From Diatrype stigma (Eukaryota > Ascomycota > Sordariomycetes > Xylariales > Diatrypaceae), in contig JAKJXP020000042.1 in the NCBI GenBank assembly GCA_022225965.2, forward strand, positions 248,001 to 312,000: 64,000 nt of DNA, written 5' to 3'. The number at the start of each line of letters is the position of its first letter. Positions within the stretch are counted from its first letter, which is position 1. This document shows, piece by piece, positions 1 through 64,000 of the stretch. The translations under genes were made by a program, and so were the position numbers. The notes beneath the pieces are model-generated. The model searched no databases and had not been told where the DNA came from. It saw only the letters and a list, made by a program, of their open reading frames with translations.

Positions 1-380
1 TTTTTTGTGACCTTCCTGGTCTCGTAACATCATAGTCGTAACCGCAAACTACCCGATTTGCATTTGCTATCACTCAAAGTCGTTGGAAGTGTCGGTGACC
101 ATGAACGACACTGCTCACTCACCGTGTTGCATATATGAAGATTGGCTGTTATTCATATAAGTGGCTTCAGAGCAACGACCCTGTTGATGGCTTGAAATTT
201 TTGGAAAGGCCAGAATTTCAAAGGAATGTTCGTATTTCATAAACTCATTACCGCGGTATCTACTAGTTACATAATAAAGGTGGTGTAGCTCAGCGCTTAC
301 ATGTCATTCCCGTAGTATTAACTTCCAATCCCTTAAATTATATACAATTACCCCCTCCATTGACAGCGAGCGGAGCTCAA
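1..380. other. Left-edge spacer, no gene seen
   Basis: AT-leaning sequence with no convincing coding frame, tRNA or repeat. It is the downstream flank of the minus-strand gene that ends at 381 and probably carries its 3' untranslated region. Confidence 0.5.
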
Positions 381-2050
381 TCAATAGTCCTTCCGGTCCA
401 GCTTGCCCTGCAGCCGTCCATCGTCCAGAAGACTCCCCCACATGGCGGCCTCGAATAGGTGGTTTACCTGCCAGGCGTGGTGGCCGGCATGGGCCGTCAA
501 CCAGGTCGTCTCCAGTATCAGGCCGTAGTGGAAAGCCTTGGCCATTATCTCGCGGAGGTCCGAGGCGATCCTCTCCTCGCGGCACTGGTCCACGACCTGG
601 CCCTTGACATACTCCAGCGGTGCCGTCGCGAGGCTTCGCCAGAGCTCGGCGAGGATGTCCTTTTGCTCGTGGTTGTTGACAAGCCTCTCGACCGCATCGC
701 AGGGATCGCCTCCGTTGCAGGCGTTTTGCAAGGGACGGCTGAAGCCGGTAGTGTGCAGCTTCTCGTCGAAGACTTCGTCGAAGTCTCCCTCCCTCTGCTC
801 TGTGGGCGTCTTGCGCGCCTTCGGGTACCCCAGCAACGCTCGCCGGCAGAAGCTGTGCCGGTCGTTCTGAATGTGCCATGTGTATAGCGTCGCACACACT
901 ATAGTATCTTGCGTTAGTTTATTTTCTTCTAGAGGGCGGAGGGGGGAGGCAAGTTCTTACTCCTCGCTACCGGCTCCATCCATCTCTCAATAAACATTCG
1001 CCCTCCCGTGTGGGCATACGCATCATATACCCGTAATAATGCCTCTTCTGACACTATTCCGGTCGAAGCTATATCGTCCGTGTTGAGGAAGGCGTTCATG
1101 ACTTCGGAATTGTTCAGGTCCGAGCCGACATCGACGACGTCGGTTCCCGGCGAGCTGAAAATCATGTCGCTCATCACCCCAGCCGGATCAAACCCACGGG
1201 CGATGCTCTCGGCGGACATCCCCATCAGACTACTCTCGGAGAAGAACACGGTCTGGGCCGTACGTCGGTCAAGCCTCGCCGCCTTGTTTGTCACCTTGTG
1301 CTTGTTCTTGACCTCGAGGTCGATTTTGCCCCTGATATACCTCATCCCGATGTCCACGCCGGCCCTGCGCTCTGGCCCGCCGGGGGTCTTCAGGGCGTGG
1401 GGATCGCGCCCATACAACTTTATCAGCGCCTCAAACTCCGGAAATACCTTGTGGTAGCTATGCTCGTAGTAGAAGACCATGTCGGTGCAGTAATTCGAGT
1501 ACAGCGTCCGCGCGTCGTAAGCCCCGATCAGCATGTTCGCCATGCCGCAGCCGAAGATACCCCCGTTCGTAACGAGAGGCTCGGGCCATTGCTCTGCGCC
1601 AAACCACTGGATCACCTCCGGGGACGCTTTCGTGATGCCCTCGCCCTTGGACGGGAGCACGCGGCCGGCTGCAATCTGCTCATCCTTCCACCTCTGGAGG
1701 CCGTCGGAGAGGCGCAGCTCCGACAAATGCTGCGATGGGGAGGAGCTCGAGAAGTCTTGGAGCTCTTCGAACACGGTTGAGATGTATTTCTGAGCCTCGG
1801 TCGTGAGACGGTCCAGCGTTTCCAGTTTTCCATCTCCGATCAGAGACCTTGCTTCCTTGTACCCCCGGTGGACTGGAAGCTTTTTGTTCTCCTGGATTTT
1901 GGAAGGAATCTCGCCCCAGAAATAGGGGGGTATGAAGGTGTTCACGAACGAGGTCACCTGGGGCTTGCGAAACGGTGAAATGGTGAGAGGGGGAACGTAA
2001 TCGGGCTCAAGGGGGCCCTCCCCTTTCTGCTGGTGATCGTAGCTTCCCAT
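381..2050 (-). CDS. Unrecognised fungal protein, 535 aa, two exons
   Basis: Exons are 2050..961 and 898..381. The intron (960..899) has donor GTAAGA, a CTAAC branch site and acceptor ATAG, and it joins an interrupted codon cleanly. I start at the first in-frame ATG (2050); the frame is open a little upstream but has no earlier ATG. No signal peptide or clear membrane span is seen, so the product looks soluble. I do not recognise the family. Visible landmarks are a Trp/Pro/Gly/Cys-rich centre (WPEPLVTNGGIFGCGMAN), a conserved-looking acidic stretch (VVDVGSDLNNSEVMNAFLNT) near residues 295-315, and a His/Trp-rich C-terminal part (AHAGHHAWQVNHLFEAAMW). The DVGSD..NSE stretch loosely recalls metal-binding segments of class I terpene synthases, but there is no clear DDxxD, so this is only a hint. 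A CACGTG box lies at 2105-2110, about 55 bp upstream. Confidence 0.7.
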
Positions 2051-3568
2051 TGTTAGTATTAGGGTCTCTTTGGGCGTTGTTATTGTTGTTCGAGTTCCAC
2101 CTCTCACGTGGTAGATAGACAGCCAGACGACGGCTTGTTTTAGCCCCTATGAAGAAAAAATCGAGATAGTTTGGCGTCAGGATACCAACCTGTGCAACGA
2201 ATGACGACCGGCCCCGAAGTCTTATAGTAGTTTACACTTAGTCCAAGGACCTATAATCAATGCAGTAAGAGCATACCCGAGACTCGCTATACACCCATAA
2301 GTTCTGTCTGACCCCTCAACCCCCTCCAGTCTCCCCTTCAGTCAACAGAACCCTGCCGAATACGATGGGGTCCAATGAGTTGGCAGGTACCATTATGGAA
2401 ACGATATGGGAACGGGGAGCTGTAGACTGCGGTGTGAGGCATTCGCGCCATCCACCGCTGATGAGGTCTTGGTTCACACATAACTGGGCCGGCCTGCATG
2501 GTTTGCATGGCTACCCCAGTCGAACTCACGTTTTTCTTGGGATGTTGATATGGGAACTGGGTGTTGGTATAGGAAGTGGATATCTGCATGGTAACGGCCC
2601 TGGATCGTCGGTAGAATTAAAGTAGGATCAACAATACGCAGGGCTTTCCAGGCCCTGTCATGTTCGTCACATTTGACCACTCCGCTGGCGCCGGTCACCA
2701 TTGGACGGAATCCTGGGGTCAACGATCCTTGGTAGCTCTATATCCCACTGTTCTCGACCGCCATCGTCCATCTGAAGCTGAGGGCTAGCTGCCAATCTAT
2801 TCCTCACTAAAGAAAAGGAATTACGACAGTCCTCGGCCCGACCCTAGTCAACGGCACCCGTTGAGCCGGAACGGTCACTACCGTATGGTGTAGTGGCGGT
2901 CAAGGTCTAGTTAGCTCCGCCAAAGCTGGCTGGAAAGCACCCATAAATCTTTCAGATGGAGCGCCAGTTCTTCATTCTGGTCACACTAGCCGTCGAGGGT
3001 CAGATTAACGTCGAGATCTACGATTTACAAGGCCAAGCGCGAGGTATACTAGAAAGACTCTACTGTTATGAGGGCTGCCTCTGTAGTCACAACGAGGCCA
3101 CCCGCCTGAACGAAATTTATATCAATATTCGAGGTGAATACAAAGGAGCTAGGCACGAGATTGGGTAAGCAGTAAAATTGTAGATGCATGGTGAACAGTG
3201 AATACGGAATTTTTTCTACCTAGTTGTAGGGGGCTTGGACAATGCCTGGGTATTGGTTCTAGTAATTAGCTTCGATAGATAACAACAGAGTCCGGCACCT
3301 TGATCACATAGTTAGTATCATCCCAAGTGTATTAGCTATAGCAGTAGTTCATCGGGATCACGAAAATACGGGCCAGGCAGCACATGCATAACAGGGATTC
3401 GAGAGCAATCTTTATTTACATAGTAAGTGACTGCATATTATGCAGTCAACCCTTAGCTTGATATCAGATAAGTTTCTGGTCAGGCGGTGTCCATCAGTAT
3501 GTCCATCAGTATAAAAGCATAACCGATGTTCAATATAAATGATGAGTAAGTCGACTGGTCGATAATAC

Positions 3569-3587
3569 TACTACGTATTACGTAGTA
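3569..3587. repeat. Perfect inverted repeat, 9-bp arms
   Basis: Arms TACTACGTA and TACGTAGTA are separated by one base. It could form a small cruciform or be a dimeric protein-binding site. No function can be assigned. Confidence 0.5.
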
Positions 3588-4230
3588 CTCGTAGCATAGT
3601 GTCCCGGGACAATAAGATTCATTCCCTGTGTCCGCCAACAGCGGCACACCCCTTTTGTTGACCTTGTCTATCAAATGCTCCATATCCCTGGTCCTGGGCC
3701 CTTGCCATTATAGGACACCACTCCGCGCCTAACAGCTAATATGAAGTAGCTTCGTGCTAGACAACGTTTCTACGAACTATAAACACCTGGGAGAGAAATG
3801 AGAAAACTTGGCATCCAGTAATGGTAAAGATCACCGGTGGTATATGCCCCTATCGGTCATCGCCTATGTATGTAACTACTGGATGTGGACGGGTGGAGTT
3901 TGCACGCCTGCTATAAGATAAACCTCACGATCCTCACCATAGCATTATTACCTTCCGCTATACAACGTAGTATTGGGATTTATTGACCCAAACAGGCGGT
4001 ATCTGATGAAGATATTGCCTATTCAGGCACCCGCAGCTTCTCAAGCTCACCCACATATGCATCAACCCGCACCTAATATACCTAATTTTCATGGCTCACT
4101 ATAAGCAGCTACCGGGAAATACCTGACATATCACATACATAAGCACATGCCATGTCTGCTTCATGTATGGTGCGGGTGGTAAATGCTCATGCAAATTGAA
4201 GCTCATGCGCTTGTGTTCGGTCTACCGAAG

Positions 4231-4302
4231 AGGCGCCTAACTAAAGGGCCTAACTAAAGGGCCTAACTAAAAGGCCTAACTAAAGTGTCTAAAGTGTCTA
4301 AG
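4231..4302. repeat. Short tandem repeat GGCCTAACTAAAG
   Basis: Four near-identical 13-14 bp copies of GGCCTAACTAAAG are followed by two shorter TGTCTAAAG-like copies. The array lies about 430 bp upstream of the deformylase start. Whether it matters for promoter function is unknown. Confidence 0.7.
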
Positions 4303-4732
4303 GTGGATCAGCAAAATGTACCGGTAAGGTGAAGAGGGGTGAGATGGGACCGACCTCTGTCGGCGGAGTCCGGAGACCTCACCTATACCTGGTAGTCCTT
4401 GTTATAAGGCCCTGCAGGCCCTGCACCCCTGCCAGCCTATTACTTGAACTCATCGCCTAACGCCTAAGGTGGTATGACTCAGTTCAGTGGGTAACACCTC
4501 GTTCTGTGCATACTTCGATGCGGCTTAGGTGCATTACCAGGTACCTCAGTATGCATCTACTATATTGTGTGGGGCCGATCTTGGTCCGAAGCAGAAACTT
4601 TCCGTCAGCGGAGGCACGTGTTCGTGTTCCTCAACACTGGCCACGAAAGAACAGACCACGAGGGCACCACGAGGGAAAGAATCGAAACGTCTTTCTGTCA
4701 CCGCTACGAGGAGGAAAACCGTGCAAGGTACG

Positions 4733-5584
4733 ATGTCTGGGAACGATCACATCCTCACCCTGTCCTGCCCGGACAAGCCGGGCATCGTGCATGCGGTCAC
4801 CGGCCTCCTGGCGAGCAACGGCCTCAACATCCTGAACCTCCAGCAGTTCTCGGACCCGGTCTCGAACAAGTTCTTCATGAGAGTCCACTTCGGCCATGCC
4901 GAGTCGACCGCCAACCTCGACGAGCCGCTGGGCCGGCTGTCGGCGGAGCTGCAGATGGACCAGTACGACATCCGGCCGGCCGGCAAGAAGCCGCGGGTCC
5001 TGATCATGGTGTCGAAGATCGGCCACTGCCTGAACGACCTGCTCTTCCGGGCCAAGACGAACCAGCTCGGGGTCGAGATCCCGCTCATCGTCTCGAACCA
5101 CCCGGACTTCCGGGCGCTCGCCGAGAGCTACGGGATCGAGTTCCACCACCTGCCCGTGACCAAGGACACCAAGCTGCAGCAGGAGCAGCAGATCCTGGCG
5201 CTGATCCAGCAGCACGGCATCGACCTCGTGGTGCTGGCCCGCTACATGCAGGTGCTCAGCCCGGGCCTGTGCGAGGCCATGAGCGGCAAGATCATCAACA
5301 TCCACCACTCCTTCCTGCCCTCGTTCAAGGGCGCGAAACCCTACCACCAGGCCTTCGACCGCGGCGTCAAGATCATCGGCGCCACCGCCCACTTCGTCAC
5401 GGCGGACCTGGACGAGGGCCCCATCATCGAACAGAGGGTCGCCCGCGTGGACCATAGCCTGAACGCGAAGGAGCTGGTCGAGGAGGGCAGCAACGTCGAG
5501 AGCCAGGTGCTGGCCGCGGCCGTCAAGTGGTGGAGCGAGAAGAGGGTGTTCCTGAACGGGCACAAGACCGTGGTGTTCAACTAA
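4733..5584 (+). CDS. purU: Formyltetrahydrofolate deformylase (PurU-like)
   Basis: Single exon, 283 aa, the usual length for the family. It hydrolyses 10-formyltetrahydrofolate to formate and tetrahydrofolate and so helps balance one-carbon units. An N-terminal ACT regulatory domain (about residues 5-80, starting HILTLSCPDKPGIVHAVTG) is followed by a formyltransferase-type catalytic domain (about 88-275). The catalytic region NIHHSFLPSFKG and the downstream GATAHFVTADLDEGPII supply the Asn, His and Asp typical of formyltransferase-fold enzymes. The ATG at 4733 is chosen because the ACT domain begins four residues later. The frame stays open for about 200 bp upstream but has no other ATG, so an upstream targeting exon cannot be excluded. 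The gene is intronless and GC-rich at third positions, and the family is most familiar from bacteria, but the GC content matches several neighbours. Confidence 0.93.
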   Translation: MSGNDHILTLSCPDKPGIVHAVTGLLASNGLNILNLQQFSDPVSNKFFMRVHFGHAESTANLDEPLGRLSAELQMDQYDIRPAGKKPRVLIMVSKIGHCLNDLLFRAKTNQLGVEIPLIVSNHPDFRALAESYGIEFHHLPVTKDTKLQQEQQILALIQQHGIDLVVLARYMQVLSPGLCEAMSGKIINIHHSFLPSFKGAKPYHQAFDRGVKIIGATAHFVTADLDEGPIIEQRVARVDHSLNAKELVEEGSNVESQVLAAAVKWWSEKRVFLNGHKTVVFN

Positions 5585-8258
5585 CTTGACAGGCGCTAGC
5601 TAGGTCGGCCAGGGTTAGGGGCAACGCGATGGCGGTGAACCACAGATTCGACCAAAGCAAGTCATGAGACCTGGGTGATGATATTGCGGCGCGCTCTACT
5701 ACTAAGGCGCACCCATGCAATCATTACGAACGACCTGTGGCTGCAGGGGCTTTTGATAGAGGAATCACTTGGCTACGGGGTACTACTGCAGTCACTATGT
5801 AGTTATCTTGCGAGGCCACAAGCAGGCATGCAGGCCGGCATGCAACAAGGCAGGCTACGAAAGCATATGAGATCAAAGGAAAAGGTGGTGGCGGTGAACC
5901 AACCAGGGACCAGAGCTGATGGGCGCGTTCCGCCAAGCGTCAACTCCGGAACGGGATGAAGCGCTATACCGCTATTGTTGGCGATGACGTCTCAAGAAGT
6001 GGGCTGTGATGGTAGCTGAGCCTTGCTCGGGTCCTTTCTGGTACGAATAAAGAATAAACGGGAATAGCATAACTAGCAAGCATGTGCATGTATATCAAGA
6101 CGTCTGACATTCCAAGCAAGCACACGCAGCGGCCAATTAAGCGTCAGTGATCCGCATCATGGCATGGATGCATCCTGGGCCAAGCAAACATTGACAGGCA
6201 ACAGGCAACAGGCGAACCTAGACGTTCGGTAATCCCCCCCTGTCCCCATTGCGAGGATGTTTATAATAGAAGTCGATATTCTTGCCCAAAGGACATTGGA
6301 TTGCCCTTGATTGCCATGTGCTGATGAGGCGGTAAGCGTGTAAGCAAGCATGCGCGGGGACTGGGGGGACTAGGGGACCGGGCATCCGGTATGTTATGCA
6401 AGTTGTAAAGCGTGCAACGGCAGTCTAGCGGCCGTGGTGATGCCAGGGGCACCTCGGGAATCATTGCTCTCCAACGCCTGCACGGCGCACCTGCAGGTGT
6501 ACTGGGGAGGATGCAACCTTGGGACTGCGACAGCGTTTTGGATTTGAATTCACGAATTGACTTTGAGTGAAACCGAGGTATTTGATCACCACACCCGGAC
6601 ATCTGAAACCAACATAAAGCTTCACGAATTGCAACTCCTCAGTCCGATTGGTTGAATTGGGATCTGTATTTCAGGGATTCATAAGCACACCTATGCTGTA
6701 AATGCGCATAGAACCAAACCAGCCTTCTGTTGCATCGGCGCTCCTCAGATCTGGAACGGCATCGGGACGGCGGCTTGCAGACCACTCGCCACCTGCAGAC
6801 CTGGGGAAAAGATGGACGACTCTTAATGCTTCCTTTGATTGCTTGAGTGAGTTGATGGTGTATTTATTAGTATGTACTTCTTCGACCGCTATAAGTATAT
6901 CATGAGCTTCTAGATCCCCAAGATCTCCAAGCGTCTCTATAGTCGGATTGAAAGCAGGTTCGAATCGAACCTAACCAAGAGCTTGCTATATTGGGAAGGT
7001 TGGCAGAGATCATGGCAGAGATCAGGAACGATGAAATGATCAAGATGACCTCACCAAGATCTGGAGATGTGCATCCCGTCATTCGGGTGCTCGGGACGAT
7101 AGTTAAACCGTCGTCATCAGCGAAGTAGGTACGGTAGGTACTTACTACTGTAGGTAGCGGCAGTTGCTAATTAGGTAACTTTCGGGCTCTGCCACAGCTG
7201 ACGGACAAGACAGGACTTGCGATGGGCTGAGGGATTGGACAGATTGGCTGATATGAATGGGACCACGATGGCGCAACTGGAGGAAGCGAGGGATATCCGA
7301 TAAACTAAGCCCCCTTAGCTGATCAGTATACACAGCCGAATTCCGTCTCCCGTCGGAACGTTCGTACCTACGCAGGTACACATAAAGTACATAGATGGCA
7401 CAGGTAGGTGGTAAATGGAGTCACTGGGTATATTCCAAATTAAAACCTACATTCTGGCGCATCTGCAAGACATCAGCAGGAAATCGTGCGATGAGAAATT
7501 CCAAAAATTGCAAACCATGCGACTGACCAAACAACAACAAGAACTTCGCAGTCCCGAGTTGTGAAGAGGTAAAAAGGCCCCAGATCCCGATTCGTCCGAG
7601 GCACCCGAAGACGCGGACCCCACAAATTGCCTTTTATAGATATAAGCCACAGAGTCTAGGGGCACTTTTCACTGCCCGATCGGGTAATTCACATGTCGAT
7701 CAGGTGCTGCTCTTCCAATTTGTAGATCTGCAAGGGTGTGTTGGCCACAGCAGACTGGCTCGGCCCTGCTCCTCGCCCTGACGCCCTGCCACTGAGAAGG
7801 CCGTCCCTGCCACCATCCTTCCACCACCCCGGGCCTAGCAGGTCTAGCAGGCCCTAGCAGGGCTTAACAAGCCAATTAGCCCAGCTATTCGGTACATGTA
7901 GTGCTTAACCCCGTACTTCGCAGGTACCTTTCATGCAGCCTTTCCTCCAAGTCCACACCCACACCATATCTATCCCGTACCTATCAGATCTATAACCGCG
8001 GTCTTTGCTTTCCCATCAAGTTATGAACCTCCATTCTTCTTCGATCTTGAACCTTTTTGCGCCGACCTGCCTATCCCCCTGTTGTGCAATAACGAATACT
8101 ACTACCACTAACACTACTGCTATTTCCAACAGAAGCCATAGCTCATTCATAAGCATAAACCTGTCATAAGTGTACTACCGCCACTGTTTTCCTATACTCT
8201 CCGTCGAACCCGAATCCTACTTAGCCTTACCTTTGCTTTGGCGCTGCGCGATCCGACC
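5585..8258. other. Long gene-poor spacer
   Basis: About 2.7 kb between the deformylase and the next gene. No frame has recognisable domain content. It contains near-palindromic AGGTTCGA/TCGAACCT around 6957-6973, GC-rich short direct repeats of CTAGCAGG around 7835-7870, and a pyrimidine-rich leader from about 7930 to 8250 that probably holds the promoter and 5' untranslated region of the following gene. Confidence 0.45.
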
Positions 8259-9191
8259 ATGCCGATACGCATCCCATTTACCCCCTTCGCACGGCGCCCG
8301 GTTGCCACCGCCGAGGTCCATGACGAAAATGAGCGCCCCGGGATGCCGGTATCGAAAGACTCTCACTCAGGTTTCGAAAGAGTAGAGACTACGGGTACCA
8401 AATCGTCGTCCGTGCTAAGCATCCGGACCTCGAGGAACCGTGACAACGGCGATTACAAGATGAGTGGTACGGCTCATGTGATTGCGTCCACTTAAACACT
8501 GAGCCGAGCTAACCCTGGCCGAACTACAGTGGTTAATGACAGTGGAGTTTATTTACCAGTATGAAGCGTCGCACTTGATCCAAATGATAGCCATCTCGCT
8601 TACATGTCCGGCCTAGCCATCACCGTCAGATGAGAAGGGTCTCTGGCCACGACAGCCGGTATCTGCATCGCGATCCTCTATCGATACGCGCAGCAGTATT
8701 GGCGATATTGAACATTTCACTATATCCCGCGAGTCGTTCGATTCCTACCGTCGTTCATTCGTAAGCGCAGCCCAATCATCTACTGCAATTCACAGGACAT
8801 GGCAAGCTAAAGGGAACTCTAGGACATTTCGGCCAGATCTCCGGTTATGACCAACGAGGTCACTCGGCACAGTCTCGACTCGATGCGATTTTCCCGTATG
8901 CCTAGATCGTCCATCCGCGGCAGATCCTTCGATAGAGAGCCCCCGACACCCGAGGAAGCTTTCGAAGATGTCGGATTGAACGACGAGCACCAGAAGCAGC
9001 AGCCACCGAAGAAGAAGGGCTTCTTTGCCAAGTTCGCGGATTCGCAAGAATCTAGCAGCAACTCGCATGCTCACCCCCAGGGGATGTCCAGATTCATCCC
9101 AGGTCGCAAGCGGGCCCAGAGTGGCCAAGGATCGGAGCTGGCCGCTATCGAGAGACCTGCATCCGTAGAGCCAATCGAGGCCCAAGGATGA
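8259..9191 (+). CDS. Conserved fungal Ser/Arg-rich protein of unknown function, 249 aa
   Basis: Four exons: 8259..8466, 8530..8558, 8617..8760 and 8823..9191. Total coding length is 750 nt with consistent phases. The second exon is only 29 nt and restores the run KMSVVNDSGVYLPPSPSDEKG. The protein is hydrophilic, with no signal peptide or membrane span. Several Ser-Phe-Asp repeats (SRESFDSYRRSFDISARSP, then HSLDSMRFSRMPRS and GRSFDREPPTPEEAFEDVG) look like phosphorylation-prone motifs. They are followed by a basic patch PPKKKGFFAKF and a tail SRFIPGRKRAQSGQG. From memory this motif order recurs in uncharacterised filamentous fungal proteins, and I know of no assigned function. The spliced model is well supported because all three introns have canonical GT-AG ends and join conserved-looking sequence. 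Confidence 0.82.
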
Positions 9192-10501
9192 ATGAGGCCT
9201 TTTGTCGCCACAGGCCCATAATGAGGCCTACATCTACACAAAATTACTATGATGGCATGATTCAACGGTGTTCGATCGGTTTGTTTTACGGGTTGTGAAG
9301 GGTTAAAGGGGGCATCATGATATCCCAGCAGTCGCTAGCCCCCCGGTTGGTAGAGATATACCTGGTTTGGTCACTCGCTCTTATGGTGTATGAGCTTCTT
9401 GGACTTCTCGAGTTGTTTTTCAGAGAGGTTACAAGCTGTACGTGCTGGGGCAACGAAGAGATTCGCCCAGCCACAATTTTAATGCAGTTTAGACGGTTCG
9501 GTATATCCGTTACTAGTGGGGACAACCCACGAGTTATTCTTGTATTACTTCATGCCTGGAAAACCAGACCCAGGCGTGTGATGAATGAAAGCAATTCACA
9601 AGGAAGCCGCCCACTATTTTCGCATATGCCCCTTTTATTGCCAGCTATACCAAACATGCTGTAACAAGACGGCAGGACATTGACCCCCTTAAACTTCACT
9701 CAGTCTTGACTTGAATCCCATGCTGACCTAAGCGTCGATATCATACATCGAGTCCTTGTCCTCGGACTTCCATTTCGACCAACTAGCATCATCCCTAACA
9801 AGTGTAATATGTTGCTGTGGCCCGTGGCATTTCATATTGATACTGGTAACGACGTTGCAGTTGGCAAAATGAACAAACCAAAAATCCCGGAGAAATAAAT
9901 AACATGACTACTGATACATGAGATCCGGTGGGAACATGACTACTTTGGCTATTATCTAATGGGTATTACGATATGGAAAGGGGAAACCCCTAGGATCACG
10001 AGGCACTGTCAATCCAGGTATTTCTCATACAAAGTACCAGCAGTTATATAACTTAATAAAGCAGACTTCATGCACCAGCCCCGCCACATGTTGTAATTCA
10101 GGGGGCTGAAGTAAAAGTACCTTTCGTGCATAATTATGTGCGCCCAGCTTATGTATAACAATACATACATACCATGTATGTACAATACAAGGTACCTTGT
10201 GTGAGTTGCTAGCCCCCCTATAACGAACTACCCCTCCAAGGCCCTTGAGCTTCTGTCTTATCGACCCTCGACCCTTGTTATCGATTACAATTTTTCTTAT
10301 ACTGAGGTACCGTGAACTAATCGCACCTACGGCCTGCCATCATTCACAGCATTCACGACGACAATAGCATAACACGATATAGGCCCTCGGTCCTCTTCTT
10401 GCGCTGCATCGTTGCCCCTTTTTCAAGTCTGAAAACAAGGCAAAGAAAGACATACTACCAGCCCACATACATTCAACAGGCGACCAGGCGACGAACGAAC
10501 G
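9192..10501. other. Spacer with low-complexity TACATA/GTACCT sequence
   Basis: No supportable gene. The frame at 9317-9664 has no recognisable motif. The right 300 bp holds short TACATAC and ACCTTG runs and a CT-rich segment before the Acl4-like gene, so it is most likely its promoter and leader. Confidence 0.45.
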
Positions 10502-11902
10502 ATGGCGCCGAGGAGACCAGATAAGAAATCCAAGAAGCGGGCGGCGGCGCTATCCCGGGCGGCCGCGGGCGACAACACCACCACCTCCTCCTCCGCCTCG
10601 CCCAAATCCGAGCAGAAGATATCCCCGCTCGTCCTCGTCCGGGCGGCCGAGGCCCAGCTACAAGAGGGCAACGCCGAGGCAGCTCTAGCGCTCGCCCAGA
10701 GCGCGCTGGACCAGGCGAGCAACGACGACGACGACGACGCCCTCCTGGCCGCCGTCAACTTCCTCGGCCAGGCCTGCCTCGAGGTCGGCGACCTGGACGG
10801 CGCGCGCGCGCACTGCCTGCGGGCGGCGGCGCTCGACCCCGCCGGCGCCCGCGACGAGGCCGTCGGCGGCGGCGCCGAGAAGTTCCTGTGCCTGGCGCAG
10901 CTGAGCGAGGAAGGGGGCCGCGACAGCGTGGCCTGGTTCGAGAAGGGCGCGGCGGCGCTGCGGGCGCGGATCCAGATACTGGAAGATTCCTCATCATCAA
11001 GAACCAACACCACAACATCAGCAGCGGCGAGAATAAAAAGGAGAAGCACAAGAAGCAGCGGAGCGAACGCCAGCGCAGAGCAGGAGGGCGAGGCACCGGA
11101 ACCGGCGGAAACGGCGGAAACCAAGAGCGACGCGGAAGCGGAGGCGGAGCTCCTGAAGCGCAAGCTGGCGATGGCGCTCTGCTCGGTGGCCGAGGTGTAC
11201 ATGACGGACCTGAGCTGGGAGGGGGACGCGGAGGCGCGGTGCGAGGCCCTGGTGACGGAGGCGACGCTGGTGGCGCCGCACTCGGCCGAGGCGTGGCAGA
11301 CGCTGGCGGACGTGCGGATCTCGCAGGCGCGGCCGGACGACGCGCGCGCGGCGCTCGCGCGCAGCCTCGACCTCTGGCGCGCCCTGCCCCCGGACCACCC
11401 GGGCGTGCCCGCCTTCGCCGGCCGCGTCGCCCTCGCCCGCCTGCTGCTCGAGGTCGGCCGCGAGCGCGCCGCCCTCGAGGTCCTCGAGCGCCTCGTCGCC
11501 GAGGACGACAGCAGCGTCCAGACCTGGTATCTGGGCGGCTGGGGCTTATACGTGCTGGGGGAGAAGCTGAGGGAGGGGGAGGGGACGAAGAATAACAAGA
11601 ACAGCAGCAATAAGGAGAACGGCGATACGAAGAAGAATGGGAAGGATGTGGAAGAGGAGGATGCAGAGGATGACGACGATTGGCGGACCTCGTGGATCTC
11701 GAGCCGCGTCTGGCTGAACCAGTGCCTGCACCTGTACAAGCTGCAGGACTACGAGGACGAGCGGCTCGGCGAGCACGCCCAGGAGCTGCTGGATGCGATA
11801 GCGAAGGAGCTGGGCGAGGCGCCGGCGGGTGGCGAGGGCGATGACGATGATGATGGTGTCTGGGAAGACGACGGAGATAGTGATGAGGAGATGCAGGGGT
11901 AG
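10502..11902 (+). CDS. acl4: TPR protein, Acl4-like chaperone of ribosomal protein uL4
   Basis: Single exon, 466 aa. Starts MAPRRPDKKSKKRAAALS, a basic nuclear-type N-terminus. This is followed by tetratricopeptide-like helical repeats between about residues 40 and 310 (for example LVLVRAAEAQLQEGNAEAALALAQSALDQA and the later AEAWQTLADVRISQARPDDARAALARSL). It ends in a strongly acidic tail (DDDDDGVWEDDGDSDEEMQG). Basic start, TPR body and acidic tail fit Acl4, which binds newly made Rpl4/uL4 co-translationally and escorts it to pre-60S ribosomes in the nucleus. Two low-complexity inserts (Ser/Thr/Asn-rich near residues 160-200 and Lys/Asn/Asp-rich near 355-395) are probably disordered loops. 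It is transcribed convergently with the Gir2-like gene. Orthology is inferred from architecture and could be to another TPR family. Confidence 0.75.
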   Translation: MAPRRPDKKSKKRAAALSRAAAGDNTTTSSSASPKSEQKISPLVLVRAAEAQLQEGNAEAALALAQSALDQASNDDDDDALLAAVNFLGQACLEVGDLDGARAHCLRAAALDPAGARDEAVGGGAEKFLCLAQLSEEGGRDSVAWFEKGAAALRARIQILEDSSSSRTNTTTSAAARIKRRSTRSSGANASAEQEGEAPEPAETAETKSDAEAEAELLKRKLAMALCSVAEVYMTDLSWEGDAEARCEALVTEATLVAPHSAEAWQTLADVRISQARPDDARAALARSLDLWRALPPDHPGVPAFAGRVALARLLLEVGRERAALEVLERLVAEDDSSVQTWYLGGWGLYVLGEKLREGEGTKNNKNSSNKENGDTKKNGKDVEEEDAEDDDDWRTSWISSRVWLNQCLHLYKLQDYEDERLGEHAQELLDAIAKELGEAPAGGEGDDDDDGVWEDDGDSDEEMQG

Positions 11903-12400
11903 TGGGTACGAATGTGGGTTGGGCATGAAGGTACGGGATGGGATGAGATGAGATGGTCAGAAGGGATTATATCATATACCCCGAGAGCTGTTTCCTAAAG
12001 CAATCCAACGATTTCGGAAAGAATCATGGTCGCCGTCATGATCGTCTGTCATCATGATCAACTTCATTATAGGGCGTTCAGGGTCACTAAAAGTAGCTAG
12101 GTACGGGGGATCCTTTCTCTGTTTTCCCAGTCGAGGTTGCGTTCCTCTTATATAGAAATGACGAACGAGGCATGAACAAACGACCAATCACTCAAAATTC
12201 GTTGTCGGCTTTTCCAATGCGATGTATCATGTCAATAGTTCCATCATAGGCACCTACTCCCAAACGCCGTGCAAATGCTTCCAGCCACTTTGCCTTCCTA
12301 ATCCCCAATTTCAAGGTCTACCATTCCCTGCAACTCGATACCCTCTCTTGGCCGAGTCCTTGGGGTATTTATCTTCTTTTTCCCATCCCAACATATCCTC
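11903..12400. other. Convergent 3' spacer
   Basis: About 500 bp between the converging Acl4-like and Gir2-like genes. I see only 3' untranslated-type AT-rich sequence and no repeat or small gene. Confidence 0.5.
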
Positions 12401-13334
12401 TCACGCCGCGACCTTAAGCCTATCGACACCCTCTTCCAACCCCGCCGCCGCCCCATCGTCATCCTCGCCCTCGCCCTCGCCCTCGTCGACCTCTCCCTTG
12501 CCCGCCAGGCCGCGCTCCCAGAGCTGGCGGCCCGTGAGCTTGACGGGCTCCTTGACGCGGGCCTTCTTGAGCTCAGCGAGGCGGTCCTCCTCGGCGCGGA
12601 CGCGGGCGTCCTCCATCTCGCGCAGGAAGGCGTCGCGCCAGCGGGCGAACGACTCGGGCGTGACGGCGGTGCCGTGGAAGCGGCGGTTCTCCTCCTCCTC
12701 GGCGGCGGCGCGGACCTCCTCGTGGGCGGCGGCGGCGGCGCCGCGCCGCTCCGCCACCAGCGCCTCCGCCGCCTCCTTCAGCGCCATCGCCAGCGCGAAC
12801 ACCATCGCCATCCCCAGGTTCTCCTGCGCCGTCTCCGCCAGCTGCGCCAGCAGCCGCGGCTTGTCCTCCGCCAGGCTGAAGTGCGGGTGCGGCTCTTGCT
12901 GCTGGTCCTGCGGGGGCGGCACGATGTCGAGCGTCGGCGCCTCGTCCGGGTACGCCTCCGGGTACCGCACGTGCAGCTGCATCACGGGCGGCGTGTCGGC
13001 TTGCTCGTCGTCTTCGGGGAGCTCGAGCGTCACGGTTATCCGGAACTCGGTCTCGGAGATGTCTGTTGTTGGGTGGCGGCAAGGTTGGTTAGCATATGTC
13101 TGGGAACAGGCAACTTATAAAATAGCCCCTGGGAAGCACTGGATGTGGTAGTGTGATAGCATTGGTACAGCATCGGTGCGGCATCATCGGTAGTAATAGG
13201 TAGTACCTATAGGCCAAAGCCCATGGCGGGGTAATTGATAGGACCAAGAGAGAGTGTAAGTAATTACCTGTGATTTCATCAGGGAATATAGATTCGAGAA
13301 CTTCACGTTCTTCTACCTGCTCCTCTTTCCCCAT
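12401..13334 (-). CDS. gir2: RWD-domain protein, Gir2/RWDD1-like
   Basis: Exons 13334..13268 and 13062..12401 give 242 aa. The 205-nt intron has donor GTAATT and acceptor ACAG, and splicing gives FPDEIT-DISETEFRITVTLELPEDDE. An N-terminal RWD domain (residues about 1-110) contains the typical opening EEQVEEREVLESIFPDEI and the YPxxxP signature (VRYPEAYPDEAPTLDI). It is followed by a long Ala/Glu-rich helix, a conserved HGTAVTPESFARWRDAF segment, and the LTGRQLWERGL motif seen in Gir2/RWDD1 proteins, then an acidic tail. Yeast Gir2 binds Gcn1 and the GTPase Rbg2, damping Gcn2 activation on stalled ribosomes, and a similar role is inferred here. The gene diverges from the Puf6 gene across about 480 bp. 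Confidence 0.88.
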
Positions 13335-13812
13335 GGTGCAGTGTGGTTGATATTCCGTCCCTTTCTTTGTGCAAGGTGCAGGTGTTCAATGGTTGGAACC
13401 GAGACTCTTCCAAGGTTGCTTATTTGGACTCTTGCTTAATACGTTGGTATATGCGGGACGGGACTTCCATTCGCAGCTAAACTTTATCCAACGCCGAACT
13501 GCACGATAAAGGTGCACGATAAAATTGTATGTAGCTTTCCAAGGTTCCATGGTTCATGGTGGGGTGAGGGGGTTAAGCTGAATACGGCCTAGAATCACGT
13601 CACCGCCCGGCAGTACTTCGATGGTCTCCATTGAAATTTTCGGCCAGTGGATTAGATTTTGTTGCTTATCAGTTCCAGCGGGTATCCAGTAATTCCAGCA
13701 GGTCTTTCTGCAGGTCGTATTCTAGCAGGTACATTAATATTTACATTGTTCAACATTCAAGGCAACATCCGAGATTTTCGCCTTCCAGAAAGCCACGCAC
13801 CATACCGTCGCC
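13335..13812. promoter_or_regulatory. Shared divergent promoter region, gir2-like and puf6-like
   Basis: 478 bp separate the divergent starts of two translation-related genes, so promoter elements for both must lie here. I see no clear TATA box or named operator. The AGCAGGT direct repeats around 13696-13732 are the only obvious sequence structure. Confidence 0.45.
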
Positions 13813-16009
13813 ATGGCTTATAAAGGGCCTACTTCTGTTGGGGGCAAAAGAAAGTTGCCGAACGGTACGAAAGACGCCTCGAGCAAAAAGCCAAAGTTCG
13901 ACAAGCGAGCGCCAGTAGGAAAAGAGGTCGATGATGTTCCGAGTGAAAGCAGTGATGGTAGCGACCTCTCAGATCAGGAGGATGACGGCGCTGCTGTAAG
14001 CGAGGAGAAGTCGTACCAGAACGGCGACGGGCCCAAGAGGTCTAAGACGAATGGCGACGAATCTGAGAAAGCGCTTGAAAAGGGTTTGTCGCGATCGAAC
14101 TGCACACTGCAATGGACCTTCTGACTTACACTCTCCAGGCGCAAACTCTCGGGAGTCTCACATCAAGCAGAAGCAACTCGCCCAGGATCGAAAAGCAGCG
14201 AAGCCCCTAGCCGACGAACTGCAGCGAGCGAAGAAGCTGTGGGAGAGATTGCGACGGAAATCACACGTGCCGAAGGAGGAGAGGCAGAAGTTAGTCGAAG
14301 AGCTTTTCGCCATCGCCACCGGCCGGATGAAGGACTTCACGCTTAAGCACGATGCCGTCCGTGTCGTCCAAACCGCTATCAAATATGCGACCCCCGAACG
14401 ACGGAAGATGATCGCGACCGAGCTGAAGGGATCCTACCCTCAATTGGCCGAAAGCAAGTATGCCAAGTTCTTGATTGGCAAGCTGATGGTGGAAGGCGAC
14501 AAGGAAATCCGGGACATGATCGTTCCCGAGTTTTATGGGAAAGTCCGAAAGCTCATCAATCACCCCGAAGCTTCTTGGATCCTTGACGATATCTACCGAG
14601 GTGTCGCTTCTCCGGAGCAGAAGGCCATATTGCTGAAGGAATGGTATGGCCCAGAATTCGCTATCTTCCGGCAAAAGGGGGGCGAGAAGCCCAACGCTGA
14701 GCTATCCCAGATCCTGGAGGAGCAGCCAAACAAACGAATTTTCATCATGAAGTACCTATTCGACCTGATTAACCAGCTCATCCAGAAGAAGATGTCGGGT
14801 TTCACGATGCTACACGACGCCATGCTTCAATACTTCCTCAATACAAAGCCAGGCAGTGATGAGGCGAAGGGTTTCATGGAAATGATCAAGGACGACGAGA
14901 ACGGCGACCTGCTCAAGAATATGGCATTCACGAAGTCGGGGGCTAGACTTGTATGTCTGCTGCTTGCTTACGGAGGCGCCAAGGATCGGAAACAAATCCT
15001 GAAGACCTACAAAGACACATTCCAACTGATGTCTTCTGACCCTAATGGCCACATAGTCATCCTAGCTGCATTCGACCTGATCGATGATACCGTCTTGACG
15101 TCTAAGTCCATCATCTCGGAGTTGATTGGCAAGACGGAGGAAGACGAGGCGTCTAACATCGTCATCGCCGCCAATGATCCCAATGCTCGCATCGCGATAC
15201 GCTACCTACTCGAAGGCGCTTCTAGACAACTCTTCGACGCCGCTCACGGCGCCGACGTGAAGATTCTCGAAGAGATATGGGAGATCCGCAAGACGACTAG
15301 TAAGAAGGACCCAGAGACACGACGAAAAGAGCTTGTGACAGCATTATCCCCTCCTCTGCTCAAAGCCATTGCCACGGCACCAGTGGACTTGATGTCGACA
15401 ACTTTCGGATGCCAATTCGTAACAACCGTTCTCCTTTCTGGCATCGGCGACAAGTCGGAAGCATTACAAGCCGTGGCATCTAGCGCGGGAGGCGACCCCG
15501 ACGAGGTAGCGGCGGATGAGATCATGGAGGGTTCTGACGAGGCTGCCACCGCGCCGATCCACATATCCAAGACCAACAACGGGCGGATGTACAAGACGCT
15601 GATCGCCGGCGGCATTTACGACAAGGCGGCCGGGAAGGTGATTCAGGTCGATCCGCCCCTGCGCTTTGCGGACCTCCTGTACCCCGTCATCAAAGACTAC
15701 ATCCTGTCCTGGGCGACGGGGCCCAGCTCCTTCACGGTGCTGAACCTGCTCGAGGCCGACGACTTCTCGCGCAAGGACGAGCTGAAGAAGATCCTGAAGA
15801 AGAACCGGAAGGCGCTCGAGAAGGCGGCCACGGAGGAGACGGCCGAGCAGAAGGCGGCGCGCGAGGCGCTCGAGGCTGCGAAGGCGGAGCCCGAGAAGGA
15901 GGAGAAGGAGAAGCCGGCTACTAAGAAGAGTGCCAGGAATAAGAAGCTGGATCCGAAGAAAAAGACGGTGGGCAACGTCGGATCGAAGTTGTTGTTGGAG
16001 CTCTTGTAG
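13813..16009 (+). CDS. puf6: Pumilio-family protein Puf6 (CPL domain)
   Basis: Exons 13813..14083 and 14139..16009 give 713 aa. The 55-nt intron has donor GTTTGT, a CTTAC branch and acceptor CCAG. The N-terminal about 100 residues are acidic and basic and disordered, with nucleolar-type KRSK and KKPKFDKR patches. From about residue 115 the sequence matches the Puf6/PUM3 core: KSHVPKEERQKLVEELFAIATGRMKDFTLKHDAVRVVQTAIKYA and successive Pumilio helical repeats, then a C-terminal CPL-type region and a Lys/Glu-rich tail. Puf6 acts in nucleolar 60S subunit assembly (7S to 5.8S rRNA processing) and, in yeast, in translational repression of ASH1 mRNA. Its grouping with Acl4-like and Gir2-like genes makes a small translation neighbourhood, though fungi do not form operons. 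Confidence 0.93.
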
Positions 16010-16529
16010 TATATATCGTTAATACGTGTGGATAGTGGGTGGTTGCTTCGGGTCTGGTTTTGTCATTAACTAGCGATTTCATGCACGATAGGGAGGCAGA
16101 ATAGACTAGACTATATTATGAATTTATAGTTCGAAGGAATATGACAATATGACAACATGGCAATACATATGTACACTACGGCCTACGTAGGACTCACTCA
16201 GTATGGGCTTCAAAGCGAGGCTAGGAAACTATAGTTTACTTCCTGCCATATATTTACTTCGAACCGAAATCCAATGCATGCATCCCTATGTGGAATTTGG
16301 ATGCATGGAAGGAAGGAAGCATACGGCGAGATGTAATTAGTTTCAATGTAGCAATAAATGCTTTCTTTTGACCTTATATGTTCTGCTTACTGATAGATAA
16401 ATAACACAGACAACTGAAAAGAGAAGAGGGAGAAAGAAGAAAAGAAAGAAAAGAAGAAAAAGAAAAGATATATATACCTCCAAGGACGTGGGAGAGGACG
16501 GACAACTCCAAAAAGATAATAAAATCATG
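16010..16529. other. AT-rich spacer with purine tract
   Basis: 3' flank of puf6. A purine-rich tract of GAAAGA/AAGAAA units lies at about 16419-16469, immediately downstream of the minus-strand tRNA. No gene seen. Confidence 0.5.
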
Positions 16530-16623
16530 CTCTTTCTCGGGGAATCGAACCCCGGCCACCTGCGAATTGCAACAATTTGTTAATTGTGACAAGCAGGTAT
16601 CCTGACCACTAGACCAAGAAAGA
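16530..16623 (-). tRNA. tRNA-Asp (anticodon GTC) with 22-nt intron
   Basis: Read on the minus strand, the acceptor stem TCTTTCT (16623-16617) pairs perfectly with AGAAAGA (16537-16531), followed by discriminator G at 16530, which is expected for Asp. The D arm (GGTCTAGTGGTCAGGAT) and T arm (CCGGGGTTCGATTCCCCG) are canonical. The anticodon stem CCTGC/GCAGG encloses TT-GTC-A, then an intron at 16586..16565, then C38, so the intron sits at the standard position between nucleotides 37 and 38. The mature RNA is about 72 nt before CCA addition. Confidence 0.93.
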
Positions 16624-17376
16624 TGATTGGATTGTATCTGGATTGATGGAAATTTGTTCAATTATTGGATACTATAAAGGCAGGTTGTGGCTTTGTTCCA
16701 GCCCTATGTGGGGAAGAGGTTGCACTTAAGCTGCCCCTAATGACTATGTATCTACTACCTAGGTACGTAACGAATAATCAGGCATTTCAATTGCCTAAAC
16801 CAATAGTAAGTGCCTATACGTACAAGTAGACAGACCAGCCATGGTTGGACCTGCTTTACAACTCTACTACATTACCCATTACCTATCCCTAATTTAAGGG
16901 GGAGAGGGAGAAAACCAAAGCAATATGTTTCGAGAAGCAAGGCCCTAGGCGGGTCGATTTACTACGAAGTTAATAAGAGTTGGTCTGTCAGGGTGCAATG
17001 ATAGAGCTGCGAGAGTCTCAATCATAGAGATGCCAACGGAAAAGAAGCCCGCAACACAGCAACACTAAAGGATAATCGTCACGGCCACTTATAGTCAAGA
17101 AAAGAGTGTTGTGTGTCCGGGCTTGTTATTGAGGGCAACAGATTACATTTCAATGCAGGGTTTTCTTAGTTTCCTCTTGTCTCTCAAGTAAAGGGCGTTG
17201 GACGAAGTATGAAACCCCAGACTCGGCATGGCTACAAACGAATATATGATTTGATGGGTATCTTTGGGACTGGTTGCTTGCATGATCCAATGCCCGCCCC
17301 CCTCCTCCCTCATCCCTCCTCTCTCCAGCCCATCCGCCTCCCCTCCCCTTTTTCTCCTTTTCTCTCTCTCTTTCTT
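16624..17376. other. Spacer, no gene seen
   Basis: Upstream of the tRNA and downstream of the small minus-strand gene. It includes a CT-rich tract (17295-17376) that is the 3' end region of that gene. No recognisable coding sequence. Confidence 0.45.
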
Positions 17377-17699
17377 TCACTTCTCCTCCCCCTCCCCCAC
17401 CTCCTCACCACCACCCTCCGCCTTCTGCACCTTCTCCATAAAAGCAGCCATAAGCTTTCCATCGAGCCAAGCATCAAAGGCTTGGACCTTTTTCCCATCC
17501 TCGGTCAGCGCCAGCTTGTGGACGTACTCGTTGCGGTACTCGGCCCTGTCGTACTCTTCCCGGGCCGTGGCGCGCGCGTCGAGGTAGTAGACGACCTTGC
17601 GCTGGGCCTCGTCGACGTGCCCGCCGCGTCGTGCTGCGAGTGCGCGCGGATCCACTGCCGCGCCGTGCTGGCCATCTGGTCGCGGAGGGATGACGACAT
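17377..17699 (-). CDS. Small conserved-looking protein with an apparent one-base frameshift
   Basis: Two overlapping minus-strand frames together look like one protein of about 107 aa. The first (ATG at 17699) reads MSSSLRDQMASTARQWIRAHSQHDAAG and then becomes Arg/Thr/Ser nonsense. The second carries on with VDEAQRKVVYYLDARATARE and then a charged helical sequence (EEYDRAEYRNEYVHKLAL and later KVQAFDAWLDGKLMAAF) to the stop at 17377. The switch falls near 17622-17628, where one base is missing relative to a continuous frame, and no GT-AG intron can bridge it. The second frame has no upstream ATG of its own. Either this is an assembly or sequencing error in a GC-rich run (GCGGCGGGC), or the gene is recently broken. 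The family is not recognised; the product would be a soluble helical protein. Confidence 0.6.
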
Positions 17700-17743
17700 T
17701 GTGTGTGTTTTTCTGGTTCTGTTGGATACCTATCTACGAGGAA

Positions 17744-17772
17744 GGGTTTGGTTTGGTTTGGTTTGGTTTGGT
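17744..17772. repeat. GGTTT microsatellite
   Basis: Five to six consecutive GGTTT units lie in the 5' flank of the small minus-strand gene. Simple-sequence repeat, no assigned function. Confidence 0.8.
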
Positions 17773-19147
17773 TGTAGGTTGGAAAGAGAAAGTAGTATAG
17801 GATAACGGTGTTGGAACTTGGGTAAAGACTAAAGTAGGTAAGTAGTCTTTAAGTAACTGAAAACAAGGTAAAGCAAGGAAGGAGATGGATGGCACCCAGC
17901 ATCTCGGAAGGATCCTCCGCGACGCTATATAAAGCCATCCCCTGCGGCGCGGCGACATGCCCTAGCAGCTCGAAGCACATGCTTTGCCACGCCTGTGCAT
18001 TGGCTTGAACGTTATAGCACAACGAAATGCTTCGGATATTCTGATAACAACCGCTGAGCCCTGGCGAGGTGTTGAGGGGTTCGAACTTAGCGGGAAGGCT
18101 ACGACCAAGTTGCTGTTCTAAGTCAGGTACATCCAGACAAACCTCCAGATACACTGGGGAAGAACAGCAGTCTTTAAACAGGAAGCGTAGCGGCGTTTTC
18201 AAGATCTTAGCATTCAAGATGTTTCTTATATTGCGTTATATCCCCTTGAATTTCATGCTGTCTAGCCCGTGCTAAGCTATTCCATCGGGGAAGAATCTCA
18301 AATAAATGCATACTTACATCTTATGATCGAGGGTGAAGACATCTTTACCCTGCCCTATCCTATGCAGTAGCCGGAAAGATGGATGAGATGGAAGGAGGCT
18401 TTGGTTGGTGCCTTACGTATCTAATGAATTTCTATACTATATCTCTCCCCCAAAAAGCTCTCTAGTTATTTGGTTGATGAGCGAGCAAGCATCCGTCATA
18501 CACCCAAGGTACATGCTTGCTTTCTAATCTATTATGATGCCGTCGCCACAGTCATCACCAGTGTCGCTGCTGCTGCTGCTGCTCCTGCCACCCAGCATAG
18601 CTGCTCTCTTAACATGTTTGGGTAGGTATTTGTGCCGTCTCTAGCTACCCCTGCATGCTCGTGCTTGATTGCTGACTCGCTTGTCTGTTTGCTTAGAAGC
18701 GCCCAAGGCCACCAACGTACATGCGTATATGCAAAAACAGTACGACCCAACAAAATAAAACGTGGCTGCGCCTGCTCTAGCGCTTGAACAAAGAATCCAC
18801 CAAAAAACTCTCTCCAGAAAAACGCCATGTGCGATGCAATGAGACTGCCTGGGTAGCATCTAGCTACCAAATAGGGGGTGGGCAGAGAGCAGAAGCAGAA
18901 ACGCGCCTGTTCACTTCTAATGCTCCTTTATGGTTGCGAAAGAAATGGAAACTAAATCGTTCGTGAAGGGGAATCCCTGATGAAGTTTGGCCTAGACATC
19001 CAGTGAACACATCGTTGGGGTACTCGAACCCCCACAATATGCCCGTGGGAACCGTGTTGGGGGCGTGGTTGGTACGTGGTGTTGATGAGTGCATTGGGAA
19101 TAGCTACGACTGCATAATCATCTGTTATGCTATGGTACGGTATGGTC
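17773..19147. other. Spacer, no supportable gene
   Basis: About 1.4 kb. A 122-codon open frame at 17849-18217 (minus) has no ATG near its start and no recognisable motif. A short CTG/GCT trinucleotide run lies around 18566-18586. The right part is probably the 3' untranslated region of the LysM gene. Confidence 0.4.
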
Positions 19148-21034
19148 TTAGTCGGCCTTCTTTCCTTTCGGTTTCGGTGGTGGCCCCATCGATCGCCCTC
19201 GGACGGATCCTACGCCTTCGCTGCGCCCCGAGGAGCCGTGCAGGCTCTGGTCCAACAACCCAGGCTCCGATGTCGTCCTCGACGGTCCAGCTAACCGTCC
19301 ATCGTCACTATTAGTGTCGGCGAGCTCGATGAGGTCCGAGGCTTCGGGTTGCGTCTTCAGTCGATGGGAGCCTATCCGAGGAGTGCCCGGGCGTTTCGCC
19401 CAAGCTCCGCGCAACCATGTTTCGACAGATGCTGCGGCTTGTTCTAGGCCGATCCCGCCAGCTGTCCGGGAGTTCGCCGACACATCACGACCATCTTCGA
19501 AGGGGCTCTCCACTATGCCAGACGCCTCGTCCTTTTGGAAGCCGAAGTGGGCGCTTTCGGACCCCATGATCGACATGGACGGTAGCGAGTCGATGTTGAA
19601 GCCGGGTAACCGTTTGTTGACCCACGAGTTGAGGGAATCTCTGGCTGGCCCTGGCGCGTGGACACTCTTTCCCATGGTACCGACACCCCCGGGCTTCCGC
19701 ATCCATGCCGGTATGCCATCTATCTCCCCTAGACTGTCCCCTCGGCCTCTGTTAGAAGGTGACGTCCCCAAACTCGCAGCAGTCGGTCGTGCGCTGATGG
19801 AGCTTTGTCTTCTGGAGGAAAGCCGACCCGGGCTATCAACTTCGGACGTATTCGTTATTACCTTCGAGAGATCTAGGGAGTGACGCGGGGTAGAGAAGGC
19901 GGATACTGTGTTGACGCTTCTCTTTCTCCTTGGGGGGAAGTATCCCATCGCTTTTCTATCGACTCGGACTATTTCTACCGGTTCTTGAAGGGCATCGATG
20001 TTGACCCACTTCACATGTGTCCAGAGCGGTACGTCGTCTTCTTTCCTTGTCAGTTCTGAAAATTTGCCATTGACAGGACTGAAGTAATCGTCGTGAAGGG
20101 GGTGTTGCGTCCGAGGTGGGGATAATGCATCTTGCTGGGGTGTACGGGCTAGGAGGTCGACCTTATTAGAATGATATGACGGAGGTTCGCAAGGCCTCCC
20201 CTTGATCTCGCACGCGTCAACGGGTATCAATAAATGTTTGCGTATCTGGATGTTGTTTTGAGACCAGAGGCCATTGGCCTTCCGAAAAGCGTATTCTCGA
20301 CATTTGTAGCGGAGCACTATGCCAGCGTAGGTGTCAGTGGGCTGCACATGGTGTAAATAGCACAGGTGCTGTTCTTCCACCGCGGGCTCGCTAGCTGCAC
20401 CGTATTGGATTTCATCAGAATTCCTCCTCTTGAATTTTCCAGCGACATCTAATCCCCCATTCACCCCATCATAGCTCTCCAAAACGCTAGCCCTCTTTCT
20501 AGCAGTAAGTTGTGCTTCCCGCTCTTTCAACGTGCCAGCGGCGATGTCTTCGGCAGTCGGCCGCAGTTTTGGAGGGGGTGCTGGACCCCAGGTATCGGAT
20601 GCCTTGTGGCTATCTGTATTGCTACCTCCGATCCCTTTCCATATGGATGTACGTTTTGTCTGGCCCCCGCTCCTACTGCTGGGCCGCGAAGGTTCACTAC
20701 TATAGCCGGCTTCGCTCCCAGATAGCAAGGACGTTGCGAATTCTTGGACGGATGACCAGTTTGGTGTCCATGAACCCTCGAGTAAGCCGCGCGAAAAGGT
20801 ATTGGACGGACTCAACTGTCGAGTTGGAGACAGCTTGCTATTGGCGAGACGGGATGGAAGAGGACTGACTCCCCGACTCGAGGTTGGAGTGTCCAGGGGT
20901 GTCAAATTAGGTGTATTCCCCGATGGATTGTTGCTTGCACCCCTTCTGTTGCGTGGTCGTATGGCAGCGGAATCGGCATCTACTCCAGCAGGCATGAGAC
21001 TGGTTGATTGTAATGGAGAAGCACGGTTCGACAT
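19148..21034 (-). CDS. Intracellular LysM-domain protein, 628 aa
   Basis: Single exon with the first true ATG at 21034 (MSNRASPLQSTSLM). There is no signal peptide, so unlike secreted LysM effectors the product should be intracellular. The N-terminal 200 residues are Ser/Pro/Asn-rich and disordered. One LysM-type module lies at about residues 220-275 (HLCYLHHVQPTDTYAGIVLR, YAFRKANGLWSQNNIQIRKHLLIPV) with the DTxxGIxxRY, KANxLW and L-IP pattern of eukaryotic LYSMD proteins. The C-terminal 350 residues are again disordered, with one short ordered-looking segment (DDVPLWTHVKWVNIDALQEPVEIVRVDRKAMGYFPP region). Related fungal proteins are uncharacterised; cytosolic LysM proteins elsewhere are linked to vesicle or TLDc-associated functions, which is not evidence for this one. 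Confidence 0.85.
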   Translation of the reverse strand: MSNRASPLQSTSLMPAGVDADSAAIRPRNRRGASNNPSGNTPNLTPLDTPTSSRGVSPLPSRLANSKLSPTRQLSPSNTFSRGLLEGSWTPNWSSVQEFATSLLSGSEAGYSSEPSRPSSRSGGQTKRTSIWKGIGGSNTDSHKASDTWGPAPPPKLRPTAEDIAAGTLKEREAQLTARKRASVLESYDGVNGGLDVAGKFKRRNSDEIQYGAASEPAVEEQHLCYLHHVQPTDTYAGIVLRYKCREYAFRKANGLWSQNNIQIRKHLLIPVDACEIKGRPCEPPSYHSNKVDLLARTPQQDALSPPRTQHPLHDDYFSPVNGKFSELTRKEDDVPLWTHVKWVNIDALQEPVEIVRVDRKAMGYFPPRRKRSVNTVSAFSTPRHSLDLSKVITNTSEVDSPGRLSSRRQSSISARPTAASLGTSPSNRGRGDSLGEIDGIPAWMRKPGGVGTMGKSVHAPGPARDSLNSWVNKRLPGFNIDSLPSMSIMGSESAHFGFQKDEASGIVESPFEDGRDVSANSRTAGGIGLEQAAASVETWLRGAWAKRPGTPRIGSHRLKTQPEASDLIELADTNSDDGRLAGPSRTTSEPGLLDQSLHGSSGRSEGVGSVRGRSMGPPPKPKGKKAD

Positions 21035-21058
21035 TCTCGGCAAATTGATCGATATTTG

Positions 21059-21091
21059 TGTCGGCGTCGGCGTCGGCGTCTGCGTCGGCGT
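21059..21091. repeat. GTCGGC microsatellite
   Basis: About five GTCGGC units, one mutated to GTCTGC, lie 25-60 bp upstream of the LysM-protein start, within its likely 5' untranslated region. Confidence 0.75.
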
Positions 21092-21432
21092 AGTATGGCG
21101 GCGAGGGAGTAGGTCAAGGTGAGAAAGGAGGATGAGGATTATTGGCCGAAGCTAAGACTACGGCGACGGCGACGGCGACGACGGCTGAGGCTGAAGCTGA
21201 AATCCGCACGAAGCGGGCGTGTAGACTCCAGGCATCAAAGCTAGAAAAAAGGGGGAAATCCAAGTCGATATCGGCGTTGAGGTTGTCTCGCAGATCCAAT
21301 ACAGTTGAGGGAACGGCGGACAACCTGGTTGCGGATGGGGGCTTATCGCTGGCTAACTTATTAAGGGATGAACCAAGAAGGTGACGGTGTGTCTTTCGAG
21401 CGTTAGCGTTCACTAAATGATGACGGTGATAG

Positions 21433-21465
21433 TGATGGCAATGGCGATGGCGATGGCGATGGCGG
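21433..21465. repeat. GATGGC microsatellite
   Basis: Tandem ATGGCG units with one ATGGCA variant. A very similar array occurs upstream of the MAD1 gene at 44501-44545. Confidence 0.75.
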
Positions 21466-22727
21466 ATATCAGAGGGTTGCAATGGACTCTGGCGTGAAGG
21501 GTCGATAGTAGCCAACCCCCAATGTCAAGCAAATAGGAACTTTGAACAGTTTCGATGGTACCTGGCTGACTGAGGGTAGGCAGGTTGCGCAATGTGTCGT
21601 CTATCTGGCTGCTGGTTGCGGGCTGCGGGCTGCGGGCTGCGGATTGCCAGTATTGGCTTGGAGGGTTGGAAGCTTGGAGGGGGCGTTGTTGGTGTGATGA
21701 TGCAGATAATAGATAATGCAGGAAAATGAATACAGCACAATGACCATGTAAGTAGTAGGTAATACAACCTTGGAAGTATGTAGGTGGGTAACAAATGATG
21801 GTGAGCGATTCAACGTTACCCAGCAGTCCAGATGCCAGATTGATGGCTTCTGGTTCGCTAATGTCAGTGAGATGGTTGTCGCGTTCACACACTGAGAGCC
21901 GGAGACGCACGCAGTCCAGCCAGTATCAGCCAGTTCCAGCTCGCTACCTTACAGCCTTAGCATTAGGTATGTATGGGGACCTACGGGGTAGGTGCCTCTA
22001 GGGTCCAATCGCCTGCAACTGATACCAGGTAGCCGCGTGGGCGCTATGCTGTAACGGGCACTATACCGTATGTATTGTATGTGTGTACCAAGTGTACGAC
22101 ACATATTGCAATTCAAGTCCACTGAATAACATCAATCCCCAGGATACGTATACTTCCAGGTTGTACATACGTAATACCGCCTGAGAAGGACCGCCTAGGA
22201 GGACCGCCTAGGAGCGCCCCCACGTCCAACAACCCCCTATCCCGCTGGATTTAAGTACATGAAGACCTATCAAGGAACAAGAACGAAAAGGCCTGTTTCA
22301 TCCATGATGTGTTACAAGTAATTCTCAAGTCTCAAGACAACTGCAACTGCAACTGCAATGCTACGTACGTATTGACCACATTTCGCCTGTTGCATCTGCA
22401 CGTGATATCGCGTAGCAGATCCAGGTAGACTGTCTGTGGTGTTGATGGTCAGGAATGCAGCTAAACCCTTGGGTCTCATTCCCATTCCAACATGGGCGAA
22501 GAAAGGGGCTAGTTATTGCTTCAGTTAAGTACATGAGCTACATAATGATAATGATGTTAGACTGATATGAACAAGCCAACGATGAGTTATCAGCCAGTTG
22601 ATATATACCCGAACCCGAACTCTCTCTTGTCCAATGGCATACAGCCGTCAATCCTCACAGAGCCAGGTCTGACTGACAAAGCAATCTCTTCTTCCAAGAA
22701 CAACAACAATCAGCAGCATCTACTTGA

Positions 22728-23312
22728 TCAGTAGTACTTGCTTGGCTTCTCCTCCTCCGCCCATTTCTTCTCGAGCGCGCTGCCGAAAGGCGGCGGGATG
22801 ATGCCGTTGATCCGCCACAGGTCACGAGCAGGCTCCGAGATGTTATACTCCCAGTCGTACTTCTCTAAGTGCGGCGAGAGCCACTACGAGTGAGAAACGA
22901 TCATTAGTTCCCCTTACCATCCAATATATCTCATTTCTCCCCAGGGTCGGAGAGGGGAGAGGAACGGGGGAAGGGGAGTCTTGCAAAGAAAAGCATCGCC
23001 GTATCAGCGCACCTTGTCTATACGATCGCACATGGCCGTCATCGCCTTCTCGTCCGAGTTGCGGTAGGCGAGATGCTGGATGCTGAGCCGCACGAACGGC
23101 CGCTCCAGCGCCGCCGGGTCCCCGGGAAAAGCCGCCGCCGGCTTGCCGCCGATCCACATGTCCTCCCCGGCCATCGGCCGGAACAGCACGTTGACGTAGA
23201 AGGCCGGGAGGCCGGCCGAGGTGTACCAGGCCGTGATGTCTTTGGCGAGCAGGGCCTTGGACTGCGGCGTGGAGAACGCGTTGGCGGTGTGGAAGATCTC
23301 CCAGAGAGGCAT
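22728..23312 (-). CDS. Tautomerase-superfamily enzyme (cis-CaaD-like)
   Basis: Exons 23312..23013 and 22883..22728 give 151 aa. The intron has donor GTGCGC and acceptor CGTAG and joins DRIDK to WLSPHLEKYDWEYN. The protein begins Met-Pro, so removal of Met exposes the catalytic N-terminal proline of this superfamily (MPLWEIFHTANAFSTPQSKALLAKDIT). The sequence AWYTSAGLPAFYVNVLFRP and length match the Tautomerase_3 group, which includes bacterial cis-3-chloroacrylic acid dehalogenase and many fungal proteins of unknown substrate. It is cytosolic, with no signal peptide. The physiological substrate cannot be read from sequence; halogenated substrates are not implied. Confidence 0.88.
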
Positions 23313-25520
23313 GATTGTGGTGGTGGATGGTGTTCGTTTCCGTGTATCTCGATGTTAATAGTAAAAGTATTAGACAAATGATGTTGAGAGGTGGTTGTTT
23401 TTTCTTCTCAAGGATGACTGCGGTTTTGTGTTACTTATTATGACCTGTAATCTTTCAAAAAAAGGGGAGGACATACAGGGCTATTTAACTACTTCTTCAT
23501 GGTTGAGGCACTACGAACTTCTCACCAACTCACCACATTCACCACGCATTCCTTGCCTCGGCTTCACATAATCAATGAATGCTAGTGCCATTTTTGACAA
23601 ATATGAACCTCTTTAGATTCGTGATGACCCGAGGCAACTACAAGCGATGGCCCTTATCACCTTCTGGATGATCATTAATCACAATGCGCTCCCTCGATAC
23701 GCTTGTTGGTTGGTGTGCATCCTTCTCGGTAGTTTTCGGTGATGACCAATCCTCGACGGGGGAGTTCAGTAATCATACACGTTCCCAAGTAATTCATTCG
23801 CCCCTATTCGCATCCAGTAGCTACCTATCTTGTATAAAAGAACCATGCTTCCTGCCGAAGATACCATTAGAAACAGGCAGGAGGGTGATTGGCCGCCACG
23901 GGATGTCATACTTCCTTGCATGTTCTCAGGGCCTGTCATCTAGTCCTCGCCCAGCTTTCTATCCCTTACGGGTTCGAGTAAGCCGCTCAAGTGTGACAAT
24001 CCCGATGAGCTTTTTCGCCAGTCTGGCAAACTACTATCAACAAATAATGTCATATTTAGCCTACTCCTGAATTCAACGCTATAGTACAAGGTTGAAAAAA
24101 TACCACGGCTTACGTACCCAACCGCATTTCGATGGTGCAATCGACACCCATCACAATGCGACCCCTCCCAACCGTATAGTACCTTGATAGGAAGAACCCA
24201 GAACGAACCCCGCCAAGCACACTGAGCGTAGATGGCTCTCGAACTATGCCGCAAACGACGTGGCAAGGGTTGTTGCCAAGGAAAAGGAAGCCGCACAGCC
24301 GGTCATCAAGTGCGGAAGGGCTGGTATTGCTCTGACCGAGCGCATCAATGGCTTTATAGAGAGGGGGAGGAAGAGGGGGCATAGAGCAATAATGGCTGAC
24401 CGCTTCGTGGAGATCTCCGTTATGCTTGACAAGCAGTGGCATTTGTTGCTCATCAATATCGCTTACTGGTATAATGGAAAGTTAGGAAAGAATCCTAGCA
24501 TAAGATGATCTCGTTTATTAATAGATAAATAAAGCCGATGTATAGCTATCGTTGCCGGTCATAAACTTGTGTTAGCAACACTGTAAACCATGCATCACTT
24601 CAAGAATAATATCATGAATTGACCCCTAGATTTTGAATCTTGACAGGAATATTTCATATAATTGGTTATACGGTCCATTAATGATACTTCACATTTGGAG
24701 GCATTGGCTGGTTACAACTTCGATTAATACAGATGAGCTGAATTTGGTATATAATCCTACCCAGGGAATAACCCATGAGAAAATCGCACCTCCCTGAGTG
24801 ATATATCATTTTGGATTACTTGTGTTAAGATCCAAACGCAGCTGTTTATAACATATACAACAAATGGAACGTAATGATCATCCATGAACAAAATAAAACC
24901 TTTCCATTATATCTCGCGAATTCCGGGCCTTTGAATATCTTTCTCGTGATATCATTATCCATATTCCCTACATTTCGAAGACTTACTTACATCTAGATAG
25001 ACATTGGAAATAGGGAACGGAAGACAATATAAACGAAACGGCCTATGGCATAATACGATGTTGGTCTGATACTTATAACATTCAGCCCAGGGCGGGAAAG
25101 AAGATGATAGACATCGAAATAGAGCCGGGAACCTAGGCTCAACGTACAAATGACGGTTCATGACCAGGGCATGTTGCCAAAGTAGTCTGGTCGTTATAGC
25201 ACCGTTAGAGGCTGCTAAGAAACCTTTCTTCGTCTTCTCCTGTATAGACTGGATGAACGGCATACATACATTAATCGTCAGGATGGCATGACATGGGCAG
25301 GTTGGTACTAGGTAGGTAGGTAGGTAGGTACATTCCACCTGTCTTGTCTTCATCATTCGTTTTATCATACATCGAATAGCATACACACACACACATACGC
25401 ACAACACCTATGCTACCTAGGTTTCCCCTTTATGAACGAAAACGACAGCGGCTTATGAATAATTAAGACCCCCCTTATCTCCCAGAAAATTGCCCGGCTA
25501 CCCGAGATGACCTGGGTAAG
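23313..25520. other. Gene-poor AT-rich spacer
   Basis: About 2.2 kb with no supportable gene. The open frames at 23684-24070 and 24260-24508 show no domain or conserved-looking motif. A GTAG microsatellite (25310-25332) and a CA run (25380-25396) lie near the 3' end of the regulator gene. The region 24500-24950 is very AT-rich. Confidence 0.45.
25310..25332. repeat. GTAG microsatellite
   Basis: Five GTAG tetranucleotide units. Similar GTAG/GGTA tracts occur at 29855-29880 and 44284-44309. Confidence 0.8.
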
Positions 25521-28500
25521 CTAGGCTGAAGGAAAGGTATCGAGATCGCCAAAATTGATGTCGCTGCCGCTAAGACCGAAGAATTGGAACCTACATCGAC
25601 AGTGGTGTGCAGGGGTATCATTAGTGAGTGAACAAACAAACGGCGAGTATTCAAAATGATTAGTTGAAAGCTTCCAGCTTCTACACCCCTCGGATGGAGT
25701 ATGTCTGTCCTAGAAGACACATACATGACCGAGGAGACAATCGTGAGAGTGGAGGGATAGTTGAAACCCAACCAAATCGCATATAAGAAGGGGGAGGAAA
25801 CGACCAGAAAAACGAACGCGGGAATAAGAAAAGACATACCAGTCCTCAACATTGAAATTCGTCGGCACCGCCTGCCCCTGCACAGACGCATTACTCCAGC
25901 TATCGCTCGGGCTCTGGCCGTCAGGAAGTTGCTGTTGCTGCTGCTGTTGCGACTGGGTATTGTAACCCCGCTGTTGTTGCTGCTGTTGCTGCGGCTGCTG
26001 TTGCCATATATTACTACTATTACCATTATTAGTAGCGCCTGTTGCATGTTGGCCGTCGGCGTTGGTACTGCCGGTGGTGGTGGTGGTGCCTGCTTGGCCG
26101 AACCCTCCGAGTCCTGGACGTGAGAGACCGTTAGTACGTGATGTCGGCGCTGGCAGTTGTGGTGGTATAGGGGGGAACAGGGTGGCGGCGGCCTGCTTGG
26201 GCGAGACCCGCCGCCGCCCCTGCTGATGCTGCTGCTGCTGGTGAATCTGGGAGAAGAAGCTGCTGGGGCTTTGGTGTTGTAGGGTACTGCTGGTAGCGCC
26301 TTGCGCGGAGGGGTGATTGTGGTGCTGGTGGTGTGGCGGTGGTGGTGTGGGCGAGGACGTACCCGCCTGCATCTGGGCCATGAGGTCTGGGTCCAGGTTC
26401 TGTGCTGCTGTGGCTGGCGATGCCATTTGCGACATGGTGCTCTCGGGGAAGAGCTGGTCCGGCTGGAAATTCTCCCACAGGGACTGCGATATGTTCGGCG
26501 AGTTTCGTGTTACGAGGTAGAGATCGGGGGGCGTAGCGGGGACGGAGAAGGAAGGGTTGAAGGGGGTCGCTGGTCTAGTGTGCGGTCTGCTGCTGGCTCC
26601 CCCCATGAAGGTATCGCCGGATTTGCCGTGCGGCTGGGGTGAGTTAAGAGGAGGCCCCATGTGCGGCGGATGACCCTGTGCTGGCTCGTTCCTGGGTGTC
26701 TGTGGTCGAGACCGTTCGTACGATTCTTGATGAATAGGGGTGTTGACACTCGTGACGCTGAAGTCAATGGCCATCTCGTCGAACTTCCGCTTCGAAGTAT
26801 CCTGCTGTCTCTGTTGTTGTTCCAGTTGAGCGAAGGCCTGCTGAGCCTTTTTATGGCGGTTTCCAGCAGCCTTCTGTAGTTTTTCCTCGAGGACCTTATT
26901 CCCTAAAATGGATTCGAAGAGAGTATATACCATCTTGCCCACGAGCCATACCTTGGAGACTTCTTTGAGAGCGGTCATGCATATGCGAATTCTGTCATGC
27001 GTAACTTGTTGAATCGTAGGTACCGGCGAGCGCAGTTGATATACATGCATGATGAGAGCTGAAAATATGCTGTAAATAATGATAGCTGGGCAGTAGCGAA
27101 GTTGGTCGTGAGCTGACAAGTTCTCGACAATCGAAGTGGACATCCCCGCCGCTTGGAAGGCGATATTCCGCGACGGATATGAGATATCGTCTGGAAATCT
27201 TGCGGCAGGGCTAGAACTCGGAGGCATGTGCGCTCGGTGAAGTAGGCAGAGAGTAGTGTAGTAGGACAGGTGGAGAAGAGCGCTCCAAAAATGATGTCGT
27301 GACATCTCCCAATATACAGACTTCGGACAGTTTTGTAGCCAGTCTGCTAATGCCATGTCACTATGAGTAAGGTCGATGGCGTTCTTTGGCCGCCCCTTGG
27401 AAGCCACCGAATACTGCTGAGAAAGAACCAGCCCCTGAATCTCGCAGAGCTTGACGTATTGTAAAAAGAACTGGACATGAACGGGATCGGGTCCATAGGT
27501 GGCGGAAAGACCGGGCTCGTCCTCGATGAAGTCATCTTCTGTGATCATGTCTACATCCGAGTCATCTAAATCAATGCCACACGGTCGACCAAGAGCTACT
27601 GCGCACGACCTGTCCCGAGTGAATATAGTCCACCAAACGCGCTTCCACAGCCTTTTGTCAGCTTTGCTCAGCTGCGAGCCTTCTACACTTCTGTGCATCC
27701 CTATACCCTGCGCGATATTGACAGCAACTCTAGTCCAGTAGAAGACATTCTTGGTCACGTCTTCCGGGCCTTCCCAGAACCATCCCATCAGGATCAGGGA
27801 CTGAACGATGGTCACTCGGTCGTCCTCATAATTGGCATCATAGAGTGCCTTTGCCCTCTTATAAAAGGTGAGGGCAGCCGGAGTAGTCGAACCATTTGCA
27901 TCCATCAACTGCGGGTTGGTGCACACGCGTGAGCCGGCAAGCAAGACGGACTGTAGCAGAAGGAGAGAGGGTGGGTTTTTGGAATCTCGATACTGCTTCA
28001 TGAAGCGAGTCCTGTTGATGACGGGCACGATAGGGTGTACCCATGTGAAGTAGGCCTCAATGAGCTCGTCGCACAGCGATCTCGGAGGAAGGAGGAAGGC
28101 CCCCCGTTGATGAAGTATATCGATTTCGATATTGTCTAATTCCGTCAATCTAGCACGGGAACCCCTGACATTCTCGGGTAGGGGGTAATGGACAACATCG
28201 GAATCGCCGTGTCGATCGTGGACTAGGAGGGTGAAATTGGACGATTCGCCTAGAAAGGCTACCCTGCCAGCATCGGTGATGGGCGCTCTCGTAAACTTGG
28301 GCTTCATAACTAAGTCGACGTAGGTTCTGTTGTCAACCTCCTGTTTCCTAGCTTGAGCCTCTGTCAAGGTTGTTGATGGCGTACCCTCTGACGAGTGGTA
28401 TACAACAGGCCTCGCCGGGAATGTGTTATTGGAGCCAGCGACGGAGCTTGGCTGAGGAGAGTCATTGTCGACAGTCTCACCACGGTCACTTGTAGGGTTG

Positions 28501-29424
28501 GAGTTAGTTCTCTGTGTGAAGTAGGATGAGTAGTTCGGGTGAACACGAGGAGTGGAATCGACGGACCTGTCCGAATCTCTGGTGGTCGATGCCTGTGTCT
28601 TCTTCCTCTTGGGTTGGGGAATCTTGCATTCGATTTGAAAAGCAACGCAGTTTGTACATGGGACCCCGAGACTGGCGGCATCGCATCGTACCTATTTCAG
28701 TGTGAGTTCCTGCGTGACACCCTCTGCGAGGCAGCCACACCGGCAAATGGCGATGGCAAGGGGGGCGCCCCTGATATCTTGAATATATAGCTGGTATTGG
28801 GTGGGATGATGAGAATCGATTCGTACCTTCCTAGCGTGACAAGTCTATTATTGATAGCAATGTGGTCAGTTACGGTCACTTATAGTTGTAAGTTGTAGTT
28901 CAAGGTGGAGGGGGAGACGAGTGATTGGCTTGCTGCGGCATTGCGGCGAGTTCCCGAGTATGTCGAGATGCCTCGGCACGGTTGGGATGGGGGGCATTCG
29001 GATCCGCACTCAAGACAACCCCACGACAAACAGATAAAGTGTAGAACAACCCATCCCCCTTTTCACCTCTCCTTTTACGTATATGATCCAAGTCACATCA
29101 ACTTCAAGATATAGTATAATCAGTGGTTTCTACATACCTCACAAGCTCTCGACGCACGTTGTCTTTTGACGTTCATATACACGTTAGCCCATTTATGTCC
29201 ACAGCCGCGTCCATCGTTCATGGCGCAAAGAAGTCGGGTGTTGCAAACCTTCGGAAGCTCGGTTGCCCTTGCGCATTCTGTGTCGTCATGGTCGCGGAGG
29301 GTGGCCCGTTGTTATCGTTCGAGGATGATGGTTGCGACGAGGACTTTGCATGCTGCTGCTGCTGCTGCTGCTGCTGCTGTCCTGCGCTCGCGAACGAGTC
29401 GGTGGGAGTCACTTCGAGTTCCAT
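25521..29424 (-). CDS. Zn(II)2Cys6 transcription factor, CTF1-beta/FarB type
   Basis: Five exons: 29424..29249, 29162..29138, 28844..28827, 28691..25840 and 25590..25521, giving 1046 aa with consistent phases. The zinc cluster (about residues 60-92) is split over exons 2, 3 and 4: RRQRASRACE, then an 18-nt exon TCHARK, then VRCDAASLGVPCTNCVAFQIEC. This gives the full six-cysteine pattern and a following basic stretch PKRKK. The middle domain (FGLSATYG..., WFWEGPEDVTKNVFYWTRVAVNIAQGIGMHRSVEG, RLWKRVWWTIFTRDR) is the fungal-specific transcription factor domain. The C-terminal third is Gln/Asn/Pro-rich, an activation-type region, ending WFQFFGLSGSDINFGDL. Overall it matches cutinase transcription factor 1 beta and Aspergillus FarB, nuclear activators of fatty-acid and cutin-monomer utilisation. 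A CAG-type run encodes nine Gln in exon 1. Confidence 0.9.
29350..29379. repeat. CTG/CAG trinucleotide run in coding exon 1
   Basis: About ten CTG units on the plus strand encode a polyglutamine tract near residue 22 of the regulator. Length polymorphism between strains would be expected. Confidence 0.85.
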
Positions 29425-32270
29425 TTCGAGGAACAATGCGATGTATCGCGCAGGATCGCGCAGAAACAGCTGTGGGGAAGAAAATGCGCCTGCGCAGAAA
29501 TTATGAATGAAGACGCTTTCAAGCGCTGCTGTCTGGCGATAAATCACAAGGCTTGTAGCACAGCGGCGCAAAGAAATTGAACGTAAGTCCTAGTCCTAGT
29601 CTAGTCCTGAGGGTAGTTGAGAGACAGATGTCAGAATGAATGTCGTCAGGATATCCCGGGCAGATCTCGAGTCAAACGCTCGCCAATCGTCGCGCCCCTG
29701 GTGCGAGCGCAATATGATAGGCGAACCGGAGTGGGATTTTCAAGGCTATTTTTACCTACGCTGCGAAGACGAGTGGTTAAGTTAAGCTTGAGCCGGAACA
29801 ACGGTCACCAATTGAACAGAAACGAATCAACTGAGGATGACAATAATAGCATAGGTAAGTAGGTAAGTAGGTAAGTAGTTAACAACAACGCGGTAGGAGA
29901 GTTTCGCATGAAACGCCGTTGAACTCGCGACTCAGCCACTCCTGTTCATACACGGACTTCGCGGGGCCTTCTAGCACCAGCGCGGACTTCCCGCAGCGAG
30001 TGGATGTGGACCACGGCACTTTTACGGCCACCTGAGCTCTGAAGACCGCTGAAGACGAACGAGTCGTCCGTATGTCGGCAGTATGATACGATGGTTATGG
30101 ATAACTCCCCGACGAGTGACGATAAGACAAAGCACGTAAGAGGTAGGTAAATTTCCCGTGCATAATAATACGGAGTAGCTACCTGTAGTTAACGGGCAGA
30201 CGGGCGACGGGGTAGGCAAAGCAAAATTCGACGTCAAGAAAAACCAGAAGAACCGATGACATGCATGTGACATGCGAGCTGTGAAGCAGAGGCAGGCAGA
30301 GGCAGCAGTCTAGCATAGCAGTCTAGCAGTTCTGGCAGTGAAGGTACAAGTACCTGATTCGACGGGGCTCCGCAGCTCCCCGTAATGGCGGTGATTCTTG
30401 CGCTTAGGTACTTCGTAGCGACTTAATAATCTGCTAATCTCGTGGTGCGGGACAATCAATCCCTGAACTCGAGCTCGCCGGACTTCAATGAGACCGACTC
30501 CAATCCCACCGCCGCATTGCAAAACAATTCTTCATGCTGGATCCAGAAGCTTATATAAGCAGATCCCGCTGATGCAGGTGTGGGGTCTGGTTATGTATGT
30601 ACATACTACCTGAGTATGTATCTATTTCGTACCTATAGGAAACAGTGACATAAGTATTACCTCTACTACTACAGGACATCTATACGCAGCCATTTGTGTC
30701 CAGTCTTCATCTTGAAAAATAGTTGGAAGTCACATGCAACAACGCCCTGTACTTCAGTTATCTACTAACTGGGCCTTCATTCCATTCCATGTGTGTTTAC
30801 AGTTACGTAGGTTATCATGAACCACGTGCTAGACGTATATATGTACTTAGGCATTATAGGTAAACCGTAAGAGGTAGGTATGTCAATTGAAGCATGTGAC
30901 AGTGACATAGCAAATCTTATAGTCCTCGAACCCAATTGCAGCCATGGATATAACTACAACCTTTGGTACTTCATTAGGGTTTTATAATCAAACATGTAAT
31001 TGCTCGTTCCCCAGTGCTCACTGCTCTCCTGTGCAGCAATAATCGCGAACACCATTTGCCCTCTAGCATGGAGTTCCCGGCGCTGCAGGTCACGATCATG
31101 CATGTATAGCATAGCATATACATACATACTACCTACATACTACATACGTACTTCGGTAGTGGAAGAGCAGTTTCGGGCCAGAAACTTCATTCGGTTGCCT
31201 CTCCGATTAAGTTTAGGTAGGTACCCCACGTATAAAATGCCGGGTCTGCGGGTGTACCTAATAAAACGTTGAAGAAGGTACCTAGGTACGATATAAGCAA
31301 CGCGACGGACCTTTAGCTGTCCGGGAGGCCGTTTTGCCCCTGGGGCATGGCCATTCCAAGAGCGCGGAAGCCTTTCCGCTCTTGGTCTATCCCGAACATT
31401 CCTTGGCTAAGGGGTAACTTAGTTATAGACGCGCAATCTCTTCTCGAATCGAACAGGAGAACAAATCGCACCAGTCGATCTCGATGAGATATGACATGCC
31501 CTAGGCAAGTATTTGGCAGGGCTTTATATTCATTAAGCTCGCCGCTATTGGATGAAACCCCATCATCGGGGTTCCCATTGTACCGTTCCGCCGCGGGTTT
31601 CGGGCGAGAAAGCTCAGACGAAAGCTGCTTCCATGCCACGCGTGCCATTTCTGGGTAAGGTATTCAAATGGGTGATGCTATCTACCGTAACAGCCATTAC
31701 TGGTCGTCTACCACGATACCAAATCCGCCTGTAAGGTCCTCCAAAGCGTTGTAGAAGTAGCTGGAAACTACTTCTACAGGCGCAATATAGCCTCACGGCA
31801 GGGCGCTGCGGATGCCTGCACGAGGGACACTGCAAATGTAGCGACGCTGCAACCAGCATTGCTCTTAAACTGCGAGCTGTTGCTGACCAGTTATATGTCG
31901 TGCGATAACATAATGTTGGCTCCTAAGAAAAAGGAGGAAGTGCCAAGATAGCATGTTGATTGCCTGTCTTAGTGGGAGTTATAACCATTGCAGCATTCCT
32001 AACGTTAGAGAGCATAACTAAACAACATCCTATGTATTCCCAAATAATTATGTCTCCATCGTCCAGTTGTCTTCATAATCTCTGACAAGTAGTTACCGCT
32101 GAATATTCACACTTGCAACATGGTGTCCGCCATTGCGATTCATCACTGCTGGCTGAGAAAACGCTACTTGAAAGCTAGCTACCTACAAATCAGGCTTCTC
32201 CTGTCATCAAGAGTATACCCAGTTTGTTTCTGACCTGTCGGACCCAATACACACTGATTTGAGTAAAACC
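29425..32270. other. Long spacer with TACATAC low complexity and a hairpin
   Basis: About 2.8 kb with no intact gene. It contains AGGTAAGT direct repeats at 29852-29880, TACATAC/CTACATA tracts at 31110-31165, and a perfect 11-bp hairpin at 31750-31778. The left end is the promoter region of the CTF1-beta type regulator. Confidence 0.45.
31750..31778. repeat. Perfect hairpin, 11-bp arms and 7-nt loop
   Basis: TGTAGAAGTAG at 31750-31760 is complementary to CTACTTCTACA at 31768-31778, with loop CTGGAAA. It lies in a gene-free stretch, is not followed by a T run, and has no assigned role. Confidence 0.75.
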
Positions 32271-32716
32271 ATGGCGCCAGTGACCGAAGTCGTCGCCGTC
32301 AAGCTTTAGACCGGCCTCACGCCTGAGGATGTTGATGCGGCCATTGGTAAGCTCGTTGAAGCGTGCTGGCAGCACCGGGTGCAACGAATTTCATACGTCG
32401 CTTCTGTCGAGGCTCACCAGGAGTTCGTCAAGCGGGACTTTTACCCAAACCTCATCTCCGACGCCGTGGCCGTCTGCACCTCTACCGAGGTCCCGCCCGC
32501 CGTGTACCACGTCGCACTTTCTCCCCGGCCCCGTCGGTGCTGCGCAACGAGGCCGGCAAGGGCACGTCGGTCGTCACGGAGCTGATGCATGTCTATTTCC
32601 CAGCGAGCGCCGAGACGGGCACCATCGAGAAGGATTCTCAGCAGTTTCTGGAGGCGCTGGCAGCCGAAGGGCTCATGGCCAGACGGCCTCGGGATGGGTT
32701 CTGGAAGACTCTCTAA
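32271..32716 (+). pseudogene. Decayed ABM-like (dimeric alpha/beta barrel) protein gene
   Basis: The ATG at 32271 opens MAPVTEVVAVKL and meets an in-frame TAG at 32307, then continues in the same frame TGLTPEDVDAAIGKLVEACW and VQRISYVASVEAHQEFVKRDFYPNLI. Near 32510-32520 the frame shifts, and the rest follows in another frame (APSVLRNEAGKGTSVVTELM, YFPASAETGTIEKDSQQFLE) to a stop after FWKTL at 32716. One nonsense codon plus one frameshift in otherwise clean coding sequence indicates a recently inactivated gene. The size and the VAVKLxxGLTPEDV start suggest a stress-responsive or ABM-type dimeric barrel protein; that assignment is tentative. Confidence 0.7.
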
Positions 32717-32791
32717 AGAACTATGCCTTTTTCGAATGCACCTTCTTGCAGGTCTACACCACTGACTAATATTGTGTGATCTGATCCCATC

Positions 32792-33487
32792 ATGTCTTTC
32801 GAGTCCCCACGGAAAACAGCCACAGGTTAGGCTGCATTCTACGCTCCGCAGATCAAGGGATAAGTGATACTAACCACGGGGGGTATCACCTACATCCGTC
32901 GGCGCTGCTTTCGTCAAAGCCATCGCCACGGGCCAACCCGACTTGATCGTTCTAGCCGGGCGTCATCTCAGCAAGGTCCAGGAAACTGCAGATGCCCTGA
33001 AGGAGACCAGCACCAAGGTCCGCGGACTCCAGCTGGAATTAATTTCACAACGTGCTGTTCGTGCTGCCGCCAACGCCATCGACGCGTGGGATGACGTTCC
33101 TCGTTCGTATTGACGTCCTTGTGAATTCTTCGGCTGGCATCATGGCACCCGACTGGCCTATATTCACCAGAGGGGTACGAAAGCCAGCTGGCTACGAACC
33201 ATCTCTTCCTATTCAAGAACCTCAATATAAAAAAGCTTCTCGCCTCGCCGACGCCTCGGGTCGTCAAAATGTGAGCAGCGACGGCCATCGTCTCAACCCT
33301 ATCCGCTTTGCGGATTACAATCTCCATGTCAGTTACCTGTTGCCAAACCCGCCAATAAGCGCGTATATGCAACTGACGAGCTAGACACGGTCAAACCTGG
33401 GGCATTCAGTCCTGTGGAGGCTGAGCTGTTGTGGAAGTCGAGCGAGAAACCTGTTGGCCAAAAGTTTGCTTATTGGGCTTGGCCCAC
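32792..33487 (+). pseudogene. Decayed short-chain dehydrogenase/reductase gene
   Basis: Fragments in different frames spell an SDR in order. They are MSFESPRKTAT at 32792, a possible intron, VILTTGGITYI, then a four-base insertion, GAAFVKAIATGQPDLIVLAGRH and KVQETADALKETSTKVRGLQ, then IDVLVNSSAGIMAPDW and NHLFLFKNLNIKKLLASPTP. After a further frame change come VSSDGHRLNPIRFADYNL, and finally DTVKPGAFSPVEAELLWKSS and VGQKFAYW near 33470. The glycine-rich cofactor loop, the NxAG-type motif and the NVSS segment are recognisable, but the catalytic YxxxK region is not found. Several frameshifts and a lost middle make it non-functional. It lies 75 bp downstream of another pseudogene in the same orientation, so the pair may be a relic of an accessory cluster. 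Confidence 0.75.
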
Positions 33488-33896
33488 ATTCACCGGCAGG
33501 CCTTATGTCATGGAGGTGCATCAGATTAGCTATATAGTCTCTAGACCGTTTCCAACCCCCCTGAGGTACGGAGTATATACCTGCGTACGTTGTATAATCA
33601 TGAAATAGAACGGCCAATGCCGATCTTAGTCAACGGGGTTAGTTAAACTAGACTCCTTGAAATGTTGCCGAGGTACTTCCTAATTGGGAGATATACTCCA
33701 GGCCACCAACGCACTCTGTAGATCCCGGAGGACTGTCGTTCGGATATTAGAAACTACTAGGTGGCTAGGTAGACGCTATATAATTTTTATTTTGTTTTAT
33801 GCATTGTGTCTATGTATGTGTAGCTGTACATAATAATCACGAGGCCCGATACATACTTATCTACATGCCAGCGGAGGCAACGATCTCCACGATCAT
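33488..33896. other. Spacer, no gene seen
   Basis: AT-rich 3' flank of the PIG-N gene and the decayed SDR. No coding evidence. Confidence 0.5.
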
Positions 33897-36800
33897 CTAG
33901 GTATCCTCCGATGCGGGCTTATCAGGAGAGATAGAACTCTGTCCGCTTGTCCCATTCGGAACCCGAGGGGCCGTCTCTCCAGGTGCTTGAGCTTCGGGTG
34001 CCGCTATCTCCGCCACCGCCGCTGTCCCATTCCCGTTCGTCTTGGCAGGGGCTTGCTGGCCCTTGTTAGCTGTGAAGGCTGTAGGCTGTCTAGGGTGGTG
34101 GTCCACTTCGATGCCGCTAATGAACAACGCGCTGACGCCTTCTAGGGCGGCCACGAAGACGCACACTAGACTAGCAATCGAGAAGTGGCTAATGGTCGAC
34201 CCGATCTCGAGCCAAGAGCCCTCGTCCTTCACCACCCAGAAGAAGTAGAGCGTTAGGATGTCGCTAAGCGCCATCACCACCATGAATAGGGCTGATGGCG
34301 CCACGCCCAGGCGCTTGTTCAGGACGCCCAGGTTGGCAGAGATGAGGGCGAAGGGGATCATGATCTTCAGGATTAGAAGTGCGCCTTGCGAGAAAGGGTC
34401 GAACACCGGTATGAGACGGTAGACGCTCTGCAAGCTGAATGACGAGATGGAAGCGATGTTGCCAGTGCTGAAGAAAGCGGATTGCAGGAGCACGAAAAAG
34501 AACAGCGCGACCCGGGCATCCGAAAGGGTCAGGGGTCTGAAATGAGATGCTACCGCACTAACGGCTACTTCCGCAGGATTTTTAGATTTCTCTGTCTCGT
34601 TGGCATCCGAATTCAAGAAAACGCTCCTGTGATGTTCTAGCCGAACCCAGGTCAGAAGCGTCAGGCTGAAGGTGAAATAGAATAGCCCTTCGTATGAGAT
34701 GGTCAAAATGACGAAGGTTGGAGCGCAGGTCAGGAAGATGACAAAAAGCCTGTGAAGGTAATGCGTGTTGGGCTCGAGCCGATGGGCTATGGGCATTAGG
34801 AATGACACAATCAGCACCAACCAGCCGACTGCCTGGTTGCCACGGGGTAAGCCTTGCTTGGCCTGCAAAGAAAGGGCACTTGATCGAGTTACGAGCATAG
34901 CCAGCAAAATCAATCCAATCTATAGACCGTCAATTAGTACTCCAACCACATTGGACTCAGAAAAGCTTACTTGAACACCAAGTATTGTTCGTGACAGCCG
35001 ACGGGTTTTCCGTGGAAAACTGGCTCTGACTGAACTCGATCGATCGGCTAATATCTCATCTTCGAAAATGAGATACAAAATACCAGCGATCACCATCAGT
35101 GAACCTCCAATCATGCTATTATAAGCGTTAATGAGAGCTTCTTGAGGAAGGGATGTGTGACTTACATAAGAGGAATATTTTCGGTCTTGTTTGCTGGTAG
35201 CAGAGTGAACGTGCTCATAAGGAGGCATGATGCTAGCCAAGTTGCAACGAGCACAGCATGTTTCTGTAAGAAAGACACTCCACTAGCTACGGGGAAGAAT
35301 CCAGCGATAATAAAGAGTACAGTGAAGACTTCTCGGTGGATGTATCCAACAGCCTAGGTATATTAGTATTGATTAGGCTTAATTGTGAGAAATCTTGTAC
35401 TTACTAGCGATTGGATTATGCCTACATAAGCGACGGCATTGAAAACAAACGATAGGGTATTGGCACTGGAGTTAACATGGCCGAATAGGACCTGTCCACC
35501 CTTGATCAAGCTATTCCTGCGCGCAAATACTTCTTCCCAGAAGAACACGGGAAAGAACGCGTAGGCGTAATATGTGTATGGTGACTGGGAGACGATGAAC
35601 GACGCATAAAACAAGACCAGAGCCGAGGAAAAGAAGACAAGACCACCTGGACTCCTCGAAGACTGCTCTGTCCCTTGCAAAACGTACAAATCAACGACGC
35701 GCGTCACGGCATAAGCCATCCACCCAAGATAACCAACTGTTATCAAGGCCCTCAAAAACAGCCAGTCGTAGGTTTGTAGGTAGCGCATCCCCTCGAGGCC
35801 GATCTTCATCAATGCTGCGGATTCCTCAATGGCCTCCTCGTGATTTCCCTCGTCAATCAGCTTCTTGATCGATGCGAGTCGAACTTCTGCTGGGAACCCA
35901 TGGTCCTCGCTGAGGGGTCGATAAGGCTGAAACCTCAATTCTCTCGCACTCTTGCCCTCTGCCTTGACCCGATACATTTCTAAGATTTCTCGTGCGTTCA
36001 GAAGTGACGCCTCTGCCTTCTCTTTAATACTGGCAGAGAGATATGACAGCGGCAGTTCACCCACGGAGTTAGCAGGGAACTCGACTCCAAGCAAGTGGGC
36101 CATCAAGGCGGCTACGTCGGCCTGCGCAACATCGTGCCTCTTGATTTTATCCAAATTCCAGTCCGAGGAATAAGCATCGTGTCCTGGCGCAGGCCCATCA
36201 GAAATGACCGAAGGCTTCGCGACACCGGAGCCCCAGGCGATCAACGGGGTTCTCGTATTATCGGGATGCCCATCGCCATGGTTTCCCCAATCACTCATGC
36301 CATGATCGGCAGTGAAGACAAACGCAGTTCTGTCGTCGCCGTAGAACTTCTGGATCAACGCGGTCATCTCTTTCACCCCCTGGTCTACAACCTGAATGTT
36401 GTGAAGATACTCTTTGGAATAAGGCCGGTACGAGTGACCGGTAGTATCGAGACCTAAAAGATGGAGGAAGAAGGCCACCTTCTTCTGCCTGAGAGCATCG
36501 CCCAAGGTCCGGTTCTTTTCTGCGGCAGCAAATAGTTCCTTGACGTGATCGAATACCCAGTAATCGAGATGGGTAGCTTCCTGTGAGAAATCTTCAAATT
36601 CGGCATCGTAACAGTAGGCGTCGATCCTCCCCGGCGTTGCGCCTTTCTCGAACATTGGCAAAATATCAGGGCTTCCCCAGCTCCAAGTGTGCGTGCTCCG
36701 GTTGAAGACGCTATCGAAATTAACGGGATTCAGCTTCCAGCCTGTCGCGACAGCCGAGACATCCTCGTATAGACCAGCTATCAAGGCGACGTGGCCGGGG

Positions 36801-37211
36801 CGCGACTCTGTGGGGACTCTGGTATGCGAGACTCCGAAGGTGCCGTGTTCCAAGACTCGGGAGCGCAGGAAGGGCGCAAGGGGTCGCGGGGTCAAATCAT
36901 CGTCGGTTTCGGGATAAGGTACTGGGAATGACTGAAAAGCCTTATCGGCGCGTAGACCGTCGCCTGTAGTGAGTCTGCTCAGCTCTCATGTTTGATAATA
37001 AGCACTCGGAAGGGGGTGGTGGGTTGTGCTTACCAACGAAAAGAACAAGGCGATCCGCAGGCGCTTTCGTTCCACTCGGCCGATCTGGACTGAAGAGTTG
37101 CATGCCACTAACGATAGGGCTGACGAAGTAAATATCGAAAATGGAATAAATATAAACAAGGTGGAAGATCATGGCAATGGCCAAGAACCTAAAGCGACCA
37201 ACAGCCGCCAT
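33897..37211 (-). CDS. mcd4: GPI ethanolamine phosphate transferase 1 (PIG-N/Mcd4)
   Basis: Five exons: 37211..37034, 36963..35405, 35353..35166, 35115..34971 and 34919..33897, giving 1030 aa, close to the family length. The product adds phosphoethanolamine to the first mannose of GPI anchors in the ER. An N-terminal signal anchor (RFLAIAMIFHLVYIYSIFDIYF) is followed by a lumenal alkaline-phosphatase-fold catalytic domain. Its metal-site motifs are all visible: VGDGLRADKAF, the nucleophile region THTRVPTESRPGHVALIAG, LLGLDTTGHSYRPYSKEYL and FTADHGMSDWGNHGDG. From about residue 470 the protein is a multi-spanning C-terminal membrane domain ending in a hydrophilic Ala/Pro/Asn-rich cytosolic tail. 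The gene diverges from the RAD17-like gene. Confidence 0.95.
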
Positions 37212-38170
37212 GATTGCGATTTAGGGGCCCGTAGCTAGAAGGTTATGTTGGCGATTCTGGTCTACTTATTCTTATTCAGTCGTTTACCGGTAGGCATAAA
37301 GAGGTGGATGAAGGTTAATGCGCCACAGACCGAAGCACGAAATCGAAGAGGGGGAAACGGGTGACGAGAAGTAGAATTAAACAATCTAGGGCAAAGAGCC
37401 ATTGGGTTTGACGAAGCGTTGAAACCGACAATGCGATGCGACTTGCGGTCCAAGATGCTGGAAAGAAATTGGACCATCAAGGTATAGAAATGCGAACATC
37501 GAAAAGTGTAAAGGACAGCAGCGCGAAGAGAGACACGCGCTTACAGGGATCTCTGTTCTTACAGGGGATCCCGACGTCACTGTGTCCACTGCAGCCCGGG
37601 TCTGGCCAATGCCAGTGCCATCTGCCAGAAAGGGGCCGCTAACTGCATCAGGGTCATAGGGGCTGTATGTATGTACATCGTACCGCTGTAGGGGTTTTGA
37701 GACTTGCGTAAGGTGCGGGTTTAGCTCTCCATTTATCGCTACAGCAGCTCTCCATTTACCCAGTTTTGTAAGTACATACATGTACATATCCATGGATGTA
37801 TTGTACCAGACACGCTTGGTAGCCACTGCCCAGCGCGGTATTGCACGCGTTAAGTACTGAGTGAAGACACCTGCAATCGCTTAACAAAGCTGAACGGCTG
37901 TTTGACACGTCGAAATTAAGATATCGCTGCCTTCTTCAATTCCAGGCTAGAACAACATGAAGTCTGTAGAGAAGCATTACGCAACGTCGGTCGCTTGAAA
38001 CAAAACAAGGTCCCTACTTCCCTACTTACTCGAAGACTCGCTCAGGGATAACACCACATTGACATCGACGTTGCGACACTCGGCTCCCTGTCGGTTCCCT
38101 GATGGGATATTGCCATATGTGAACAAAAAACAGATGTCGGCGTTATACCACGCCATTCCATTGAGCGGCT
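37212..38170. promoter_or_regulatory. Divergent promoter region, mcd4 and rad17
   Basis: 959 bp between divergent start codons. I see no other coding sequence. Short TACATGTACAT-type repeats occur near 37665-37795. No specific transcription-factor site is claimed. Confidence 0.45.
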
Positions 38171-41029
38171 ATGGCGCCGCCTACGAAACGACGGAAACGC
38201 AATGTCGTGCAAACATCAGATGACGAGGAAGAAGAGGGGCAATTTGGGCAAACAAAGTCTCAAGCCAATACTATAAACAATTATCTCTTTTCCTCGCCTG
38301 AAAAGCCCCGACCGGCTCCTACCACGACGAATGCAACGCGACAAGCCGCGACATCACCCACTCCGAACCCATCGAGGAAATCGTCGAGGCTGCTGTCGAA
38401 GCCAGCCATAAAACCCCTGCAGCCTCAAAATCCAAACAGCTCAGGTATCGCCAAGAATGACTTCAAGAGTGCAAGTGCGAGCCCAGAGAAAGCGAGGACC
38501 CGGCCGGTGTCAAAGGGATCCCAATCGGAGAAGGGGAAGTCAGCAGACCTTGTCACCTTGTTCTCAAGGCAGGCGGAGCGTGCGCCCAAGGCTCCCAGGG
38601 TTCCACCCAAGAAGCTCGACGACATCATTAGCGACCCCATATCAGTGTCGGATGACGATGAGGTTGGGGAGCATAGGGCTGCTGTCGCCAGCCGCGTAGG
38701 AGAGACTGCCCGGAAGCGCTTTCGAGATAATACCTCCCAAGCGACTTCGGCTTCTTCCGTACCAGCGAGCCAGAAATTTCTCCGGCCGTCTCGTCCACCC
38801 GTTGATCACGATACGGATGATGGACACCGGCCATGGTCTGAACGATTTACACCATCAAACCTGAGCGAACTAGCCGTGCATACAAGGAAAGTCGCCGATG
38901 TTCGCCGGTGGATAGAGGGCGTCATGGCTGGCCGGTTACGGCAAAGGCTGCTCATCTTGAAAGGGGCTGCTGGCGCGGGCAAGACGACGACAGTACGGCT
39001 GCTCGCTAAAGATATGAAATGTGAGCTACTTGAATGGAGAAACCCGACCGGGTCCTTCGGGGCTGCCCAAGGTTTCCAGTCCGCCTCGGCACAGTTCGAC
39101 GAGTTCATGGGCAGGGGCAGCAAGTTTGCTCAGTTAGAAACTGATGTGGAGATTGCCTCCCCTCCTAGTAGCGCCAACGACAAAGCTCGCGATGACACCC
39201 GCAAGCTCATTCTCATTGAAGAGTTTCCAAACACATTCGCTCGATCTTCGACGGCTTTGACATCTTTCCGGAACACAATCATAGAGTTCCTTTCTAGGAG
39301 CACGCCCTCCCTCGCCACACTTGGACGCCAAGAGCCTGAACCCATCACCCCCGTCGTGATGATCATATCAGAAACCCTCCTTACTACGACCTCGGCATCA
39401 GCCGATAGTTTTACAGCCCATCGACTTCTCGGTCCGGAAATCATGCGGCATCCCGGGGCCGGCATAATTGAATTCAACCCCGTAGCCCCCACGATTCTTG
39501 CAAGTGCGCTCGAGTTGATAGTACAAAAAGAGGCTCGAAAGTCAGGCCGCAAGCGAACACCAGGACCCCTTGTTCTTAAGAGATTGGGGGAAATTGGTGA
39601 TATCCGGAGTGCAATATCCTCACTAGAGTTTTTATGTCTCAAAGGGGATTCGAATACGGATTGGGGCTCGAAGGTGACCTTTACCAAACCGAAACGAGGA
39701 GGCAAGAACGGGGTCGCCCTGACCAAGGGCGAGTCAGAGAGCCTGCAACTTGTCTCTCAGCGGGAAGCAACTCTCGGCATCTTTCACGCGGTCGGTAAAG
39801 TGGTATATAATAAGCGAGGTGAAGTACCTATAGATAGGAGAACCCCAGAGGGACAAGCAGAGATACTACCCGAGTACCTAGCTAGTTACTCTCGGCCAAA
39901 ACAGTCCGAAGTTAGCGTCGATAGTCTGATCGATGAGACCGGAACCGACACTCACACGTTCATATCGGCACTTCATGAGAACTACGCGCTGTCATGCGAG
40001 TCCACCGGCCCTTCCGATCCGAACTCTCCTGTAGATTACATGAATGGGTGCATCGAGTACCTCTCGGACAGCGACCTCCTATGCCCGTCCTGGGACATAT
40101 TCTTCGGCGGCCGGAGAGGCGGCGGCGGCGGCTCCTACGGGCGCGATTCCAGCCAGGTCCTGCGCCAAGACGAGATCACCTTCCAGGTCGCGACGCGCGG
40201 GTTGCTCTTCTCCCTCCCCTGCCCGGTGAAGCGGGTCAAGACCGCGCCCCCCGGGAGGATCGGTGGTAGCGGCGGCGACGCGTACAAGCTGTTCTACCCC
40301 ACCAGCCTCAAGCTCTGGCGCGACAAGGAGGAGCTCGAAGCTCTCGTCGATCACTGGGCCACAACGCTGCTGAAGGGTGGACACAACGAGGCAGGCCTCA
40401 ATCGCCTGACAGACGGCGCCTCGGCATTCCGGCGGCCCAGGACAGCGGCGAACAGCAGCAACACTAATACCAACACCAGCGGCGGAGATTGGATCAGCAG
40501 ACAGGCAGCACTAAGCCAAGACCAACCGCCGCCGACCGCCGCCCCACCCCTTCTCTCCCTAGGTAGCTCCGCACGCAGGGAGATGCTCCTCGAGCGGCTC
40601 CCGTACATGGCGCATATTGCGCGCGGCCAGCAGCAGCAGCGGAGGACCAACAATACTTCGTCGCTGCAACTGCTACTTACCGGCGCCCGCGCCAAGGAGA
40701 TCGAGAAGGTCGTCTCGTTCACTGGGATCGGTGGGCCCCCCGCGGACGAGGAGGCCGTGGTTCCCGACGCGGACGACGACGACAGCCCGGCCGCTGCTGC
40801 CACCAATGGCGGCGGTGGTGGCGGCGGAGACGGTGCCGGTGGCCAGGATTGGGCCACGGACAAGCCGACCGAGGAGGGGTCGTCGCCGCGGAAGAAGAGG
40901 GTTCTTCGTCCGGGCATCCGGCCTCGAAACGCCGGGACAGCAGCAGAGGAAGAGGACATACAGGCGGCGGCGGCGCTGCCTTCGGTGCAGGGATTGGTCA
41001 TCAGCGATGATGATATCGAGGATGATTGA
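38171..41029 (+). CDS. rad17: Checkpoint clamp loader Rad17/Rad24
   Basis: Single exon, 952 aa. Rad17 replaces Rfc1 in an alternative clamp loader that places the 9-1-1 clamp on damaged DNA and activates the Mec1/ATR checkpoint in the nucleus. The first about 215 residues are basic and disordered, with an NLS-like KRRKR and an ET-rich stretch. The AAA+ core begins PWSERFTPSNLSELAVHTRKVADVRRWIE, with Walker A GAAGAGKTTT (about residues 264-273) followed by LLEWRNPTGSFG, and a Walker B-like LILIEEFPNTF in which Asp is replaced by Glu-Glu. Later Rad17 blocks (FNPVAPTILASALE, GDIRSAISSLEFL) follow. The C-terminal third contains a long Gly/Ser-rich insertion and a poly-Gly run, a basic SSPRKKRVLRPGIRPRN patch and an acidic end. 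It converges with MAD1. Confidence 0.92.
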   Translation: MAPPTKRRKRNVVQTSDDEEEEGQFGQTKSQANTINNYLFSSPEKPRPAPTTTNATRQAATSPTPNPSRKSSRLLSKPAIKPLQPQNPNSSGIAKNDFKSASASPEKARTRPVSKGSQSEKGKSADLVTLFSRQAERAPKAPRVPPKKLDDIISDPISVSDDDEVGEHRAAVASRVGETARKRFRDNTSQATSASSVPASQKFLRPSRPPVDHDTDDGHRPWSERFTPSNLSELAVHTRKVADVRRWIEGVMAGRLRQRLLILKGAAGAGKTTTVRLLAKDMKCELLEWRNPTGSFGAAQGFQSASAQFDEFMGRGSKFAQLETDVEIASPPSSANDKARDDTRKLILIEEFPNTFARSSTALTSFRNTIIEFLSRSTPSLATLGRQEPEPITPVVMIISETLLTTTSASADSFTAHRLLGPEIMRHPGAGIIEFNPVAPTILASALELIVQKEARKSGRKRTPGPLVLKRLGEIGDIRSAISSLEFLCLKGDSNTDWGSKVTFTKPKRGGKNGVALTKGESESLQLVSQREATLGIFHAVGKVVYNKRGEVPIDRRTPEGQAEILPEYLASYSRPKQSEVSVDSLIDETGTDTHTFISALHENYALSCESTGPSDPNSPVDYMNGCIEYLSDSDLLCPSWDIFFGGRRGGGGGSYGRDSSQVLRQDEITFQVATRGLLFSLPCPVKRVKTAPPGRIGGSGGDAYKLFYPTSLKLWRDKEELEALVDHWATTLLKGGHNEAGLNRLTDGASAFRRPRTAANSSNTNTNTSGGDWISRQAALSQDQPPPTAAPPLLSLGSSARREMLLERLPYMAHIARGQQQQRRTNNTSSLQLLLTGARAKEIEKVVSFTGIGGPPADEEAVVPDADDDDSPAAAATNGGGGGGGDGAGGQDWATDKPTEEGSSPRKKRVLRPGIRPRNAGTAAEEEDIQAAAALPSVQGLVISDDDIEDD

Positions 41030-41890
41030 ACTGCATGATTTGGTTGGTCGCTTCACATGGGTGAACTTGGGTACTTCTACCTTCGTACTTTAATGTAAAA
41101 CCTAAGAAGAGGAAAAAATATACCTACACCATCCAGGAATGGATGAGATGAGACGAGATGATTTGCTTGGGTTTGCGGGAAGAAGGGGGAGTGTGTACGG
41201 CATTACTAGGAGGTCGGTTAGTCAACGACCTACCGTGGCGTTTTGTTTCTATCTGTTCGATAGGCTGGGTAGGCAGGCCGGAGTAAGTAGGTAGATATCT
41301 ACTTTGCATCTTTCAAGAGCTATATTATAATTTTTGCCCGCATTTGTTCATATACCTGCTTGCTTACCCACTTGGGTATATATGTGTGTTATACGGATAG
41401 GGGGTACGTAAAGCCTTAGGCACTTCGTGTTTTGCTACTATGGCTTCCTAACTAGCTCAACTAACCACATAGGTACTCATGTAGCAGGTAGAGGGAGAAA
41501 AAAGGCAATGTAGCAACGGATATGGTAGAGATGGGGGTATAAGTACATAGCAATCCTTCAGTGTAGGTGTGGTATCGCGTTACCTTCCGAAGATCCGGCC
41601 CATCGACCAACATGCTCATGAACACCCGCCCGTCCTTTCGCCTGCAGATGGGCATATGTATGGCCTCTGATATCAACCGGAAGTAGGCATGGACCCCTTT
41701 CTTTCTTTTTTGCTTTCTCGTCCGAAATACGCTCAGCATTATGATTAGGTACAAGCATACGCCTATGTAACTCCGCCAGCCAGGCCCCTTTCTTTCCATC
41801 ATCACAAGAAACAGCAATGCCAATCAATCAATGTGCTCAGCTCCTCAATCTCGACCCGTCGTCCAAGTCCAAGTCCAAGCAATCCACCAA
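41030..41890. other. Convergent 3' spacer between rad17 and mad1
   Basis: About 860 bp with no supportable gene. The frame at 41461-41823 lacks motifs. It is mainly untranslated-type AT-rich sequence with TAGGTAGG runs near 41280-41290. Confidence 0.5.
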
Positions 41891-44453
41891 CTACCGTCCT
41901 CCCACGACCAGGTTCTGCGTCTGCGTCTGATCCTGGCCCTGGCTCTGATTCTGGTGCTGCTGCTCCTCATAGAACTCGAGGGTCAGGGCGGCCAGGAAGC
42001 CGGGGATACAGCCCTTGTCGCGGACCCAGAACTGGATCTGGTCGGCGATGCGGCGAGCGAAGGGGCTCTGGGGCCCGCCGCTGACCTTCATGGTGCCGCG
42101 CTCGCCGTCGAACACGATCGAGTTCTCGTGCTCGCCGTCGTCTGAGTCGGGGCTGGGACAGAACACGCTCTCCACCCGCATCTTCCCGTTCGGGATGAAC
42201 GTCACCGTCCACCCCAGCGTGCTGAAGATGGCCTCCTTGAACTCCTGCGACTTGAGCGCCCACACCTCCTTGAGCCGGCGCGCCCGCTTCTCCGCCGACG
42301 CCGTCGCCGCGCGCGCCTCGTCGACCTCGCGCCGCGCCGCCGCCAGCTGCGAGGCCGGGATCGTCGCCACGGCCGACGCGGCGGACGCGCTCCTAGCGCT
42401 GCCGCCGCCGGAGCTGCCGCGTCCTCCCGTCTTCTGCTGCAGCGTCGCGAGCAGGTCCCGGTTCTCCTTCTTGAGCGCTTCGAGCGTCTTGCGCTGGACG
42501 GCCTCGAAGTCCGACGTGGGGTTCGACCGCAGGGCGAGGACGCGCGTCTTGGAGGCGGCCGAGGCGGCCGCGAGCCGCTCCTTGGCCACCTTGTGCTCCT
42601 TCTGCAGCAGCTTGTGCTCGGCCTGCAGCTTGGCCAGGTCGTCGGCCAGCTTGCGCCGCTTACGGTTCAGCTCGCCGAGCTGCTCGCTCTCGTTCTCGTC
42701 ATTCTCGTCGTGGGGCCGCGCCCGCTTGGTGCCGGCGCCGGCGCTCGCGAGCGGCTCGGAGGCGCTGGCGCTTGCATTGGACTCGGCCGCGGCGAGCTCT
42801 TTGTGTAGGGCCTGGACCTCCTCCTTGTACTGGTCCACGAGCTTTTCGAGCTCGGAGATCCGCTCGACCCGGTTTTGGTCGTACTTCCCGGTGTCGAACG
42901 TGTCGTCCTCTGTGTCGAAAGTTTTTAGTTGAGCGCGGAGGTACTCGACCTCCTTCACGGCGAGGAGGCGTTGCCGCTCGAGACGAGCCTGCACTTTACC
43001 GGCCGAGACAGGAGCTGGCGATGTCTTCAGTTTCTCTATTTGAGCATTGAGGCTATTCTTGTCCTGCTCTAAAGACCTGATGATTTCGTCCCGCTCCGCA
43101 ACTTGCGGCTGGACTTCGCCGAGTCGTTCCATCAACGACGCCGAGGTGTACCGTTCCTGGACCAGTGCACGGGCAACAGCTTCTGGTGAGTCAAACTCCA
43201 TCATTCCATCGCCTGCCTCAGACTGCAGGTAAGCGGTCCATGCCAGCCGTTCATCCTCCAGCCGTTGGCGCTGTATGCGCTCCTCGTCTAGTTCGGTTTC
43301 TAGAGACTGGGCTGTCTCGAGTTTCCGTTGGAGTGATCGCTTCTCCTCCTCAACCACCTCGACGGCCCTGTGTATCTGGCGCAAGTGGTTCAGCTCGGCG
43401 TGCTGTTTAGCATTTCTGGCCTCAAGCGATCGTATATGCTGGACTTGGTCTGTGAGCTCGCGGCGAATAACAGCGATGGTCTCGGCATCCCCGGTCTGGG
43501 CCTTCAGTCGTAGAACATCAGCCTCAAGGTCGCCAATGTGTCTATCTCTGTCACTAAGCTGTTCCTGGGCCTGCTGTAATAACAACTCTCTGGCATGGTG
43601 AATCTGCTCGAAATCTTGTATTGTTTGTTGCATGCTTAAGACTTGAGTTTCCAAGTCGTTCAGTCTCTTCTGGTTCATGCGCTCCCCTTCTTCTTTGGCG
43701 GCAGATATATCTTCCAATTGCTCTCTCAGCAAGCGGGCCTCGTCGTCGGCATCGCGGGTTTTCTTCTCTAGAGCAGCCTTCTCTTCGGTTGACCTCTCCT
43801 TGACCTCATTGAGTTCGCTCACGATCCTCTCGTATTGTCGCAGGGTGTTACTTCGATCGCCCTCTGCCGTTTGCATCTGTTTGAAGTCTTCCTCTGCCTT
43901 TCTTCGCACTTCTCGCAGTTCGTTCTCATGCTGGAGCACTGCCATCTCCTTCTCTTGCTCGTCGTTCTGGATCCTGTACTGTAGTGTGGAGACTTCCGCC
44001 TTGAGCTCTTCTATCCGCTTTCGCTGCGTCTCGTACTCTTCGGCATCCGGAGGCGCGAGGTTCTCCTTGGAGCTTTCGCGCGATGCTGCGCGCATGGACT
44101 CGGCGCCCGCGCTCTGTTGTGAAGGCTGTCTGGCATGATGGGAAGTAATCGGTGGTGTTTCGCCGCTGGGGATGACGTTGTAGCTTGACTGAGAGGCGCG
44201 AAATGAGGAGACCTATCTCGATGATTAGAGTTACAGCTCCAATAGCTACCCAGTTCCGAGAGCTTGGAAACGGCAACGCGAGAGGTAGGTAGGTAGGTGG
44301 TAGGTAGGCGCTCGCACTCACCCTCGATTTCCGCAAAGGATCGTTGCCGCGCTGGAACATACTGCCGCCGCCGCTCATTCGAAAGCTTCCATTCATCGAC
44401 CCGCGCCGATTAGCGGATGTCGGGGTCTTGTTATTGGGTGAAGACTGCCCCAT
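41891..44453 (-). CDS. mad1: Spindle assembly checkpoint protein Mad1
   Basis: Exons 44453..44322 and 44212..41891 give 817 aa. The intron has donor GTGAGT and acceptor GATAG and joins DPLRKSR to VSSFRASQSSYNV. After a Ser/Asn-rich N-terminus with the phosphorylation-prone GSMNGSFRMSGGG, residues about 90-700 form one long coiled coil. The C-terminal part is diagnostic: RARRLKEVWALKSQEFKEAI contains the RLK Bub1-binding motif. It is followed by the globular head FSTLGWTVTFIPNGKMRVES and IADQIQFWVRDKGCIPGFLAALTLEFYEEQ. Mad1 recruits Mad2 to unattached kinetochores and nuclear pores and templates its closed form. A Gln-rich extension of about 20 residues after EFYEEQ is unusual. Confidence 0.94.
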
Positions 44454-45637
44454 GATGGCGAGGTCTAGCCGCGAGAACTAAAACGATGTTGGTGTCGATG
44501 CCAATGGCGATGGCGATGGCGATGGCAATGGCGATGGCGATGGGTTGGCGATGTTGAAAATACAGCGACACCTCCAGGACTTGCAGCCCGGACCGTGTTT
44601 ACCTTTGCCTGTACGTTTCCGGATTACCTAGGCAGGCGCGCTGGGCGCTGCGCTGGTTTGAGTTTGGCGCGATTCTAGAAGATTAGTGATTAGTGGGGCT
44701 ATGAATTCCGATAGATGAATGTTCTTTCCTTCTGCCAGCGCTGATAACATGTATGTATGTACATACACTAGCTGGACTACCCGTTTCTACCAATCAAAGA
44801 ACTGGTCGGTCAGCATCAGTTCTACCTGGCAATGGCTGTATGTAGTAGCCTAGTAGGTACATACGTAGCAAGAATTTGGTATATACATTGTAGGTAACTG
44901 ACCACATCCTTAGGGGGCAGGTACCTACATATGTAGGTATCTTCCATGGATTAAGTATTTAACTAGGCTGGTTGTCGCGATATGCTTACTTTTGCCTAGG
45001 TAGGTAAGGTTACGTCCATTCGTAGCTACATGTTGAATCGCATCTGCAATCACCATATGCCAGTTTCTACCATGTGCATACATAATACCTACCTTATCGT
45101 GAACTCTCCACTGCTCTGGATCCGTGACCCCCTGGAAGATCCCACGTCAGTGGCCATACTAGCCTGTGCTGGGCCAGGCTTTTCACTAGGGTTCTCCTAC
45201 CGCCGGCTACCGGGAAGGGCTGACCTATGCCAAGCCGCCGGGCCTTAGTTAAGGGCCCAAAGATTGCAGGCTGCCCCGGTGGGAGTTCACGGATACGCTC
45301 TTAATAAGAGCCTAGGACTGACGATGATGACATGAGCTTTGTCTCATCCCACCCAATATTCCAGCCTCCCTAGAAACAACCTCCACAACTCCCATAGCAT
45401 ACTGAACATCTTCTTCCTGTCCCTGTAGATTCCCCTATAGGCGCGGTTACACACACTTTTTCGAGCAACCAGAACCACATGGCTTCTTCCTGTCGATAAC
45501 CGAATTGCGGCTTTTGCTGCCCATCCCACCATTGACATTGTTCTTCCCTTTCCCTTTCCCCATCCCCGCTGCATCACACCCACTGCCCACAACATCCCGC
45601 GTTCCACGAGCTATCGCGCGTCGAACGACAAATAAAC
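44454..45637. promoter_or_regulatory. Divergent promoter region, mad1 and tam41
   Basis: 1.18 kb between divergent starts. It carries a GATGGC microsatellite next to MAD1, several TAGGTA/TACATA low-complexity stretches (44750-45010) and a pyrimidine-rich TAM41 leader. No other gene seen. Confidence 0.45.
44501..44545. repeat. GATGGC microsatellite
   Basis: Seven to eight GATGGC/AATGGC units start about 50 bp upstream of the MAD1 ATG, probably in its 5' untranslated region. The sequence is nearly the same as the array at 21433-21465. Confidence 0.8.
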
Positions 45638-47260
45638 ATGGCTCTTCGCCAGATTCCCCTGTCTCTGGAGGGGCTTCAATCAGTGAGGAGCTACACTACG
45701 GGTTGCCGATCAATCATCTCGGTTTCAACACTAGAAACGAGAGGTTTCTGTACATCACAAACCCATTGGCGGTCTTCAACACCCAACAAAAACAGGCCAT
45801 TCCTTCGCGCCTTCGCGTCCGACACCTCTAGATCGAGGTCCAGTGCCACGAATGGTTCGAGATCTGCAGGTGCCAAAGATGCCCAGAGCAAGGAAGCCGA
45901 ATCCGATGCAGCCTCCAAAGTCGCCAGCTCACCCAATGAGCCTTACTCTCAAACACCCGAATCATCTTCCTCCCTATCATCCGATCTGCTCGACTGGGAA
46001 GAAAAACCGAACTTCGACATCGACAAGTTCACCGAGTTACCGTATGCGGACTTTGGCGTCAACCAACACATGATCATCGACAGAGAGTTCAAAGAGGTTA
46101 TGCGCCAGCTGTTGTGGAGGTTTCGCGCCCCTATCCGATATGCTTTTGCCTATGGTTCTGGTGTCTTCCCGCAGTCAAAAGGGGGTACCCCTACCGAAGC
46201 CGAAGTCAAAGCAGTCCACCCCAAAGCACCCTTGGCTATTCAGAAGGCTCAAGATGGCTCCCCTAAAATGATCGACTTCATATTCGGGGTCCAGCATACT
46301 CAGCATTTCCATTCCCTCAACCTGAGGCAGCATCGCGACCACTACTCGGGCCTCGGCAGTCTCGGGTCTGCCGCCGTCGCGCGGGTTCAAGACAAATGGG
46401 GTGCTGGTGTTTACTTCAACCCGTACGTCACAGTCGATGGAGTGCTGATAAAATACGGTGTGGTCAACATCGATACTTTGTGTAGAGATTTGCGCGATTG
46501 GGACACCCTGTACCTTGCTGGCCGTTTACAAAAGCCGGTCAAGATCTTGCGAGACCATCCACAGGTTCGCTTAGCTAACCAAATCAATCTTATGGGTGCA
46601 CTCCGCACAGCGCTACTGCTACTTCCTCCGACCTTCACAGAGAGTGAGCTATATTCGACTATTGCTAGTATAAGCTACTTAGGTGACCCCCGTATGGCTT
46701 TCCCTACCGAGAATCCGCGAAAGGTGGCCAACATTGTCAACCACAACATGTTGAACTTCCGTCGTCTCTATGCGCCTCTCATAGAATCCCTCCCAAATGT
46801 TGAATTCAATGATCCGGCATGTAGCAAAGAGGATTGGATATATAACACGGATACCATTGTAAAGCTCCAGCAAGACATGGATCCCGTCAAACGCGGCAAT
46901 ATGGTCCGCCGCCTACCGACGAGCTTCCGCGGGAAGCTATACTTCGAGTACCAGAAGAAGTTCCAGATTCCTCAATTGGAATTCAACAAGATGATGGACG
47001 AGAGCAAGGACGAGGATGCTTCCTCATTCAAAAGGCAACAGGGTGGTGGCTTCGAGCGACGTATCGCACAGGACGATCCCGAAGCTCTCCGCAATGCGGT
47101 CCGTGGCGTCATCAAGAAAACGGTCAACTGGCCCAGCACGAGTCAAAGCATCAAGAGCATTTTCACCGCTGGCATTGGCCGAAGCATCAGATACCTGGGA
47201 GAGAAGCTTGCTAAATATCGTGAAGGCAGCAAGGCTTCCGACCAGGAAAAGTCGTCATGA
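45638..47260 (+). CDS. tam41: Mitochondrial phosphatidate cytidylyltransferase Tam41
   Basis: Single exon, 540 aa. Tam41 makes CDP-diacylglycerol from phosphatidic acid and CTP at the matrix face of the inner mitochondrial membrane, the first committed step to cardiolipin. The first about 70 residues are Arg/Ser/Thr-rich with almost no acidic residues, a good mitochondrial presequence. The conserved core starts VNQHMIIDREFKEVMRQLLW and includes the nucleotidyltransferase motif YAFAYGSGVFPQ. The acidic motif block KMIDFIFGVQHTQHFHSLNL follows, then QHRDHYSGLGSLGS and YGVVNIDTLCRDLRDWDTLYLAGRLQKPV, all typical of the Mmp37/Tam41 family. The Ser/Glu-rich segment at residues about 70-120 is a lineage-type linker. 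Confidence 0.94.
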   Translation: MALRQIPLSLEGLQSVRSYTTGCRSIISVSTLETRGFCTSQTHWRSSTPNKNRPFLRAFASDTSRSRSSATNGSRSAGAKDAQSKEAESDAASKVASSPNEPYSQTPESSSSLSSDLLDWEEKPNFDIDKFTELPYADFGVNQHMIIDREFKEVMRQLLWRFRAPIRYAFAYGSGVFPQSKGGTPTEAEVKAVHPKAPLAIQKAQDGSPKMIDFIFGVQHTQHFHSLNLRQHRDHYSGLGSLGSAAVARVQDKWGAGVYFNPYVTVDGVLIKYGVVNIDTLCRDLRDWDTLYLAGRLQKPVKILRDHPQVRLANQINLMGALRTALLLLPPTFTESELYSTIASISYLGDPRMAFPTENPRKVANIVNHNMLNFRRLYAPLIESLPNVEFNDPACSKEDWIYNTDTIVKLQQDMDPVKRGNMVRRLPTSFRGKLYFEYQKKFQIPQLEFNKMMDESKDEDASSFKRQQGGGFERRIAQDDPEALRNAVRGVIKKTVNWPSTSQSIKSIFTAGIGRSIRYLGEKLAKYREGSKASDQEKSS

Positions 47261-49051
47261 TGGGAGTTCACAGCCACGACGAACAAGGACCACAGCACTT
47301 TGTTGAATGGGGCATCGAGTGTCGCTCCTTTGCAATATCGCTCTATCTACTGGGCATATAAGCCGAAGATGTGCAATCTTGCCTGTACATATAAACCCGA
47401 TGATACCAGTCGGACCTCGCGCTCGACCTACACGGCGGCCAACTCCGGTTTGGTCACAGTCCTTGCAAAATTTGCCCACACACTTTCTGCGCCACAACTA
47501 GTCACGACTAGTCAAATAGCATCAGTGCGCCAGGTTCAGGGATGAAGCCATTGGCTTAACTACACGATATATTCCCCTAGATTCAAAATTGTAAGGGTGG
47601 CGACGTGGTGGGACTGCGGCTGCTCCTTCATTCCTATGGGTGTTAGAATAAAAGCCACTGGGTTCTCGGTATTCTCCCCGCGATTAGGGGAGAGAGCAGG
47701 GAGTTTGGGTACTTGTAGTAGTCAGAGGCATGGAAGTGAATAACGACAACCAACTGTAAATAAACCGATGGCCAGGTATATATGCATTATTATATCAAGG
47801 AAGACTGGAATGGGGCCTTTGTGATTCATGCAGCAGATATGCAGGTTTGTAGGGATGCAAGCGCCGCAATAAGCCATTCCACGTGCGTGCCTAACTCCAA
47901 TGCCTAAGAGAATACCTACTTAGTACGTAGTAGACGCACGCAAAGGAGCTTCCACGTTTGATCAAGATCGGGATCGGGGCTGGTAGAGTGTAAGATATAA
48001 CTGGAATGACAACCCTTCTAGAACAGGGTGGTTGCCTCATCCCAAGTATGCCATCATCTTCAACAAACACTGGGCACAGCATTGAAAGGGCTATGCGAGT
48101 GATGGGTCTGATCTGTACGTGACTGGCTGCTTGCCATGATCACTTACATCCATGTACCGGTCCTCTGCCCGGGGGTCCTCTGGGGATCTCCTGCCTGGGG
48201 GTCCTCTGCCTGGGAAAACAGCCTTGGCTGAATGCCTGGGCTTACATACCGTAGTACAGGCTTACTGCCCTGCAGCTGCAATCAATTAAACGCTGCAGGC
48301 AAACCCAAACTACCTTTACACAACCCCCACTAACTCCCTGACATCGACTAACTACATTGGCTTAGATCCCTGATTAAGCGCTAGGTACAGCCCACCATGA
48401 TCAACCTACTTAAAGTAACTAATATGTAGCCCACCCCACCATATTGAGGTTATAACGCTTCCACTTTCCATCTACCCTGCCAGCCAGCCCAGCCTACATA
48501 CTTCGTACTTACATACTTCGTACTTCCAATACCTACCGAGGCCACCCCCATCGCTAGCACTAGAGGGCCATCCCAAGACTCGCAGGTTGCCAACAAAGAG
48601 GGCCAAGGCTTGCAAGCAACGACATATGGAGAAACTCCTTCCATTCATCGCTCACAGGTAACTGCTGCTGCTGCGATAGATATAACATCTCTTTGTCCGC
48701 CTCTGGCCCAACAACAACGTGCCTGACTCCCTTGTCGTGTGATTCATTGCAGCACAATGATTCTGGTGTCACTCCAGATATTTAAATCATCATACAAACG
48801 CCGCTCGAGACCGGCGCATCCCAGCTTAATCTTCTTCATACAAGATTGTACTGGCTGGTTATAATCCAAACGCTATTACATTTACAATCCATACCTCGCC
48901 GAGCAAGCAAACAAGCAAGAGCATACTTGCCTACTTACTTACTATATATTCCTGTCTGACCTTACACCAACCGCCGCCTTACTTGATTATTCGTACAACG
49001 TATTGTTATCATTAGTATCATTACCGCCCACCCATCCATCCATCTAACGCC
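47261..49051. other. Spacer, no gene seen
   Basis: About 1.8 kb. Imperfect CCTCTGCC-TGGGGGTCCTC direct repeats lie at 48165-48210 and TACATACTTCGTACT duplicates at 48496-48523. The final 300 bp is a CT-rich leader of the next gene. No coding evidence. Confidence 0.45.
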
Positions 49052-50723
49052 ATGCCTGGGTATTCTCCCTCTTCGCTAGTCGGCGGTCGCCCGTCGGTAG
49101 AGCAGGTCATCGTCTGCGTCGATGTGCCCGATATTGACAACTTCCTTATGGTCCTCAGAGTAATTAGAGACCATCCCCAAATCCATGTACACGTTGTCCT
49201 ATCGCCCCGGCCAGTCGATTTTGCGGCTTTCCACTATGGAGAGGAAAGAATTAGAGATTTCGGGAAGAAATATGGCGTAAGTTCTCAGCATCTTCAACCC
49301 CCTGCTTCCTCTGCACTATTCTCGGCCCCCTCCCCCCTCCCCTTCCCAACGTTCCTCTCATCTGGATCGTTCATTGCTATGCGTACAGAATATCTAGCAA
49401 GCCTATCACTAACACATTTCATAGCCGATGAATGTCATTGGGAGGATGACCGAGGACGACCTAAACAGCTGGGTCAAGGATGCTAAGGACGACGACAAGA
49501 AGTGGTTTTATATTGACGAGGATTTTAGAAACTCTGAGATACTGGTAGATACCCGACTCTACATGCGGGTCTCCATAATCCGTCTTACCAAGTTCCTTCA
49601 TCAGCACAAGATCGACCCCACCGCGTACAGAATATATTACGACTCGGAAAACCTGTCGGGTTGTCCCATAGTCCCCGGAACACACAATGCTCTTCACCAA
49701 CCTGATTTCGCTTTCGATTTCGGCGACATGCTACTCCAAGAGGAACCCTGGGAAACTGCAGCCCAGGAATATATCAAGGCTACGCCCAATGTTGGGCAGG
49801 ATGGAGATAAGAATCCAACCGAACGGGACCTCGCTCGTTTCAAGGAGATGTGTAAAGCCGCAAGCCAATCAATCCACGAAGATAATGGGCAATCTGATTA
49901 TAGGGAAAAGCTTTCTAGCTACCTTTTCGAGAAAGCTGTATATGGCGATCCGGATTACAGCGATGGATCCATGCGCTCCCACAAACGCCGTGAAGACACC
50001 CGCCTTCTCTGCAAGGTTTATTTGCATAAACAAGAAAAAGATCTCCTCTACAACCACCAGGAGACTTCCAGACTCGAGGAATTGATTAAGACGGTGGGTC
50101 AGACAACCACGATGTCCGGACCCCAAACCAAGCCTTTACTTTATGTTGGTGGACCTTTCACCGAGGCTTTGAAGATTATCGATGGACTCACGGCCGAGAA
50201 TGTTGGTCCAGTCATTGCGATGGCTGGCACCACAGAGGGCAAATCGAACCTATTTTCCAACCAGTTCAATATACTTGTCGATCCGATTTCGGCGGAAAAG
50301 GTCTTCAAACTAGCCAAGGAAAGGGATATCGACTTGACTCTACTCCCTACAGAGTGTGTCAAAGGGACACCCCTCGATCTCGACTTCAACACGTTTACTG
50401 AACAAGTGAGAAAACATCCGGGAACATATAACCACATCAAAGAGCTCTACTGGCAGTGGAGCTACGGCAGGAACGTTACTTTATTCGACTTGCTCGCCGC
50501 TATGACGGTAACGACCGATCTTTACAAGGGCACGTTACAGTATGTGGACTTCCATGTGGACACCCAGGGTAAGTTCCACTTTACACGGCTGCCAAAAAAA
50601 GAGGTCCGCAAGGGCCCGGGGCTTAAAATGTTTTGGACCACGGAGAATTTCAGCGACCTCATGAAGAAGAATCAAGCTACCTTATTGGAGGAGTTACGCC
50701 AGACAGTGGAGGGCAAGTCCTGA
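49052..50723 (+). CDS. Nucleoside-hydrolase-like protein, 507 aa
   Basis: Exons 49052..49276 and 49425..50723; donor GTAAGT, branch ACTAAC, acceptor ATAG, joining RDFGKKYG to PMNVIGRMTEDDLN. The fold resembles inosine-uridine preferring nucleoside hydrolases: a first strand VEQVIVCVDVPDIDNFLMVL, then a central LLYVGGPFTEALKIIDGL, VIAMAGTTEGKSNLFSNQFN and NILVDPISAEKVFKLAKERDIDLTLLPTECVKGTPLDLD. In true enzymes the first strand carries DxDxxxDD for calcium; here it reads VDVPDIDN, so the calcium site is degenerate and activity is doubtful. Insertions between residues 100 and 260 make it much longer than the usual 310-350 aa. It is cytosolic, with no signal peptide. The assignment is from fold-type pattern, not from close recognition. 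Confidence 0.78.
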
Positions 50724-51451
50724 ATGGACAATTTCGAGACGTTGGACAAACGTGAGTCTCGTCGGGTATATCACCAAACTATCCTACTATCGTTGGACTG
50801 GATAGAGGCAGGGACCTGCGTTGAAATATGATCTTTTCAGCTATTTCATTCAGTGATACCCATATAATCTGAAATCACATCAGCAATCAATTGATAGCTT
50901 AATATGTTCCTTGTTTAAAACGTGGGAGTTATTGAAGAGTTATTGTCTATTGATGACGACATTGTTGCTTGACTTGTAATATATCATATAATGTCTCGAC
51001 CCGATGAGATTGTCTACCCTTTCGGGCTTTTGCTTGACTTATTTATGACGAAATGTTCAGGAACTACCAATGCATGACCCAGCTTTTCCCGGCATGAGCT
51101 GAAGTCGAGGTATAGGTCATAGGCTCCACGGAGGTCCGAGGTCTGCCATTGTTAGTGAGCTCGATGCCGGTCAGGCCGGTCTAGCCGAGATCGGACGGCG
51201 ACCTCGGGAGGGACCCACATGACCTGGCCAATGAGAGACGTCCTATTTCTTTACTTCGGGTAATTTTTATTGACCAGATCCGCGGGCCGGCTTTCGCAAT
51301 TAATTAATTCAACGGCAACTTTTCTGCAGAAAACAACCAAACATCGTCACCATCAACCTCACCCCCACCCCCACCACCGCGTGGACTCTCGAGATCTGAC
51401 CCCCTGTGGCCCAGTCCACGATCGCACGGGAGGTTACTATCATCTGCCACA
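50724..51451. other. Spacer and homoaconitase promoter
   Basis: About 730 bp. The first half is 3' untranslated-type AT-rich sequence, and the second includes a C/A-rich leader (CACCCCCACC, 51350-51375) just before the homoaconitase start. No gene seen. Confidence 0.45.
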
Positions 51452-54400
51452 ATGGCTGCTCTGGTACGTTCAATCGATGCGCCGCAATTCCTCGTCGTCG
51501 GCCAGCCTCACTGACTCACGTGGGCAGCGGAGGGCCATTGCTCTCGATGGTGTCGCCGTCTTCGCGCGGCGTCAGTTCCGGGCTGCCGTGCCTCGCCCCC
51601 GCCTTCGCCCCCGACCGCTTCCTTGCGCCCTCGTGTCCCGCTCCCAGTTCGGTCCCTACACGACCACTGCTCCGCGACCACAGCAGGCCTTCCACTCGCA
51701 GCTCGACAGCAGTTCCGGTACCGACCCGTTCCAAGCGCCCCCGAAGCCCGCCAGCCTGCCGGCGTCCCCCCAGACCCTCACCGAAAAGCTTGTACAGCGC
51801 CACTCGGTCGGCCTCGCTGCCAACAAGGTTGTCAAGAGCGGCGACTACGTCACCCTGTTCGTACTCCTCGAGCCTCGATACCTGAAGGATGGTCCCCGGC
51901 TGACTTTCTGTGAAGAAAACCAGCCAAATGCATGACGCATGATAACACAGCTCCCGTGTTGTACAAGTACCAAACGTTGGGTGCTACCAAGATCCACGAT
52001 CCTCGCCAGCTCGTTTTCTGCTTGGATCACGACGTCTCGAACAAATCCGAGTCCAATCTCAAGAAGTACAGAACGATAGAAGAGTTTGCCCGCCAAAGTG
52101 GCGTTGACTTGTATGCCTATCCTACTTACTTGCTTGGTCTCCCAAAGAAACACATTGTTCCAGAAGGGAGAGTCTGAACTAGGCCTGTTCTAATATCGCC
52201 TTTGCAGCTACCCCGCGGGCCACGGAATTGGACACCAGATCATGGTTGAAGAGGGTGAGCACATCTTCCGCACCCTTGGGGTCGTTGGACGACTTGTTGA
52301 CAACTGGATTAGGTTATGCCTGGCCTTCATCAGTCACCGTTGCGAGTGACAGTCATTCGAACATGTACGGAGCGATTTCGAGTCTTGGTAAGCGTGCCCT
52401 TCCAGATGATTTGTGATCCTAAAGACTAATAGCGTGGAGGGACGCCAATTGTCAGAACGGATGCTGCCAGTGTCTTCGCTACCGGATGTACCTGGTGGCA
52501 GATTCCTCCCGTGGCTAAGATTGTAAGTTGATTATGCTTTCTTTTCTAACTTTGCAGACGCTTCTGAGGCACGATTCTACCCCAGGATGATTTTTGATTT
52601 GAGGTCAGATAACTGAGACCTTCTAGACTTTCACTGGTATTCTACCCCCGGGTGTGTCTGGCAAGGATGTCATTGTTGCTCTTTGTGGCCTCATCAACCA
52701 CGATGAGGTCCTCAACCACGCGATTGAATTCACCGGTTCCGAACTGACACTGGCAAGCATTCCTGTTTCTGATCGCTTAACCATATCGAACATGACCACA
52801 GAGTGGGGAGCGTTGAGTGGTAAGCCATCCTGGAGAGGAAAGTAAGGGAGACGTGAGACTGACATATGATTTAGGATTATTCCCTATTGATGACGTACTC
52901 ATCTCCTGGTATCGTGCCAAAGCTACCACTGCCGCCATGTTGGATAGCCCCACTAAGGCCCGGATCAACCACGAGCGAATCGACGAGATGGTAAAGAACC
53001 GAGTCGTCGCTGACCCCGGTGCCACATACGCCAAGGAGTTCTACCTGAACTTATCGACGCTTTCTCCTTTTGTGGCCGGTCCAAACTCGGTGAAGGTTGC
53101 CACACCTATCAACAAACTCGAAGCTCAGAATATCGCTATAAACAAGGCCTATCTCGTCTCATGCACAAACTCCCGAGCTCCAGACATCGCTGCCGCCGCT
53201 CGTGTATTCCGCGAGGCGGCCAAGGATGGCAAGCCTGCTCAAGTGGCCCCTACCGTCAAGTTCTATATTGCGGCGGCTTCCATTGCGGAGCAGCGCATGG
53301 CCGAGGAGGCGGGTGACTGGCAGGTCCTGCTTGATGCTGGTGCACTGCCACTTATGTCAGGCTGCGGTCCATGTATTGGTCTTGGTCCTGGTCTACTCGA
53401 GAGTAAGGAAGTTGGCATCAGTGCAAGTAACCGGAACTTCACTGGCAGGATGGGACATCGCGAGAGCATTGCGTATCTCGCCAGTCCCGAGGTCGTGGCT
53501 GCGAGCGCTCTTCACGGCAAGATTGCTGGTCCCGGCTGGTATCAGAAGCCTGAGGGTGTTGAGAAGGTCATCATTGGCGAGGGAAGCGGCGACTTCCAAG
53601 CCGACAAGGCCAAGTCTACTGTCAATGCTTTCGATAAGCTCATTGGTGAGATGGAGAATCTAATTACCACCGCCGAGGTTGCTGGTGAGGAGACGTCCAG
53701 CCCTGCCGCGGAGGCCAAGGATGAGGCCTTGACGGATATCCTCCCCGGCTTCCCCGAGAAGATTGAAGGCGAGATTGTCTTCTGCGACGCTGACAACATC
53801 AACACTGATGGCATTTATCCTGGTAAGTCGGGTCATTATTGATTTACTAATGATAGGATAGGGGGGGAGGGGGAGGGATTCATGCTGACTGCCAAACAGG
53901 CAAGTACACTTATCAAGACAACGTCTCCAAGGAGACCATGGGAGAGGTGTGCATGGAAAACTACGACAAGAATTTCCGCACGATCGCAAAGGCCGGCGAC
54001 ATTCTCGTGGCCGGCTTCAACTTCGGCTGCGGCTCGTCGCGCGAACAGGTAAGAGTTAACCAATGACATCCTTGAAGTTAGGATATATATTAACTCCTTT
54101 TCTTTCCCCTTTACTCAGGCAGCGACTGCCCTCCTGGCCAAGAAGATCCCGCTGGTTGTGTCGGGCAGCTTCGGCAACATCTTCAGCCGCAACAGCATCA
54201 ACAATGCGCTGCTGGGCATCGAGATGAGCAGGCTCGTGCAGCGGCTGCGCGAGGCCTACAAGGACGACGCGGAGAAGCCGCTGACCCGCCGCACGGGCTG
54301 GCGGCTGCTGTGGGACGTGCGCCGGTCCAAGGTCGTCGTGACGGAGAAGGACGGCGCCGTCTGGGAGCAGAAGGTTGGCGAGCTGCCGCCTAACGTGCAA

Positions 54401-54457
54401 GAGATCATCGCGTGCGGGAGCCTCGAGAACTGGGTCAGGGCCAAGATCGCGGCGTAA
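51452..54457 (+). CDS. lys4: Homoaconitase, mitochondrial (lysine biosynthesis)
   Basis: Ten exons: 51452..51463, 51528..51856, 51916..52110, 52208..52254, 52313..52387, 52440..52522, 52627..52819, 52875..53822, 53900..54048 and 54119..54457, giving 789 aa, the normal length. It hydrates homoaconitate to homoisocitrate in the alpha-aminoadipate lysine pathway in the mitochondrial matrix. After an Arg/Ala-rich presequence come [59 protein letters not shown], the iron-sulfur cysteines [11 protein letters not shown] and [12 protein letters not shown], and the swivel domain [16 protein letters not shown]. Most junctions are canonical. The least certain are the 12-nt first exon (MAAL) and the intron at 51857-51915, which needs donor GTTCGT to keep phase. 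Length and motif content leave little doubt about function. Confidence 0.95.
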
Positions 54458-55202
54458 GAAGAGCGAGAGCGAGGATATGTTGTTGTTGATGATCAATGAC
54501 ACTGTATATATGTGGTTTCCTACGTTTTTAGATGTATGTTGTATCCTTCTATCTGGCGGATATACACGAGGTCGGTATTTGGTGTGCCCCGAAAAACGTG
54601 GGAGTGGGATATATCCAAGAAAAGGAGGAAAAGGGAAAAGGGAGGGTTTGAATAGTCATGGCGTTAAAGAGAGGCATACAAAATCGGCGAAAACTTGAGT
54701 TCAAAAGTTAGAATTAGATTCGTCTACATAACATTATCGTGCTTCAAAAAAATAGATATAGAGAGACGTGGGTTGAGAAGAACGGCAGTGATGATATGGC
54801 GACCTATGTGTGACTTCAGGGGTTCAACCAACACTGTCGGCACACGTCGACAAGAGCGGTGGATCCATTTATGGATGCTGCATTAAGTAAACTACCAGTC
54901 AGTGCCTAGGTAGTGATGTAACGAAGGGTTTTGGAGCCAATATCTCTGAATGATACATGGACTGTCGCATTCAGGGGGTCACAGATAGGGATGGATTCGG
55001 ATACAGATTTTGTCATACAGAGGACAAGAAGTGATCTTTTCGTAGTCTAAGGAGCCGAAGAGCTCTATATAAGTATACAGTGTGCCAAGCCACTACCTAG
55101 GTGCCGATCACCTGGTTATGTAATCCAAAGCTCTCCTATTGTAGCCCCTAGCCCCTATATTGCGACACATTGCCTAGTTAGGTGTATTCCTAGAATCCCA
55201 TA
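54458..55202. other. Spacer, convergent 3' region
   Basis: About 745 bp between converging genes. AT-rich and untranslated-type, with CTACCTAGGTGCC-like repeats near 54905 and 55092. No gene seen. Confidence 0.5.
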
Positions 55203-57415
55203 CTACCAACCCACCTCATCTACCACCTTCTCGCTATTTATGAACCCGCATCTTTCGAACAGCCTCTCCCACCCTACAGCCCTCGATGCTTCCGAAGCAC
55301 CAGTCTGACTATCGCGATCTTGGCTGATAGTCACTGGAGCGCTGAGGTCACGCCCCCCGAACAACGCCAGCGACACCTTACTGGGGAGACCCTCCGCTAA
55401 CAATTCAGCTTGGGTTACATTCTCGAAGGCCGGGGGCCATGCCTCGATGCCGCCGCGACTACCTCCTCCGACTGGAGGACCCGCCGACGTCACGAACTCC
55501 GCGATGCTTCGGCTCACGACCTTAGCTAGTCTCCGCTGCGCGGCGGAGTTGTCCGCCCCGCCGCCCACGCGACGGGTGTTGAGCACGTAGGGGATGTCGC
55601 TCAGGTGCGCGACGCGCCACATGGGCACGCCCATGGCCTCGAAGACGGGCGTGTACCGCGTGGCGTTGTGCTCGTACAGGCGGACTTGCGCCGGGTCCGG
55701 GCCCGCGCCGCCGTGCCGGGCGTAGTGCCACGCGAACCCGAGCGCCGGGCACGCGAACCAGAAGTCCCGGGTGATCTGCGCCGCGCGGTAGTACTGCGGC
55801 GATATGGGCCCGTCGTACGCCGGCCGCACCATGCCCGCGAAGTCCGCGAGCGGGTACAGCTCCAGCAGCCGCGCCTGCGTGGATGCGGACAGGCCGGGAA
55901 GCCAGAGCGCGACGCTTGCGAGCACGTCCTCGTCCGACGAGACGGTCGGGAGCGGGTACCAGGCCCCGTCGTTCGTCACCCAGGAGCCGATGACCGGCAC
56001 CCCCTTGGCGAACTTCCCGGCGCGGAGCAGCTTGGATGGCCGGTCGGGGAAGAAGTCGCCGTCGACCGTGGGGTAGAAAAACGCTTCCCCGAACGGTGGG
56101 TGTGCTGCTCGAGACGCGGTGACGGACAGGTTGGTTAGTATGTCTGCTGGCGCTTGGCGTAGACATTCCAGGGTATCTGCTGATTGGCTATTGCCCCCTT
56201 TCACGCATCCCACTTGCTGGGCAATGGCAGCTGTGTTTTCTTCTACTAGGTGCGCCGGATCGCTGTTGTGGTTCATTCCTGGCCCGCCGGACATGAGCCT
56301 ATCGGATAACTGGTCAGTGCGAAATCAATAGGCGAGGATGTAACAGAAAGTCTTGATTTACACTGCTCGTTGGAAAGGGGCGTCTTGGGTTCCTCCAAAT
56401 GCTAGCAGCTGAAAGCTGACATCATTCGCTCCCACACTCTGGCCGATTGCCGTTACTTTCATTCAGATTGTGGTTAGTGGTAGTTAGGAGTGGTAAGTTG
56501 TCGATCTGGTCTTACCTCTCTTCGGATCGCCACCAAAGGTTTCGATGTTGTCATGAACCCCTAGGCATATACGTCAGCAGACCTGGCCGAGCTTGTGGGA
56601 GCCTTGGGTCTGTGCTCAACGTACACTCAAATGCTGCACGCTGGTCACGCAAGCCAGCATTCGTATGTTTCACATCTCTCATGGCTTTGCTTGTTGCGAA
56701 GCCGAACACTGTGTGCAAGTTTGTTAGGTGAGGTTTACGACGACAAGCTACGTAGGGGTTGACGTACAGCCCAGGCGGTAGTTGATAGCGACGAAAATCA
56801 GAGGCTGGCCATCTTTTGCAGCTTGCTTTACGAGACCATCAGGCTCGTAGAGAACCTCGTAGGCAGAGCCCAGGGCATGGCCACCTAGTCACCATCAGCG
56901 CTTCAAGATAAACGTATATGGCATAATGTGGTGCGTGACAGGAGACTATCAAATAAAGGTTTAGTCGATATTTTACCTCCATGAACCCACACTACAACAG
57001 GCAACTTTGCATCCGGTCTGGTACCATGTGGTCGAGCGATTCGCAAGCTCAAGCAGTTCTCACTGACATTGGTAACCCGGCTCGTGAATGGAAGTACATC
57101 ACCAGTGCCCTGCGAGCACCAGGCACCAGGCCGCGAAGCATCAACAACGGACCCCTGTGGATGCCGGAGGGGGACAGGCGGGGCGAAGCGGTTCCTTCCG
57201 GTGGTATCTTCTGCGTAGAAGATGTTTTGGAAGTGCTCTACGCCAGAGAGACGGCTGCCAATATACTGAACGTCTCGCCCAGAATCAATAACCACAGGTG
57301 CCGAGGCGAGCGCGAAGGGGATCTCAATGTCCAAAACAGACCCTAGGTAAATGGAGGCCAGCGCAAAGAGCAATGCCCCTAGAGCCAAAGTCCACGGGAC
57401 AGCGCCTCGTGCCAT
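55203..57415 (-). CDS. Type B carboxylesterase, membrane-anchored or secreted, 624 aa
   Basis: Six exons: 57415..56977, 56884..56768, 56708..56625, 56560..56516, 56455..56362 and 56298..55203, all phases consistent. An N-terminal hydrophobic segment (WTLALGALLFALASIYLGSVL) acts as a signal peptide or anchor. The alpha/beta-hydrolase motifs are present: oxyanion loop VWVHGGGHALGS (about residues 143-152), NYRLGLFGFA, and nucleophile elbow AIGQSVGAN with Ser235 in GQSVG, preceded by NIETFGGDPKRV. The C-terminal half has several N-glycosylation sequons. This is the cholinesterase-like family common in fungal secretomes, and the substrate is unknown. It starts the accessory block that ends at the UstYa/precursor genes, and could act on an ester in a secondary metabolite or in nutrient uptake. 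Confidence 0.88.
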
Positions 57416-58393
57416 ACCGCTTGCAGATGGTGGGATGGTGAGATGGTAACTGAAAGTTTGGTACGTTATGAGATCTCACCGAAGCTAGAGAAGCGATAGA
57501 GTTAAAAGAGACGGGAAATGAGATAGGAGGATTCTGGATGAAGCATTCCGGTGGCAAACGGGAAGTCAACGGTTTGGAAGGAGCGGAGTTGTGCGGCAGC
57601 AGCCGGCTCGAATCCTTCGCTCTTTGCCTAGGTAAATCAACACATCCATGGATACCAGATCATTGCTCTTTAGAGCAGAGCCTTGCATGAAGCGGGGGGA
57701 AAGCTGACTTCTTGTGTAACCAGCCATAACTGATTATATGTAAAAGCTGTAGGCTGTGCGACCCCCCTCTTTTGAAAGCTGATATATCAACTTGTCCCTT
57801 ATCCGCCAATCAGTTGCGCCCACGCACGATGACAGGAATGTCACTTGAAAGGATTGCATGCCCGGCTTGCTCGGATGCCCCCTCATGCATCCTGCTCTGT
57901 TGAAAACCTGGAATGAAACCGGGATACAGCCTGCAGGTTTTCCTAGCCAATGACGGTGGAGGTGATATCACATATGCATGGCTTACTGCCCCCAACATTA
58001 CGTGGTTCTAGTTTCTTGAACTTATTGTACTGTTGGTTCCTTGGCCTCCTTTCGGATAAGCACAGTCAGAAACCCTATGTATTGCGCAACTTCGATGCAA
58101 CCTCGTGTAAGTAGGCTATGAGCCAAATGAATGTATACCTAACATTGTATACCTAACATTGCTTATCGCATGATATTTCCCTTGTGCTCCCTGGCCCGAT
58201 TCTCTGAATTCCTAGGAATGTCTGTTATACGTAATTCACTTGGGAGTATTGAAGATTCCAGACTCTGTTCTTGCTATTAGGAAAGGAAGGAAAAGAAAGT
58301 GTCTAACTGCTACTCATATACAATTGTCAGAAATGGTTTCCTTCATGCCATAGGTAGTGAGCTCCACACCAAATAATTCACGCCATTGAGTTG
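57416..58393. other. Spacer, no gene seen
   Basis: About 980 bp, with a duplicated TGTATACCTAACATTG at 58131-58162. It holds the esterase promoter and the 3' flank of the next minus-strand gene. No coding evidence. Confidence 0.45.
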
Positions 58394-59694
58394 TTATACA
58401 ATTCCGTGCTGACCACTTTTCCAAGTCCCTAACGACCTCGGCTCAGTAGTTCTAACAATCTCGGTATGTGTAACTATGCCCGGGCTGTGATCGAATTGCC
58501 GGTTAGTCATATTGGAACCAGCCGCTGTAACTGACCCAAACTCGCCTTGCCAAGGCGCTCCGTTGCCCGGAAGTACCCTTGATGATAGCGAACTCTCCTT
58601 CGCGGGATTATATAATTCTATCTCGTTGTTGGTTGTCTTAGTACCTGCCCGATCAGAAGAGAGAAGGGTCCATTTGTGGGAAAGCGTTGAGTGTAGAAGA
58701 GATACGAGTCCATCGCGTCCTTTTCCTAGTGCAGGGCCTAATGTTGGCATACAGCACACAATCATGGCAACATTGGCTTCGATCTCCGACCATAGAATGA
58801 AAAGCGTGAAATCCGCGATAAAGTCGGGATTCGCCTCTTGCTGATAGGACGTCACGAGGTAGACAAACATGCGTGCTATACCCGCACCGATTGTGCTATA
58901 CAAAAATTAGGACCTTAAGTATAACGGGATATTGCTAAGGAGTGACTGACAACAAACCAACCATGAAGATACTGGTTACGCCGAGCTTCTTCCTCATCGG
59001 CATACGAAGCTTCCAGATCAGAGGGACCGGCATGAACATGATTATAAAATCCGTAAATAAGTCCGTTGCCGTAAAAGCAGTGAGCATATCAAGCGTATTC
59101 ACGCATTCGGTTAGGAAGAAGGCAATAGGGGCCCAATTCCAATCCCACCGCGTCCCGCATTGAAACAGAGTCGAAAAGAAAAAGGCGATGGACCAAGCGC
59201 TTATGACACCAATCATGACCCAGCAGAGGGCCACGAACAACCTAGCTCGACTGAAGATACGCTTCCAGAGGAAGAGAAGCGAGAGCTTGATCAATCCGAA
59301 CGCTATCTTCTCGGTTGTCTGAAAGGCATACTTGTACTTTTGAGCCAAGTGCTCAAGTTCCGTCGTTACGGGCCAGTTATCCACAACTGGAGAATGACCA
59401 GTAATCGCTCCCTGGATAGTGCCACCAAGGAAGATTCCATTCAGTGCAAGTACGAAGACCTAGCGAGTTGTCAGAGTCACCTCAATTCTTTTTTTCCCAA
59501 ACATGTGTAGAACATGTCGTGCTCACGAATGCCCACAGAGCTAGCCAATCATCTGTGCCAAATCCAACCCCAACTAGACTCCTGGCATAGAACCTGGATA
59601 CAACTGCGATTGTCGTCATCAAGGAGAAAATAGAGGCCATAACAATGAGCCCAGTCTGATCATTGGCTTGCCGCAATTGCATAGACTTAGCCAT
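58394..59694 (-). CDS. Rhodopsin-like integral membrane protein (fungal seven-TM family), 392 aa
   Basis: Exons 59694..59527, 59459..58951 and 58895..58394. The start is ATG at 59694 (MAKSMQLRQAND); the frame is open upstream, but nothing there looks conserved. About seven hydrophobic helices are seen, beginning GLIVMASIFSLMTTIAVVSRFYARSL. The family loop GFGTDDWLALWAFVFVLAL carries the typical DDW, then come KIAFGLIKLSLLFLWKRIF, FVALCWVMIGVISAWSIAFF, FFLTECVNTLDMLTAFTATDLFTDFIIMFMPVPLIWKL and an IEANVAMIVCCMPTLGP final helix. A hydrophilic cytosolic tail of about 100 residues follows. This architecture is that of the large fungal rhodopsin-domain (PTH11-related) group, often found next to secondary-metabolite genes. 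Ligand and role are unknown. The second intron uses donor GTCAGT. Confidence 0.87.
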
Positions 59695-60198
59695 CGTGAA
59701 GACGTTTTGAGGACGGAACCAACGTGTAGCATTGCGTTCTCGCGAAGGGCCGAAGGCGTTGATGAAAGAAAGAAGTAGAAGATACCCTCGAAAACAAAAT
59801 AGCATCGGGGCCTCGACAAACCCCCTTAAACTGCGCGCAAGGCTGCAGATGACACAGTAGCATGAATTGTAGTAAGATGATCCGTCTAAGGTGGCAACGG
59901 GCTCAATATAAAGTAACACAGCAGGTAAAATGGTGTGTGATGCCGTAATGTGTTCTCAGGTAGCACAATTGGTCAGACCCCATGGGTTGCATCCATTGTA
60001 TCTCGGATATGACCGGACCTCATCAGTCACGTGGGGGTCATAGTCATCAACTTTGGTAGAATCTGCGAGGGAGATTTCCGCCCATCTACAAATGAAGACC
60101 AACCTAATTACAATGCCCCTGGCTTACAATGCTGAGTCACTTTTGAGCTACTCGAAGACTGGCAAACTAGGTCTCTCCGCCGTCATACTCTAATCGAT
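59695..60198. promoter_or_regulatory. Divergent promoter region of the membrane protein and first UstYa gene
   Basis: 504 bp between divergent starts, so both genes may share control elements. A CACGTG box at 60028-60033 lies 166 bp upstream of the UstYa-family start. No TATA box is clear. Regulation is inferred from position only. Confidence 0.45.
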
Positions 60199-61041
60199 AT
60201 GGTCTCATATCCTGAGAGCGAAGAGCATTACGGCCTGCTCACTGACGATGGAGCGGCCGGAGACCTGGAGGAGAAACATCAGTCTCGAGTGACGACCTCC
60301 CCTTGTACGTGGAAAACCCACAAAGTCCTTATTTTGCTTTTTTCAATTTCTATCATTACCAACATACTGTTGATTGTTGATATTATCCATTCGACCACGA
60401 CGGCCGATCCGCCGTCGACGTACGCAAACCTCCGACGCACCCGCGAAGAGCCCTACGTGCTCGTGACCCAATACAGCTCGGACAACGAAACTCTCCAGGA
60501 CCAGCTCTGGTACGATATAAACGTCGATGCCGCAGTTGTCGCGCTCTCCGACGAATGGGCGGCCGGGCACGACCTTCGCACCGCACAGCGGTTCCCCTGG
60601 GACCAGACGAAAGGGATATACATCCTCCACGGCTACCACAACCTGCACTGCCTCAAGATCATTTACATCTCCCTGTCCGAGTACAGACGAGACGCTCCGC
60701 AAACCCGTTCGTGGCACCACATCAGCCACTGCCTAGACGCCTTGAGGCGGCAGGTCCTGTGTGATGCCGACGACACGCCGCGGGCCACGGACCGTCGGGC
60801 AGAAGTGGTGAGCGGGCTTCTGCAACATCGCAGATGCCGCCGCTGGGAGGACCTGGAGGATTTTGCGCGTCGTCACACAGGTTGCTACAAGCGGCCTGAG
60901 AATCCGGAGTCAGGTTCAACATCTATTATTGAAAGGTTCAAGCATTGCCCGCCTGGCAGTGAATATGTCGTCACGGACGATTATGTGCCCCCTGATGAGT
61001 TCTTAGTAGGGCTACCAGCAGAATCTTTAGAAGATCACTGA
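60199..61041 (+). CDS. UstYa-family (DUF3328) oxidase, 280 aa
   Basis: Single exon. A short acidic cytosolic N-terminus, including a YGLL motif, is followed by one transmembrane helix (residues about 43-65, VLILLFSISIITNILLIVDII) and a lumenal or extracytosolic domain. Both diagnostic copper or metal-type HxxHC motifs are present: HNLHC (residues 147-151, in GYHNLHCLKIIY) and HISHC (174-178, in WHHISHCLDALRRQVLCDADDTP). UstYa-like proteins such as UstYa, UstYb, PhomYc and their relatives catalyse oxidative ring closures on fungal ribosomal peptides (ustiloxin, phomopsin, asperipin) and on cyclochlorotine. The gene lies 474 bp from the end of a Kex2-type repeat precursor, converging on it, so a role in modifying that peptide is inferred. 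The tail is unusually long and basic (RRCRRWEDLEDFARRHTG). Confidence 0.9.
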   Translation: MVSYPESEEHYGLLTDDGAAGDLEEKHQSRVTTSPCTWKTHKVLILLFSISIITNILLIVDIIHSTTTADPPSTYANLRRTREEPYVLVTQYSSDNETLQDQLWYDINVDAAVVALSDEWAAGHDLRTAQRFPWDQTKGIYILHGYHNLHCLKIIYISLSEYRRDAPQTRSWHHISHCLDALRRQVLCDADDTPRATDRRAEVVSGLLQHRRCRRWEDLEDFARRHTGCYKRPENPESGSTSIIERFKHCPPGSEYVVTDDYVPPDEFLVGLPAESLEDH

Positions 61042-61514
61042 GGATCAGACCGAGCCTTGTCGTCGGATGTTGGTACAACATCAATGTATCGGGATTGACT
61101 GCGGGAACAGACAAACAATTGTACAAGTAGGCTTCTTTAGGTATCGTGTAGAACGTTTATATGCTTGAATTCTATGTCCCTAGGAATTACTTGATTCACC
61201 TTATCGTGCACCTTACTGGATCCCTCATCCCATCTATTGGAACACGTTCTGTAAAAACCAAAGATCTAAAGTACCCATATTGATTACCAATAGAGAGCTG
61301 TAGAGAATATTGATGTGTATCAATGTCAATCAAATGAGTGTCTTACTCTGGCATACCCTTCGGTTGTTACTGCCTCCAGATCACCTATAACTATTGTTTT
61401 GGTTGTGTGTATATCAATCTTGGTGCCCCCTATCATGAACCTGGTTATAACGACCGCTATCACGACATCCACCTCACGAAAACTAAAGGACTCAGCCCAT
61501 AACTAACTTCTCAT
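61042..61514. other. Convergent spacer between UstYa gene and peptide precursor
   Basis: 473 bp of AT-rich, untranslated-type sequence. The frame at 61315-61506 has no recognisable motif, and no further KR-containing repeat was found here. Confidence 0.5.
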
Positions 61515-61771
61515 TCAATTCTTGAAGCCTTCCGAGATATCTGTGTGGACATCCTCACGCTTGAACGCGTCTGCCACGTCAATGTGAGCCTCCTCACGCT
61601 TGAAGGCATCTGCTACGTCAATGCTCTCCTGAACTGCTACCCCTGCCGAAGTTAGTTTGGCACATAATACAAAACTATGCATTCGGACCGCAACTCACGA
61701 GGACCGGGGAGCGCATCAGCCATCGCGGCTGCCCCAAGAATGACAGCAGTGAGTGTGGCTAAAGACCGCAT
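61515..61771 (-). CDS. Secreted repeat-peptide precursor with Kex2 sites (dikaritin/KEP-type RiPP precursor), 66 aa
   Basis: Two exons, 61771..61699 and 61642..61515. The 56-nt intron has donor GTGAGT, a CTAAC branch and acceptor GCAG, giving 67 codons including TGA. Residues 1-20 are a good signal peptide (MRSLATLTAVILGAAAMADA). After LPGPRVAVQ come three imperfect repeats: ESIDVADAFKR (61628-61596), EEAHIDVADAFKR (61595-61557) and EDVHTDISEGFKN (61556-61518). The first two end in Lys-Arg, the Kex2 protease site, and the last ends at the C-terminus. Signal peptide plus KR-delimited repeats plus flanking UstYa genes is the standard layout of fungal dikaritin precursors. The core is probably the residues just before KR, such as DVADAF. 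There is no tyrosine, so any cross-link would have to use Phe or another residue. This reading comes entirely from sequence pattern; no homolog was searched. Confidence 0.82.
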
Positions 61772-62908
61772 TTTTGAGAGCCTTTCTTATGATGAATGTA
61801 GATAAGAGTTGTGTAGGTAGTGAATCAATGTTATGAAAACGATATAGGTGAGAGGATGACCGACCGCCTGGCGGAGCTTGTCACATTTATCCAAAAACTC
61901 CCTCCCCCCTTTAGGTCAAGGTCTCTCGAGGTGGTTGGTGTTCCTACTGTGTTACCTCACTGCCGTATCACTGATTAAAGGGGAATCTGACTAAGGCCGC
62001 AGCTGCCGGCATGCATCTTCGGGGAAGTGTCACAAGGCTGTTAAGGGTACCTCATTCCGGGAGTACCCGAAGGCGAATAGACAGGTCTGATGTAATCCAT
62101 CGCCACACCCCCTCACCGAAGTTGTAGTGCGTTTCCATGCAGAGACGTCGAGAAATGCATTCTGTGATGGTATAGTGATAAGTAGTGTATACTGTTACTA
62201 TTGGCTCTTGTTCGCTGCCACCTACATAATGGAGGGACGGGACATGTATTGTCGTGGGGGGCTGTGTTCACCGAAGACATGACCTCCTATTCTGAACCCT
62301 GTTTGCCGCTCGCATTGGAATCATGCAAGTGTTGGACCTACTCTGCAACCCCCTGTCACAAGGGAAGACTGCCGAGCACTGTTCGTAGCAGGATTTACAG
62401 GCAGGATAATGGAACACAAGACTATTGGACCATGATGGGACGCAAGGTTGCAGCATAACTACCTCGGGGTTAGGATGGTCAGCAGCCACCAGTGGCCCAT
62501 AGTGTAAGCTTACCCTTAAAAGCTGTATTAGATATAAACGAGTCACTTTATATTACTACGTTTTGCATGACGGAACAAGTACTTACTGGTGGTTTCTGGG
62601 TGGTACATTATTGGTACCCCTTTCAGAAGCCTAAATTCGACCCGGAGTATGTACAATCCCCTTATTATATGCAGGATGCTTCCACGCAGGGGTGTGGTTA
62701 TGAACACTAATAACCCGAACTCTATAGTTTTTATTGCCGATGTGAAAGCGAGGCTGCGTACTTGTGGTGGGAGCTTTCCCATGACCCGAGTTTCCTCTCT
62801 CCTTATGCATACTTCCTTGAACTACCTTTCATATAGAAATGGAAGCAGATTCCACAGGAAATTACGAACAGCGTTATCTTATAGTTCGTGGAAGCATACA
62901 CGCCCCAC
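61772..62908. other. Divergent spacer between precursor and second UstYa gene
   Basis: 1.1 kb. A weak TATA-like CCTATATC lies about 70 bp upstream of the precursor start (61841-61848, minus strand). The open frames at 62201-62458 and 62492-62710 have no recognisable motif. The stretch should hold promoters for both flanking cluster genes. Confidence 0.45.
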
Positions 62909-63756
62909 ATGATGTTCCTCAGAGAGAGTTCCAAGAAAGACTCCTATGAGCCACTTTCTAATAAAGTGGAAGATGACAGTTCCCAGGCATCCATTGGCGA
63001 AACACCTAGACCTTGGAGACCGGAAGCAACGACCTGGGTTCACTCTCGAAACCTAGCAATTGTAACATGGGCTGTTATCTCCGCCGTGGTTGGATTTATC
63101 ACTGGAATGCTTCTCATGAGGAGCATCTTGAACACCACAGGTAGACATTCGTCTGAACATGGAGCATCCCATATACAGCTCCCCACCATTCTACGTGATT
63201 TTGTCTACTCTTCACCCTTTTCTCGAGAACCCCCACAAGGCGAGGCATCAGGGGCAGCATCCGAACCAATCTGGGATGCATTGGTACCCAGTGAGTTGCA
63301 ATGACCACCTACACCAATCTGCTTGATCCATAGCAAAGGCCAGCTTCCACTGACAAGTAAGTAGACGGTCTAGGATACTTTCAAGATGATAATATTGCGC
63401 CGCACGTCTCTATACCGACTGTTATCCACCAATTACACTGTCTATACATCATACGGCGTAGCTTTTATTCTCGGTCCCAAGACCTTCAGGAGTTCGACTT
63501 CGGCAAAAATCGCACCTTGCACGTCTCTCACTGCTTTGACTATCTCCAGCAAGGCCTGACTTGCTCATCAGATACTACGATCGAGCCCGCTGTTAACGTT
63601 TCTGATCCAAATGGGTTCCTCGGCAGCGGCTTCTTGCGGGAATGCAGTGACTACGATACTTTGAAGCAGTTCCTGGAGGAGCGGAGGGTGTTCAATGCCA
63701 CCGGATTCCTAGCACATGGGCTTCATAATGGCCACGTGCATCTAGATATCAGTTGA
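62909..63756 (+). CDS. UstYa-family (DUF3328) oxidase, 260 aa, second copy
   Basis: Three exons: 62909..63290, 63339..63356 (18 nt) and 63374..63756, phase consistent. The first intron has donor GTGAGT and the second, only 17 nt between exons, is below normal intron size. An alternative is one intron from 63291 to 63373 that omits the 18-nt piece; both options keep phase and I favour the single intron. The protein starts MMFLRESSKKDSYEPLS, has one transmembrane helix (LAIVTWAVISAVVGFITGMLL), then WDALVP. The last exon gives RYFQDDNIAPHVSIPTVIHQ, the first motif HQLHC and the second HVSHC, separated by about 31 residues, and then CSSDTTIEPAVN. These are the defining UstYa features. It diverges from the peptide precursor and forms the right side of the putative RiPP locus. 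Residue count is 254 if the 18-nt piece is skipped. Confidence 0.87.
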
Positions 63757-64000
63757 CTTCGACCACAGCTTTCGGTATGAGTTGAAAATGGGCACTGACA
63801 ATAAATTCTTGGAAAGACGCATGACTACGGTGTCAGGTAGAAGATTGAAGTCATAGTTTCTCACTGAACTCGGAAGATCCTATGTCTTCCTTACCAATCT
63901 GGGAAATCGTAATGCAATAGTTATTATTCACCTTCTAAGGTGTTTGAGATTGTATATATATATATATTAATATTACGACGAGTGGCTTGAGGAAGCGGAC
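63757..64000. other. Right-edge spacer
   Basis: AT-rich 3' flank of the second UstYa gene with a short TA run near 63953-63967. No gene is visible before the window ends. Confidence 0.5.

Follow-up and report, generated by a model that had tools for sequence, protein, structure and literature searches.

A putative secreted repeat precursor lies between two UstYa-family genes

We analyzed a 64,000-nucleotide window of Diatrype stigma DNA (GCA_022225965.2, contig JAKJXP020000042.1, positions 248,001–312,000); coordinates count from the window start, and the contig is C42 in genome-wide counts. Two plus-strand genes encode proteins of the UstYa family (PF11807, curated cut-off 25 bits). Gene 1 (60199–61041) is a single exon of 280 codons that matches the profile with 70.7 bits (E 2e-19). 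Gene 2 (62909–63756) comprises, in its spliced model, two exons, 62909–63290 and 63362 (or 63365)–63756, encoding 258 or 257 amino acids; exon 2 matches with 72.3 bits (E 6.8e-20), and exon 1 by itself gave no UstYa match in the Pfam scan. An earlier note on this DNA had placed both genes in the family, which the profiles bear out. Its coordinates for gene 2 also hold, but the intron, GTGAGT..AG of 71 or 74 nt with either acceptor preserving the frame, went unmentioned.

Hydropathy and motif checks agree with the one helix and paired HxxHC motifs that the note had described for each gene. There is one strong hydrophobic stretch per protein (Kyte-Doolittle), at about residues 45–63 in gene 1 and 51–69 in gene 2. 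The motif pairs are HNLHC/HISHC in gene 1, at residues 147 and 174, and HQLHC/HVSHC in gene 2, with spacings of 22 and 26 residues. A sequence search of solved structures found no UstYa relative of gene 1; the weak matches returned, GM-CSF (E 0.0024 and worse) and one methyltransferase (E 0.65), we regard as noise. A single-sequence structure prediction of gene 1 was too poor (pLDDT 38) and was discarded.

Between these genes, 473 bp from gene 1 and 1137 bp from gene 2, a candidate precursor gene occupies the minus strand (61515–61771), as modeled from spliced translation, a repeat scan and a leader-exon scan. Exon 1 (61771–61699) satisfies a signal-peptide criterion (a rule-of-thumb hydropathy and −3/−1 test, not SignalP). 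It is directly followed by a predicted 56-nt, phase-1 intron (61698–61643) with canonical signals (GTGAGT...CTAAC...CAG), and exon 2 covers 61642–61515. The 66-residue spliced product contains SIDVADAF-KR, EEAHIDVADAF-KR and then EDVHTDISEGFKN, that is, two near-identical 13-residue repeats ending in KR and a degenerate third copy that ends the protein without KR. Across the ten codons of IDVADAFKRE, repeats 1 and 2 differ at three sites, all synonymous. The protein has three Phe, two His and neither Tyr nor Trp. Reading it unspliced from an inner ATG gives a possible frame, which we rejected as it disregards the canonical intron. Coordinates, splice signals and repeat score all agree with the short, intron-split, signal-peptide-bearing KR-repeat precursor put forward in the note, its splicing being predicted; that standard gene calling would miss such a gene is plausible.

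The repeat scan sought similar 10-residue stretches upstream of dibasic sites in 244 kb. The precursor scores 34, against a maximum of 21 over 20 order-1 Markov re-draws of the same 244 kb. The leader-exon scan required a signal-peptide-like exon with a phase-1 end at an intron, then at least two dibasic sites; the precursor gene was its sole candidate within the window, in a scan that is incomplete and let a precursor on contig C19 escape. The Pfam profile scan matched no family to the precursor, and none of six core strings was found in published papers. Searched against the genome, the precursor also gave a weak third hit, on C33 (E 0.23), which was examined only as DNA and set aside; C33 has no UstYa match.

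A Pth11-like receptor gene stands head-to-head with UstYa gene 1

On the minus strand at 58394–59694 lies a Pth11-like receptor gene of the fungal rhodopsin family. Its middle exon matches PF20684 with E 7.9e-29, its last exon falls just under the cut-off (E 5e-6), and its first piece gave no match. It is oriented head-to-head with UstYa gene 1, their presumed start codons lying about 0.5 kb apart, with that of the receptor placed by eye. The note had proposed a three-gene core; the UstYa-precursor-UstYa arrangement stands, but this fourth gene was left out. It would belong to the locus only if the receptor is functionally tied to the peptide, a reading taken up below.

Other enzymes are sparse. 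None of the 22 tyrosinase matches in the genome falls on the window contig, and no tailoring enzyme (methyltransferases included), transporter or peptidase was seen in 24 pieces of the window and eight pieces of the next 20 kb, a scan that covered short exons incompletely. The exceptions are a carboxylesterase to the left and, to the right, a P450 at 14 kb and a dehydrogenase at 18 kb.

Repeat precursors recur at UstYa loci of the same genome

A secreted repeat precursor is found at seven of the 13 UstYa loci covered over at least 10 kb (the window locus and six others; loci on C79 and C82, with less than 4 kb covered, were excluded). In five of these seven precursors, including that of the window, the signal peptide is immediately followed by a phase-1 intron. 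At the other six loci neither scan revealed a precursor, the leader-exon scan being the one that missed the C19 precursor. From L030, L035 and L038 the leader-exon scan yielded a single candidate apiece, whose repeats are hardly similar.

A close likeness is a locus on C41 (L032, L033). Both precursors carry ALPxP after the signal peptide, a phase-1 intron (67 nt in C41), few repeats and repeated cores that lack Tyr, and a pair of UstYa genes and a receptor-like gene lie near each of them. The C41 precursor differs in its core, has one additional segment containing Tyr, and lies outside its UstYa pair, whereas the window precursor lies between its own. The C41 receptor-like gene is below the Pfam cut-off (E 0.015), unlike the middle exon of the window receptor, and the C41 UstYa genes are absent among the listed paralogues of the window UstYa genes.

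These comparisons bear on the possibility that we are looking at a precursor remnant or a frame that arose by chance, the two UstYa enzymes having a different peptide or a non-ribosomal product as their substrate. DUF3328 proteins are described as active outside RiPPs too (PMC12048977). The repeats are indeed few and degenerating, six of the 13 loci show no precursor, and the region has been rearranged, as 128 bp from the terminal part of UstYa gene 1 recur elsewhere on the contig. Speaking against it are the canonical splice signals, the signal-peptide-like exon, core differences that are synonymous only and an exon layout common to four other precursors of the genome. We regard this explanation as unlikely.

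The locus is probably a small dikaritin-type RiPP locus

We consider it quite probable that the locus is a small dikaritin-type (UstYa) RiPP locus, an additional case of a known class. At the sequence level, the gene models, family membership, catalytic motifs, Kex2-type repeat and layout support this assignment; among the details that favor it are the UstYa profile hits, the HxxHC motifs with their helix, the signal-peptide exon and its canonical intron, repeats above random expectation, synonymous core differences and the recurrence at seven of 13 loci. As in ustiloxin, phomopsin, asperipin-2a, epichloecyclin and victorin, a predicted secreted precursor with Kex2 sites adjoins UstYa/DUF3328 genes; the window differs from these in its Tyr-free cores, in a contig without a tyrosinase match and in having only two KR-ended repeats, in a comparison of the precursors by description. 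A DUF3328 gene beside a secreted precursor is the newer definition of a dikaritin as worded in PMC12048977, and the locus has this pair. The older five-gene definition includes a tyrosinase, for which this contig has no match, and a methyltransferase, transporter or peptidase, none of which turned up in the pieces scanned. Tyr, described as mandatory in the ustiloxin, phomopsin and asperipin-2a cores, where it serves ring closure, occurs at none of the 66 positions.

The window precursor also resembles those KEX2-processed repeat proteins (KEPs) of PMC7329392 that stand beside DUF3328 genes, 1758 in that survey: it has a signal peptide by the rule-of-thumb test, repeats of at least eight residues, dibasic separators and an adjoining DUF3328 gene. 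According to the survey, a DUF3328 gene is most often the immediate neighbor of a repeat precursor. It reports Tyr in 65.6% of the repeats near DUF3328 genes, so about one third are Tyr-free like those of the window. Two published surveys ask for at least three repeats. With its two KR sites and a third repeat that is degenerate, the window precursor falls at or under this threshold, which counts against the RiPP assignment, as do the lack of Tyr, the residue used in known dikaritin closures, the few other enzymes nearby and the six UstYa loci without a precursor. If the assignment is right, the locus illustrates how published search thresholds can overlook a precursor that has under three full repeats and is interrupted by an intron immediately behind its signal peptide.

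Alternatively, the precursor could encode a linear, pheromone-like signal peptide, processed by Kex2 and otherwise unmodified, with the UstYa neighbors acting elsewhere. PMC7329392 gives 78% of repeat precursors as having no DUF3328 gene nearby, but the same source places all but three putative mating factors or pheromones in that group, and here UstYa genes flank the precursor on either side. Tyr-free cores and a receptor gene next door would suit a linear peptide; the recurrence of repeat precursors near UstYa genes in this genome would not. We judge such a peptide very unlikely.

UstYa genes and receptor genes lie close together more often than expected in this genome

The receptor gene raises a further possibility, that the UstYa-modified peptide is a ligand or regulator of the head-to-head Pth11-like receptor and that UstYa-Pth11 pairing is a recurrent design. 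In this genome, a listed fungal-rhodopsin match lies no more than 5 kb away from at least five of the 15 UstYa loci, where 0.43 are expected (Poisson P 9e-5), and four of the five pairs are head-to-head. As the link was first noticed at the window, we also give figures without it: at least four of 14 loci among the matches listed (P 9e-4). Within the same distance, none of the 15 loci has any of the 91 listed P450 genes, the 13 listed tyrosinase genes or the 129 listed Zn-cluster matches. These zeros show no excess, not avoidance, as 0.3 to 0.45 are expected at these gene numbers. Of the 91 P450 loci, at least seven lie within 5 kb of a listed receptor, which differs from the UstYa loci with a Fisher P of 0.013, or 0.038 when the window is left out. 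The counts are lower bounds, since the searches scored the best 150 of 207 receptor, 92 of 316 P450 and 150 of 188 Zn-cluster candidates, and the statistics assume uniform gene placement.

Descent of the pairs from a single duplicated cassette was rejected as unsupported by similarity ranks from a one-exon query: with the window receptor first, the UstYa-linked receptor of C31 ranks 7th, that of C74 10th and that of C57 23rd, and that of C82 is absent among the 53 listed. For the majority of fungal GPCRs no ligand is known, according to PMC13308352, and a receptor link holding in other fungi would suggest possible ligands for a large family of receptors. We think it improbable that the locus is a signal-receptor cassette of this kind.

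Proposed chemistry

For the dikaritin-type locus that we favor, the 66-residue precursor, if expressed and spliced as predicted, would enter the secretory pathway via its signal peptide. Kex2 would cleave behind each of the two KR pairs, which a Kex1-type carboxypeptidase would then remove, so that EEAHIDVADAF and similar peptides are released. Both UstYa proteins, anchored in the membrane and exposed to the lumen, would then oxidize core side chains at a putative two-copper center held by the paired HxxHC motifs. CctR, a cyclochlorotine hydroxylase of the DUF3328 family, is a two-copper, O2-using enzyme that requires its HxxHC residues (PMC12435403), and it shares the N-terminal membrane helix and the HxxHC(x)nHxxHC arrangement. 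By residue number, compared unaligned, the Cys of UstYa gene 1 (188, 213, 229 and 250) lie close to those of CctR (190, 213, 229 and 240). The CctR substrate is a non-ribosomal peptide, in contrast to the ribosomal precursor of the window, where copper, dimer and reaction are putative.

In the likeliest chemistry, Ile, Asp, Val or the last Phe would be hydroxylated, desaturated or cross-linked. For phomopsins, PMC10880069 attributes dehydro-Ile, dehydro-Asp and dehydro-Pro to three DUF3328 enzymes. Closure through a Tyr ether is unlikely because the cores lack Tyr and the contig has no tyrosinase match. The cyclic-peptide pathway proposed in the note is upheld in its RiPP-type layout, with six further precursors near UstYa genes, but its ring sits uneasily with a precursor free of Tyr and Trp; any ring, like secretion and the role of the product, we infer.

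The locus is unusual in its lack of a Tyr to link and in the cell-surface receptor gene alongside. If the assignment is true, this is a minimal Tyr-free case for a class given five reported products by 2022 in PMC10512285, and would allow testing of UstYa action when Tyr is unavailable for linking. A ring or double bond would shift a peptide mass by −2.016 and a hydroxyl by +15.995. Calculated MH+ values of the unmodified forms are 1216.548 for EEAHIDVADAF, 887.426 for HIDVADAF, 750.367 for IDVADAF, 1363.674 for VAVQESIDVADAF and 1490.676 for EDVHTDISEGFKN.

UstYa-family genes flanking the precursor

The region examined, which comprises the 64-kb window (C42 248001-312000 in an assembly of 48.98 Mb and 224 contigs) and 20 kb past its end, includes two genes on the plus strand that the earlier note had assigned to the UstYa (DUF3328) family. 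Profile searches bear this out, with scores of 70.7 bits for UstYa gene 1 (60199-61041, +) and 72.3 bits for exon 2 of UstYa gene 2 (62909-63756, +), against a cut-off of 25. As claimed, each gene encodes a single strong hydrophobic stretch, taken as a membrane helix, and two HxxHC motifs, spaced by 22 residues in gene 1 and by 26 in gene 2. Gene 2 is split by a predicted intron of 71 or 74 nt, absent from that note. The window is fungal, judged from its genes. Within the genome, the closest paralogue of gene 1 lies on contig C31 (39% over 108 residues) and those of gene 2 on C77, C45, and C57 (35 to 43%); no precursor was found at any of these four loci. The 3' end of gene 1 with its downstream stretch (60972-61099) has a 128-bp counterpart of 84% identity at a distance of ~107 kb on C42 (L046 4497-4624, C42:201497-201624), adjacent to where a P450 gene ends; no other second copy was found genome-wide.

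A predicted intron-split repeat precursor

The candidate precursor (61515-61771, -; 66 aa) lies between the UstYa genes on the opposite strand. Exon 1 (73 nt) encodes a predicted signal peptide and is followed by a predicted 56-nt intron (61698-61643) with GTGAGT, CTAAC, and CAG signals. Exon 2 carries the cores SIDVADAF-KR, EEAHIDVADAF-KR, and EDVHTDISEGFKN; Tyr and Trp are absent from the precursor. The splice signals, together with the intron position in other precursors of this genome, uphold the proposed model of an intron-split, signal-peptide-bearing precursor with KR repeats.

A search for mutually similar segments of ten residues preceding KR or RR covered 244 kb of the genome: the window, the next 20 kb, and 160 kb surrounding other UstYa genes. 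The precursor scored 34; randomised versions of this sequence (order-1 Markov, n = 20) scored no higher than 21. All other matches of at least 30 fall within stretches around other UstYa genes; the top score in the remainder of the window, 29, comes from an arginine-rich frame, and the 20 kb past the window holds none of the best 60 of 66 matches. A second scan looked for signal-peptide-like exons that end at a phase-1 intron and precede at least two dibasic sites; the precursor was its only candidate in the window, and the following 20 kb gave none. Repeats 1 and 2 differ in three of ten core codons, all synonymously, which suggests constraint, but the changes are few (n = 3). Because it has two KR sites and its third repeat is degenerate, the precursor stands at or under the three-repeat threshold of two published surveys (PMC6339444, PMC7329392), and it might be decaying.

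Precursors at other UstYa loci

The UstYa profile search of the genome gave 23 matches, merged into 15 loci. Among the 13 with at least 10 kb examined, window included, seven have a secreted repeat precursor, the window among them; the repeat and leader-exon scans found none at the other six (C31, C45, C57, C62, C74, and C77). The six further precursors, whose start positions were partly read by eye, have quite different cores, and each marks its own candidate RiPP locus. They comprise eight DSDSEAIPFYP-KR-type repeats on C19 (L040 3555-4029, -), AYNPAVYVMEKR-type repeats on C85 (L041 7149-7666, +), ATEFDPDLLLKR and ATEFDPDVFLKR on C41 (L033 1867-2188, +), four TRGGTIY units with RK or RR between them on C34 (L030 6835-7254, -), long repeats with ARR ends on C154 (L034 7011-7703, -), and 16 YAIR units on C119 (L039 7019-7519, +). 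The predicted C119 precursor is not strictly of the Kex2 type, because no dibasic site separates its units.

A predicted phase-1 intron directly follows the signal peptide in five of the seven precursors (window, 56 nt; C19, 73; C34, 75; C41, 67; C85, 83); on C119 and C154 the signal-peptide exon continues without an intron there. This shared position supports, independently, the gene model of the earlier note. Because secreted proteins commonly have phase-1 introns near the ends of their signal peptides, the agreement in position does not necessarily imply common descent.

Class and putative chemistry of the locus

The RiPP interpretation was right as to class: the UstYa matches and the secreted repeat precursor point to the UstYa/dikaritin kind, of which the window locus is quite probably an additional member, while a cyclic product and its role are putative. 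We hold this slightly less firmly because the nearest UstYa paralogue loci have no precursor. One survey counts 1758 precursor genes with a nearby DUF3328 gene and finds Tyr in 65.6% of repeats beside such genes (PMC7329392); a Tyr-free core would therefore be a minority case, not a new one.

The DUF3328 enzyme CctR is anchored in the membrane, requires copper, O2, and its HxxHC residues, and has its working domain assigned to the organelle lumen (PMC12435403). Its Cys positions (190, 213, 229, 240) compare with 188, 213, 229, and 250 in UstYa gene 1, as unaligned numbers. Published accounts state that ring closure in ustiloxins, asperipin-2a, and phomopsins requires DUF3328 proteins (PMC7329392), attribute the dehydro-Ile, dehydro-Asp, and dehydro-Pro of phomopsin to three of them (PMC10880069), and link others to hydroxylation, chlorination, and transacylation (PMC12048977). 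At the window locus, Kex2 would release peptides from the precursor and the two UstYa enzymes would oxidise them, plausibly at Ile, Asp, or Val of IDVADAF, or at Phe. Closure through a Tyr ether is unlikely, since the precursor has no Tyr and none of the 22 tyrosinase matches in the genome lies on C42.

A scan of 24 pieces in the window and 8 past its end revealed no tailoring gene nearby. To the left are housekeeping genes, a carboxylesterase, and a receptor gene; the right side has three pieces that match no family, a Myb-like protein, and a DUF924 protein and, further past UstYa gene 2, a P450 (~14 kb) and a short-chain dehydrogenase (~18 kb). A dispersed repeat of ~175-200 bp (54963-55150) adjoins the end of the carboxylesterase gene and occurs at no fewer than 39 other places genome-wide (best 40 of 104 candidates, window copy included). 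Similar low-complexity frames (..LPPCVLPPQ..RPRFDSWTR..) at two distant places (L025 8718-8978 and L043 1472-1717) look, by eye, like copies of another short dispersed repeat, perhaps tRNA-derived.

Receptor genes beside UstYa loci

The receptor gene of the window (Pth11-like, 58394-59694, -) is head-to-head with UstYa gene 1. The fungal-rhodopsin family has 155 matches in the genome, and those listed merge to at least 126 genes. A listed receptor lies within 5 kb at no fewer than 5 of the 15 UstYa loci (C31, C42, C57, C74, and C82), where uniform placement predicts 0.43 (P = 9e-5); leaving out the window gives at least 4/14 (P = 9e-4). Four of the five pairs are head-to-head and that on C57 is tail-to-tail, with intervening genes possible in the four pairs outside the window. 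Among the matches listed, neither P450 nor tyrosinase nor Zn-cluster genes occur within 5 kb of any of the 15 loci (nearest Zn-cluster, 5.6 kb, from six matches on UstYa contigs picked by eye); these controls show no excess, and at 0.3 to 0.45 expected a depletion would hardly be detectable. A listed receptor also occurs within 5 kb of at least 7 of 91 P450 loci, which indicates some clustering of receptors with genes of that sort as well; among the matches listed, the odds are sixfold higher at UstYa loci (Fisher P = 0.013; 0.038 without the window).

A single duplicated UstYa-receptor cassette is not supported, as receptors beside UstYa genes, compared with one exon as query, are not mutual closest paralogues; shared fast-evolving regions might explain the pattern. 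That the peptide is a ligand of the receptor is a reading weakened by the finding of a precursor at only one of the five receptor-bearing loci so far, the window; none was found at C31, C57, and C74, and C82 was examined over only 3.4 kb. One literature search found no UstYa or DUF3328 term together with PTH11 among 15 of the 20 matching papers; one report places a PTH11-type GPCR gene in Trichoderma RiPP cluster 55 (PMC7099791). The pairing is a lead from a single genome, not an established result. On C41, a receptor-like gene (L032 6948-7978, -; E 0.015, under the Pfam cut-off and uncounted) is head-to-head with the UstYa gene, which makes the gene content of C41 and the window similar. A further fungal-rhodopsin gene (C42:211269-211914, +) lies at ~10 kb from the displaced 128-bp copy of the gene 1 3' end.
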